Shown: positions 1 to 64,000 of the stretch, in pieces
Numbering within the stretch: the stretch's first letter is position 1
How the letters are laid out: every line of letters starts with the position of its first letter
Assembly (NCBI GenBank): GCA_018057825.1
Contig: JAGPCY010000027.1
Coordinates: forward strand, 1 to 64,000
Source of the DNA: Kofleriaceae bacterium
Lineage (GTDB): Bacteria > Myxococcota_A > Polyangia > Haliangiales > Haliangiaceae
Reading direction: 5' to 3'
Length of the DNA: 64,000 bases
Position numbers and translations under genes: made by a program
Notes under the pieces: generated by a model
Databases searched by the model: none
What the model saw: only the letters and a program-made list of their open reading frames with translations
What the model was told of the DNA's origin: nothing

Positions 1-432
1 GCCCAGCCCGTTCACGCCCGGCCAGTGATGCACCCGCTCGACGAGCAGCCCGGCCACCGGGTTGGTCGCCGCGTACACCAGCTTGTCCATCACGTCCGCC
101 GGGTCCACCAGCTCGACCACACACGGCGCATCCGACGACCAGAAGTTCTCACTCCGCCCTCGCAGCGAGTTCATCGCCCGCGCGATCAGGCCGTGGAAGT
201 ACCCCCGAAACTCCACCTCGCGCCCATGCCGGTCGTACAGCACGTCGTGGTGATGGTTCGACATCGCCGACGGCAGGATGAGCTCGATCTCGTACCGCGC
301 CGCCGCCACCGCCAGGCAGTACAGGAACGTCTGGTTGGTCTCCTCGTCCGGCCGCAGCAAGAGTTCTCGCTGCACGCACCGCCGGTTGACCATCAGGAAC
401 CGACCGGGCAACACCTGCCGTGGGAGCGACAT
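1..432 (-). CDS. IS200/REP-associated (Y1, RAYT-like) transposase, C-terminus outside window
   Basis: Only the first 144 codons lie in the window; the frame runs off the left edge. It starts at ATG 432. The Y1/HUH hallmark is visible as SNHHHDVLYDRHG (residues about 58-70). Further on, LVYAATNPVAGLL matches the Y-x(3)-NPV signature of REP-associated tyrosine transposases, with the Tyr as probable nucleophile. The family cuts and joins single-stranded DNA, often at palindromic REP sequences. A 24-bp tandem repeat and a hexanucleotide tract lie just upstream of the start, so this end of the window may be a repeat-maintenance locus. Whether the gene is complete cannot be judged. Other readings of the same DNA on both strands lack any recognisable motif. 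Confidence 0.75.
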   Translation of the reverse strand, partial: MSLPRQVLPGRFLMVNRRCVQRELLLRPDEETNQTFLYCLAVAAARYEIELILPSAMSNHHHDVLYDRHGREVEFRGYFHGLIARAMNSLRGRSENFWSSDAPCVVELVDPADVMDKLVYAATNPVAGLLVERVHHWPGVNGLG

Positions 433-612
433 CGCCTGCGCCGCACCAGCAAGCGCCTTGCCAACGCCAACTGCGCGCCATCACGACGAACGCCTGTCCG
501 GCTTCGTCCGAGATCCGGCCGCTCTGTCCGGCATTCGGACATTCCCGGACGCGCTGCTCGGCGGCTGCAGGGACCCATCCTCCCAGCTCATCTTCCGGCT
601 TCATCGTCCGGC

Positions 613-757
613 TCGCTTGTCACCAGGGCTGCCGGTCCATTCGTAACCAAGGCTGCCGGTCCATTCGTAACCAAGGCTGCCGGTCCGCTTGTAACCAAGG
701 CTGCCGGTCCATTCGTAACCAAGGCTGCCGGTCTGAACTGTCACCAAGGTTGCCGGT
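613..757. repeat. 24-bp tandem repeat, six copies
   Basis: Five 24-nt units and one 25-nt unit follow each other directly. Each ends in GGCTGCCGGT or a one-base variant; the commonest unit begins CCATTCGTAACCAA. Units at 637, 661 and 709 are identical. The period is a multiple of three, so the minus strand reads as an eight-residue repeat (TGSLGYEW), but there is no start, RBS or flanking domain to make it a gene. It sits between a transposase gene and a hexanucleotide tract. There are no unique spacers, so it is not a CRISPR. Confidence 0.9.
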
Positions 758-764
758 CCAACCA

Positions 765-1070
765 CCCCGACCCCGTCCCCGATCCCGATCCCGACCCCGA
801 CCCCGACCCCGTCCCCGATCCCGATCCCGAATCCCGCCCCCGTCCCCGAGTCCGAGTCCGAGTCCGAGTCCGAGTCCGAGTCCGAGTCCGAGACCGAACC
901 CGAGACCGAGGCCGAGACCGAGGCCGAGTCCAAGACCGAGTCCGAGACCGAGGCCAAAGCAGAGACCGAGACCGAGACCAAAGCCGAGACCAAAGCCGAG
1001 ACCGAGACCGAGGCCGAGACCGAGGCCGAGACCGAGACCGAGACCGAGACCGAGGCCAAGACCGAGGCGG
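765..1070. repeat. Hexanucleotide tract A (CCGANN / GAGNCC type)
   Basis: About 300 bp are built from hexamers CCGATC, CCGACC, GAGTCC, GAGACC, GAGGCC and near variants. The first third is richer in CCGA(T/C)C and the rest in GAG(T/A/G)CC. The tract ends 1-2 nt before the stop codon of the PIN-like gene. Read on the other strand it has the same CTCGGN pattern as the tracts at 20.5, 48.5, 54.9 and 64.0 kb. Apparent ORFs through it are artefacts. Confidence 0.92.
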
Positions 1071-1071
1071 C

Positions 1072-1623
1072 TCAGGCGAAGCGCGCAGTCAGCGGCGCCA
1101 ACCAGGCGCGGCGCCGCGTGCCCGAGGCCAGGAGCACCAGATCGTCGCCGCTGTAGCGGGTGGCCCGGATCGCGCGCGCGGCGGCGACGGCGTCGGCGAC
1201 GTGGCCGGCCAGCTCGAGATCGCACAGGAGCTCGGCGGTCCCGATGCACGGCACCGCCAGCGCCGCGGCGGTGCGGACCGCGGCCAGATCTTCGGCCACC
1301 ACGACCGCGCCGGTCCGCCGCGCCAGGAGCACCGCGTCGAGCTCGGGCCGATCGATCTGCCGGCCGTCGATGGTGAAGACCGTGGTCGCCCGGTGGACCT
1401 TGAGGAAGGTGGCGCCGGCGCGCGCGAGCTCGTCATCGCTGACCTCGGCCTGCGCGATCTGCGGGTGGGCGGCCAGGTCGGGCACCCGGTCCGGCCCCGA
1501 GGCCTCACGCGAGCGCGCGGTCTCGTCGGCGATCGAGGTCGGCACCGCGGCCTGGTACGCGCGGGCGACCAGCTCGAGGAGCCCGCATCGGTGGAGCGCC
1601 TGGAGCGGCGGAGAGTCGAACAC
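1072..1623 (-). CDS. PIN-like / DUF3368-type nucleic acid-binding protein
   Basis: The 183-residue protein resembles the PIN-like (VapC/DUF3368) fold. An early acidic residue lies in VFDSPPLQALHRCGLLEL, followed by a Pro-containing AAVPTSIADETARS segment. A late block, LDAVLLARRTGAVVVAEDL, resembles the family pattern of an Asp/Glu before a helix and a second Asp, and ends IGTAELL. PIN proteins are usually Mg-dependent RNases, often toxins. No antitoxin gene is visible next to it, so this may be a stand-alone member. I chose GTG 1623 because upstream in-frame codons run into the tRNA at 1638-1712. Its stop abuts hexanucleotide tract A. Family assignment is moderate and activity is not shown. 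Confidence 0.6.
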   Translation of the reverse strand: MFDSPPLQALHRCGLLELVARAYQAAVPTSIADETARSREASGPDRVPDLAAHPQIAQAEVSDDELARAGATFLKVHRATTVFTIDGRQIDRPELDAVLLARRTGAVVVAEDLAAVRTAAALAVPCIGTAELLCDLELAGHVADAVAAARAIRATRYSGDDLVLLASGTRRRAWLAPLTARFA

Positions 1624-1637
1624 CAACCGGAGCACGG

Positions 1638-1712
1638 TGGACGAGATGGGATTCGAACCCATAGATGAGGCTGGGTTTAAGCCAGCTGCCTTTACCGTTC
1701 GGCCACTCGTCC
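1638..1712 (-). tRNA. tRNA with UAA anticodon (Leu, codon UUA), short variable loop
   Basis: A full cloverleaf folds on the minus strand. The acceptor is GGACGAG/CTCGTCC and the D arm is GCC/GGC with loop GAACGGTAAA. The anticodon stem is GCTGG/CCAGC with loop CTTAAAC, and the T arm is ATGGG/CCCAT with loop TTCGAAT. The discriminator is A and CCA is not encoded. Loop positions 34-36 read TAA, which would decode the Leu codon UUA. Bacterial Leu tRNAs normally carry a long variable arm, but here only seven nucleotides (CTCATCT) separate the anticodon and T stems. Either the identity is unusual or the anticodon assignment misleads. Confidence 0.8.
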
Positions 1713-1810
1713 ATCGACGACGATACCAAGGCGGAATCGAGAGTCAATGGTCGGTTCGCGCCGCCCGGATCGACGCGTCCGGCGACGTGCGCGGCCACGC
1801 CCGGAGGTGT

Positions 1811-1816
1811 CATTAT
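1811..1816 (+). promoter_or_regulatory. Possible -10 element of argD
   Basis: CATTAT lies 10 nt before the argD ATG at 1827, where a -10 box of an almost leaderless transcript would be. No convincing -35 is visible and no good Shine-Dalgarno lies between the box and the ATG. Confidence 0.35.
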
Positions 1817-1826
1817 CCGCCGGCCC

Positions 1827-3050
1827 ATGGCGCTCACCCAAGCCGACCTCCTGGCCCTCGCCGATCGCACCTTCATCAAGAACTACCGTCAGCAGCCGAT
1901 GGTCCTGGCCCACGGCCGCGGCTCCGAGGTCTGGGACCTCGAGGGCAAGCGCTACCTCGACATGACCGCCGGCATCGCGGTCAACTGTCTCGGCCACGCC
2001 CACCCGGCCTTCGTCGAGCGCCTGCGGGCCCAGCTCGGCCGGCTGATCCACGTCTCGAACCTGTACTGGAACGATCAGGAGATCCTGGCGGCCCAGGCGA
2101 TCACCGAGCGGTCGTTCGCCGACCGGGTGTTCTTCTGCAACTCCGGCGGCGAGGCCAACGAGGCCGCGCTCAAGCTGGCGCGCCGCTACCAACAGGTGGT
2201 CGCGGGCCAGCCCGCGCGCACCACGATCATCTCGACCACCGGCAGTTTTCACGGCCGCACCGTCGCCACGGTCTCGGTCACCGGCCAGGCCAAGTACCGC
2301 GACGGCTTCGGGCCCATGTTCGGCCCGGTCGAGTTCGTGCCCTTCGGCGATCTGGCGGCGGCGAGCGCCGCGATCGCTCGACCCGAGGCGTGCGCGATGA
2401 TCGTCGAGCCGATCCAGGCCGAGGGCGGGCTCATCGTCCCGCCCGACGGCTACCTGCGCGGCCTGCGCGCGGCCTGCGACGCCGCCGGCGTGGTGCTCAT
2501 CTTCGACGAGGTCCAGACCGGCACCGGGCGCACCGGGCGGTGGTGGGGCCACGACCATGAGGGCGTCGCGCCCGACGTCATGACCCTGGCCAAGGGGCTG
2601 GGCGGCGGCGTGCCGATCGGCTGCCTGGCGGTGACCGAGCGGGCCGCGGCCGGCCTCACCACCCCGACCGGCGGCGCGGTGCCTCACGCCTCGACCTTCG
2701 GCGGCAACCCCTTCGCGACCGCGGCCGCCGCCGCGGTGATCGAGATCCTCGAGACCGACGATCTGATCGGCGCGGCCGCGCGCCAGGGCGAGCACCTGGG
2801 CGGCAAGCTGGCCGAGCTGGTGGCCAAGCTGCCCGGGCGGGCGCTGGAGGCCCGCGGCCGCGGCCTCCTGCGCGGCCTGGCGGTGGCCGGCAACCCCAGC
2901 GCGATCCTCGGGCGGTGCCGCGAGCTCGGCCTCCTGGCGTCCTTGGCCGGCGCCAACGTGATCCGCTTCGCCCCGGCCTACCTGGTCAGCACCGGCGAAC
3001 TCGACGAGGCGGTCGCGATCCTGGCCCGCGCCCTCGAGGAGGCGCCGTGA
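1827..3050 (+). CDS. argD: Acetylornithine aminotransferase
   Basis: A 407-residue class III PLP-dependent aminotransferase. It converts N-acetylglutamate 5-semialdehyde and glutamate to N-acetylornithine and 2-oxoglutarate in arginine synthesis. In order: TAGIAVNCLGHAHP near the N-terminus, FCNSGGEANEAALK (phosphate-binding region), STTGSFHGRT, the EPIQAEGG stretch, FDEVQTGTGRTG containing the PLP-ring Asp, and TLAKGLGGGVPIG with the Schiff-base Lys. Length is normal for ArgD. ATG 1827 is chosen because upstream in-frame codons run back to the tRNA and lack family similarity. argF follows with a 4-nt overlap, which supports arginine synthesis over other class III roles such as GABA or succinylornithine transamination. 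Confidence 0.93.
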   Translation: MALTQADLLALADRTFIKNYRQQPMVLAHGRGSEVWDLEGKRYLDMTAGIAVNCLGHAHPAFVERLRAQLGRLIHVSNLYWNDQEILAAQAITERSFADRVFFCNSGGEANEAALKLARRYQQVVAGQPARTTIISTTGSFHGRTVATVSVTGQAKYRDGFGPMFGPVEFVPFGDLAAASAAIARPEACAMIVEPIQAEGGLIVPPDGYLRGLRAACDAAGVVLIFDEVQTGTGRTGRWWGHDHEGVAPDVMTLAKGLGGGVPIGCLAVTERAAAGLTTPTGGAVPHASTFGGNPFATAAAAAVIEILETDDLIGAAARQGEHLGGKLAELVAKLPGRALEARGRGLLRGLAVAGNPSAILGRCRELGLLASLAGANVIRFAPAYLVSTGELDEAVAILARALEEAP

Positions 3051-3979
3051 CCGACTTCATCACGCTGGGCGATCTCGATCGCGATCGGCTGACCGCGCTC
3101 ATCGACGCCAGCGCGGCGTGGAAGGCGGCGCGGCCCCACCCGCCGGCGCCATGGCTGGCCGGGCGGCACGTCGCGATCGTCATGGAGAAGGCCTCGACCC
3201 GGACCCGGGTCAGCTTCGAGATCGCGGTGCGCGAGCTGGGCGGCCAGGTCACGATCCTGACCAGCGACGGCACCCAGCTCGCCCGCGGCGAGCCGATCGA
3301 GGACACCGCGCGGGTGCTGTCGCGCTACGCCCACGCGATCGTGTTCCGCACCTTCGGCGCCGAGCGCCTGATGCGGATGGCGACCGCGGCCACGGTCCCG
3401 GTGATCAACGCGCTCACCGATCGCGAGCACCCGTGTCAGATCGTGGCCGACCTGTTGACCATCCGCGAGCACCGCGGCCGCCTCGACGGCCTGAAGGTGG
3501 CCTGGATCGGCGACGGCAACAACATGGCGGTGTCGTGGCTGCACGCCGCCGGCGCCCTGGGCCTGACCCTGGCGCTGGCCTGCCCCGAGGGCTACCAGCC
3601 GCCCGACCACGACGTCGCCGCGGCCCGAGACGCCGGCGCCACCGTCCTTCTGACCGGCGATCCCGCGGCGGCCGCGGCCGACGCCGACGTGGTCATGACC
3701 GACGTCTGGGCGTCGATGGGGCAGGAGGCCGAGGCCGCGGCGCGCCGGGCCGCCTTCGCCGGCTACTGCGTCGACGATGCGCTCCTGGCCCGGGCCCACC
3801 CCGACGCGGTGGTCCTGCACTGCCTGCCCGCCCACCGCGGCGAGGAGATCGCAGGCGAGGTCCTCGATGGCCCCCGCGGCCGGGCGATCTGGGACCAGGC
3901 CGAGAATCGCTTGCACACCAGCAAGGCGATCTTGGCCCTGGCGATGACCGGCGCCGCGCGCGGCCCGTCGGCGGGCTGA
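3047..3979 (+). CDS. argF: Ornithine carbamoyltransferase
   Basis: A 310-residue cytosolic enzyme that joins carbamoyl phosphate and ornithine to give citrulline. The carbamoyl-phosphate signature KASTRTRVSFE is present near residue 45, HPCQ near 128, the ornithine-side DVWASMGQE near 223, and HCLPAHRGEE near 262. All are the expected order and spacing. The GTG start at 3047 overlaps the argD stop as GTGA, so translation is probably coupled. No regulatory subunit features are seen. A short degenerate direct repeat of CTGACCGTCGACC lies just after the stop, before the next promoter. Confidence 0.94.
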   Translation: MTDFITLGDLDRDRLTALIDASAAWKAARPHPPAPWLAGRHVAIVMEKASTRTRVSFEIAVRELGGQVTILTSDGTQLARGEPIEDTARVLSRYAHAIVFRTFGAERLMRMATAATVPVINALTDREHPCQIVADLLTIREHRGRLDGLKVAWIGDGNNMAVSWLHAAGALGLTLALACPEGYQPPDHDVAAARDAGATVLLTGDPAAAAADADVVMTDVWASMGQEAEAAARRAAFAGYCVDDALLARAHPDAVVLHCLPAHRGEEIAGEVLDGPRGRAIWDQAENRLHTSKAILALAMTGAARGPSAG

Positions 3980-4046
3980 CCGTCGACCGCTGACCGTCGA
4001 CCGCTGACCGCCGGCCGCACCGCGTGCTACCGTCGGGGCTCCGGTC

Positions 4047-5264
4047 ATGAGCGTCATCCCGCCCGAGCTTCCGGATGTCGGCGCGACGTCGCAGCGCCTG
4101 CGCCAGAACCCGGCCTTCGATCCGCTCAAGGCGGGCTTCGGGACCGAGGAGTACTTCGTGTGGTCGCGCTTCGATGGCGCGACCTCGCTGAAGGATCTGA
4201 TCCTCATGACCGGGCTGGCGGTCGAGCGGGCGATCGCGATCGTCCGGGCCCTGCGCGCCGCCGGCGCGATCCTCTTGCCCGGTGAGGCGGCGCCGCCCGC
4301 GGCGCTGTCCGCCGGCGCGCGCCCGACCTCGCCGCCGCCGACGTCGGCGCGGCCGAGCGCCGGGGCGGCCGCGACCCGGGTCACCCAGCCGATGCCGGTG
4401 GCCGCGCCGCCCGCGGCGAGCCGCACCCGTACGACCGCGCCGATGCCCGCGGCCGCGGCGCCGCCGATCCCCAGCGCCGACGGTCTGGCGGTCGGCACCG
4501 CGCCGGTCGCGACCGAGACCTTGCCGGTGCCGACGCTCGAGCAGCCGACCGCCGCCGAGCGCGCCGCGATGGCGGAGCCCGGGGACCTCTCGCTCGACGA
4601 GAAGGCCCGGGTGCTGGCCGGCCTGCGCCTGGTCGCCGCGGGCGATCCGTGGGCCCTGGTCGGCGTCGCCGCCGGCGCCGAGAAGCGGGCCATCAAGCGG
4701 GCGTTCTTCGAGCGCTCGAAGCTCTACCACCCCGATCGGTTCTACGGCCGCCAGCTCGGGGCCTGGCAGGGGCGGCTCCACGCCGTGTTCGAGGCGATCT
4801 CGGCGGCCCACGGCCAGCTCGTCGAGAACCGGGCCGCGCGGGCCTCGTCGGCGCCGGTCGACGCTCCTCCCAGCGAGCCGCAGAGCCCGGCCGAGTACGC
4901 CGCCGAGCTGTTCGAGCGGGCCTGCCAGGCCGAGGTGTCGGGCGACCTCGCGGCCGCCGGCCGGCTGTTCGCCGCCGCGGTCAAGCTCGACCCCAGCCCG
5001 CGCTACCTGCGGCGGGCCGCACACTGCGCGCTGGCCGCGGGCGAGCCGCGCACCGCGCTGGCCTACGCCAACAAGGTGGCGGCCGCCGAGCCGACCGATC
5101 CGTCGACGGCCCGGATCCTGGCCCGGGCCCTGCGCGCGGTCGATCGCGCCGACGACGCCGAGGAGGTGCTGGTGATGGCGCTGGCGATGAAGAACGAGAA
5201 CGACACCCTGGCCGCCGAGCTGGCGTCCGACCTGGCCAGCGTGCGGGCCGCGCTGCGCCGCTGA
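4047..5264 (+). CDS. J-domain protein with N-terminal helical module and C-terminal TPR-like region
   Basis: A 405-residue co-chaperone candidate. Residues about 20-75 form a small helical module (WSRFDGATSLKDLILMTGL) also seen at the C-terminus of the protein at 7244-8671. A Pro/Ala/Thr-rich linker follows. Residues about 205-260 are a J domain with the essential HPD (about 228-230, LYHPDRF). The last 120 residues look like TPR helices. J domains stimulate Hsp70 ATPase, and an Hsp70 gene starts 143 bp downstream, so the two probably work together. ATG 4047 is preceded by GTGCTACCGT, a possible -10 region. It has no Gly/Phe or zinc-finger region, so it is not canonical DnaJ. Confidence 0.8.
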   Translation: MSVIPPELPDVGATSQRLRQNPAFDPLKAGFGTEEYFVWSRFDGATSLKDLILMTGLAVERAIAIVRALRAAGAILLPGEAAPPAALSAGARPTSPPPTSARPSAGAAATRVTQPMPVAAPPAASRTRTTAPMPAAAAPPIPSADGLAVGTAPVATETLPVPTLEQPTAAERAAMAEPGDLSLDEKARVLAGLRLVAAGDPWALVGVAAGAEKRAIKRAFFERSKLYHPDRFYGRQLGAWQGRLHAVFEAISAAHGQLVENRAARASSAPVDAPPSEPQSPAEYAAELFERACQAEVSGDLAAAGRLFAAAVKLDPSPRYLRRAAHCALAAGEPRTALAYANKVAAAEPTDPSTARILARALRAVDRADDAEEVLVMALAMKNENDTLAAELASDLASVRAALRR

Positions 5265-5407
5265 CCGGTGCCGCCGACCGGCGCGGGCCCGCGCGGGTGA
5301 CCGGGGCCGCTGGCGGTTGACCGCGGGGCGGTGATCGCCGCGCGCGGCGCGCCGTTTGCCCCCCGAGCCCTGGCCAAGTCACCGGATCCCTGAGAAGATC
5401 CCTCGAC

Positions 5408-7240
<1,833 letters not shown>

Positions 7241-7243
7241 TCG

Positions 7244-8671
7244 ATGCGCCCGGCCCGGCCTTCCCCCACCCAGGCCAGCGTCGAGCGACTGCTCGGCGAC
7301 GGCCTCGACCGCTACCGCTACGGCGACTACGACGGGGCGATCGAGACCTGGGAGCGCGCCCTGGCGCTCGATCCCGACGAGTACCGGGCCGCGGCCTGGG
7401 TCGAGTTCGTGCGCGCACATCACGACGCCCTGCTCGGCGCCGAGCCGGTCGCCGAGCACCTGGTGCCGTTTGGCCTGGCCGGCTCCGAGGACGGCGCCGA
7501 CTACCAGATCGAGATCGAGTACCCGACCGAGCGCCTGGCCGAGCCGGCGGTGGCCGACGGCTGGGGGCTGTCGGCCGAGCTGGGCGCGACCGCGACCATC
7601 GAGCTCGACGCCGACGAGCCGGGGCCGGCCGCGGCGCCGAGCGCCGGCGAGCTGTTCGGAGACGACGACGACGCCACCACCGACTACGCCAGCCTGAGCC
7701 TGGGGCCGGCCCGGCCGCGGCCCGCGGTCAGCGACGACTCCGGCGAGGCCACCCTCGGCCACTACCGCGGCCAGCCGTCCGGTCCCCTCGAGCTCGACCT
7801 CGAGCTGGGGCCGGCGCTGCCGTCGCCGCCGCCGCGCCACGACTTCGCGAGCCGCGAGGCCTCGGCCGAGGTGACCCTCGAGCGCGCCGCCCACGATCAT
7901 CGCCGGACCGAGCCGGGCGGATCGGGCCCGCCGATCGCGCTGCCGATCGTGGCGCCGCCGCCGGTCGCGGCGCCGAGCTCGGCGGGGTTGGCGATCAGCG
8001 AGCTGACCCTCGATCTCGATCCCACCGCGGCCGCCCTCGAGCTCGGCATCGAGGCCTCGGTCCCGAGCGAGCCGCCGCCGCCGCCGCCGCGCTCGGCCAC
8101 GATCGATCTCGGCATCGCGGTCGAGGAGCTGCGCCTGCCGCCGCCGCCGCGCCCGCTGGCGCCGGTCGACAACGACGACGATCACCCGGCGCGCCCGGCC
8201 GCGGTGCCGGCCGGCGTGCTGGCGGCCCAGCTCTTGGCCGAGGTCGATCGCGAGCGCCGGCCCGGCGAGTCGACCGACGACATCGCCCGCCGGCGCATCA
8301 GCCTGCTCATCGAGCGGGCCCGGACCGCCGCCGCTCGCGACGAGCGCGACGTGGTCGCGGTCGCCCTCGACCTGGCCCTGGCCGAGTCGCCCGACAGCGC
8401 GGTCGCGCAGAAGCTCATCCACCGCCACCGCGACGTCGTCCTCGATTGCTACTACCGCTACCTCGGCGCCCTCGATCGCCGGCCGGTGCTGGCGGCGGCG
8501 CTGACCAAGGACAGCGGCGCCGGGCTCGATCCGCGGGCGGCCTTCTTGCTGTCGCGGATCGACGGCATGATGACCTACGACGAGCTCCTCGACGTCGCCG
8601 GCATGGGGCGGCTCGAGGCCTGCCGGCATCTGGTCGCGCTGGTCGGGCGCGGGTTGGTGCGGACCACATGA
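7244..8671 (+). CDS. TPR-like protein of the Hsp70 cluster, function unknown
   Basis: A 475-residue protein starting 3 nt after the Hsp70 stop. The N-terminus has a TPR-like pair (LDRYRYGDYDGAIETWERAL). The middle 250 residues are acidic, Pro/Ala-rich and probably disordered. The C-terminal 90 residues (YYRYLGALDRRPVL to GMMTYDELLDVAGMGRLEA) form a helical module like the one at the start of the J-domain protein at 4047. A shared module in two proteins of one cluster suggests a common partner. There are no signal peptide, membrane helices or catalytic motif. It may be an adaptor linking Hsp70 to the FHA activator next door; that is inference. Confidence 0.65.
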   Translation: MRPARPSPTQASVERLLGDGLDRYRYGDYDGAIETWERALALDPDEYRAAAWVEFVRAHHDALLGAEPVAEHLVPFGLAGSEDGADYQIEIEYPTERLAEPAVADGWGLSAELGATATIELDADEPGPAAAPSAGELFGDDDDATTDYASLSLGPARPRPAVSDDSGEATLGHYRGQPSGPLELDLELGPALPSPPPRHDFASREASAEVTLERAAHDHRRTEPGGSGPPIALPIVAPPPVAAPSSAGLAISELTLDLDPTAAALELGIEASVPSEPPPPPPRSATIDLGIAVEELRLPPPPRPLAPVDNDDDHPARPAAVPAGVLAAQLLAEVDRERRPGESTDDIARRRISLLIERARTAAARDERDVVAVALDLALAESPDSAVAQKLIHRHRDVVLDCYYRYLGALDRRPVLAAALTKDSGAGLDPRAAFLLSRIDGMMTYDELLDVAGMGRLEACRHLVALVGRGLVRTT

Positions 8672-8684
8672 GCGGAGGTGCGCG

Positions 8685-10034
8685 ATGCGGGTGACCCGAG
8701 TGACCAACCAGCGCGACGCGCTGTTCGGGCGGGCCTCGCGCCTGCGCATCCTGGCCGGCCCCGAGGCCGGGCTCGAGGTCGAGCTGCCGGCGGTCGGGGT
8801 GGTGGTCGGCGCCGACCCCGGCTGCGACGTCGCGCTCACCGATCCCGCGGTGTCGGGACGGCACTGCTCGATCGCGCCCAACCCGGCCGGCTTCACCGTC
8901 ACCGACCTGGGCTCGAAGAACGGCACCTCCCTCGACGGCGTGGCGATCGGCAAGGTCACGGCACCGCCGGGCGCGGTGATCCGCGTCGGCAAGACCCTGC
9001 TCCAGCTGCTGCCGGCCGACGAGGTGGTCGACATCCCGCCCTCGGCCCGGGCCAACTTCGGCGCGCTGTGGGGCGACTCGCCGCCGATGCGCCGGGTGTT
9101 CTCGATGCTCGAGCGCGCGGCCGGCACCGACGCCTCGATCCTGTTCCTCGGCGAGAGCGGCTGCGGCAAGGAGCTGGCGGCCCGGGCGGTCCACGACGAG
9201 AGCCGGCGCAAGGACGCGCCGTTCGTGGTGTTCGACTGCGGCGCCGCGACCGAGACCCTGATCGAGAGCGATCTGTTCGGCCACGTCCGCGGCTCGTTCA
9301 CCGGCGCGGTCAGCGATCGCGAGGGCGCCTTCGCCGCCGCCCACAAGGGCACCCTGTTCCTCGACGAGATCGGCGACCTGCCGATCGGGCTCCAGCCCAA
9401 GCTCCTGCGCATGCTCGAGGCCGGCGAGGTCATCCCGGTCGGCAGCCGCAAGCCCGAGCGCTACGACGTCCGGGTGGTGGCCGCGACCCACCGCGATCTG
9501 GTCGGCGAGGTCGCGCGCGGCGGCTTCCGCGGCGACCTCTACTATCGCCTGGCGGTGGTCGAGGTCCACCTGCCGCCGCTGCGGCAGCGCCGCGAGGACC
9601 TGGCCAAGCTGGTCGAGCTGTTCCTGACCCGGGCCGGGGCCAGCCACCTGATCCCGACGATCGGCGGCGCGTCGCTGGCGCGGCTCGAGTCCTACCACTG
9701 GCCGGGCAACGTCCGCGAGCTGCGCAACGTGATCACCCGCGCGGTCGCGCTGGCCGGCCCGGCCAAGAGCTTCGCCGAGCTGCCGATCATGTTGCGGCCG
9801 ACCGCGGCGGCGCCGGTGGCCGATCCGGTGGTCCGCGCCGATCGGCCGTTCCACGAGGCCAAGGCCGAGGTGATCGAGCGCTTCGAGCGCGCCTACCTGA
9901 CCGATCTACTCGAGCGCGCCGGCGGCAACCTGAGCCAGGCCGCGCGCGACGCTGGCCTCGAGCGCAAGTTCCTGTACCGGGTCCTCGAGCGCGCCGGCCT
10001 GCGCGCCAAGTCGGCGGGCGGCGACGACGAGTGA
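8685..10034 (+). CDS. Sigma-54-dependent activator with N-terminal FHA domain
   Basis: A 449-residue enhancer-binding protein. Residues about 15-100 are an FHA phosphothreonine-binding domain (SGRHCSI, LGSKNGT). The AAA+ domain follows, with Walker A GESGCGKE (about 156), Walker [12 protein letters not shown] and the WPGNVREL region. A Fis-type HTH (NLSQAARDAGLERKFLYRVL) ends the protein. The sigma-54 contact loop reads GSFTGA rather than GAFTGA. FHA in place of a receiver domain implies control by a Ser/Thr kinase. ATG 8685 has a good RBS (GGAGGTG). It closes the Hsp70 gene cluster, which may be its target. Confidence 0.9.
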   Translation: MRVTRVTNQRDALFGRASRLRILAGPEAGLEVELPAVGVVVGADPGCDVALTDPAVSGRHCSIAPNPAGFTVTDLGSKNGTSLDGVAIGKVTAPPGAVIRVGKTLLQLLPADEVVDIPPSARANFGALWGDSPPMRRVFSMLERAAGTDASILFLGESGCGKELAARAVHDESRRKDAPFVVFDCGAATETLIESDLFGHVRGSFTGAVSDREGAFAAAHKGTLFLDEIGDLPIGLQPKLLRMLEAGEVIPVGSRKPERYDVRVVAATHRDLVGEVARGGFRGDLYYRLAVVEVHLPPLRQRREDLAKLVELFLTRAGASHLIPTIGGASLARLESYHWPGNVRELRNVITRAVALAGPAKSFAELPIMLRPTAAAPVADPVVRADRPFHEAKAEVIERFERAYLTDLLERAGGNLSQAARDAGLERKFLYRVLERAGLRAKSAGGDDE

Positions 10035-10056
10035 GGCCGAGGCGCGGCGCCCTCGA

Positions 10057-11745
10057 TCACACCAGCGGATCGAGAGTGTCGTCGAGGGGGGCCGGGGGCG
10101 GGCGGGTCGCCAGCGGCGCGAGCACCGGATCGATCCAGGTGAAGAACCGCGGGCAGCGCAGGCCGGCGTCGCCGAGGAGCGCGCAGGTCTCGACGGTGGC
10201 GAGGTGGGCGCGCGACGCCACCAGGGCCAAGAGCGCGGTCGGCAGGGTCGCCACCCGATCGAGCCCGGGCGTGCGCAGGATGGCCTGGGTCAGCGATCGC
10301 GGCAGCGCCCCGCGCAGCGGCGGCCGTCCGGCCAGCGCCGCGGCGTGATCGAGGGCGGCGCGCACCGACGGCGGCTCGGGATCGACCAGGTGGAAGACCC
10401 GGCCCGCGGCCCGGGGCTCGGCGCCCAGGAGCGCGGCCGCGGCGATCGCGAAGTCGGCGCGCACGATGTGGAGCGGGCCGGCGCCGTCGCCGGGCAGCGG
10501 GAGCTGGAGCGCGGCGGCGCGCCGCGCGACCAGGCGGAACAGCGCCAGCGCGGTCCGGCGCTCGCCGATCGGTCCATCGACGATGTGGCCGACGCGGACG
10601 ATCGTGATCGGCAGGCGCGCCATCGCCGCCACCGCCAGCGCCTCGGCCTGGTACGCGGCGCGGGCCTCCCCGGTGGTGGTGATCGGCGGCGCCGGCAGCG
10701 GGGCCTCGGCGACCCGGCCGATCGTGCCGCCGACCACGTCGACCGGCGACCAGTGGATGAGGCGACGCAGGCGCGGGGCCTCGGCGGCCAGCTCGAGGAC
10801 GCCGCGGGTGCCCTCGACCACCGCGGTCCGGTAGGGCAGGAGCCCGCTCGGCTGCGGGCAGGCCGGGGCGACGTGGTGGATCGTCGTCACCGCGGCCAGG
10901 AGCGCGCGATACTCGGCGGTGGCCAGGCCGAGATCCATCGCCGCGACGTCGCCGGTCACGATCGCGACGTGGCCGAGCGGCGCCAGGGTCGCGGCGGTGG
11001 CCTCGGCGGCCGCGGCGCCGACCAGGACGGTCAGCTCGGCGGAGGGCGCCGTGCGCCGCAGCTCCCGGCACAGCTCGAGGGCCAGGGGATCGGGCGCGCC
11101 GGTCACCAGCACGTGCTCGCCGCGCGGCGCCGCGACCAAGGGGCCGAAGCGATCCTCGAGGCGGTGCCACAGCGCGTCGACCTCGGCGGTCAGGGCCGCG
11201 CGATCGCCGCGGTTGTCGACCACCCAGGTGGCGGCGGCGAGCTTGTCGGCCAGCGGGAGCTGGGCCGCCAGGCGGGCGGCGATCTGCTCGTCGGTCAGGC
11301 CGTCGCGCCGCGCCAGGCGCGCGGCCTGGACCTCGGGGCTGACCGCGACCACGATCGTGCCGGCCAGGCCGCGGTGTAGGCCGTTCTCGACCAAGAGCGC
11401 GGCCTCGTAGAACACCACCGGCGCCCCGGCCCGCGCGGCGGCGGCGATCGCGGCGGCGGCGGCGGCGGCGATCCGCGGGTGGGTGATGCGATCGAGATCG
11501 CGGCGGGCCTCGGGATCGGCGAAGGCCTTGGCCGCCAGGGCCGGGCGATCGAGCGTGCCGTCGGCGCGCACGATGTCGGCGCCGAACCGCGCCACCAGCT
11601 CGGCCAGGGCCGGCTGACCCGGCAAGACGATCTCGCGCGCGAGCTGATCGGCGTCGACCACCGCCGCGCCGCGGTCGCGCAGCATCGCCGCGACCGTGCT
11701 CTTGCCGCTGGCGATACCGCCGGTCAGGCCGATGATCGACGCCAC
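10057..11745 (-). CDS. coaE: Dephospho-CoA kinase fused to an NAD(P)-binding SDR-like domain
   Basis: A 562-residue fusion in one uninterrupted frame. Residues 1-200 are CoaE: P-loop [12 protein letters not shown] (about 6-17), [14 protein letters not shown], the [11 protein letters not shown] lid region and a C-terminal helix. This part phosphorylates dephospho-CoA, the last step of CoA synthesis. The remaining 350 residues resemble extended SDR/thioester-reductase-like proteins: [17 protein letters not shown], the [13 protein letters not shown] helix, [11 protein letters not shown] and [13 protein letters not shown]. No clear YxxxK is visible, so activity of this half is uncertain. GTG 11745 is supported by a TAGCAA box 5 nt upstream. 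The 3' end converges with the FHA activator gene. Confidence 0.85.
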
Positions 11746-11750
11746 ACCTG

Positions 11751-11756
11751 TTGCTA
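11751..11756 (-). promoter_or_regulatory. Probable -10 box of the coaE fusion gene
   Basis: On the minus strand TAGCAA lies 5 nt before GTG 11745, so the transcript would begin at or next to the start codon. No Shine-Dalgarno is present. The divergent engB gene starts only 66 bp away and has its own TAGGTT box. Confidence 0.4.
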
Positions 11757-11801
11757 CCACGGCCGGCCGCGACCGGTGGCGCGCGGCAGGGCCCCGTGCG
11801 A

Positions 11802-11807
11802 TAGGTT
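11802..11807 (+). promoter_or_regulatory. Probable -10 box of engB
   Basis: TAGGTT (11802-11807) lies 4 nt before the engB ATG at 11812 with no Shine-Dalgarno between, as expected for a leaderless mRNA. A -35 match is weak. Confidence 0.4.
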
Positions 11808-11811
11808 GGCG

Positions 11812-12420
11812 ATGCGACCGCGCGCGGCCAGCTTCGTGACCTCGGCGACCAAGCCGGCGGAGTTTCCGCCCGGCGACCTGCCCGAGATCGCCTTCGCCGG
11901 GCGCTCGAACGTCGGCAAGTCGTCGCTGATCAACGCCCTGGCCGGGGTCAGCGGCCTGGCTCGGACGTCGCGGACCCCGGGCCGGACCCGGCTGCTCAAC
12001 TGGTTTCGGGTCGAGCTGGCTCGCACGAGCGCCGGCGCGTCGGCGGTCCACTTCGTCGATCTGCCGGGCTACGGCTTCGCCGAGGTCGATCGCGCGCTGC
12101 GGGCGTCGTGGCGACCGCTCCTCGAGAGTTACCTCGGCCAGCGTCCGGCCTTGAAGGTGGTCGCGCTGCTCATGGATCTGCGCCGCGGGGTCCTTGACGA
12201 GGAGCGCGACTTCGTACCGTGGCTGCGCCAGCGCGGCCTGGCGGTGGTGCCGGTCCTGACCAAGGCCGACAAGCTCGGCAAGGCGGCGCGCGCGCCGATC
12301 GCGGCCCGGGTCAAGGCCGAGCTCGGGCTGCCCCGGGCCCCGGTCCTGTTCTCGGCCCAGGAGCGGCTCGGCATCGACGAGCTGTGGCGCGCGCTCCTGG
12401 CCCACGTCGGTCCCGGCTGA
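11812..12420 (+). CDS. engB: Ribosome biogenesis GTPase EngB (YihA/YsxC)
   Basis: A 202-residue GTPase needed for maturation of the large ribosomal subunit. G1 is GRSNVGKSS (about residues 31-39), the switch-I region carries [11 protein letters not shown]3 is [11 protein letters not shown]4 is TKADK and G5 lies in LFSAQE. Length and motif order match EngB rather than Era or EngA. ATG 11812 gives the usual short N-terminal extension before the G domain. rimI begins 6 nt after the stop, also a ribosome-related gene, so the two are probably one transcript. The gene diverges from coaE. Confidence 0.93.
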
Positions 12421-12426
12421 GCCGCC

Positions 12427-12891
12427 GTGGCCGGGCTCGAGATCGCGGCGGCCACCGCGGCCGACCTCGACGCGATCGATGAGATCTCGCGCCACGGCTT
12501 TCGCGCGCCGTGGCCGCGCCAGACCTTCGTCGACGAGCTGACCCGCCCTCACGGCCGGCTGCGGGTGGCGCGCGGCCCGGCGGTGCTCGGCTACGTCAAC
12601 TACTGGCTGGTCGCCGACGAGGTCCACCTCCTGGCGATCGCGACCCACCCCGATCACCGGCGGCGCGGCGTGGCGGTGGCGCTCCTGGCCGACGTGGTGG
12701 CGGCGGCGGCCGACGCCGCGGTGATCACGCTCGAGGTCCGGGCCGACAACGCGCCGGCGATCGCCCTCTACCAGCGCCACGGGTTCGCGGTGATCGCGAC
12801 CCGGCGCGGGTACTACGGCGTCGACGACACCGACGCCCTGGTGATGGTGCGCCCCGGCGGCGCCGCGCCGGCGGTTACAGCCGACCCGTGA
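12427..12891 (+). CDS. rimI: Ribosomal protein S18-alanine N-acetyltransferase
   Basis: A 154-residue GNAT acetyltransferase. The acetyl-CoA pyrophosphate-binding motif is visible as [16 protein letters not shown] (about residues 76-91). The later [24 protein letters not shown] block is typical of RimI, which acetylates the N-terminal Ala of ribosomal protein S18. It starts at GTG 12427, 6 nt after engB, and its 3' end overlaps the convergent gene at 12875 by 17 nt. Another GNAT substrate cannot be excluded, but the length, the GYY motif and the engB neighbour favour RimI. Confidence 0.85.
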
Positions 12892-13693
12892 AGGGCACGC
12901 TGTCGTCGTCGCGCGTGAGGACGATCGTGGTCGCGACCGCGCCGGCCACCACGACGCCGGCGGTGGCCACGACCCACCACTTGCCGTACCACGGCCCGCC
13001 GCCGCCGCCCGGTCTGGTCAGCTCGGCGTCGACGTCGACCGCGCCGTCCGGCGGGACGTCGACGGTGGCGCGGAACGGCGCGAAGCCAGCCTTCTTGATC
13101 TCGATCGGATAGCGCGATGGCGCCGGCACGCGGATCGCCGGGATCGGCGCGCGGCCCTTGGTCTGGCCGCCGACCCAGATCTCGGCGCCGGCGACGTTGA
13201 CCTTGATCGAGATCGTGCCGAAGCGGACGAAGTCCTCGACCGGCAGGACCCGCTCGAGGTAGCCGACCAGCTCGGCGTCGGTCGGCGCGGCGTCGGCCGC
13301 CAGGGCCTCGGCGATCCGGCTCTCGACCGCGCCGTCGTCGACGCCGATGCGCTGGATCGTGAGGATCACGTCGCCGAGCTCGCTGACCCCGACCAAGAGC
13401 ACCTCGGCGACCCGGAGCTTGCCGCCGATCGCGCCGATGCACGCGGCCTCGCCGCTGCACGCGGCGACCGCCTGATCGAGCCCGTCCCCGAAGCGCTGCC
13501 GGGCCTGATCGCTGCCGAGCACCGAGCGCGAGGTCCGGGCCCCGACCACCGCGGCGACCCGGGCGCCCAGGTCGGGCAGGGCCGACGAGCCCGAGCGGAA
13601 CTCGAGGACCGCGGTGGTCGGCGCCTCGGCGGTGGCTGGGCCCGCAGCGGCGGCGACGACGGCGCACGCGAGGAGGAGACGGCGAGCGGTCAT
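12875..13693 (-). CDS. Secreted, membrane-anchored protein with PEGA-like domain
   Basis: A 272-residue protein. [18 protein letters not shown] to ATA forms a signal peptide. Residues about 20-150 are an uncharacterised domain with two Cys (ACSGEAAC) and a segment resembling an outer-membrane reporter of substrate state. The PEGA-like beta domain follows ([17 protein letters not shown] to DVDAEL). Near the C-terminus [20 protein letters not shown] is a transmembrane helix, followed by a short tail. PEGA domains are usually found on surface or periplasmic proteins. ATG 13693 overlaps the upstream gene's stop as ATGA, so the two are translationally coupled. Exact function is unknown. Confidence 0.7.
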
Positions 13694-15318
13694 GGTTGTC
13701 CGAACAGCGCCGCGCCGGCGCCCAGCTCGAGATCGTCGGCGACGTTGGCGACGCCCGGCTCGTCGCTGCACGCCCAGTTGGCGTAGGTCCACAGGAGCGC
13801 CGTGCCGCAGCCGCGGCCCAGCTCGTCGATCTCGGCCGAGGCGTCGAAGGTGCAGACCATGCAGCGGCTGCGCAGGCGCTCGATCAGGTTGTCGTCGTCG
13901 ACCACGGTGAAGGCGTAGCTGGCGTGGACCGCCATCGGCGGGATCACGTTGGCGCCGGCGAACAGCCGGCCGACGTTGCGCAAGAGCGCGCCGGTCAAGA
14001 CCGTCACCCGGTCGCCGGTCGGCGACGCCACCAGGCCGGTGACCCGCGCCGCCTTGGCCCGGATCGTCTGCGAGAACGTCGCGGTGTCCTCGTCGGTGGT
14101 GTAGACCGTCTGCTGGATCGGGGGCAGGGCGTCGACGCGCCCGCTGCCATCGACCATCGTGACCTGCGCGAGCTGGTGGAAGGCCGCGGCGGTCGTGTAC
14201 TCGATGCCGCTCTCGGGATCGGTCGCGGTCACCCCGGGCTGGGTGCCGGCGACGAAGGCGCGATCGCGCGCCACCGCCACGGCGGTGGCTTGGGGGACCC
14301 CGGCCAGGCGCCCGACCTCGGCCAGGCTCTCGAGGTCGTAGGTGATCGCCGCCCCGGCGCAGTAGCCGGCGGCCACGACCCGCGGCAGCTCGGCGGCGCC
14401 GCCCAGATCGGCCAGCCCGGTGCCGGCGTCGATCGTGCGGACGCTGGTCTCATCGCCGGGGACGGTGCTGATCAAGAGCCGCGACGCCCGCGGGCAGGTG
14501 CCGTCGGTCACCGCGTCGGCCAGCCCGACCACCAGCGGCGCGCCGGTCGACGACCGGCTGAAGGTCACCGCGGCGACCGCGCCGACGATGCCGCTGGTCG
14601 GCCGGGCCCCCGTCGCGATCTCGACCAGGGCTACGCCCGCCGGGGTCGCGGCCGCCAGCCAGCGCCCGTCGCCGGTGCCGGCCAGATCGACGATCGGCGC
14701 GCCGACGTCGGCGAGGGGCTCGCTGGCCAGGGCGTCGGCGTCGCTGTCGAAGCGGAAGATCCGCGAGCCGCTGGCGACGTAGAGATCGGCGCCGGCGGCG
14801 GCCATCGCGGCGCTCGGGGCGAACGCGCGGGTCGCGAACGCGACGTCGCGGTCGCCGCGGTCGAGCTGGATCGTCTTGGCGATGGCGCCGTCGAGCGGAT
14901 CGGTGGTGCGGATGCCGGCGGCGTGGCCGCCCAGGTACAGGCGCGGCCGGCGCACCGGGATCGGATAGACCACGGTCCCGTCGTCTTGGACCTCGAGGGT
15001 CGCGGTCGAGCGCCCGAAGCCGACCTGGCCGCCGACGTCGTCGCGCAGCTCGACGGTCATGCCCAGGTAGTCGGCGATCGGCAGCGCGCCCAGGTCGAAG
15101 GCGCCGTCGACGATCGCCGCGCTCCGGGTGATGACCTCGCCGTCGCTGGCGACCGCGCGCAGGGCGACCTGGGTGGCGCCGACCGGTCGCGCGCTCTCGG
15201 CCGAGGGCGCGGTCAGCACCACCTCGACCGCGCCCTGGCCACACCCCATCGCGGCGAACGCCGCGAGCGCGGCGGCGCGGCCGGGGCGCCGGCGGGCGAG
15301 GCGGGGGGCAGGTCCCAC
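13690..15318 (-). CDS. Probable secreted lipoprotein with beta-propeller-like repeats
   Basis: A 542-residue protein starting at GTG 15318. The N-terminus has an Arg-rich head, a hydrophobic stretch and AAFAAMGCGQ, a weak lipobox with Cys about 26. The body repeats short units such as GADLYVASGSRIFRF, GDGRWLAAATPAGVALVEI and PQATAVAVARDRAFVAG, as in a propeller of the WD40/YVTN kind. Several Cys near the C-terminus (CMVC, CGTALLWTYANWAC) suggest disulphides in an exported protein. It overlaps the PEGA-like gene downstream. No enzyme motif is seen. A minus-strand TAGCGT lies 6 nt before the GTG. Confidence 0.65.
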   Translation of the reverse strand: MGPAPRLARRRPGRAAALAAFAAMGCGQGAVEVVLTAPSAESARPVGATQVALRAVASDGEVITRSAAIVDGAFDLGALPIADYLGMTVELRDDVGGQVGFGRSTATLEVQDDGTVVYPIPVRRPRLYLGGHAAGIRTTDPLDGAIAKTIQLDRGDRDVAFATRAFAPSAAMAAAGADLYVASGSRIFRFDSDADALASEPLADVGAPIVDLAGTGDGRWLAAATPAGVALVEIATGARPTSGIVGAVAAVTFSRSSTGAPLVVGLADAVTDGTCPRASRLLISTVPGDETSVRTIDAGTGLADLGGAAELPRVVAAGYCAGAAITYDLESLAEVGRLAGVPQATAVAVARDRAFVAGTQPGVTATDPESGIEYTTAAAFHQLAQVTMVDGSGRVDALPPIQQTVYTTDEDTATFSQTIRAKAARVTGLVASPTGDRVTVLTGALLRNVGRLFAGANVIPPMAVHASYAFTVVDDDNLIERLRSRCMVCTFDASAEIDELGRGCGTALLWTYANWACSDEPGVANVADDLELGAGAALFGQP

Positions 15319-15476
15319 GGCGTCACGCTATCACCGGGGGTCGACCGCCGACAACCGGCGCGATCGGCCGAACGTCCGGCGCGGCGCGCGCGGATCTGGC
15401 ATGATCGAAGACCCGGCATGTCCACGTCACCCCACCCGCGTCACCGCCGCCCGGACGGGCAGCGGCCGGAGCCGTC

Positions 15477-17261
15477 GTGTCGGTCGTAGTCGAGCCCGAC
15501 GCGACCCGGCCGGCGGCGATCGACACCACCGGGCCGCGGCTGACCGACATCGGGTTGCCCGCGGTGTTCGGCCGCTACCTCTTGATCCAGCGGCTGTCGC
15601 GCGGCGGCATGGGCGAGATCTTCCTGGCCAAGCACGGCCTGGCCGGCTTCGAGAAGCTGTGCGTGATCAAGAAGGTGCTGTCGAGCCTGGCCGAGGACGC
15701 GCAGTTCATCTCGCGGTTCATCGACGAGGCGCAGGTCGCGATCAAGCTGCAGCACGTCAACGTCGCCCAGGTGTTCGAGGTCGGCCGGGTCGGCGACGAG
15801 TACTTCCTCGCTCTCGAGTACCTCGAGGGCCGCGATCTGCGGCGGCTCCTGACCGTGACCGCGCGCCAGGGCCGCCGCATCCCGCCGCCGATCGCGCTGT
15901 TCATCGCCCGCGAGATGGCCAACGGCCTGGCCTATGCCCACCGCCGCACCGACGCCGAGGGCAAGCCGCTGGGGTTGGTCCACTGCGATATCTCGCCGCC
16001 CAACGTCCTGGTGTCGTTCGAGGGCGAGACCAAGATCATCGACTTCGGCATCGCCAAGAGCGCGCTGCGCGCGACCGCCACCGATCCCAAGATGGGCTTC
16101 GGCAAGTTCGGCTACATGGCGCCGGAGCAGCTCGTGCGCGGCGGCGTGGTCGACGCCCGCACCGATCTCTACGCGGTTGGCGCGGTGCTGTTCGAGCTGC
16201 TGACCGGCGAGCGCCTCTACGAGGTCGGCGATAACCCCGACTACCGGGCCCTGGCCCGCATGGTGGTGAAGGGCGAGCATCGCCAGCCGTCCCAGCTCGA
16301 TCCGACGCTGGCGCGGTTCGACGCGCTGGTCAGCCGGATGCTGCGGCCGCGCCCCGAGGAGCGGTTCCAGACCGCGGCCGAGCTGCGCGACGCGGTCCAG
16401 GAGTCGCTGGTCGCGATCGCGCCGACCATCTCGACCGACGCGGTCGCCAGCTTCTTGCGCGACGTGTTCGCCCCCGAGATGGCGTCGCAGCGCGAGCTCC
16501 TCGATCGGGCGGCGGCGGCCCACCTCGAGGACTTCCGGCAGGAGCTGTCGACGCAGGCGATCGAGACCATCTCGTTCGCCCTGGCGACGGTCGGGCCGTC
16601 GACCGCCGCGCCGCCGCGGGTGCCGGCCTTGCCGGCGGCCGCCGGCCGGATCGTGCCACGGCCGTCGTCGTCGGCGACCGGCCTGCCGACCGTCGGGCTC
16701 GACGACCAGCCGACCGGCGAGGTGGTCGAGCTGACCGCCGCCAACGGTCGTCGCCGCCGGACGGTGCTGGCGGCCAGCCTGGCGGCGGTCGCCGGGGTCG
16801 CGGTCGCGCTGGCGATCTGGCTCGTGACCCGGCCGCGCGACTCCGCATCCGAGGCTCGCGGCGCCGCGCCGACGGTGGCGCCGCCGCCGGCCGTCGCGGT
16901 GGCCCCGACCATCGACGCTGGCGTCGTGGACCCGCCGGTCGACGCCGCGGCGATGCCCGACGCCGCGCCGGTCGCGGTCGCGGTCCGGCCGGGGCGTGGC
17001 CCGGGGACGGGCTCGGCCCCGCGCCCCGGCGGCGGCACGGCCAAGGACCCTCCGGAGGTCGCCGACGAGGCGGCCTTGCGGGCCAAGTTCCAGGCCGTCA
17101 ACCGCGAGTACAAGCAGTACAAGGCCGAGTTCGGTCCTCGGCTCGAGGCCGAGTGGACCGATCTCGCCAGCATGGTCGGGTTCCTGTCGAACCCGGAGCG
17201 CCGGGGGGCCTTCGACAAGAAGCTCGACCAGCTACGGGCGCGCATGCGCTCGGACCGCTGA
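15477..17261 (+). CDS. Membrane-bound Hanks-type Ser/Thr protein kinase
   Basis: A 594-residue kinase starting at GTG 15477. The Gly-rich loop is [15 protein letters not shown], the ATP Lys is about K65 (CVIKKVL), the catalytic loop is HCDISPPNV (about 169-177) and the metal-binding DFG is present as [12 protein letters not shown] replaces HRD, so it is a non-RD kinase. APEQL closes the activation segment. A Pro/Ala linker, one membrane helix ([21 protein letters not shown]) and an Ala/Pro/Gly-rich outer region follow, ending in a charged helical tail. Output partners may include the FHA proteins in this window, but no substrate is shown. Confidence 0.9.
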
Positions 17262-17287
17262 CCGGCGGCGCGAGCGGCCGTCGCCGC

Positions 17288-17317
17288 TTGTGCCCGGGTC
17301 CGCACACGGCCTATACT
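17288..17317 (+). promoter_or_regulatory. Probable sigma-70 promoter of psd
   Basis: TTGTGC at 17288-17293 and TATACT at 17312-17317 are 18 nt apart. The -10 is close to consensus. The leader would be about 75 nt before the psd GTG at 17399 and includes a GC-rich inverted repeat (CCGCGCGGGCGG region). Confidence 0.5.
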
Positions 17318-17398
17318 TTTCGGGATTCCCAGACGCTGGGCCTACGCCGCGCGGGCGGCGAGATCCGGCAGTCCCGGGCGAGATCCCTTAGGCGCTGC

Positions 17399-18252
17399 GT
17401 GACCCTAACCGAGCTTCGCGAACGTGTGACCGTCGGCACCCTGCGCTGGGCGCCGACCTCGGTCTACTCGTCGGTCGTCGGCGCGACCGCGCGGCGCACG
17501 ATCCCGCGCCCGCTGCGCGCGCCCCTGTACCGGGCCTTCGCGGCCGCGGTCGGCGCCCGGCTCGACGAGGTCGGCGCGCCGCTGCCGAGCTTCGCGAGCT
17601 TCGGCGAGTTCTTCGCCCGCCCGCTGTCGCCCGGGGTGCGGCCGCTGGCCTCGAGTCCGCTGGTGTGGCCGTCGGACGGCGCGGTCGGCGCGGCCGGCGC
17701 GGTCGACGACGCCACTCTGATCCAGGCCAAGGGCAAGACCTACGACCTCGCGGCCCTCGTCGCTGAGCCGCGCCTGGCCGCGGCCCTCGACGGTGGGCAG
17801 TTCGTCACGGTCTACCTGTCGCCGCGCGACTACCACCGCGTCCACGCGCCGTGCGCCGGCTCCGTCGTCGCTTACCACTACGTCCCCGGCGAGCGCTGGC
17901 CGGTCAGCCCGCTGTTCGTCGATCGCGTCGATCGGCTGTTCGCGCGCAACGAGCGGGTGGTGATCGAGCTGGCGTCGCCGTGGGGACCGGTCGCCGTGGT
18001 CATGGTCGCCGCCACCGGCGTCGGCAACGTCTGGCTCAGCCACGTCGGCCACGACACCCGGACCTGGCGACGGACCGCCGAGGTCGTCCACCACCCGGTG
18101 ACCGCGACCGTGGCCGCCGGCGACGAGCTGGGCGCGTTCTTGCTCGGCTCGACGGTGGTCCTGGTGTTGCCGCCGGGCGCGCCGACCTTGGCGGTGCCGG
18201 AGCTCGGCGCGACCGTGCGCTGCGGCGCCGCCCTGGCCGCGACGGGGGCCGC

Positions 18253-18256
<4 letters not shown>
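17399..18256 (+). CDS. psd: Phosphatidylserine decarboxylase proenzyme
   Basis: A 285-residue membrane-associated enzyme that makes phosphatidylethanolamine from phosphatidylserine. It self-cleaves at the LGST motif (FLLGSTVVLVLP near residue 250) to create the pyruvoyl cofactor on the new Ser. The proteolytic triad is consistent with the Asp in WPSDGAVG, the His in YHRVHAPCAG and that Ser. Length fits the type I family. The start is GTG 17399, because upstream in-frame codons overlap the promoter. It overlaps the next gene, a methyltransferase, as ATGA. That pairing suggests further modification of the lipid headgroup, which is inference. Confidence 0.9.
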
Positions 18257-20538
<2,282 letters not shown>

Positions 20539-20543
20539 CGGTT

Positions 20544-20838
<295 letters not shown>

Positions 20839-21082
20839 CGATCGCTGCAACCGCGTCTTCCCGCCGGTGTCTACCTTGGTTCGCCGCGGGCTCGCCGCCG
20901 TGACGGCGCCGACATCGATGGAATACGCCTGCGGCGTCGCGGGTCTACCTCCTATCGTGGGTCCACCGGCCGCCACTCGCCCTTCGCCCCTCGGGCCGCC
21001 GCCGCCCACTGTCGATCAAAACATTTTGCCCGTCGGTACGTCTCAAGAGGACATGGGCCTCGCGTAGGCCCGGAGGTTCGCC

Positions 21083-22345
21083 GTGAAGTCCAGCGCCGCC
21101 GTTGCCCCGTCGCCGTCCCGCGCCCTCGTCGCACCGCGCCGCGCCCGCCTGGCCGGCAAGCCCCGCAGTCGCGCCCGCGGCGACGATCGTCGACGAGCCT
21201 CGACCACCGACGGCTCGGGCTACCTGACCATGTACTTCCGGGACATGGCGAGCCTGCATGTCCTGCAGCCGGCCGAGGAGTTCTCGACCGCCAAGACCAT
21301 CGAGGGCCTCGAGGTCGGGCTGTGGGTCGAACTCCTGAGCTACCCGCCGACCCTGGGCGCGGTGCTCGACGCGCTGCCGGCCGAGGCCGAGCTGCCGGAG
21401 GTCAAGGCGTTGCGCCGGCCGCTGGCCGGCAAGAAGGGCGAGCAGGCCATCGCCCGGGCCGCCGCCAAGCTGCGCGACGCCGACCTCGATCGCCTGTTCA
21501 TCGAGGCCGCGCTGACGGTCGCCGATCGCGCCAGCCGCGGCTTCGGCACGGTCCCGCGCGGCGTCCGTGGCACCCGGGCCTTCGCCGACTGGGTCCAGCG
21601 CGTCGACGTCGCGGCGCGCGCCGCCCACGCCGCCCGCGCCGACTTCGTCAAGGCCAACCTCCGGCTGGTGATCAGCATCGCCCGCCGCTTCAACCACGGG
21701 CGCATGGCCCTCGCCGACCTGGTGCAGGAAGGCAACCTGGGCCTCATGAAGGCGGTCGAGCGCTACGACTACCGCCGCGGCTTCCGCTTCTCGACCTACG
21801 CGTCGTGGTGGATCCGCCACGCGATCAGCCGGGCCCTCGCCGACAAGGGGCGCGAGATCCGCCTGCCGGTCCACATGATCGACGCGCACCATCGCCTGAC
21901 CAAGGCGCGGCGCGAGTTGACCTCCAAGCTCGGCCGGTCGCCGACCACCGAGGAGCTCGCCACGGCGACCAACATGCCGGCCGACAAGGTCGAGAACATG
22001 CGGCGCTGGGTCCTCGAGCAGTCGGTGTCGATCGATCGCCCGGCCGGCGACGAGGAGGGCCGGACCCTGGCCGAGGTGCTGGTCGATCCCGAGCGCGAGG
22101 ACGGCTCGCCGACCGCCGACCTGGAGATGGACGCCTTGACCAGCGAGGTCCGCAACATCCTCGGCGAGCTCCGCCCGATCGAGGCCGACATCCTGCGCCA
22201 GCGCTTCGGGCTGGCGACCGAGAAGGAGCTGACGCTCAAGGAGATCGGCGAGAAGTACAACCTGTCGCGCGAGCGGATCCGCCAGCTCCAGGAGCAGGCC
22301 CTGGTGAAGATGCGGCGGGCCCTGCAGCGCAAGGAGCTGATGTAG
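21083..22345 (+). CDS. RpoD-like (group 2) sigma-70 factor
   Basis: A 420-residue sigma factor starting at GTG 21083. Region 1.2 is visible (YLTMYFRDMASLHVL), followed by a spacer of about 120 residues. Region 2 has FVKANLRLVISIARRFNH, LVQEGNLGLMKAVERYDY and the -10-recognition block FRFSTYASWWIRHAI. Region 3 follows, then region 4 with the HTH TLKEIGEKYNLSRERIRQLQEQAL, which reads the -35. Its region 1.1 is a short Arg-rich segment, so it is probably an alternative RpoD-like factor rather than the main one. No anti-sigma gene lies next to it. Confidence 0.85.
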   Translation: MKSSAAVAPSPSRALVAPRRARLAGKPRSRARGDDRRRASTTDGSGYLTMYFRDMASLHVLQPAEEFSTAKTIEGLEVGLWVELLSYPPTLGAVLDALPAEAELPEVKALRRPLAGKKGEQAIARAAAKLRDADLDRLFIEAALTVADRASRGFGTVPRGVRGTRAFADWVQRVDVAARAAHAARADFVKANLRLVISIARRFNHGRMALADLVQEGNLGLMKAVERYDYRRGFRFSTYASWWIRHAISRALADKGREIRLPVHMIDAHHRLTKARRELTSKLGRSPTTEELATATNMPADKVENMRRWVLEQSVSIDRPAGDEEGRTLAEVLVDPEREDGSPTADLEMDALTSEVRNILGELRPIEADILRQRFGLATEKELTLKEIGEKYNLSRERIRQLQEQALVKMRRALQRKELM

Positions 22346-22392
22346 GGGCGTGCGGCGGCGGCGGCCCTTGCCTCCGCCGCCGACGGCTGTGT

Positions 22393-22398
22393 TAGCCT
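22393..22398 (+). promoter_or_regulatory. Probable -10 box of the TIG lipoprotein gene
   Basis: TAGCCT lies 6 nt before ATG 22405 with no Shine-Dalgarno between, the same layout as at lon and engB. Confidence 0.4.
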
Positions 22399-22404
22399 GC
22401 CGTC

Positions 22405-22815
22405 ATGCTGGCACTCGGGCAGGCTCCCTCGTCCGCCGCGCGCGGACGGGCGACAAGGCGTTTGGCCCTGGCCGTGGGCGTGGCCCTGGCCGTGGGTTGT
22501 GGCGGTAACGACGGCAAGCTCAAGGTCACCGGCCTCGAGCCGCGATCCGGCGACGCCATGGGAGGACAGATCGTCCTCATCCGCGGCCAGTCGTTCATGA
22601 CCACGACCCGCACCGCCAAGGTCTACTTCGGCGATCAGCAGGGCAACGTGATCCGGTTTCGCAGCGACAGCGAGCTGATCGTCGAGGCCCCGGGCGGCAA
22701 GCCCGACGCGACCGTCGACGTGCTGGTCGTGTTCGAGCCGGGCGGCGAGATCACGATCCCCAAGGGCTTCACCTTCAAGGAGAAGAAGGGGATGAGCGCG
22801 CAGGATCTGAAGTAG
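22405..22815 (+). CDS. Small IPT/TIG-domain lipoprotein
   Basis: A 136-residue protein. The N-terminal 34 residues have an Arg-rich head, a hydrophobic core (LALAVGVALAVG) and a lipobox-like VGCGG, so it is probably a lipoprotein. Residues about 40-125 are one IPT/TIG immunoglobulin-like domain (TGLEPRSGDAMGGQIVLIRG, then a PDATVDVLVVFEPGG strand pair, ending GFTFKEK), typical of surface proteins. No enzymatic residues are seen. It is read after the sigma factor but has its own -10 box. Downstream is a degenerate hexanucleotide tract interrupted by an IS3 element. Confidence 0.75.
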   Translation: MLALGQAPSSAARGRATRRLALAVGVALAVGCGGNDGKLKVTGLEPRSGDAMGGQIVLIRGQSFMTTTRTAKVYFGDQQGNVIRFRSDSELIVEAPGGKPDATVDVLVVFEPGGEITIPKGFTFKEKKGMSAQDLK

Positions 22816-22817
22816 CG

Positions 22818-22894
22818 GGGCGAGGGCGGGAGAGGCGGAGGAGGGACGGAGGCGGAGGGCGAGACCCGTACCCGAGGCGGAGTCGAGGCCCCTC
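22818..22894. repeat. Degenerate left part of hexanucleotide tract C
   Basis: GAGGCGGAG-type hexamers with interruptions run from just after the TIG lipoprotein stop to the IS3 left end. CCCGAGGCGGAGTC occurs here, and CACCGAGGCGGAGTCC occurs just past the IS right end, so the element probably landed inside one tract. Confidence 0.7.
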
Positions 22895-22896
22895 TG

Positions 22897-22918
22897 TGCC
22901 AACGTGGATGAGACAGCG
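22897..22918 (+). repeat. IS3 left terminal inverted repeat
   Basis: Begins TGCCAACG and ends TGAGACAGCG; 18 of 22 positions match the right repeat. Confidence 0.85.
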
Positions 22919-22964
22919 CCCCAGGTCGAAAATTCAGACGAGGGCAAGCAGGAATCCGGTCACC

Positions 22965-23468
22965 ATGTTGGACATGTCAAAGAAGAACGGTGCGGGACCG
23001 CCACGGGCGGGCAGCGCGGCCGCTGTGCGGGAGGCCGCGCGCACCAGCACGCCGCTGGCACCGGCGACATCCGATCGCCCCAAGCGGCGGTCGTTCACCG
23101 CGGAGTTCAAGCAGCGCATCCTGCGCGAGGCCGATGCCGCCCTTGCGTCGGGAGTGGATGGGGCCGTCGGTGAGTTGCTGCGGCGGGAGGGCCTCTACTC
23201 GTCGCGCCTGTTTGAATGGCGCCAGCAGCGTGAGGCTGGCGAGCTCGCCGGGCTGACGCCCAGCAAGCGGGGGCGCAAGGCGATCCGGAGCGCGCAAGCC
23301 GACGAGGTCGAGCGGCTGGAGCGCCGCGTCTCCCAGCTCGAGACCGAGCTCAAGAAGGCCGCGGCCATCATCGACGTCCAAAAAAAACTCTCGCTGCTGC
23401 TGGGCGTGAGCCTGCCGGCACCGACCGAGGAAGAGTGCGCCCGCGCCGACACCGGGAGAAAGCGGTGA
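22965..23468 (+). CDS. IS3-family transposase OrfA
   Basis: A 167-residue protein from ATG 22965; ATG 22974 is also possible. It has an N-terminal HTH (RRSFTAEFKQRILREADAAL to YSSRLFEWR) that binds the terminal repeats. A leucine-zipper-like coiled coil follows (VERLERRVSQLETELKKAAA, about residues 110-140), used for OrfA/OrfAB assembly. A run of eight A residues lies in the coding DNA at 23380-23387. The orfB frame is -1 relative to orfA and is open from that run on, so a -1 slip would make an OrfAB fusion. The orfA stop overlaps the orfB ATG by 1 nt. Confidence 0.85.
   Translation: MLDMSKKNGAGPPRAGSAAAVREAARTSTPLAPATSDRPKRRSFTAEFKQRILREADAALASGVDGAVGELLRREGLYSSRLFEWRQQREAGELAGLTPSKRGRKAIRSAQADEVERLERRVSQLETELKKAAAIIDVQKKLSLLLGVSLPAPTEEECARADTGRKR
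23380..23387 (+). promoter_or_regulatory. Candidate -1 ribosomal frameshift site (A8)
   Basis: Eight A residues occur near the end of orfA, exceptional in such GC-rich DNA. The -1 frame stays open from here into orfB, without a stop. IS3 elements often make their active transposase by -1 slippage on A6G or A7 runs, so this run is the likely site. Confidence 0.65.
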
Positions 23469-24670
23469 TGGCCGGCCTTGCGCACCTCATCCCGCTCGTC
23501 GGCATCGTCGCCGCGTGCGCCGCGCTCTGCGTGTCGCGCGCCAGCTTCTACCGCACGAAGATGCCACCTAGGGAGCGTCAACCGCGGCCGCGTCCGCCGC
23601 GGGCACTCGACGATGCCGCGCGCGCCGACGTCCTGGCCGTGCTCGACAGCGACCGCTTCGCCGACAAGGCACCGGCGCAGATCTACGCCGCGCTTCTCGA
23701 CGAGGATCGCTACCTCTGCTCCATCCGCAGCATGTACCGCATACTCGCCGCCGTTGCGCAGGTGCGTGAACGGCGCCACCAGCGCCGGCACCCGACCTAC
23801 GTCAAGCCGCAGCTCGTGGCGTATGCGCCCAACCAGGTTTGGTCGTGGGACATCACGAAAGTTCCGGGCCCGGTCCGCGGCGTCTACTACAGCCTCTACG
23901 TCGTCATCGACATCTTCAGCCGGTACGTCGTCGCGTGGACGGTGGCCCTGACCGAGTCGGCCCAGCTCGCGCAGGAGATCATCGACGCCGCCTGTGTGGA
24001 GCAGGGCATCGAACCCGGCCAGCTCACCGTGCATGCCGACCGAGGCTCGCCGATGATCGCCAAGTCGACCGCGCAGTTCTTCATCGACTTGGGCATCACC
24101 CAGAGCCACAGTCGGCCCCGCGTCTCCGACGACAACCCGTTCTCGGAGGCGGCCTTCAAGACCTTCCTGTACCGCCCAGACATGCCCGACAGCTTCGGCG
24201 CCCTCGAGGATGCGCGCACCTACTTCGCGAGCCTCCTGCGCTGGTACAACGAGGAGCACTACCACAGCGGCATCGCGCTCCTCACGCCCGGCGACGTCCA
24301 TCGCGGCACCGCCCCGGCCATCATCGCCCGGCGCCAAGTCGTCCTCGACGCCGCTCACCGAGAGCATCCTGAGCGCTTCGTGCGTGGCAAACCGGTCCAG
24401 CCGACGCCGCCGCCCGTCGTTTGGATCAACCCACCGGCGACCGCGATGACTGCCAACGCGCCGGCAGCGCTGCCAACCTCGCCGCCGCAGGGAGATGCCA
24501 ACCAGGGCGGACCGCAGCGCGAGGCGCCACTGGTTCCCGCAGCCGACGCCGTCGCCGCATCGCCTCGCGCGAGGCCCGCCTCGCGCGGCCGCCCCAACTC
24601 GATCAGACCGCCGACGCCCACCCGCGCGAAACCACGCCAGCCGGCGGCGAGGGAGGCAACGCTACTCTAA
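23468..24670 (+). CDS. IS3-family transposase OrfB (DDE integrase domain)
   Basis: A 400-residue protein from ATG 23468. The integrase-like core has the DDE triad D128 (WSWDITKV), D191 (HADRGSPM) and E227 (NPFSEAAFK), with exactly 35 residues between D191 and E227, as in IS3/retroviral integrases. HTH_21-like sequence lies before it (YAALLDEDRYLCSIRSMYRI). Residues about 300-400 are a Pro/Ala/Arg-rich extension not typical of the family. It is probably produced mainly as an OrfAB frameshift product. It ends 12 nt before the right inverted repeat. Confidence 0.92.
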   Translation: MAGLAHLIPLVGIVAACAALCVSRASFYRTKMPPRERQPRPRPPRALDDAARADVLAVLDSDRFADKAPAQIYAALLDEDRYLCSIRSMYRILAAVAQVRERRHQRRHPTYVKPQLVAYAPNQVWSWDITKVPGPVRGVYYSLYVVIDIFSRYVVAWTVALTESAQLAQEIIDAACVEQGIEPGQLTVHADRGSPMIAKSTAQFFIDLGITQSHSRPRVSDDNPFSEAAFKTFLYRPDMPDSFGALEDARTYFASLLRWYNEEHYHSGIALLTPGDVHRGTAPAIIARRQVVLDAAHREHPERFVRGKPVQPTPPPVVWINPPATAMTANAPAALPTSPPQGDANQGGPQREAPLVPAADAVAASPRARPASRGRPNSIRPPTPTRAKPRQPAAREATLL

Positions 24671-24681
24671 CTTCGTCAGCT

Positions 24682-24703
24682 CGCTGTCTCAAACTCGTTG
24701 ACA
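24682..24703 (-). repeat. IS3 right terminal inverted repeat
   Basis: Read on the minus strand it begins TGTCAACG and ends TGAGACAGCG, matching the left repeat at 18 of 22 positions. Confidence 0.85.
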
Positions 24704-24899
24704 CGCACCGAGGCGGAGTCCGAGTCCGAGTCCGAGGCGGAGACCGAGACCGAGTCCGAGTCCGCGGCGGAGGCCGAGACCGAGGCTGAGACCGAGGCCG
24801 AGACCGAGTCGGAGGCCGAGACCGAGACCGAGACCGAGGCCGAGTCCGAGTCCGCGGCGGAGTCCGAGTCCGAGACCGAGTCCGAGTCCGAGGTCGAGA
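24704..24899. repeat. Hexanucleotide tract C, right part (GAGTCC/GAGGCC/GAGACC)
   Basis: About 195 bp of hexamers GAGTCC, GAGACC, GAGGCC, GAGGCG and TCCGCG-type variants, lying between the IS right end and the stop codon of the FHA gene, which it abuts. It is the reverse complement of the CTCGGN pattern. The run continues the degenerate repeat left of the IS element. Confidence 0.9.
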
Positions 24900-26288
<1,389 letters not shown>

Positions 26289-26318
26289 TCGGACCCCGAG
26301 CAGCTTGGGTTGGGCAGT

Positions 26319-27260
26319 CTATACGATCTCGACGCGCAGGAGCTGTTGCCCCATGAAGACGTAGTCGCCGTGCGCGAGGACGCGCTCGTCGACGATCCGC
26401 AGGAACGTGCCGTTCTTCGAGCCGAGATCGGTGAGGGTGAGATGGACACCGTCCCACGCCAGGTGGGCGTGGTGGCCGGAGATGAACGGGTCGTCGGGGA
26501 AGTCGATGTCGTTCCCCTCGCGGCCGATGCGCACGGTCGCGGTCAGCGCGCCGTAGACGTAGCCGGCGTCGCCGCCGCGTAGGCGCTGCACGACCTTCAC
26601 CTCGCCGCCGCGCCGCGGGCTGGCGAAGTAGTACGTGCCGTCGTCTTGGGCCACGTCCTCGATCGGTGGGACGTGGTGGACCTCGAGCATCTGCTCACCG
26701 ACGAGGAAGCGGTTGCCGAACGGCAGGTCGACCTGGCCGGCGATGCGGACGTAGACGCCGTTCTGCGAGCCCTCGTCGCGCACGACCAAGCGACCGTCGC
26801 GGTAGAAGAAGTTGGCGTGGACCGGCGACAGGAACGGATCGTCGGGGAACAAGATCGGGCAGTCGACCCGACCCGCCAGGTGATCGTCGCCGGCCAACGT
26901 GAACGACACGCCGTCGAGGCCGTCGCCGCGGATGAGCGTCAGCTTGGCGCGCGCCGCCTGCATCGCGCCGAAGAACATCGTGCGGCGGGTCGCGGCCTTG
27001 TCGACCGGCGCGGTCGGGCGGGCGCGCACCTCGATCCGCGCGCCGCAGCCGCCGCAGAAGCGGTGGTTGGGGGGCACCAGCTCGCCGCACTGCGGGCACG
27101 GCGTGGCGGCCGCGGGATCGGGAGGTGCGGGCGAGCGCAGCGCCGGGACGCCGACGCGGGTCTCTTCTTCGAGGGCCAGCGACGCGCCGCACCGGTAGCA
27201 GGTCGGCGTGCCCATCGCCGACAGCGCGTTGCACTGGTCGCAGACCAGCCCGATGTCCAT
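26319..27260 (-). CDS. Zinc-ribbon and double FHA-domain protein (2)
   Basis: A 313-residue paralogue of the next gene downstream, but without its long Pro/Gly linker. It has two zinc-ribbon-like knuckles (CDQCNALSAMGTPTCYRCG and CPQCGELVPPNHRFCGGCG) and two FHA domains (SPVHANFF/SQNGVY and SGHHAHL/LGSKNGTF). ATG 27260 is chosen because a good promoter gives a transcript start about 4 nt before it and there is no Shine-Dalgarno. Upstream in-frame codons have no family match. The two genes probably arose by tandem duplication. Likely role is reading Thr phosphorylation made by Hanks kinases; the partner is unknown. Confidence 0.85.
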   Translation of the reverse strand: MDIGLVCDQCNALSAMGTPTCYRCGASLALEEETRVGVPALRSPAPPDPAAATPCPQCGELVPPNHRFCGGCGARIEVRARPTAPVDKAATRRTMFFGAMQAARAKLTLIRGDGLDGVSFTLAGDDHLAGRVDCPILFPDDPFLSPVHANFFYRDGRLVVRDEGSQNGVYVRIAGQVDLPFGNRFLVGEQMLEVHHVPPIEDVAQDDGTYYFASPRRGGEVKVVQRLRGGDAGYVYGALTATVRIGREGNDIDFPDDPFISGHHAHLAWDGVHLTLTDLGSKNGTFLRIVDERVLAHGDYVFMGQQLLRVEIV

Positions 27261-27270
27261 CTCGCCCGCG

Positions 27271-27299
27271 AGGATAGAACGCTCTGGCGTTGCCGTCAA
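27271..27299 (-). promoter_or_regulatory. Sigma-70-type promoter of the FHA gene pair
   Basis: On the minus strand TTGACG (27299-27294), a 17-nt spacer and TATCCT (27276-27271) form a strong promoter. The start would fall about 4 nt before the ATG at 27260, so the mRNA is nearly leaderless. Confidence 0.6.
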
Positions 27300-27334
27300 A
27301 CTTGCGAAAGCACGTTGTTTTTTTGCGGTGCGAT

Positions 27335-30300
27335 TCAGGGCTGCGGGGCGCTCGCGGCGGCCCGCACGCGCAGGTCGGGGTCGGTCGCGAGCTCCGCCCG
27401 TCGAGCCTTGGCGCGGGCGTCGGTGGACCCCGCCAGGGCGGCGGCGGCGGCGGCCCGCACCGATGGCGCCGGGTCCTTGCTGAGGCCGAGGAGCGGCTCG
27501 AGGCCGGCGCTCCCCGCGACCGCGCCCAGCGTGCGCGCCACGACCTCGCGGACCAGGGCCTTGCCGTCGGTGGCGGCGCGGGTCAGCGCGGCGACGTCGG
27601 CCTGGGCGCCGAGGTCGGCCATCGCCGCCGCCGCGCTCCGGCGATCCTGCCAGTCGTCGGCGGTCAGGCGCGCCGCGATCGCGGCGACCGCGGCCGGCGA
27701 GGGCGCGCGCATCCGCCCGAGGGCCGCGACCGCGGCGTCGCGCAGCGTCCGTCGGTCGTCGGTGGTCGCCGCGATCAGCGCGCGCTCGGCCTCGGCGCCG
27801 CCGATCTTGCCGGCGACCGCCAGGGCCCGCGCCGCGACCTTGGGATCGGCGTCGATGACCCGGGCCAGGACCGACCCGCGGACCCGCTCGCCGATCGTCG
27901 CCAGCGCGCGCTCGGCGGCCGGCGACAGCGCCCCAGCGGTCAGCTCGCCGAGCCCGAGCCCGGTCGCGCGCGCGTCGAGATCGAGCAGCGCGCCCAGCGC
28001 GGCGTCGCGATGGCCGGCGAGCGCCGCGGTCAGGGCGTCGCCCACGGCGGCCTCGTGGCCGATCAGGAGCTCGGCGGCGTCGCCGACGGTGGCCGGCCCG
28101 GCGCCGAGCGCCCGCACCAGCGCCGCGAGGTCGAGCTTGCCGGCGCGCATCGGGTAGTCGTCGAGGCGGATCGGCGGCGCCGGCGGGCCGCCAGCCAGGC
28201 GGGCCAGCGCGGCGATCACGGTCCCGCGCTCCTGCCCGGCGCGGGCGACGTAGGCGCGCAAGAGCGTCGGCGCCGCCGCGCGATCGCCGGCGACCCCGAG
28301 GGCGTGGGCGGCCAGGCGCTGGGTCTCGCCGAGGTTGTCGCCAGCCGCGGCGACGAGCGCGGCCTGGGCCCCGGGGCCGCCTCCGACCAGGCCGGCGGCG
28401 CACGCCGCGCGGACCAGATCGGGCCGGCTCTGATCGAGGAGCACCGCGCGCTTGGCCTCGGCGAGGCTGGGGTGAGGCGCGAGGCACGCCAGGGCGGCCA
28501 CCGACGGGCGCGGGTCGGCCAGAGCGGCCTTGAGCGCCGAGGTGGCGGCCGGCGCGTCGACCCCGGCCAGCGCGAACACCGCGGCCTCGCGCAGCCCGAC
28601 CTCGTCGGACCGGGTCAGCGGCAGGACCTCGCCGACCACCCGCGGATCGGCCAGGCGTCCGGCCGCGACCAGGGCCGCGATGCGGGTCTCGAGGTCGAGG
28701 GCGTTGCGCAGCGTGCCGAGCTGCCGCGGCGCGCTCGGATCGAGGGCCGGCGGCTCGAGCTTGGCGACCCGGACCAGGGGCAGGGCGGCGGCGCGGTTGC
28801 CGAGGTGGCCGAGCACCGACACCGCGGCGGCGCGTTCGGTCGGGAGGTCCTGATCGGACAGCGCCTCGAGGAGCGGCTTCATGCCGCTGCCGCCCAGCCG
28901 ATCGAGCTCGCGGCGGACCGCGGTCCGCACCTCCGACGTGCCATGGCGCGCGCGCGCCACCAGGCGCGGGACGTAACGCAGATACAGGTCGAGCAGATGG
29001 CGCCGATAGATCGGCTTGTGCGACATGATCGCCGACAGCGGCGCCAGGACGCGCTCGAGATCGCCCAGGGTTTGGTTGATCTCCTCGAGGGCGATCGCCG
29101 CCTTGCCGGCCCGCTCGAGGACAGCGTCGTCGGTGGCGTGGCGCAAGATCCGCCGGTACAGCTCGGTCGCGACGCCGTCGTCGTACTTGCGCTGCTGGTG
29201 CAGCTCGGCGAGCTTGAAGAACGCGTCCCAGTTGCGCGGCGCCAGCTCGATGACCTTGGTGTAGGCCGCGATCGCGGCGTCGAGCTGGAGCATCTCGACG
29301 TAGCGCTCGGCCAGGCGCTGGTGGCCGGCCGGATCGTTGGGGCTCTTCTCGAGGGCCTTCTGGGCCCAGGTGATGGCCTCGGTGTCCTGGCGCGCGTCGG
29401 TCTTGATCTCGGCGATCAAGGTGTAGGCCTCGCGCTCGCGGCTGGGGTCGGCCTTGGCCATCGCCAGCAGAAGCGCGACCGCGCGATCGAAGGCCGCCGC
29501 GGTCCGCTCGCCGCGCAGCGCCTTCACCAGATCGAGCAGGACCTCGTGATCGTCAGGCGCCAGACCTTGCAGGCGCTCGAGCACCGCCCGCGGCTGACCC
29601 TGCTGCGGATAGCGCTGGTAGTAGGCGACCAGGAAGTAGCCGGCGTCGACCTCGGGCGGTGTGGCGGCGAACCCGCGCTCCCAGCGCTGCAGATACGGCG
29701 CGCGGTGGCTGCCGCCATCCCAGCGCCCGAGGAGGTTGACGATGCGATTGCGGGCCTCGCGCCGGGCCGACCGATCGCTCGGCTGGGTGAGGAGCGACAG
29801 CGCCTTCTCCCAGTCGGCCACGGCCTCGGCGTGCGAGCGCTGGCGCTCGAGGATCTCGGCCCGGCCGCGGTACAGCGCCGGCTTGTCGGGCGCGGCCTTG
29901 ATGGCCTTGCCGTAGTAGACCAGCCCTTCGCTCACCTGATCGTGCTCGGCCAGGACGTCGCCCAGCCGAGCGTAGGCCTCGGGCGTCTTGGCGGTGCCGA
30001 TGCGCTTCCACGTCGCCAGCGCGCGATCGGTCTGGCCGCGCTGGTGGTACTGCTCGCCGAGCAAGACCAGGTGATCGGGATCGTCGGGCTCGATGCGGGC
30101 CAGGCGCTCGAGGACGGCGAGCGCCAGGTCCTCCTTGTTCCAGCGCTGGTACAGGTCGGCCAGGGCGGCCAGGACGCCGGGGTCGGTAGGGAAGCGGGCC
30201 TCGAGTCGCTTGGCCGCAGCCAGGGCCTTGGCCTCGCCCTCGAGCCGGAAGTAGCGCTCGGCCAGCTCGAGCTGGAACCGGGCCTCGCCGGGCGCGACCC

Positions 30301-31417
30301 GCGCGACCTCCTCGTACTGCTTGATCGCCTCGAGCTCGCGGCCGGTCGACTCGAGGAGCCCGATCAGGCGCCGCTGGGTCTCGAGCTCGTAGGGCGCCTT
30401 GGCCACCGCCTTGCGCAGCGCCACGACGGCCTTGTCTTGTTCGCCGGTCTCCTCGTAGAGCGAGCCGAGCGTGCTCCACTCGAAGTGGCCGCGGCGGGCG
30501 AGCGCCCACTCGCGATCGTAGACCTCGATCAGCGCCGCCAGCTCGCCCTTGCGGCGGTAGATGTCGACGATGCGCGCGGTCAGCTCCTGCTCGAGGTAGT
30601 AGCCGCGCGGCACCAGCTTGATCGCGCGGCGGTAGGTCGCGACCGCGGCCACCTCATCGCCCATGCCCTCCTCGGCGGCGCCGATGCGCGCGACCACCTC
30701 GACTCGGCGCGCCGGATCGGTCGACAGCCGGGCCTCGGCGTCGGCGTAGACCGCGATGGCGTCGGCGTGGCGCCCGGCCCCGGCCAGGGCGTCGCCCAGC
30801 TCCAGGCGCAGCGCGACGTTGCCCGGCTCGAGGGCGATGTAGGCCTCGAAGTAGCGACGGGCGCCGTCGACGTCCTTGCCGGCCAGCGCCAGATCGGCCA
30901 GCGCGCGCAGCGCCTTCTGCTTGATGGCCTTGCCGGGGTTGCCGGCCAGCGCGGCGTCGAAGGCGGCCCGCGCCTCGGGCAAGCGACCGGCCACGCGCTC
31001 GAGCGCGCCGACCTCGACCAGCACCGCGGGATCGGGGCGCACGGCCACCGCGCGCTCGAACAGCGCCAGCGCGGTCGCGTCGTCGCGCTCGGAGCGGGCC
31101 AGGCGCCCGGACACGACCAGGAGCGCGAAGTCGGTCGGCTTGGCGGCCAGGGCGTCGGCGTACTCCTTGCGCAGGAGCTCGACCGACCGGTACCGACGGT
31201 ACAAGGTCAGGAGCTTGGCCAGGGCGTCGGCGTCGCTCGGGTTGCGGGCCAGGAGGCCCTTCAGCCGGGCGACCACGGTCTTGTCGAACGGATCGCGGAC
31301 CACGTCCCAGTCATCGCCGGGCTGGGCCCAGGCGGAGCGGGGCGCCGTGACCGCCGGGACGGCGAGCGTGGCGAGCGACGCGGCGAGGAGGCGGACGAGC
31401 CAGGTGGTGCGGCGCAT
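27335..31417 (-). CDS. Large exported TPR and HEAT-repeat protein
   Basis: A 1360-residue protein. The N-terminus is a signal peptide (MRRTTWLVRLLAASLATLAV to SAWAQ). Residues about 60-800 are many tetratricopeptide repeats (LYRRYRSVELLRKEYADALA; ALFERAVAVRPDPAVLVEVG; AIAAYTKVIELAPRNWDAFF). Residues about 850-1355 are HEAT/PBS-lyase-like repeats (ALSDQDLPTERAAAVSVLGH; VRAAAAAALAGSTDARAKAR). Such superhelical proteins usually act as scaffolds. Export is predicted from the leader and a periplasmic or outer-membrane location fits. A minus-strand TATAGT box lies about 25 nt before the ATG. No enzymatic domain is seen. Confidence 0.85.
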   Translation of the reverse strand: MRRTTWLVRLLAASLATLAVPAVTAPRSAWAQPGDDWDVVRDPFDKTVVARLKGLLARNPSDADALAKLLTLYRRYRSVELLRKEYADALAAKPTDFALLVVSGRLARSERDDATALALFERAVAVRPDPAVLVEVGALERVAGRLPEARAAFDAALAGNPGKAIKQKALRALADLALAGKDVDGARRYFEAYIALEPGNVALRLELGDALAGAGRHADAIAVYADAEARLSTDPARRVEVVARIGAAEEGMGDEVAAVATYRRAIKLVPRGYYLEQELTARIVDIYRRKGELAALIEVYDREWALARRGHFEWSTLGSLYEETGEQDKAVVALRKAVAKAPYELETQRRLIGLLESTGRELEAIKQYEEVARVAPGEARFQLELAERYFRLEGEAKALAAAKRLEARFPTDPGVLAALADLYQRWNKEDLALAVLERLARIEPDDPDHLVLLGEQYHQRGQTDRALATWKRIGTAKTPEAYARLGDVLAEHDQVSEGLVYYGKAIKAAPDKPALYRGRAEILERQRSHAEAVADWEKALSLLTQPSDRSARREARNRIVNLLGRWDGGSHRAPYLQRWERGFAATPPEVDAGYFLVAYYQRYPQQGQPRAVLERLQGLAPDDHEVLLDLVKALRGERTAAAFDRAVALLLAMAKADPSREREAYTLIAEIKTDARQDTEAITWAQKALEKSPNDPAGHQRLAERYVEMLQLDAAIAAYTKVIELAPRNWDAFFKLAELHQQRKYDDGVATELYRRILRHATDDAVLERAGKAAIALEEINQTLGDLERVLAPLSAIMSHKPIYRRHLLDLYLRYVPRLVARARHGTSEVRTAVRRELDRLGGSGMKPLLEALSDQDLPTERAAAVSVLGHLGNRAAALPLVRVAKLEPPALDPSAPRQLGTLRNALDLETRIAALVAAGRLADPRVVGEVLPLTRSDEVGLREAAVFALAGVDAPAATSALKAALADPRPSVAALACLAPHPSLAEAKRAVLLDQSRPDLVRAACAAGLVGGGPGAQAALVAAAGDNLGETQRLAAHALGVAGDRAAAPTLLRAYVARAGQERGTVIAALARLAGGPPAPPIRLDDYPMRAGKLDLAALVRALGAGPATVGDAAELLIGHEAAVGDALTAALAGHRDAALGALLDLDARATGLGLGELTAGALSPAAERALATIGERVRGSVLARVIDADPKVAARALAVAGKIGGAEAERALIAATTDDRRTLRDAAVAALGRMRAPSPAAVAAIAARLTADDWQDRRSAAAAMADLGAQADVAALTRAATDGKALVREVVARTLGAVAGSAGLEPLLGLSKDPAPSVRAAAAAALAGSTDARAKARRAELATDPDLRVRAAASAPQP

Positions 31418-31462
31418 GATCGGCGGCCGAGGGCCACGCCGACTATAGCGCGGCGATCCGGG

Positions 31463-31843
31463 CTACGCCGGTAGGCCGGTGCGGATGCGCTCGAGCAGGC
31501 CGCCGAGGTGCGCGCGCCGGGCCTCGACGCAGTAGTCGCGCAGGCGGCGCGCCGAGCGGGTCGCCATGGCCACGAACCGCACGCCCATCCCGGTCGCCAG
31601 GTCGTCGGCTCGACGGTGGCACACCGCCGCCGTCGCCCAGATCGTGTCGGCGTCGTCGGGCAGCGCGACCTCGACCGCGATCACCTGGCCCGGGCTCGGC
31701 GCCCGCGGGCTGACCGCGTGGACCCGCATGCCGGTGTCGCTCAGGTCCTCGGCCAGGAGCCGGACCGCGCGCTCGTCGACGTACGAGGTCAAGATCGTCG
31801 AGTACGGGATGCGGTAACCCAGGCGGCGATCGCGCTGCGACAT
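31463..31843 (-). CDS. PilZ-domain protein
   Basis: A 126-residue single PilZ domain. The N-terminal Arg motif is RRLGYR (RxxxR) and the later D/NxSxxG motif is DLSDTGM. Both are needed for c-di-GMP binding and look intact. A C-terminal helix follows (ATRSARRLRDYCVEA). There is no partner domain or membrane segment, so it is likely a small c-di-GMP effector acting on another protein, for example in motility or polysaccharide export. ATG 31843 has a Shine-Dalgarno-like TTGGAG upstream. It is divergent from the SpoA-domain gene. Confidence 0.85.
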   Translation of the reverse strand: MSQRDRRLGYRIPYSTILTSYVDERAVRLLAEDLSDTGMRVHAVSPRAPSPGQVIAVEVALPDDADTIWATAAVCHRRADDLATGMGVRFVAMATRSARRLRDYCVEARRAHLGGLLERIRTGLPA

Positions 31844-31959
31844 GGCGGCTCCAAGGACGATGTAGGTGCAGATCGTACCCGGCTGGTCGGCGCGGGCCAG
31901 TTTCCGGCCATGGTCGGCGCGCGATTGACCGCCGGCCCGGGCTCTGGCACCACCCCAGG

Positions 31960-32916
31960 GTGTCGGTCGACGCCTTCCCGTGGGACCGCGTGCCGCGCGA
32001 GGAGCGCGACCGACCGGCCGCGGCCTGGGTCGCGGCTCTGGCCCGGGCGCGGGGCCGCGCGCTCGGCGGGATGACCTGGGCCGGCGTCGGCGACGCCGCG
32101 GCTTGGCCCGACGCGGTCGCGGTCGAGCTGGTGGCCGGTCTGGCGACCGCGATCGCGGTGGTGCCGGGGCGCCTGGCGATCGCCCTCGCCGATGCCGCCC
32201 TGGGGCGCGCGCCCGAACTGGCGGCGCCGCGGCCGCCGACCTCGATCGAACGGGCCCTGACCGCGTTCGCGCTGCTCGACGCCCTGGACGCGGCCGGCGT
32301 GGTGGCGGTGGCCGGCGAGCGGACCGCGCCGGTCATCGGCCCGGCGGTCGTGGTCGCGGTCGCCACCCCGGTGCGCGGCCACCTGGCGATCGCCGGTGCG
32401 GCCGGGGGCCTGGCGGTGCCGCCGCTGCCGTGGCCCGCGGCCCGCGAGCGGGCCGGGCGCCTGCCAGCGGTGCGGGGGCGGCTCGAGCTGGCCGGCGCGC
32501 CGATCGCGCCGCGGCGGCTGGCCGGGCTCGCGGCCCGCGACGTCGTGGTGGTCGGCCCGCCGGCGCTGCGGTGGCGCGCCGCCCGCGGATCGTTCGCGGC
32601 GGCCCTTGACCCGGCGGCCGGGCGGCTTACCGTCAGCGGGCCCTACCTGCGGGCGCCGATGGCCGATCCTGCCGAGCTGTTCGCCGACGACGCGCTGGTC
32701 GCCCTGACCGTGGTGGTCGGCGAGGTCGCGCTGCCGGCGCGCGCGGTCCTCGAGCTCGAGGCCGGCGCGGTGATCTCGACCGCGGCGCCCGTCGGTGGTC
32801 CGGTCGAGCTGCGCGCGGGCGATCGGGTCGTAGCCCGCGGCGAGCTGGTGGTCGTCGACGGCGCGATCGGCGTGCGCGTCCACGACGTCTTGTCGACCCC
32901 GCCGGGGCCGTGCTAA
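31960..32916 (+). CDS. SpoA-domain protein resembling type III secretion SctQ / FliN
   Basis: A 318-residue protein starting at GTG 31960. The last 65 residues match the SpoA (FliN/SctQ C-terminal) domain: LTVVVGEVALPARAVLELEAG, the conserved Val/Leu pattern and GDRVVARGELVVVDGAIGVRV. The first 240 residues are Ala-rich and weakly similar to SctQ middle regions. In flagella and injectisomes this family forms the cytoplasmic sorting platform or C-ring. No other secretion or flagellar genes are in the window, so it may be an orphan, or the rest may lie elsewhere. Downstream is FmdB, then FolD. Confidence 0.65.
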   Translation: MSVDAFPWDRVPREERDRPAAAWVAALARARGRALGGMTWAGVGDAAAWPDAVAVELVAGLATAIAVVPGRLAIALADAALGRAPELAAPRPPTSIERALTAFALLDALDAAGVVAVAGERTAPVIGPAVVVAVATPVRGHLAIAGAAGGLAVPPLPWPAARERAGRLPAVRGRLELAGAPIAPRRLAGLAARDVVVVGPPALRWRAARGSFAAALDPAAGRLTVSGPYLRAPMADPAELFADDALVALTVVVGEVALPARAVLELEAGAVISTAAPVGGPVELRAGDRVVARGELVVVDGAIGVRVHDVLSTPPGPC

Positions 32917-32928
32917 GCGCGCGTCGCC

Positions 32929-33309
32929 ATGCCCGTCTACGAGTACCAGTGCACCGCGTGCAAGCGTGAGTTCGAGTACGAGCATCGCATGAGCGATCCG
33001 TCGAGGACCGTGTGCGAGGCCTGCGGCGGCGCCCTCGAGCGCCTCATCTCGCGGACCTCCTTCGCCTTCAAGGGCGGCGGTTGGTACAAGGACCTCTACG
33101 CCTCGGCCAAGCCGTCGAGCGACAGCGGCGGAGCGGCCAGCCCGGCGCCGGCGGCGCCTGCGGGCGACAGCGGCGGTTCGGCCGGCGCGAGCGCGCCGAG
33201 CGCGGGTAGCGCCTCCAGCGGATCGAGCGGTTCCAGCGGATCCGCCGGCTCTGGTGGATCCTCCGGTTCTGGCAGCTCTGGCGGCTCGGGCTCGGCGGCG
33301 TCGTCGTGA
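32929..33309 (+). CDS. FmdB-family zinc-ribbon protein with Ser/Gly tail
   Basis: A 126-residue protein. The first 45 residues carry the FmdB zinc ribbon: [17 protein letters not shown], then [11 protein letters not shown], and [18 protein letters not shown]. The zinc Cys pairs are C8/C11 and the CEAC pair. A long Ser/Gly/Ala-rich disordered tail makes up the second half. FmdB-like proteins are often putative regulators; their biochemical role is not settled. It starts 12 nt after the SpoA gene and its stop overlaps the folD GTG as GTGA, so it is in an operon with folD. Confidence 0.8.
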
Positions 33310-34163
33310 CCGCCACCGTCCTCGACGGCAAGCGCGTGGCCGCCGAGGTCAAGGCCGAGGTCGCCGCGCGGACCGCGGCCCTGGCCAGCCGGGGCGTCAC
33401 CGTCGGCCTGGCGGTGGTCCTGGTCGGCGACGATCCGGCGTCGGCGGTCTACGTGCGCGCCAAGACCAAGGACGCCCGCGAGGTCGGCATCGCCGCGGTC
33501 GATCACAAGCTCCCCGCCACCACGACCATGGTCGAGCTGCTCGGCCTGGTGGCCCGGCTGGGCGCCGACCCCGCGGTTCACGGCATCCTGGTCCAGCTCC
33601 CGCTGCCCAAGCACCTCGACGCCGATCAGGTGATCGCCGCGATCCCGCCGAGCAAGGACGTCGACGGCCTGCACCCCGAGAACCTCGGGCTGGTCGCCCA
33701 GGGCCGGGCGCGCTTCACGGCGTGCACGCCGGCGGGGTGCATGCGGCTCCTGGCCCATGGCGGCGTCAGCCTGGTCGGGGCCAGCGCGGTCGTCCTCGGG
33801 CGCAGCGTCCTGGTCGGCAAGCCGATGGCCCTGCTCTTGGCCAACGCCGACGCGACCGTCACCCTGTGCCACTCGAAGACGCGCGATCTGCCGGCGGTGA
33901 TCGGCGCCGCCGACGTCGTGATCGCCGCGGTCGGCCGCCCCGAGCTGGTGCGCGGCGCGTGGATCAAGCCCGGCGCCGCGGTGATCGACGTCGGGATCAA
34001 CCGCCTGCCCGACGGTCGGCTGATCGGCGACGTCGAGTACGCCGCCGCCGCCGAGCGGGCCGGGGCGATCACGCCGGTCCCCGGCGGGGTCGGGCCGATG
34101 ACGCGGGCTTGTCTCCTCGAGAACACGGTGCGCGCCGCCGAGCTGCGCGCCGCCGCGAGCTGA
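33306..34163 (+). CDS. folD: Bifunctional methylenetetrahydrofolate dehydrogenase / cyclohydrolase
   Basis: A 285-residue cytosolic enzyme interconverting 5,10-methylene-, methenyl- and 10-formyl-THF. The catalytic YxxxK motif is [11 protein letters not shown] (Tyr about 50). [12 protein letters not shown] and [10 protein letters not shown] are family signatures, [14 protein letters not shown] is the dinucleotide-binding region, and [18 protein letters not shown] closes the active site. Its 10-formyl-THF product feeds the purine genes, including purH at 60427. GTG 33306 overlaps the upstream stop; there is no better ATG. Length is normal. Confidence 0.95.
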
Positions 34164-35711
34164 TCACGCGCCGCGCGCGCTCGGACGGCTCGGCAGGTCG
34201 CCGCCGGCGCCGGCGCGCTCGCCGGCCGCCGCCCGGCCGCGCACCCGGTAGCCGATCCGGGTCCTGGCCACGCGATCCCACAGCGGTCGGGCGTCGGCGG
34301 TGGTGAGCGACACGCGCGCCAGCTCGAGGAGCGGGTACAAGAAGCCCAGGCCGACCAGGACCTCCGCGGTCCGCTCGAGCACCGTCAGGTCGGCGAGGCC
34401 GGCGACGGTCTCGAGGGTCACCGCGGCCGCGAGGGGGCCGACCATGACCAGGTAGCGCACCGCCGCGCGCCCGAACCCGACCGGGGCGCCGTGGTGCCCG
34501 ACGACCGCCAGGTCGAACAGCGCCTTGCCGAGCGTGGTGCCGAGCCGGCTGATCAAGAGCGGCAAGACGAGGAGGAACATGATCGGGATCGAGAGGTTGC
34601 CGTCGCCGGCGTTGAGCATGCCGATCGGCACGCCCAGGACCGCGCACAGGAGCAGGTCGACCGTCGACGCGACCGTGCGCACGACGAACCCCGCCGGTCG
34701 GCTGCGCGTCGGGTTGGCGGCGTCGAGCTCGGCGATGACCTGATCGTAGGTCGTCGGTCGATCGACGAGGCGCTTGGCCATCATGCGCGCGATCACCGCG
34801 TCGGCCAGGCCGGCGATGCGGCGCCCACGGCCGGCTGGCAGGGGGACGCGCGCGCCCGACTCGTGCAGCGACAAGAGCTCGGCTGCCGAGCCTCCGGCGA
34901 ACGGCGGCGCGCCGGCGATCAGGTGGTGGAGCGTGGCGCCGAGCGCGTAGATGTCGGCGCGGTGATCGACCGCCCGGCCCTGGCCTTGCTCGGGCGCCAT
35001 GTAGAGCGGCGTGCCGACCAGGGCCGAGGCCGCGACCGCCGTCGAGTCGTCGTCGCCGTCGCTGGCGGCGGCGCCGGTCAGCGCGTCGGTGACCAACCCG
35101 AAGTCCATGACCTTGACCACGCCGTGGCGATCGATCATCAGGTTCGACGGCTTCACGTCGCGGTGCGTGAAGCCGTGGCGGTGGGCCTCGCGCAGCCCGA
35201 GGGCCGCCATGCGCGCGAGCTCGAGGGCCTCCTCGGGCGGCACCGGCCCCCGCTCCAGGCGCTGGGCCAGGGTCTCGCCATCGACGTACTCCATCGCGAA
35301 GAACAGGTGGCCGAGGTCCTCGCCGATGTAATAGATGTGCGCGACGTGGGGGTGGTTGAGGCGGGCCTGGGCCCGCGCTTCGCGCACCATGCGATCGCGG
35401 CGGCCGCGGTCGCGCGCCACCGCCGCCGGTAGCACCTTGAGCGCGACCGGGCGATCGAGGGCGAGGTCGGTCGCGAGGTAGACCTCGCCCATGCCGCCGG
35501 CGCCGAGCGGCCGCACGATCTCGAAGTGGGCCAGGCGCACGCCGGGGCCGAGGGCCGGGGCGGCGCGCTCGCCGGGGCGCCCCGGCGAGGTCGCGGTCGC
35601 GGTGGCATCGGGCGCCGGCCCGCTCACCGGCGCGGCGGTGGCCGCGGTGGCGAGGGCCTCGGCCGCCGGGGCGGCCAGAGTGGCGTCGAGCTCGACCGAC
35701 ACGGGCGGCAT
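34164..35711 (-). CDS. Ser/Thr protein kinase with C-terminal RDD membrane domain
   Basis: A 515-residue protein. The kinase domain has GAGGMGEVYLATD, the ATP Lys in VALKVLP, THRDVKPSN (intact HRD), DFGLVTD and APEQ. After about 330 residues a second domain follows with several membrane segments (STVDLLLCAVLGVPIGM, MFLLVLPLLISRL, GLGFLYPLLELARV), matching the RDD family, which may act as a membrane sensor or channel-like module. The gene ends directly before the convergent folD stop and is 1 nt downstream of the methyltransferase stop. It probably senses a membrane signal; substrate unknown. Confidence 0.88.
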   Translation of the reverse strand: MPPVSVELDATLAAPAAEALATAATAAPVSGPAPDATATATSPGRPGERAAPALGPGVRLAHFEIVRPLGAGGMGEVYLATDLALDRPVALKVLPAAVARDRGRRDRMVREARAQARLNHPHVAHIYYIGEDLGHLFFAMEYVDGETLAQRLERGPVPPEEALELARMAALGLREAHRHGFTHRDVKPSNLMIDRHGVVKVMDFGLVTDALTGAAASDGDDDSTAVAASALVGTPLYMAPEQGQGRAVDHRADIYALGATLHHLIAGAPPFAGGSAAELLSLHESGARVPLPAGRGRRIAGLADAVIARMMAKRLVDRPTTYDQVIAELDAANPTRSRPAGFVVRTVASTVDLLLCAVLGVPIGMLNAGDGNLSIPIMFLLVLPLLISRLGTTLGKALFDLAVVGHHGAPVGFGRAAVRYLVMVGPLAAAVTLETVAGLADLTVLERTAEVLVGLGFLYPLLELARVSLTTADARPLWDRVARTRIGYRVRGRAAAGERAGAGGDLPSRPSARGA

Positions 35712-35712
35712 C

Positions 35713-36690
35713 CTACCGCCCCGAGGCGTCGCCGCGCGCGGCCGCGATCACCACCAGGTTCTCGCCCAGGCGGGCGCGGTGGAAGGCGTCGCGGGCGGCG
35801 ACGTAGCCGCGGCGCCAGCCCCGGGCCGGGGCGGCCGAGGCGCGCGACCGGGGCGCGGTCGCGGTCGTCGGCGGGGGCGTCGGGGGTGGCGCTGGCGCCG
35901 GCGCCGCGTCGCGATCGCGCGGCCACAGCGCGTCGAGCCCGAGGCCGGTGGTGCGACTGGCGATCACCGCCAGGTCGGCGGTCGCCAGGGCCTGGGTCAA
36001 GGTCGCCGCGGTGAAGTACGACAGGTGGATCGGAAACGCGCGGTGGCGACAGTCGGCGCCCCGGGCCTCGAGCCACGGCGTCGTCAGGCGGGCCCGCAGC
36101 GAGCCGCGGTTGGGGACCTCGACGATCGCTCGACCCCCGGGCGCCAGGTGATCATGGATCCACCGGAGGGTCGCGCGCACGTCGACGACGTGCTCGAGGA
36201 CGTGGCTCATCGCGATCAGGTCGAAGCGGCGGTCGCCGACCTCGGCCCGGGTCGCGACCAGCGCGAGCCCGCGGGCGCGCGCGGCGGCTTGGGCCTGCGG
36301 CGAGGGATCGACGCCGAGCACCGTCGCACCGGCGGCCTGGGCCGCGGCCAGAAACTGGCCGCCGCCGGCGCCGAGATCGAGGACCCGCGCGCCGCCTAGC
36401 GTCGCCCCGGTCGCGATCGCCAGGTCGAGTTGGGTCGCAGCCCGGGTGGTCGCCGCGCGGTCGTCGATCGGCTCGTGGGCGGTGTAGTCGGCGGCGGCGT
36501 AGAAGCCCGCCAGGGCGGCGTCGCTCGGCCGAGGCGAGACGAACTCGAAGCCGCACCGCCGGCACGCCACCAGGCCCAGCGCCGCGACGTCGCCTAGCCG
36601 GTCGCCGAGGGTGCGTCGCGGCGTCGGCAGCGGGGCCAGCGCGCGCCCGTCGCACAGCGGGCACGCCGCGACCTCGACCGCCGCGGTCAC
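35713..36690 (-). CDS. SAM-dependent methyltransferase with N-terminal zinc-binding site
   Basis: A 325-residue protein. The N-terminal CPLCDGRALAPL and CRRCGFEFVSPRPSD form a four-Cys zinc knuckle typical of methyltransferases acting on sugars or small molecules. The class I core follows: RVLDLGAGGGQFLA, VLGVDPSP, IAMSHVLEHVVD and GGRAIVEVPN. It starts at GTG 36690, overlapping the upstream PilZ-receiver gene as GTGA. The tail contains a Pro/Ala-rich insert. The substrate is unknown, though such enzymes are common in glycan and natural-product pathways. Confidence 0.8.
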   Translation of the reverse strand: MTAAVEVAACPLCDGRALAPLPTPRRTLGDRLGDVAALGLVACRRCGFEFVSPRPSDAALAGFYAAADYTAHEPIDDRAATTRAATQLDLAIATGATLGGARVLDLGAGGGQFLAAAQAAGATVLGVDPSPQAQAAARARGLALVATRAEVGDRRFDLIAMSHVLEHVVDVRATLRWIHDHLAPGGRAIVEVPNRGSLRARLTTPWLEARGADCRHRAFPIHLSYFTAATLTQALATADLAVIASRTTGLGLDALWPRDRDAAPAPAPPPTPPPTTATAPRSRASAAPARGWRRGYVAARDAFHRARLGENLVVIAAARGDASGR

Positions 36691-37385
36691 GACGAGCCGC
36701 GGACCGCGGTCGGGCGGGCCAGGGCCCGCATGACCGCGAGCTGGAGCTCCTCGAAGGTCGGCGGGTTGCCGACCAGCTCGTCGGCGCCGGCGGCGCGGGC
36801 GTGATCGCGCAGGCGCTTGGTCGAGGCCAGGGCGATCGCCGGCACCGCGGTCGGCAGCGCCTTGGCCTGGCGGTGGATCGCGATCGCGCCGTCGGGATCG
36901 CCGTCGACGTCGGTCACCACCAGGTCGGCGTCGGCGGTCACCAGGGTCTCGGCGGTGGCGGCGTCGGCGGCGGCCGCCACCGAGGCCGAGGTCAAGATCG
37001 ACTTGATGAGCCGGGTCAGCGACGCGCGATCCTTGGAGTCGGACGCGACCACCACCACGTGCAGGCCGTGGAACTGACCGACGAGCTGATCGATCACGTC
37101 GCCGAGCTGCGAGGTGATGTCGGTGAACTCGACGCCCAGGCCGGCCGGCCCGTCGGGGCTGCCGGCCTCGCGTCGCCACGCGACCACGCCGTCGAGCACG
37201 ACCTCGCCGGCGCCCGGGATGCGGAACGTCAACGCGACCGGCGCGCCGGCGGGCACGTCGTGGAAGGTCTCGAGGAACAGCCCGCCGCGCGACAGGTTGA
37301 GCGAGTAGGTGATGAGGAACGACGACGCGGAGCGGAACTCGACCGCCACCACGTAGGGCGCGCGAGGGTGCTCGCGTTCGGACAT
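36687..37385 (-). CDS. PilZ domain fused to receiver-like domain
   Basis: A 232-residue protein. Residues about 1-105 are PilZ: MSEREHPRAPYVVAVEFRSA, then NLSRGGLFLET as the D/NxSxxG motif. Residues about 110-232 look like a two-component receiver: VVVVASDSKDRASLTRLIKS, LVVTDVDGDPDGAIAIHRQA with the candidate phospho-Asp, PAIALAST and ELVGNPPTFEELQLAV. One protein could thus combine c-di-GMP binding with a phosphorylation input. The classic receiver Lys is not obvious (GADELVGNPP), so phosphorylation is uncertain. ATG 37385 has GATACT 7 nt upstream. It overlaps the methyltransferase start by 4 nt. Confidence 0.75.
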   Translation of the reverse strand: MSEREHPRAPYVVAVEFRSASSFLITYSLNLSRGGLFLETFHDVPAGAPVALTFRIPGAGEVVLDGVVAWRREAGSPDGPAGLGVEFTDITSQLGDVIDQLVGQFHGLHVVVVASDSKDRASLTRLIKSILTSASVAAAADAATAETLVTADADLVVTDVDGDPDGAIAIHRQAKALPTAVPAIALASTKRLRDHARAAGADELVGNPPTFEELQLAVMRALARPTAVRGSS

Positions 37386-37477
37386 CGCGGCCAGTATCGC
37401 GCGGGTGATCCCTGGCGGCGAGCCGGGGCCGCGACATTCGGCGGCGCGATCGACGGGCTCCCGCCGCGCGCGCCGTC

Positions 37478-40183
<2,706 letters not shown>

Positions 40184-40219
40184 CCCAGGGGCCGGATCCG
40201 TCGCAACGGCCCGGCGACG

Positions 40220-41163
40220 CTACTCGACCAGGAGCTTGTCGAGCAGGCGATCGAGGTGATCGAGGTCGAGGTAGCGGATCGCGATCGTGCCGGCCTTGCT
40301 GGCGCCGCCGTCCTCGTCGAGCGAGACCGGCGCGCCCAGGGCCCGGGTCAGCCGCTCCTCGAGATCGCGGGCCGAGGCCGACTTGCCCACCGGGGTCGCC
40401 GCCGCGGCGCCCGGGCGCTGCGGACGCGGCTCGCCGTGCGCCCGGACCAGGGCCTCGGTGGCACGCACCGACAGGCCCTTGGCGACGACGCCGCGGGCGG
40501 CGGTCTCGATCGCTGCCGCCTGCTCGAGGCCGAGCAGGGCGCGGGCGTGGCCCATCGACAGCCGGCGATCCTCGACCATCGCGCGGACCGACTCCGGCAG
40601 CTTGAGCAGGCGGACCGCGTTGGCCACCGTCGAGCGATCCTTGCCGACCCGGTGGGCGACCTCGTCGGGGGACAGCGCGAACTCCTCGATCAGCCGCTGG
40701 TAGGCCAGGGCCTCCTCGATCGGGTTCAGGTCGGCGCGCTGGAGGTTCTCGACCAGCGCGCGCTCGAAGGCCTCGCGCGGGTCGACGTCCTGGATCACCA
40801 CCGGGACGTCGTGGCGTCCCGCGCGCTGCGCCGCCCGCCACCGCCGCTCGCCGGCGATCAGGGTGTAGCCGCCGGCCGGTCGCGGCCGCACGACCAGCGG
40901 CATGATCACGCCGTGGGCCCGGATCGACGCCGCCAGCTCGTCGAGGGCGACGTCGTCGAAGCGCTTGCGCGGCTGATCGCCGGCCGGATAGACGTCCTCG
41001 ATCGGCGCCAGGGCGTAGGTCCGCGGCCCGGTCGGCGTCGCGGCGGTCGGGGCCGCCGGGACGGCAGCGGGGGTCGGGGCGCCGGTCGACGCGATCGGCG
41101 CCGACGGCATGAGGGCCCCGAGCCCGCGGCCCAACCCGCGCGGCGGTGGACGCTTGGGATCGC

Positions 41164-41167
<4 letters not shown>
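40220..41167 (-). CDS. parB: Chromosome-partitioning protein ParB (CTPase)
   Basis: A 315-residue DNA-binding partition protein. After GLGRGLGALMP (a ParB signature that interacts with ParA), residues about 60-150 are the ParB/Srx CTPase domain with GGYTLIAGERRWRAAQRAG and NPIEEALAYQRLI. A central HTH follows (LSPDEVAHRVGKDRSTVANAVRLLKLP) that reads parS, and a C-terminal dimerisation domain ends LDLDHLDRLLDKLLV. It overlaps the parA stop as ATGA, so the two are translated together. No parS-like palindrome (TGTTTCACGTGAAACA type) is visible nearby. Confidence 0.93.
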
Positions 41168-41955
<788 letters not shown>

Positions 41956-42082
41956 CGCAGGGCGGTTATCACGTTCCTCTGACGTCGCGCACGGCCGGGC
42001 CGATAGGAAACGCCGCGCGGTCCGGATTCCACGCCGAAAAGTTTACCCGGGTGATCCTTCGGATTACTTTGTGAACAGATGT

Positions 42083-42097
42083 AGGACATGTAGTCCT
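42083..42097 (+). promoter_or_regulatory. Small inverted repeat upstream of the AT-hook gene
   Basis: AGGAC-ATGTA-GTCCT is a perfect 5-bp inverted repeat 23 nt before the ATG, and ATGTAG recurs within it. It could be an operator or an mRNA hairpin. A good Shine-Dalgarno (GGGAGG, 42109-42114) lies 5 nt before ATG 42120, unlike most nearby genes. Confidence 0.4.
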
Positions 42098-42119
42098 GCA
42101 ACCGACTTGGGAGGCCGCT

Positions 42120-42299
42120 ATGTCGTACCCGCGTATCTATGGTTCGTTCGCCGAGTTCGAGCGCGATGAGCTGCGCAAGCTCGACTCGATGCATACCTCG
42201 GTGTCGGACCTCGTCGAGGAGCGCTTCGCCGAGGAGCTCGACTTCGCCGGCACCGGCGAGGCGCCGCGCAAGCGCGGTCGTCCCCGCAAGGTCCGCTGA
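42120..42299 (+). CDS. Small AT-hook protein (59 residues)
   Basis: The protein runs MSYPRIYGSFAEFERDELRK at the N-terminus and ends with an AT-hook-like tail GEAPRKRGRPRKVR. The GRP core binds the minor groove of AT-rich DNA. The central part is acidic and helical (SVSDLVEERFAEELDF). GGGAGG is spaced 5 nt before ATG, and the codons look normal. It lies between divergent parA and the convergent FHA activator, so a nucleoid role is possible. No family is recognised. Confidence 0.7.
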   Translation: MSYPRIYGSFAEFERDELRKLDSMHTSVSDLVEERFAEELDFAGTGEAPRKRGRPRKVR

Positions 42300-42328
42300 C
42301 CGCCCGCGGCCGCCGGCCGCCAGCGCGT

Positions 42329-44263
<1,935 letters not shown>

Positions 44264-44383
44264 GTGGCATCGTACCCGAGCCGCCCCCGCCCTCGGGGCC
44301 GATCGGCCATGAACGCGACGCCGGCGATCGACATCTGTCACCACATGCCCGATCGTCGGCTCGTGCGGCTGGTACAACACGAC

Positions 44384-44848
44384 ATGCGCCGGTTCGTTCT
44401 CGTGGTCCTCTTGTCCGTCGCCGCCGCCTGTGGGGGCAGCAAGAAGTCGCCGACCGAGCCGACCCCGGGCCCGGGCTCGGGGCCGGCGCCCGATCCGGGC
44501 GTGGTCGCCCGCACCCTGGTGAGCTGGGGCAACGTGCCGGCCCCCGGCGGCGCCCTGAGCGTGTTCTTCGAGGTCGCCGATCACACCGGCGCGAGCAAGT
44601 CCTACCCGCTCGGCGCCGCCGTCGGGAGCTGCGGCGTCATCGCCGCCCAGGGCGCCGACACGATCTCGGCGCTGCGCTGCGAGAGCGGCGGGGTCGGCTT
44701 CGAGTTCCGCGCGGTCTACCGCACCCAGATCATCGTCCTGCGCCGCGCGGTCGATCCCTCGGACAACCCCGACGACGTCGAGCTGTCGTTCCAGGAGATC
44801 CTGCGGGTCGACGTGCCCGCCGGCTCCAAGGTCGGCGCGGCCCAGTAG
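44384..44848 (+). CDS. Small putative lipoprotein
   Basis: A 154-residue protein. [21 protein letters not shown] is a signal peptide with a lipobox-like VAAAC. The Ser-Lys-Lys after Cys and a Pro-rich stretch ([12 protein letters not shown]) suggest an outer-membrane anchor with a flexible spacer. The rest is a single beta-rich domain ([38 protein letters not shown]). I do not recognise the family. TACAAC (44373-44378) lies 5 nt before the ATG, a leaderless-type start. It is divergent from the FHA activator. Confidence 0.65.
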
Positions 44849-44874
44849 CGCGGCGCCACCGGCCGACCGGTCGG

Positions 44875-45483
44875 TCAACGCGCGATCGTCGTCGGGCCCC
44901 GCTGGTGCCGCTCGAGGATGAAGAACGACGCGGTCGGCACGCGGAGCGGTCCGAGCGCGTAGTACGCCTTGCCGAGCAAGACGTCGGGATCGTCGGCGTC
45001 GACCTGGACCAGGTAGTCGCGTAGCCCGGCCGAGGCGTCGAAGCGCGGGTTGCCGCCGGCGCCGTAGTCGAGGAGGAGCGCGTGCAGGTAGCGGTTGTCG
45101 GTCGCGGTCGGATCGACCGGGGCGACCCGGTAGAAGCCGAACCGGCGCGGCGCGACGACGCTGGGCAGGCCGTACCAGCCGGCGTCGATCGGGTTCTGCT
45201 CGACCGGGTAGTTGTAGCCCCAGGTCGCGCCCGCCTCGTCGCGCCAGAAGCCCTTCACGAACTTCTTGATGCCGAGCAGGCGGAAGTACGCCGGCGAGTT
45301 GAGGCCGCGGTACTCCCAGCCGGCCAGCCCGGCCAGGTCGGGGGTCACGCCGCGCACGAAGACCTCCTCGAGCTCGGCCAGCGAGCGGCGCTCGAGCTCG
45401 AGGACCCGCGGGCTCGGGCGGTTGGCGCGCTGCGGCGCGGCGGTCGACGGGGCAGGGGCGACGGGGGTGGCGGTCGTGGTCAT
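44875..45483 (-). CDS. Uncharacterised protein of the GMC operon
   Basis: A 202-residue protein. The first 30 residues are Ala/Pro/Thr-rich. The remainder is Tyr/Gly/Trp-rich and beta-like ([58 protein letters not shown]), as in small lipocalin-like binding proteins. No catalytic motif is recognised. It is the last gene of the four-gene GntR operon, 47 nt after the GMC stop, with a Shine-Dalgarno (CTCCGGAG) before ATG 45483. It may bind the substrate or product of the oxidoreductase; that is inference. Confidence 0.6.
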
Positions 45484-45530
45484 GGTCGACTCCGGAGAAG
45501 ACGTGACAGATGGGTCATTCAGGAGAAGCG

Positions 45531-47084
45531 TCAATCGGCCCAGGTGTCGAGGACGTGGGCGGCGGCCCGGGTCGCCAGGGCCATGATGGTCTCCATCGGG
45601 TTGACCCCGATCGGCGTCGGGAACAGGCTGGCGTCGCACACCAGCAGGCGATCGGCGTCGTGGACCCGGCCGTGGCCGTCGGTGACCGCGCGCGCGCGAT
45701 CGCCGCCCATCGCCGCCGTGCCCATCATGTGCACGGTCACCACCTCCATCGCCTGGCGCGCGATCGGGTGGGCGTAGAGCCGCCGCGTGTCGTCGGGGCC
45801 GGTCAACTCCGGCACGCCGGCGAACGGGGTGGCGATCCGGCGCGCGCCGGCCGCGAACAACAGCTCGGCCAGGAGCGCGACGCCGCGGATGAGCTTGTGG
45901 GCGTCGAACTCGGCGAGCTGGTAGAAGGCCTGGGGCCGGCCGGCGATCGTCCGCACCCGGCCGGTGGCGGTGTCCTCGCACAACATGCCGGCGACCACGG
46001 TCTTGTCGTAGTCGACCATCATCCGGTGCAGGGCCTCGCCACGGGGATGCGAGGTCATGGCCAGGATGCCGGGCGGGATGTTGACCGCCGCGAACAACAG
46101 GCCCTCGCCCTCGAACTCGCGGACCTGGTAGGCCTGATGCACGCCCTCCCAGCCGCGCACCGGCTGATCGAACACCGCGGTCAGCTTGACGTTGGGATGG
46201 AGCGAGAGGTTGTGACCGATCCGCCCGGACGGCGAGCGCACGCCGGAGCGGGCCAGGAGCGCCGGGGTCTGGATCGCGCCGCACGCCGCGACCACCAGCT
46301 TGGCGTGGATCGTGACGCGCGGGCCGTCGCCGCCGTCGGCGCGCACCACCCGACCGTCGAGGCCGGTGGCGCGCTTGCCGGTGAACCGGATGCGCTCGAC
46401 CCGGACGTCGGACAGGAGGCGCGCGCCGAAGTGCAGGGCCCGGGGGATGTAGCTCACCAGGGCCGACTGCTTGGCCCCGGTCGGGCAGCCGAACGCGCAG
46501 TTGTTCGAGCCCGGGCAGTGGACCTGGTTGCGCAGGTTGGGGATGACCTTCCAACCCATCGCGTCGGCCCCGCGCTTGAGCAGATGGTTGTCGGTGCCGA
46601 TCGACTCGGGGTCCTGGTACGCGACGTTGATGCGCTTCTCGACGCGGGCGAAGTACGGCTCCATCGCGGCGGCGTCGAGGCCGTCGATCGCCGCCTCGCG
46701 GCGCCAGCGATCGAGGATGCGCTCGGGCGTGCGCCACGACATGCCGCCGTTGATCACCGTCGAGCCGCCGACCGCGCGGCCCTCCTGGAACAGGATCGGC
46801 GGATCGCCGATCGCCATGGTCGCGCCGCCGTCGCGGTACAGCGCCCGGACCGCGGCCGAGGCGTCGGCGGTGAAGTCGCGGGTCGCGTAGTAGCGGCCCT
46901 CCTCGACGATGATGACGTCGAGACCACACTCGGCCAGCTCGGCGGCCAGGGTCGCGCCGCCGGCCCCGGAGCCGGCGATCGCGACGTCGCAGTCGAGGGT
47001 CAGGTCGCCGGTGATCGCGTCGCGGTTGGTGACGCCGGCGGGGAGGCGGTCCGCTCGGACCGCGGGGCGAGCCACGGCCACCAT
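45531..47084 (-). CDS. GMC-family FAD-dependent oxidoreductase
   Basis: A 517-residue flavoenzyme. The Rossmann motif VAIAGSGAGGATLAAELAE (about residues 34-52) binds the FAD ADP part, followed by VIIVEEG. GRAVGGSTVINGGMSWRTP is the GMC signature. CPGSNNCAFGCPTGAKQS lies in the substrate region. Near the C-terminus VTVHMMGTAAMG supplies the catalytic His and VNPMETIMALA the paired Asn. The nearest relatives are alcohol- or sterol-type GMC enzymes, but the substrate is not shown. ATG 47084 overlaps the upstream stop by 1 nt (TGATG). Confidence 0.88.
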   Translation of the reverse strand: MVAVARPAVRADRLPAGVTNRDAITGDLTLDCDVAIAGSGAGGATLAAELAECGLDVIIVEEGRYYATRDFTADASAAVRALYRDGGATMAIGDPPILFQEGRAVGGSTVINGGMSWRTPERILDRWRREAAIDGLDAAAMEPYFARVEKRINVAYQDPESIGTDNHLLKRGADAMGWKVIPNLRNQVHCPGSNNCAFGCPTGAKQSALVSYIPRALHFGARLLSDVRVERIRFTGKRATGLDGRVVRADGGDGPRVTIHAKLVVAACGAIQTPALLARSGVRSPSGRIGHNLSLHPNVKLTAVFDQPVRGWEGVHQAYQVREFEGEGLLFAAVNIPPGILAMTSHPRGEALHRMMVDYDKTVVAGMLCEDTATGRVRTIAGRPQAFYQLAEFDAHKLIRGVALLAELLFAAGARRIATPFAGVPELTGPDDTRRLYAHPIARQAMEVVTVHMMGTAAMGGDRARAVTDGHGRVHDADRLLVCDASLFPTPIGVNPMETIMALATRAAAHVLDTWAD

Positions 47085-47587
47085 CACGCGCGCTCCTGGC
47101 GGCGGCGCGGCGGGCGCAGCGGATCGGGCGCGAGGATCGCGGCCTCGGCGCGCTCGACGTCGGCGCGGTAGACCTCGAGCCGCCGCCGCTTGACCTGATC
47201 GATCCACGCCGCCGGGGTGTAGCCGAGCGCCGCCATCATCGTCGGATGCTCGTAGCAGGCCAGCTTGATGAGCTGCCCCACGCCCTTGGCGAGCTGCTGG
47301 TGCGCCGGCGTCGGGCCGTGCTCCCAGCTCTCGTAGTAGCGCTCGGCCAGCTCGGTCGGCAGCCGATGGGCGCGACGGCCGCGGCCCGGGGCCCAGGCCA
47401 CCGCCGCCAGATCGTAGCCGTGGAGGCCGGCGACCAGGGCCTGGCGAAACGCGGTCGGCAGCGCGCCCATGGTCAGGCCGACGTGGGCGACCAGCTCGTC
47501 GGCCAAGGGCCAGGCCTGGGCCGGGCACATGACCGGCACCAGGCTGCGCAGGAGCGCGGCGGTGGTCGGTCGGTGGTGGTAGGTCAT
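47084..47587 (-). CDS. Probable accessory protein of the GMC oxidoreductase
   Basis: A 167-residue helical protein between the regulator and the GMC gene. It overlaps both (ATGA and TGATG), so stoichiometric translation is likely. The sequence (VGLTMGALPTAFRQALVAGL, LPTELAERYYESWEHG, LIKLACYEHPTMMAALGY) resembles gluconate dehydrogenase subunit-3-like partners, but there is no Tat signal or clear family motif. A chaperone or small-subunit role is plausible. No membrane segment is seen. Confidence 0.55.
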   Translation of the reverse strand: MTYHHRPTTAALLRSLVPVMCPAQAWPLADELVAHVGLTMGALPTAFRQALVAGLHGYDLAAVAWAPGRGRRAHRLPTELAERYYESWEHGPTPAHQQLAKGVGQLIKLACYEHPTMMAALGYTPAAWIDQVKRRRLEVYRADVERAEAAILAPDPLRPPRRRQERA

Positions 47588-48309
47588 ACCGGGCCTCCCA
47601 GCATCGCGGCGTCGTGCCGCTCGAGGTAGGTGACGATCGCCGCGGCCGCGGCGGCGCCGTCGCCGCGGTCGAGGGCGTCGAGGTACGCGGTGGCGGCCAC
47701 GACGTAGTCGTCCGGAACCCGGACGGTCACGACCGCGGCGATCTCGAGGTACACGCCGGCCAGGCGGTTGAGCATCCACACCGCCGGCAGGAAGCCCGTG
47801 GCCTCGACGACCGCGCGCATCACCAGGAAGTCCTCGCGCACGAACTCGGCGGGGACGGCGCGGGCCGACCAGGCCCGGACGATCTGCGCCCGCGCCGCCG
47901 CCGTGCCGCCGACCGGCATCCGCGCCGCGATCAACCGGACGATGTCGCCGATCAAGGTCCGGCGCAGGATCAGGAGGTCGCGCAAGAGGCCGAGCGTCGG
48001 GGCGGCGCCGCCGACGTTGCCGTAGCGCAGGTAGGCCGGCAGGACCTCGATGGTCCACTCGCTCTTGGGGCGCACCACGATGCCCGATCCGCGCCGCGGC
48101 TCGACCAGGTGCCACTCGCCCAGGCGGCGCAGGGCCTCGCGCAGGGTGGGGCGGCTGGCGCCGAGCTGGCGCGCCATGTCGCGCTCGGCGGGCAGCCGGG
48201 TCCCGGGTGGGAAGTTGCCGCGCAGGATCTCGGCGAGCAGCGACTCGACCACGTTCTCGACCGCGGTGGCGTTGGCTGGTAACGTGCTGGAACCTACAGG
48301 AGCGAGCAT
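47584..48309 (-). CDS. GntR/FadR-family transcriptional regulator
   Basis: A 241-residue regulator. The N-terminal winged HTH has ILRGNFPPGTRLPAERDMAR and SRPTLREALRRLGEWHLVEP, typical of FadR-like GntR proteins. The C-terminal domain is all-helical with candidate ligand residues in FVREDFLVMRAVVEATG and VYLEIAAVVTVRV. Start ATG 48309 is favoured; upstream codons overlap a candidate operator. It probably represses its own operon and releases on a fatty acid, alcohol or similar ligand handled by the GMC enzyme. It overlaps the next gene as ATGA. Confidence 0.85.
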   Translation of the reverse strand: MLAPVGSSTLPANATAVENVVESLLAEILRGNFPPGTRLPAERDMARQLGASRPTLREALRRLGEWHLVEPRRGSGIVVRPKSEWTIEVLPAYLRYGNVGGAAPTLGLLRDLLILRRTLIGDIVRLIAARMPVGGTAAARAQIVRAWSARAVPAEFVREDFLVMRAVVEATGFLPAVWMLNRLAGVYLEIAAVVTVRVPDDYVVAATAYLDALDRGDGAAAAAAIVTYLERHDAAMLGGPV

Positions 48310-48317
48310 GTGGCCTG

Positions 48318-48335
48318 ACCAGTTGGTAAGGCCAA
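48318..48335 (-). promoter_or_regulatory. Candidate GntR operator
   Basis: Two overlapping palindromes lie 9-26 nt before the regulator ATG: ACCAGTTGGT (48318-48327) and TTGG-N5-CCAA (48323-48335). FadR/GntR operators are of the TGGT-N-ACCA kind, so autoregulation is likely. Confidence 0.55.
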
Positions 48336-48382
48336 TCTGCCTCCCGTGCAAGGGCCTCGGCAAGCGAAATCGCTGCCCAGGT

Positions 48383-48506
48383 GTCGGGGTCGGGAACGGG
48401 GTCGGGAACGGGAACGGGAACGGGGTCGGGAACGGGAGCGGGAACGGGGTCGGGAACGGGAACGGGGTCGGGAACGGGGTCGGGAACGGGAACGGGGTCG
48501 GGAGCG
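48383..48506. repeat. Hexanucleotide tract D1 (GGGAAC/GGGGTC)
   Basis: About 124 bp of six-base units GGGAAC and GGGGTC with single variants (GGGAGC), a different hexamer from the other arrays but with the same period. It is followed within 5 bp by a CTCGGN array. It sits upstream of lon and of the divergent gntR gene. Confidence 0.9.
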
Positions 48507-48510
48507 CGCG

Positions 48511-48905
48511 CCGGCCTCGGCCTCGGCCTCGGTCTCGGCCTCCGCCTCGGTCTCGGTCTCGGTCTCGGCCTCGGCCTCGGTCTCGGTCTCGGCCTCGGCC
48601 TCGGCCTCGGCCTCGGTCTCCGTCTCGGCCTCGGTCTCGGTCTCGGCCTCGGCCTCGGCCTCGGCCTCGGTCTCCGTCTCGGCCTCGGTCTCGGTCTCGG
48701 TCTCCGCCTCGGCCTCGGTCTCGGTCTCGGCCTCGGCCTCGGTCTCGGTCTCGGCCTCGGCCTCGGCCTCGGTCTCGGTCTCGGTCTCGGTCTCTGCCTC
48801 GGCCTCGGTCTCGGCTTCGGTCTCGGCCTCGGCCTCGGCCACTCTCTCCGTCTCCGTCTCCGTTTCCGTCTCCGTCTCCGTCTCCGTCCCCTCCTCGGTC
48901 TCCCG
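48511..48905. repeat. Hexanucleotide tract D2 (CTCGGT/CTCGGC), ending in TCTCCG
   Basis: The longest array seen, about 395 bp of CTCGGT, CTCGGC and CTCCGT/CTCCGC hexamers. The last 50 bp are nearly pure TCTCCG. There are no stops in most frames, so dipeptide ORFs appear, but none has an RBS or a plausible start. The lon promoter follows 70 bp later; whether the array affects it is unknown. Confidence 0.92.
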
Positions 48906-48974
48906 CAGCCGAATCGCCGTCGACCGCACGCCCCGCCGGTTATTGCAAGTGCCTGGCATTTCAGGCAGGTCGCC

Positions 48975-49004
48975 TTGACGCTGCGCGCAGGCGCCCGCTA
49001 GCTT
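48975..49004 (+). promoter_or_regulatory. Sigma-70-type promoter of lon
   Basis: TTGACG (48975-48980), an 18-nt spacer and TAGCTT (48999-49004) form a clear promoter. The start would fall at or next to ATG 49011, since only 6 nt separate the -10 box from the codon. No Shine-Dalgarno exists, so lon may be translated from a leaderless mRNA. Confidence 0.6.
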
Positions 49005-49010
49005 TCGAAC

Positions 49011-51437
<2,427 letters not shown>

Positions 51438-51449
51438 CGTTTTAGCGAA

Positions 51450-51490
51450 GGGACCGGCTGCGGAGCCCATGGGCTGCGTTGCCGGTTCCC
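51450..51490. repeat. Inverted repeat / REP-like hairpin after lon
   Basis: GGGACCGGC pairs with GCCGGTTCCC across an inner palindrome (AGCCCATGGGCT). No T-run follows, so it is not a classic terminator. It may be a REP-like hairpin or an attenuator. Confidence 0.5.
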
Positions 51491-51534
51491 CCCGAGAGCC
51501 TCACGTACTGGAGTACGCTCGGCCTCGGGGCCCC
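51488..51534. repeat. Second hairpin, GAG...CTC arms around CGTACTGGAGTACG
   Basis: CGTACT-GG-AGTACG is a tight hairpin within a larger imperfect stem (CCCCCGAG with CTCGGGG). Its shape is like the palindromic REP sequences that Y1/RAYT transposases recognise. The window has such a transposase at 1-432. Confidence 0.45.
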
Positions 51535-51575
51535 ACCGTCGCCTTGCCCCTGGGCTTCCTCGCGCGGTCCAGCGA

Positions 51576-51695
51576 GACCGCGGGCGGCGGTGGTTCGAGC
51601 GCGGCTTCCGTCCGTGACCGCGGGCGGCGGTGGATCGAGCGCGGCTTCCGTCCGTGACCGCGGGCGGCGGTGGTTCGAGCGCGGCTTCGGTCCGG
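51576..51695. repeat. 40-bp tandem repeat, three copies
   Basis: Three copies of a 40-nt unit beginning GACCGCGGGCGGCGGTGG and ending TTCGAGCGCGGCTTCCGTCC or close variants, at 51576, 51616 and 51656. No spacers separate them, so it is not a CRISPR. With the two hairpins before it and a broken gene after it, this marks an accessory patch. Confidence 0.9.
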
Positions 51696-51827
51696 AGAGG
51701 CACCGGCGGCGTTTCGGCGTTGCCTCTGCCATGTATGCATGCTACCCCTGCCGGGTCTGGGAGAGACGCCAGCGCCTCGCGCGGGACCTCAGGGACCTGC
51801 CCTAGACTCATTTTTTCGGGGAGGTGG

Positions 51828-52701
51828 GTGGTGTTTCTCTGTTACCTCGACGAATCGGGGACCGTCGATCCGGTACGACGAGCCACTTCGTGCTCTTGGG
51901 GCTCGCGCTCCGAGGGGATAAGTGGCGGGCGCTGGATGCGGAGATCGAGCATGTGAAGGCCGCACACGGCCTTGCGGGTGCCGAACTCCACACGGCGTTC
52001 ATGTACAAGCGGTTCCCAGAGCAGGAGCGCATCGCCGCGTTCATCGCGCTCGACCGCGATGAGCGGCGTCGGATGATGCTCGAGGCCCGCCGACAATCGG
52101 TGCTCGTCGCCGCCACCCGCACGAAATCGGCCGCGCTCAAGAAGGACCACGCGAAGACCGACGCGTACGTCCATCTGACGCTCGACGAACGTCGAGCGTT
52201 CGTCGTCGCGATCGCCGAACGGATTCGGGATGCAGATGTTCGACTCTTCAGCGAGGCGGTGAGCAAGACCGATTCGTCGGTCTCGCCCACGGAGGCCTTC
52301 GGCCTCGCCTTTGAGCAGGTCGTCACGCGCTTCCACGCCTACCTGGAAGCCATCGGGGGGATTCGTTGGGCCTCCTGGTGCAAGACAACAACGAGACGGC
52401 CGCTGCACATCTGACCAGTCTGATGCGGAGGTACCACGCCGACGGCCGAACCCGCTGGGGCGCGTTTCGACGCATCATCGAGACACCGCTGTTCGTGGAC
52501 AGCGAGCTGACGTCAATGGTTCAACGTGCGGACCTATGCTCTTACGCAACCCGACGCTTCTTTGAGAACGGCGAGACCACGTTGTTCGACCTGATCTACG
52601 GACGCTTCGACCGCTCGGGGAAAGGGAAACTGGTCGGCCTCCGGCACTACACCGGCAAGCGCACGTGCAACTGCCGCGTCTGTGTCGACCACGGTCGGTA
52701 G
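51828..52701 (+). pseudogene. DUF3800-type protein gene broken by two frameshifts
   Basis: The gene begins VVFLCYLDESGTVDP at GTG 51828 (or 51831) in frame 1. The product then continues as SHFVLLGLALRGDKWRALDA in another frame from about 51880. A third frame takes over near 52366 (GLLVQDNNETAAAHLTSLMR) and runs to the stop at 52701. Joined, the three parts give the DUF3800 order, with the N-terminal DESG and a C-terminal VQRADLCSYATRRFF helix. The second shift lies at a run of six G (about 52355). DUF3800 proteins are often near mobile DNA; function is uncertain. The composition is less GC-rich than the neighbours. Sequencing error is an alternative. Confidence 0.7.
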
Positions 52702-52764
52702 GCGCCCGCTGGTGGGCCAAGGGCGGGGGCCGTGCATACGGCGCACCGATCTCGGGGGCGGGTG

Positions 52765-52793
52765 TTGACGCCATGTTGGCTGGTGCTTAGGTT
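52765..52793 (+). promoter_or_regulatory. Sigma-70-type promoter of dnaK
   Basis: TTGACG (52765-52770), a 17-nt spacer and TAGGTT (52788-52793) lie 53 nt before ATG 52846. No CIRCE-type inverted repeat or clear heat-shock -10 is seen. The leader contains AGAGGC before the start. Confidence 0.5.
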
Positions 52794-52845
52794 GCGCCGC
52801 AGACAAAACGCTGGCCTGGAAAGCCGGCTGCAAAGAGGCACGAAC

Positions 52846-54756
<1,911 letters not shown>

Positions 54757-54802
54757 CCTTCTGAGGGCCCTTCGAAGAGGCCCCAACCGAAGCCAACCGA
54801 CC

Positions 54803-54836
54803 CGACGCCCGCCGCTTTCGCGGGCGTCGGCGTTTT
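54803..54836 (+). terminator. Rho-independent terminator of dnaK
   Basis: CGACGCCCGC pairs perfectly with GCGGGCGTCG (stem 10 bp, 54803-54812 with 54820-54829, loop CGCTTTC), followed by a T-run (GCGTTTT). The best terminator in the window. Confidence 0.85.
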
Positions 54837-54910
54837 CGGCGTGGACAACGTGGTTCCGCGGGCGGGTGATCGCGCTGCGAGGCCAACGGGTCGGGCGGTT
54901 CTACGAGAGC

Positions 54911-55286
<376 letters not shown>

Positions 55287-55289
55287 GCG

Positions 55290-57005
<1,716 letters not shown>

Positions 57006-57209
57006 GGTACGGATCGCCCCGGCCGGATCTCACCGGCCGCACGCGCGAGCCAGCCGTGTTGCGATCGCGCCCACGCTCGCAGTCCGGTGAGTGCTGGCGA
57101 TCGTGAGCGGGCGTACACGAGTCGACGTCCGAGAGTGGCCCGGGTGACCTGGCGACCGAAGGCCGAGACAACGTCGGCGGTTTGTTGCGCAGCCGGGGGG
57201 GCGGCGTTG

Positions 57210-57215
57210 CACAAT
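57210..57215 (+). promoter_or_regulatory. Possible -10 box of the M74 gene
   Basis: CACAAT lies 6 nt before GTG 57222, the same leaderless layout as at lon. A weak TTGCGC is at 57185-57190, 19 nt upstream of the box. Confidence 0.35.
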
Positions 57216-57221
57216 CGGCGA

Positions 57222-58031
57222 GTGACGCGCGCGCTCGCTCTGGTCGGCCTGGTCGCAGCCCTGGCGGGTTGTGTCGAGCTGGGCGTGGTCGGAGATGGGA
57301 CGACGGTGTCGGTGGGGCACGCGGCCGGAGGCCTGTTGCTCGACGGAGCTCGCCTGCCGGCGCGCGGCGAGGGCTTCCACGTGCCGGCGCGCTGGCGCGC
57401 TCGCGGCAGCCTGTACGGCACCGACGAGCTGGTCGCGGTGATCGCCACCGCCGGACGCACGGTGGCCGCGGAGCTCCCCGGCGCGTCGATCGGCGTCGCC
57501 GACCTGTCCCGGCCGGGCGGCGGGGAAGGGCCCCATCACCGGTCGCACCAGACCGGGCGCGACGTCGACCTTCTGTTCTTCGTCACCGATCGAGCCGGAC
57601 GACCGGTCGAGCTCGAGGAGATGCGGCACTTCGGCGAGACCGGTACGACGGTCGACGGCGGTCCACCGCTGTCGTTCGACGCCGCCCGGACCTGGCGGCT
57701 GGTGCGCGCGCTCTTGCTGGCGCCCGGGCCCGGGATCGATCACATCTTCGTCTACGCGCCGCTGCGAGCGGCCATGCTCGATCACGCCCGCGCCAGCGGT
57801 GAGCCCGAGTGGCTGGTGGCCTGGGCCGGCGAGCTGTTGTCGCAGCCCAGCGACTCCGCGCCCCACGACGATCACCTCCACGTCCGGATCCGCTGCCCCG
57901 ACGGCGACTGGGTGTGCCAGGGCCGGGGCGTCGGCAAGAAGCCGCCGCGGGACCCGGTCGCGCCGGTGGCGGCCGCCCTGGCGTCGCGCCCGATCGTCGG
58001 GGCGCTGCGGATCTACCGATCGCCGTGGTAG
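57222..58031 (+). CDS. M74 (MepA-like) murein endopeptidase lipoprotein
   Basis: A 269-residue lipoprotein. LVAALAGC is a perfect lipobox with Cys at about residue 17. HHRSHQTGRDVDLLFF holds the HxxxGxxxD-type zinc site and HDDHLHVRI the HxH pair, as in penicillin-insensitive murein endopeptidase MepA. It cleaves D-Ala-DAP cross-links; zinc ligands look complete. It would sit in the envelope. It is divergent from the DUF4157-NlpC gene, so both neighbours are candidate peptidoglycan hydrolases. GTG 57222 is used because the lipobox follows at the right distance. Confidence 0.88.
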   Translation: MTRALALVGLVAALAGCVELGVVGDGTTVSVGHAAGGLLLDGARLPARGEGFHVPARWRARGSLYGTDELVAVIATAGRTVAAELPGASIGVADLSRPGGGEGPHHRSHQTGRDVDLLFFVTDRAGRPVELEEMRHFGETGTTVDGGPPLSFDAARTWRLVRALLLAPGPGIDHIFVYAPLRAAMLDHARASGEPEWLVAWAGELLSQPSDSAPHDDHLHVRIRCPDGDWVCQGRGVGKKPPRDPVAPVAAALASRPIVGALRIYRSPW

Positions 58032-58038
58032 CCGCGGC

Positions 58039-58557
58039 TCACGGCGACAAGCGACGGATGTTCTGCACGAGCTGATCGAAGGTGCGGCGCAGCGCCGATC
58101 GCGCGGCCGGCGTCTCGGTCGCGATCACCACGCTGACGACGTCGTCGCCGAGCAGGACCAGCGCGTGACGGACGTAGCGACGGTTGAGCTCGTACTCGAC
58201 CTCGGGGGTGCGCGACTGCTGTTGCGCCGTGACCCGGACGCCGAGGGACTCGAGGCGCCCGCGGAGCTGCGCGATCGCGCTGGCCGGATCGCTGGTGCAA
58301 AACACCGCCTCGGGCTCGGTCCGGCACCCCGGCACGATGCGATCGATCGTGACCAGGATCCGCGCCCGCGGCACCGAGCGCGACAGGGTCAGGAGCACGC
58401 GCGGATAGCCGCTCGACTCGCTGACCCGCCAGCCGCGCGGTAGCTCGAGGCGCACGCCGTGGGTGGTCGAGGTGTAGCGGTCGCCGTCGATCTCCGCTCG
58501 CGCGGGGCGGATCGCGCTCAGCGCGACGGCCACGGCGACGACGGCGATCGAGCGCAT
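58039..58557 (-). CDS. Exported protein of unknown function
   Basis: A 172-residue protein. MRSIAVVAVAVALSAIRPARA is a signal peptide, so it is periplasmic or secreted. The mature part is beta-rich with two Cys (PGCRTEPEAVFCTSD) that may form a disulphide and a C-terminal helix (SALRRTFDQLVQNIRRL). It resembles the small PsbP/DUF1795-like proteins in general shape, but no family is certain. ATG 58557 is preceded by GTGCTACCGT, the same box as at 4024-4033. It ends 7 nt from the convergent M74 gene. Confidence 0.6.
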   Translation of the reverse strand: MRSIAVVAVAVALSAIRPARAEIDGDRYTSTTHGVRLELPRGWRVSESSGYPRVLLTLSRSVPRARILVTIDRIVPGCRTEPEAVFCTSDPASAIAQLRGRLESLGVRVTAQQQSRTPEVEYELNRRYVRHALVLLGDDVVSVVIATETPAARSALRRTFDQLVQNIRRLSP

Positions 58558-58898
58558 CGCCGTCGACGGTAGCACGACGCGACCCGGCAGCGCCCAGCGT
58601 CGCCGATGGCCCCTCGCGACGGCGCGCGCGCGGTGCGCCGCGGCCGCTGTCACTGAACAGAGTTGCAGCGAAATACTTGACTACTTTGTCCGGCCTATTG
58701 TTGACCGACTACATTCACGCGAATACAGTGACGATACTTCAAGGGGACGATAGCTCTTTCTCGACGTCACACGGACGACCGATCTCGAAGCCGACACCTC
58801 GAGGGCGGTCCTCCACGGGGCTCCCACCGCGCCGACCGCGTGGGGCCGCCGACGCGAACGCCCTCTCGCCATCGCCCGACCGCCACACCACCGACGCC
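58558..58898. other. Promoter and leader region before the MerR-like gene
   Basis: TTGACC (58701-58706) and TACAGT (58724-58729) are 17 nt apart and form a promoter. The region around 58660-58760 is unusually AT-rich for this window. The transcript would have a leader of about 160 nt. No small gene or riboswitch fold was recognised, though the leader may carry one. Confidence 0.45.
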
Positions 58899-59597
58899 AT
58901 GCCTCGCTCGCCGTCCAACTCCCACGCCGCTCCTGGCCCCGCGCTCGCGCTGGTGGGCGACGCCCTGGTGATCGGCGGCGAGCCGGCCCTGGCCGCGACG
59001 CTGGTGGCGCCGCGGCGCCGCGGCGCCGGGACCGCCGCGCCTCCGCCCGCGCGCGAGCACCTGACCGACGCCGAGCTGCGCCAGGTCGAGGACACCTACG
59101 CCGAAGGCATCACCGCGGTCCAGATCGTCGACGTCTTCGTCAGCCGCGGCATCCGGTTCACCGAGGCCACCTTCCGCAAGTACGTCCAGCTCGGGCTCTT
59201 GCCGCGCAGCCGTCGCATCGGCCGCAAGGGCAAGAACAAGGGCTCGCTCGGGCTGTACCCGGCCAAGACGGTGCGCCGGATCGACCACGTCAAGCGGCTG
59301 ATGCTCGAGGGCTACACGATCGAGCAGATCCAGGCCCAGTTCCTCCAGTTCACCGACCTGATCGAGAACGTCAGCGAGGCCCTGGTGGTGCTGTTCGATC
59401 GCCTCGACCTCGACCTGGCTGCGCCGGATCTCGATCCGACCGCGCGCCGTGGCCTGGCCAAGGAGCTCGCCGAGGCCCGCCGCCACGGCGACGGCTTGGT
59501 CGAACGCCTGACCGCCCTGACCCAACGCGCCCTGGCGCCGCGCGCCGCCGAGCTCCGCAAGGCCGGGGCCGCCGACGACGCCGAAGACTTGCTCTGA
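58899..59597 (+). CDS. MerR-type HTH regulator
   Basis: A 232-residue protein. The first 50 residues are low complexity. A helical segment ([20 protein letters not shown]) precedes a MerR-like wing-HTH ([20 protein letters not shown] with [20 protein letters not shown] and [21 protein letters not shown]). The C-terminal half is coiled-coil-like ([20 protein letters not shown]). No Cys metal site is seen. Start ATG 58899 fits the low-complexity head; a start further up cannot be excluded. It is followed after 56 nt by a sigma-4-like protein, a pairing worth noting. Confidence 0.75.
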
Positions 59598-59653
59598 CCG
59601 ACCGCCGCGGCCCCGCCGGCCGCGCCGCTCGTTGCGAACCGAAGGAGACGCCG

Positions 59654-60325
59654 ATGATCGACGACGATGACAATGCCAAGGGGACGCGCCGGATCGCCCG
59701 CGGGAGCCAGGCGCCGGCCGATCGCGTGACCGCCGCTGCTGCGGTGGCCGTCGACGACGAGCTCGACGAGGAGCTCGACGACGACCTGACCGACGGCGAC
59801 GACGGCGACGACGACGAGCTCGACGACGCCTCGGTGGTGGTCGACGGCGCGGAGGGCGACGACGTGCCCGAGGTCAGCCGCAAGGTCCGCCGGCGCCGGC
59901 GCCGGACCCGGCCGCGGTCCAAGACGATCGCGATGAAGCGCCTGACGCGCGAGGAGCTGCGCCAGGGCGCGCTCATGTACCCGCCGGTCGACGACCCGCG
60001 GCCGCGGACCCGGGCCGAGTGCAAGGAGGAGCTGCGGCCGTGCCCGTGGGTGGCCTGCAAGTTCCACCTCTACCTCGACGTCAACCCGGAGACCGGGTCG
60101 ATCAAGATCAACTTCCCCGACCTCGAGCCGTGGGACCTGCCCCACACCTGCTCGCTCGACATCGCCGAGCGCGGCGGCATCACGCTCGAAGAGGTCGGCG
60201 AGATCATGAACCTGACCCGCGAGCGGATCCGCCAGGTCGAGGTCCGGGGGCTGCTCAAGCTGAAGATGGCGTCGCCGTCGCCCGACGAGATCGGCGCCGC
60301 GCTCCTGCGCCGCCCCGGCCAGTGA
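59654..60325 (+). CDS. Sigma-region-4-like DNA-binding protein with four-Cys cluster
   Basis: A 223-residue protein. The first 75 residues are extremely acidic ([20 protein letters not shown]), followed by an Arg-rich run ([15 protein letters not shown]). Then [20 protein letters not shown] holds three Cys and PHTCSLD a fourth, a possible zinc or iron-sulphur site. The [24 protein letters not shown] at about residues 175-195 matches sigma-70 region 4.2, with no region 2. It would bind DNA but not replace sigma. RBS GAAGGAG precedes ATG 59654. It may sense redox or metals; that is inference. Confidence 0.7.
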
Positions 60326-60426
60326 CGCCGGCTCGGCGAGCGGCCGATCCCGCGTCGGCTTGACCCCTTCGCCCGCCACCTGTTAGGCACGGCCACGTCG
60401 CGACTCGTCGACGCGAGGTGGCCTCC

Positions 60427-62073
60427 ATGATCTCCGCTCTCCCCTCGGAAGTTGTCCCCGGTCCGGTGACCATCCGCCGCGCGCTCCTGTCGGTATCCGA
60501 CAAGCGCGGCCTGGTCGAGCTCGGCCGCGCGCTGGCCGCGCGCGGCGTCGAGCTGCTGTCGACCGGTGGCACCGCAGCGGCCTTGACCGCCGCCGGCGTC
60601 GCGGTCCGGCAGGTCTCGGACTGGACCGGCGCGCCCGAGATCCTCGACGGCCGGGTCAAGACCTTGCACCCCAAGGTCCACGGCGGTCTCCTCGGCCGGC
60701 CGATCGCGCCTCACCAGGCCGAGATGGCGACCCACGGCCTCGAGCCGATCGATCTGGTGGTCGTGAATCTGTACCCGTTCACCGCCGCGATCGCGCGCCC
60801 TGACCTGTCGTACGCCGACGCGATCGAGAACATCGACATCGGTGGGCCGGCGATGTTGCGGTCGGCGGCCAAGAACCACGAGCGGGTCACGGTGGTGGTC
60901 GATCCCGACGACTACCCGGCGCTCGTCGCCGACCTGACGGCGACCGGCGCGGTCGACGCGCCCCGGCGCCTGGCCCTGGCGCGCAAGGTCTTCGCCCACA
61001 CCGCGGCCTACGACGCCGCGATCGCCGCCTATCTGAGCGCGGTCCCCGACGACGCGGTGCTCACCCCCGCCGCGGCGCCGCCGCGCGCCCCGTATCCCGG
61101 GACGCTCACCGTGCAGTGGCACAAGCGCTACGACCTGCGCTACGGCGAGAACCCGCACCAGTCGGCGGCGTTCTACGTCGACGGGGCGTCACCCGTGACC
61201 GTCGCCGCGTCGGCCCGTCCGAGCCTGGCCACCGCCGAGGTCCTCGGCGGCAAGGCGCTGTCGTACAACAACCTGCTCGATCTCGACGCTGCCCTGGGCC
61301 TGGCGCTCGAGTTCGGCGACGAGGCCCGGCCAGTGGCGGTCGTGGTCAAGCACAACAACCCGTGCGGCGTCGCCCTGGGCGACGAGCTGGCGACGGCCTA
61401 CGCCCGCGCGCGCGCCGCCGATCCGGTGAGCGCGTTTGGCGGCATCGTCGCGCTCAACCGCGAGGTCGACCTGGCGTGCGCCCGGCTCCTCGGCGAGACC
61501 TTCCTCGAGTGTGTGATCGCGCCCGGCTTCACGGCCGAGGCCCGCGAGGCCCTGGCCGGCAAGAAGAACCTGCGGCTGATCGCGGCTCCCGGCCGGTGGG
61601 TGATCGATCCCACCGCGGTGGTCACGGTCCGCACGATCGCCGGCGGCGCTCTGGTGCAGACCGTCGACGCGGCCGCGGTCGACGTCGGCGGCGCGCGGGT
61701 GGTGACCTCGCGCGCCCCCGAGGCTGGCGAGCGCGCCGACCTGGCCTTCGCCTGGCGAGTCGGCAAGCACGTCAAGTCCAACGCGATCGTCTTCGCCAAG
61801 GACGGCGCGACGCTGGCGATCGGCGCCGGCCAGATGAGCCGGGTCGACTCGGTCAAGATCTGCGAGCGCAAGGCTGGCGCAGCGCTGGTCGGCAGCGTGG
61901 TCGCGTCCGACGCGTTCTTTCCGTTCCGCGACGGTGTCGACGTCCTGGCCGCGGCCGGGGCCCGCGCGGTCGCCCAGCCCGGCGGCTCGGTCCGCGACGA
62001 CGAGGTGATCGCCGCCGCCGACGAGCACGGCCTGGCGATGGTCTTCACCGGCACCCGCCACTTCCGACACTGA
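60427..62073 (+). CDS. purH: Bifunctional AICAR transformylase / IMP cyclohydrolase
   Basis: A 548-residue enzyme doing the last two purine steps. The N-terminal cyclohydrolase has [29 protein letters not shown] and [17 protein letters not shown]. The transformylase half has [16 protein letters not shown], the catalytic [11 protein letters not shown] (Lys/His pair) and [14 protein letters not shown]. It takes 10-formyl-THF from the FolD pathway. ATG 60427 is preferred; GTG 60418 is also in frame. purD follows 12 nt after the stop, so they form one operon. Length is normal. Confidence 0.95.
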
Positions 62074-62085
62074 CAGGACCTCGCC

Positions 62086-63336
62086 ATGCACATCCTCCTC
62101 ATCGGCAGCGGCGGACGCGAGCACGCCCTGGCGTGGCGGCTGGCCGCCGCCGGTCACCAGGTGATCGCGGCGCCCGGCAATCCCGGCATCGCCGAGGTCG
62201 CGGCGTGTGTCCCGGTCGGGGTCGGCGATCTCGACGGGCTGGTCGCGGTGGCGATCGAGCGCGCGGTCGAGCTGGTCGTGGTCGGCCCCGAGGCGCCGCT
62301 GGTCGCCGGGCTGGCCGATCGCCTGCGCGCCGCCGGGGTTCCGACCTTTGGCCCGGGCGCCGACGGGGCGCGCCTCGAGGGCAGCAAGGCCTGGAGCAAG
62401 CAGTTCTTCGCGCGCCACGGCATCCGCACCGCGCGGTTCTTCGTCGTCGAGGACGCGGCGGCGGCTGACGCGGCCATCGACGCGCTGGGTGGGGCTTGCG
62501 TGGTCAAGGCCGACGGGCTGTGCGCCGGCAAGGGCGTGGTGGTCGCGGCCGACGCCAGCGAGGCGCGGGCCGCGGCCCGGGCCATGCTCGACGGCCGCTT
62601 CGGCGACGCCGGGCGCCGTCTGGTGATCGAACAGAAGCTGCGCGGTCGCGAGGTCTCGCTCCTGGCGCTCACCGACGGGGCGCGCCTCGAGGTGCTGGCG
62701 CCGGCCGAGGATCACAAGACCCTCTACGACGGCGATCGCGGGCCCAACACCGGCGGCATGGGCACGGTCAGCCCAGCCTGGGTGCCCGACGCCGTGGTCG
62801 CGCGGGCCCGCGCCGAGATCCTCGAGCCGACGGTGCGCGGCCTGACCGCCGAGGGCATCGACTACCGCGGCGTGCTCTACGCCGGCCTGATGGTCGAGGA
62901 CGACGGCACGCCGTGGATCATCGAGTACAACTGTCGCTTCGGCGACCCCGAGACCCAGCCGGTGATGGCCCGCCTCGAGGGCGACCTCGGCGCGGTCCTG
63001 GCCGGGGCCGCGGCCGGGGCGATGCCCGCCGACGCGCTCACCTGGAGCTCGCGGGTCGCGGTGTGCGTCGTGGTCGCCGCCGCCGGCTATCCCGAGGCCC
63101 CGCGCACCGGCGATCCCATCACCGGCCTGCCGCCCGCCGGTGAGGAGCTGGTGGTGTTCCACGCCGGCACCGCCCGACGCGACGGCGCGCTGGTGTCGGC
63201 CGGGGGGCGGGTCCTGGGCGTGACCGGCCTGGGCGCCGACCTCGAGGCCGCGCGCGCCGTGGCCTACGCCGCCGTCGACGCCATCGCCCTCGACGGCAAG
63301 CAGGTCCGGCGCGACGTCGGTCGCCGCGGCGCCTGA
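62086..63336 (+). CDS. purD: Phosphoribosylamine-glycine ligase (GAR synthetase)
   Basis: A 416-residue ATP-grasp enzyme that makes glycinamide ribonucleotide. The N-domain begins [17 protein letters not shown]. The ATP-grasp region has [32 protein letters not shown] and [40 protein letters not shown] and [11 protein letters not shown] supply metal ligands. Start ATG 62086 has an AGGAC Shine-Dalgarno. Its last 7 codons and stop lie in a 42-bp segment that is repeated at 63926. Length is normal. Confidence 0.95.
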
Positions 63337-63356
63337 GCCGCCGCGGTCAGGCCGGG
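63315..63356. repeat. 42-bp direct repeat, copy 1 (purD 3' end)
   Basis: Contains the last seven codons of purD, the stop and a GC-rich hairpin (CCGCGGCG-CCTGAGC-CGCCGCGG). The identical 42 nt recur at 63926-63967. Confidence 0.9.
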
Positions 63357-63862
63357 TAGGCCGCCAGCGCGGTGCGCAGGTGACCGGCGGTGGCGTCGTC
63401 GAACGCGACCAGGATCACGCGGCGCGGCAGCTCGTGGGTCGCCAGCTCGGCGGCCACCGTCCGGCACGCCGCCATCGCCGCGAGCGCGGGTGGGTAGCCG
63501 TAGACGCCGGTCGAGATCGCGGGGAACGCGATCGTCGCGAACCCGTGCTCCCGCGCCAGCGCGATCGCCCGCCGGTAGCACGACGCGAGCTGTTCGGGCT
63601 CGTTCGCGCCGCCGCCGCGCCACCGCGGGCCGACGGTGTGGATCACGTGGCGCGCGGGCAGCCCGAAGCCCGGCGTGAGCTTGGCGTCGCCGACCTTGCA
63701 GCCGCCCAGCGGGCGACATGCCTCGACCAGCTCGCGCCCCGCCGCGCGATGGATCGCACCGTCGACTCCACCGCCACCCAGGAGACTCGTGTTGGCGGCG
63801 TTCACGATGGCGTCGACCGCGAGCGTGGTGATGTCTCCCTGCCAGATCTCGATCCTCGACAT
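63347..63862 (-). CDS. Macrodomain protein (ADP-ribose-binding hydrolase type)
   Basis: A 171-residue macro domain. [20 protein letters not shown] is the catalytic loop with the Asn-Asn and Gly run, and [19 protein letters not shown] the phosphate-binding loop. These features match MacroD/YmdB-type enzymes that hydrolyse O-acetyl-ADP-ribose or remove mono-ADP-ribose. Start ATG 63862 has a strong promoter and no Shine-Dalgarno. Its 3' end reaches into the first 42-bp repeat, and the second copy lies upstream of its promoter, so the gene is bracketed. It may have been inserted after purD. Confidence 0.9.
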
Positions 63863-63869
63863 GGTGTCA

Positions 63870-63899
63870 TTCGTACAATAACAGCCCTCGGCGTGTCAA
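63870..63899 (-). promoter_or_regulatory. Sigma-70-type promoter of the macrodomain gene
   Basis: On the minus strand TTGACA (63899-63894, consensus), an 18-nt spacer and TACGAA (63875-63870) are followed by 7 nt and the ATG at 63862. The mRNA would be leaderless. Confidence 0.65.
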
Positions 63900-63925
63900 C
63901 CCGGGCGGCGCCACCCGAGGCGCGC

Positions 63926-63967
63926 CGTCGGTCGCCGCGGCGCCTGAGCCGCCGCGGTCAGGCCGGG
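63926..63967. repeat. 42-bp direct repeat, copy 2
   Basis: Exact copy of 63315-63356, including the purD stop and hairpin, but without the rest of purD. Confidence 0.9.
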
Positions 63968-63970
63968 ACA

Positions 63971-64000
63971 CCGGTCTCGGCCTCGGCCTCGGCCTCCGCC
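63971..64000. repeat. Hexanucleotide tract F, cut by window end
   Basis: CTCGGT/CTCGGC/CTCCGC hexamers begin 4 nt after the second 42-bp repeat and run off the window. It is the start of another array of the same family. Confidence 0.8.

Follow-up and report, generated by a model that had tools for sequence, protein, structure and literature searches.

What is a reductase-type domain doing at the end of a dephospho-CoA kinase (CoaE), and is the joint between the two genuine? The window, by which we mean the whole 64,000-nucleotide stretch of Kofleriaceae bacterium DNA analysed here, holds one open reading frame that the initial annotation had read as CoaE followed by a Rossmann-type domain. 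Below, we describe the gene and its two halves, trace the fusion through related genomes, and consider what the second half may contribute to the kinase.

The fusion gene and its two domains

The frame encodes a 562-aa product in which a complete dephospho-CoA kinase (aa 4-181) is followed by an extended-SDR domain (aa 209-552), and matches to PF01121 and PF07993 bear out the reading of a single frame of 562 codons on the minus strand. The gene is laid out as follows.

10057..11745, minus strand: coaE-SDR fusion gene of 562 codons, with a GTG start at 11745, the last codon at 10060 and the stop at 10057-10059
11203..11736, minus strand: dephospho-CoA kinase domain, aa 4-181 (Pfam PF01121, E=6.1e-54), whose P-loop GGIASGKS starts at aa 9 (11721, running down) and whose DAD starts at aa 31
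11122..11160, minus strand: linker of 13 residues, aa 196-208, flanked in the predicted model by helix 182-200 and strand 211-217, with a dip in pLDDT
10090..11121, minus strand: extended SDR domain of thioester-reductase type, aa 209-552, with degenerate catalytic residues, assigned by profiles and by fold match to the myxalamid R domain
10060..10089, minus strand: C-terminal acidic tail ending DPLV (D-P-F/L-x in the family), with low pLDDT at 551-562

The CoaE half passed the curated cut-offs of both PF01121 (182.9 bits vs. 27) and TIGR00152 (152.8 bits vs. 65.55; E=9.4e-45). When aligned with E. coli CoaE (6ari), it matched at the P-loop GGIxSGKS, the DAD and the lid RD. It is the sole CoaE above cut-off in a genome that is 99.7% complete, a profile search having found no second copy. 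The motifs and this single-copy status support the prediction that the window gene encodes a working CoaE.

In the SDR half, NAD_binding_4 (PF07993) matches aa 256-433 (E=1.2e-11). TIGR01746 (E=8.8e-15, 54.8 bits) and PRK07201 (E=7e-23, 81.2 bits) also match, below their curated cut-offs of 213.35 and 549. PRK07201 is the best NCBIfam match of the SDR family to which this half belongs, reaching 7.8e-73, yet scores fall far under its 549-bit cut-off. The best PDB match, by sequence profile and by fold, was to the terminal R domains typified by myxalamid MxaA (4u7w/4w4t, TIGR01746). The predicted SDR fold superimposed on the myxalamid terminal reductase (4w4t) with a Z score of 30.7 and an rmsd of 3.1 over 318 residues, so that a Rossmann fold of R-domain type is present; a relative with an intact tetrad, encoded by a separate gene, fits the same R domain better (Z 35.7). 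Together, the profiles (TIGR01746, PRK07201 and NAD_binding_4) and the predicted fold support assignment of the SDR half to the acyl-thioester reductase type, in agreement with the thioester-reductase-like SDR first suggested. R domains differ in that they end PKS/NRPS, whereas the partner of the window SDR is CoaE and its catalytic dyad is missing. No other close member or second intact copy of this SDR family was found in the 99.7% complete genome.

The two-domain model has a mean pLDDT of 91.7 over its whole length and a pTM of 0.78; the predicted arrangement of the CoaE and SDR domains relative to each other is tentative. An internal ribosome site was not evident when the linker was inspected by eye. 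At the fusion gene, neither a sigma-70-like promoter nor a terminator-like site was found, which is uninformative here. Many fused and adjacent members of the SDR family share the acidic, low-confidence tail, which in them ends D-P-F/L-D/A; the window keeps DPLV.

A regulator with FHA and sigma-54 activator domains (window 8685-10034, plus strand) is convergent with the fusion gene and ends 22 bases from its end. A similar FHA-sigma-54 regulator also lies downstream in other fused loci and is among the neighbours conserved in Kofleriaceae. In the window it stands in a row (4047-10034, plus strand) with an Hsp70 gene (5408-7240) and two proteins of unclear family. Comparison of neighbours revealed no larger conserved operon around coaE-SDR that would point to a pathway.

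Distribution and origin of the fusion

Fifteen genomes of the window's family (Kofleriaceae type), its own included, carry the CoaE-SDR fusion in one open frame; they span four genera, and the full-length matches are 47-62% identical. The named records that carry it are labelled Kofleriaceae, Myxococcales or Deltaproteobacteria. This distribution bears on the concern, raised at the outset, that a frameshift, read error or mis-assembly had joined two genes. The two genes are indeed adjacent and close in other families; but the same in-frame joint in 15 genomes, assembled separately and belonging to several genera, makes an artefact extremely improbable, and we rejected it.

The SDR family itself is far more widespread than the fusion. 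Its profile matched at 1e-30 or better in 241 of the 318 genomes of the class, and members were also found in other classes of the phylum. Among 63 named loci, 18 were fused, 25 had separate coaE and SDR genes on the same strand, and 20 had no coaE within the DNA examined; the latter came mostly from Polyangiales-type genomes, and a few were cut by a contig end. The 25 separate pairs are often arranged head-to-tail, with gaps nearly all below 100 nt. Among 20 further loci, fusions were confined to the window's family. The gene states are strongly grouped on the tree, requiring 3 changes vs. 28.7 in shuffles.

The question of whether close relatives keep the genes apart thus has a divided answer: the window's genus and most of its family have the fusion, in other families the two genes lie side by side, and coaE without the SDR is found in a few family members. 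Family loci with coaE and no adjoining SDR are L016, L022, L025, L026 and L029; the family genome G017, to which L016 belongs, and the genera g2 and g3 have coaE with no such SDR match. In L016 (G017:C296), coaE ends after about 217 codons and the genome has no SDR match at 1e-30. Secondary loss of the SDR half is probable at this locus.

Since coaE and the SDR gene are separate, and often close, outside the window's family, the fusion arose in Kofleriaceae by the joining of a conserved two-gene unit. In our reading, the ancestral unit was coaE followed by a gene for a putatively NADPH-dependent SDR of acyl-thioester-reductase type; the gene order is seen in the genomes, and the cofactor and substrate are inferred. 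After the joining in Kofleriaceae, the branch of the window and its sister lost three residues of the reductase half's catalytic tetrad (Asn, Tyr and Lys) along with several cofactor contacts, losses that are visible in the alignment.

Residues lost and kept in the SDR half

The positions concerned are listed below, all assigned by alignment.

11080..11100, minus strand: cofactor loop G216-A-P-D219-P-L-A222, in which the position of the second glycine is Asp (GFPxFxA in the family; GGTGFLA in 7eoz)
11017..11019, minus strand: G243, at a position after strand beta-2 where many members of the family, though not all, have Arg
10819..10821, minus strand: V309, replacing the Asn of the catalytic tetrad (NVxGT motif)
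10747..10749, minus strand: S333, the sole retained residue of the N-S-Y-K tetrad
10654..10668, minus strand: E360 and A364, replacing the Tyr and Lys of YxxxK
10591..10593, minus strand: V385, replacing the Pro of the RP motif near the nicotinamide site

In place of the catalytic N-S/T-YxxxK pattern the window has V-S-E-A, and the initial annotation was right to find no obvious YxxxK. The cofactor loop TGxxGxxG is reduced to TGAPDPLA, with the first glycine alone left. Within the SDR family the loop reads GFPxFxA, the second glycine being mostly Ala or Ser, and it resembles the GxxGFLA loop of the fatty acyl-CoA reductase 7eoz. Since 7eoz also has Ala at the third glycine, the family loop alone is no argument against cofactor binding; the window's own loop is one.

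The nearest sister of the window (G003, L002/L095) shares most of these losses: its tetrad is R-S-D-A, and neither the Arg that follows beta-2 nor the RP proline is left. Elsewhere, fused and adjacent relatives mostly keep N-S-Y-K, and five other genomes assigned to the window's genus retain Tyr and Lys. Asn and Ser were invariant in all 52 aligned rows that keep both Tyr and Lys; some contigs are represented twice among these rows, once from each of two collections, and because rows were chosen by Tyr and Lys, with neither Asn nor Ser used in the choice, this conservation is informative. Further losses occur in L054/L008. In the Polyangiales-type loci L064-L093, which are not beside coaE, the Tyr and Lys of YxxxK are lost (V/A and R/L/M/Q) and Asn, Ser and Pro remain. 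Thirteen Polyangiales-type loci have a common neighbour family, whose scanned member carries a GDSL-lipase domain.

In a related carboxylic acid reductase, an Ala substitution of either the Tyr or the Lys left no activity, and exchanging the first two loop glycines for Ala lowered it strongly (PMC5826065). Judged from its residues and from these mutants of related domains, the window SDR half most likely no longer reduces anything. We consider it quite unlikely that this half remains enzymatically active by another mechanism or on another substrate. Such activity would make the protein bifunctional, as is probably the case for relatives whose tetrad is intact. Fusion to CoaE and the acyl-thioester reductase type would suit such an enzyme, whose substrates would be CoA or carrier thioesters, and a changed mechanism via S333 is conceivable. 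Moreover, the fold, the first glycine, the Asp of GD, a His, the Ser and an Arg are kept, and the codon positions indicate that the domain is still constrained. Against this, Asn, Tyr, Lys, the second loop glycine position, the Arg after beta-2 and the Pro of RP have all been replaced, and either of the Tyr or Lys changes to Ala is enough to kill a related reductase domain. The proposal of a coupling between CoA synthesis and a reaction that uses an acyl thioester or NAD(P) is plausible for the N-S-Y-K relatives and unlikely for the window, where catalytic and several cofactor residues are gone. The more modest idea that the second half may only bind nucleotide is weakened by the loss of the second loop glycine and of the Arg after beta-2.

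The SDR half has diverged faster in the window and its sister than in intact relatives. The SDR halves of the window and its sister share 39-42% identity with intact relatives, vs. 62% among the intact ones, at similar CoaE identity, and the two lie on a long branch (1.54 plus 0.94). Such divergence also fits slow decay, and the SDR half could be a relic on a needed kinase, kept only for want of a deletion so far; the family member with coaE alone (G017, L016) is in line with this. We nevertheless regard a relic as unlikely, given the open frame, the confident fold, and the retention of 54 of the 80 conserved non-catalytic positions of the family, about two thirds. Codon positions also speak against it. 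Between the window and sister SDR halves, differences reach 39% of the random expectation at position 2 and 73% at position 3, near the 19-36% and 63-83% of the intact pairs compared; we used this measure because NG86 dN/dS is unreliable at this G+C and distance. We read the faster divergence and these signs of constraint together as relaxed but continuing selection on the SDR half after the loss of catalysis. This reading assumes that the loss predates the split of the two lineages, an order of events to which their common Lys-to-Ala change points.

Possible roles of the retained domain

Taken together, we think it reasonably probable that the gene encodes a working CoaE carrying a retained C-terminal pseudo-reductase, the SDR half being kept for something that it does for CoaE in cis, be it stabilisation, scaffolding or regulation. 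Most likely, the pseudo-reductase would stabilise or oligomerise the kinase, by analogy with mycobacterial CoaE, which needs its C-terminal UPF0157 domain for folding (PMC2765170). Alternatively, the SDR half may use its former substrate cleft to sense a ligand, either a nucleotide or one of CoA type. The choice among stabiliser, oligomeriser and sensor rests on analogy. Not every related CoaE needs such a partner, since G017, g2 and g3 have coaE without it. More tentatively, and we hold this doubtful, the reductase half could have turned into a pseudo-reductase that senses a ligand and governs the final step of CoA synthesis in cis, its ancestor being an enzyme for CoA thioesters that worked beside CoaE. 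Those Polyangiales homologues that have likewise lost Tyr and Lys and no longer neighbour coaE would then have taken a parallel non-catalytic turn.

A pseudo-reductase serving another enzyme has a parallel in NDUFA9, the 39 kDa subunit of complex I, which is non-catalytic. NDUFA9 is an accessory subunit with an SDR fold, a structural part of another enzyme, and the fold matches that of the window SDR with a Z score of about 27. It differs in that it is related to the window SDR only weakly by sequence and is a complex I subunit, not fused to a kinase.

The known CoaE fusions are those with UPF0157 and with CoaD. In animal bifunctional CoA synthase, the partner of CoaE is the preceding enzyme of CoA synthesis and lies N-terminal to it. 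This CoaD-CoaE protein (2f6r) resembles the window product in that CoaE is part of a fusion protein. The CoaE-UPF0157 (GrpB) protein of mycobacteria (NF002879, PDB 6n39) is like the window product in having an extra C-terminal domain after CoaE, and differs in that this domain is UPF0157, whereas that of the window is an SDR. The window protein had no Pfam match to a UPF0157/GrpB domain, and its match to NF002879 was confined to aa 5-195 and fell below the cut-off. A search of the open-access literature found no published CoaE-SDR fusion, and one may exist elsewhere.

CoaE is an essential enzyme and is present as a single copy in the genome read. The pairing of coaE with a reductase gene is widespread in the phylum and ties CoA synthesis to a reductase of acyl-thioester type. 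One family has the pair as a fusion, and within it one branch has most likely given up catalysis. The separate genes, the fusions with an intact tetrad, the fusions without it and the kinase alone form a natural series for asking what a partner domain does for CoaE.
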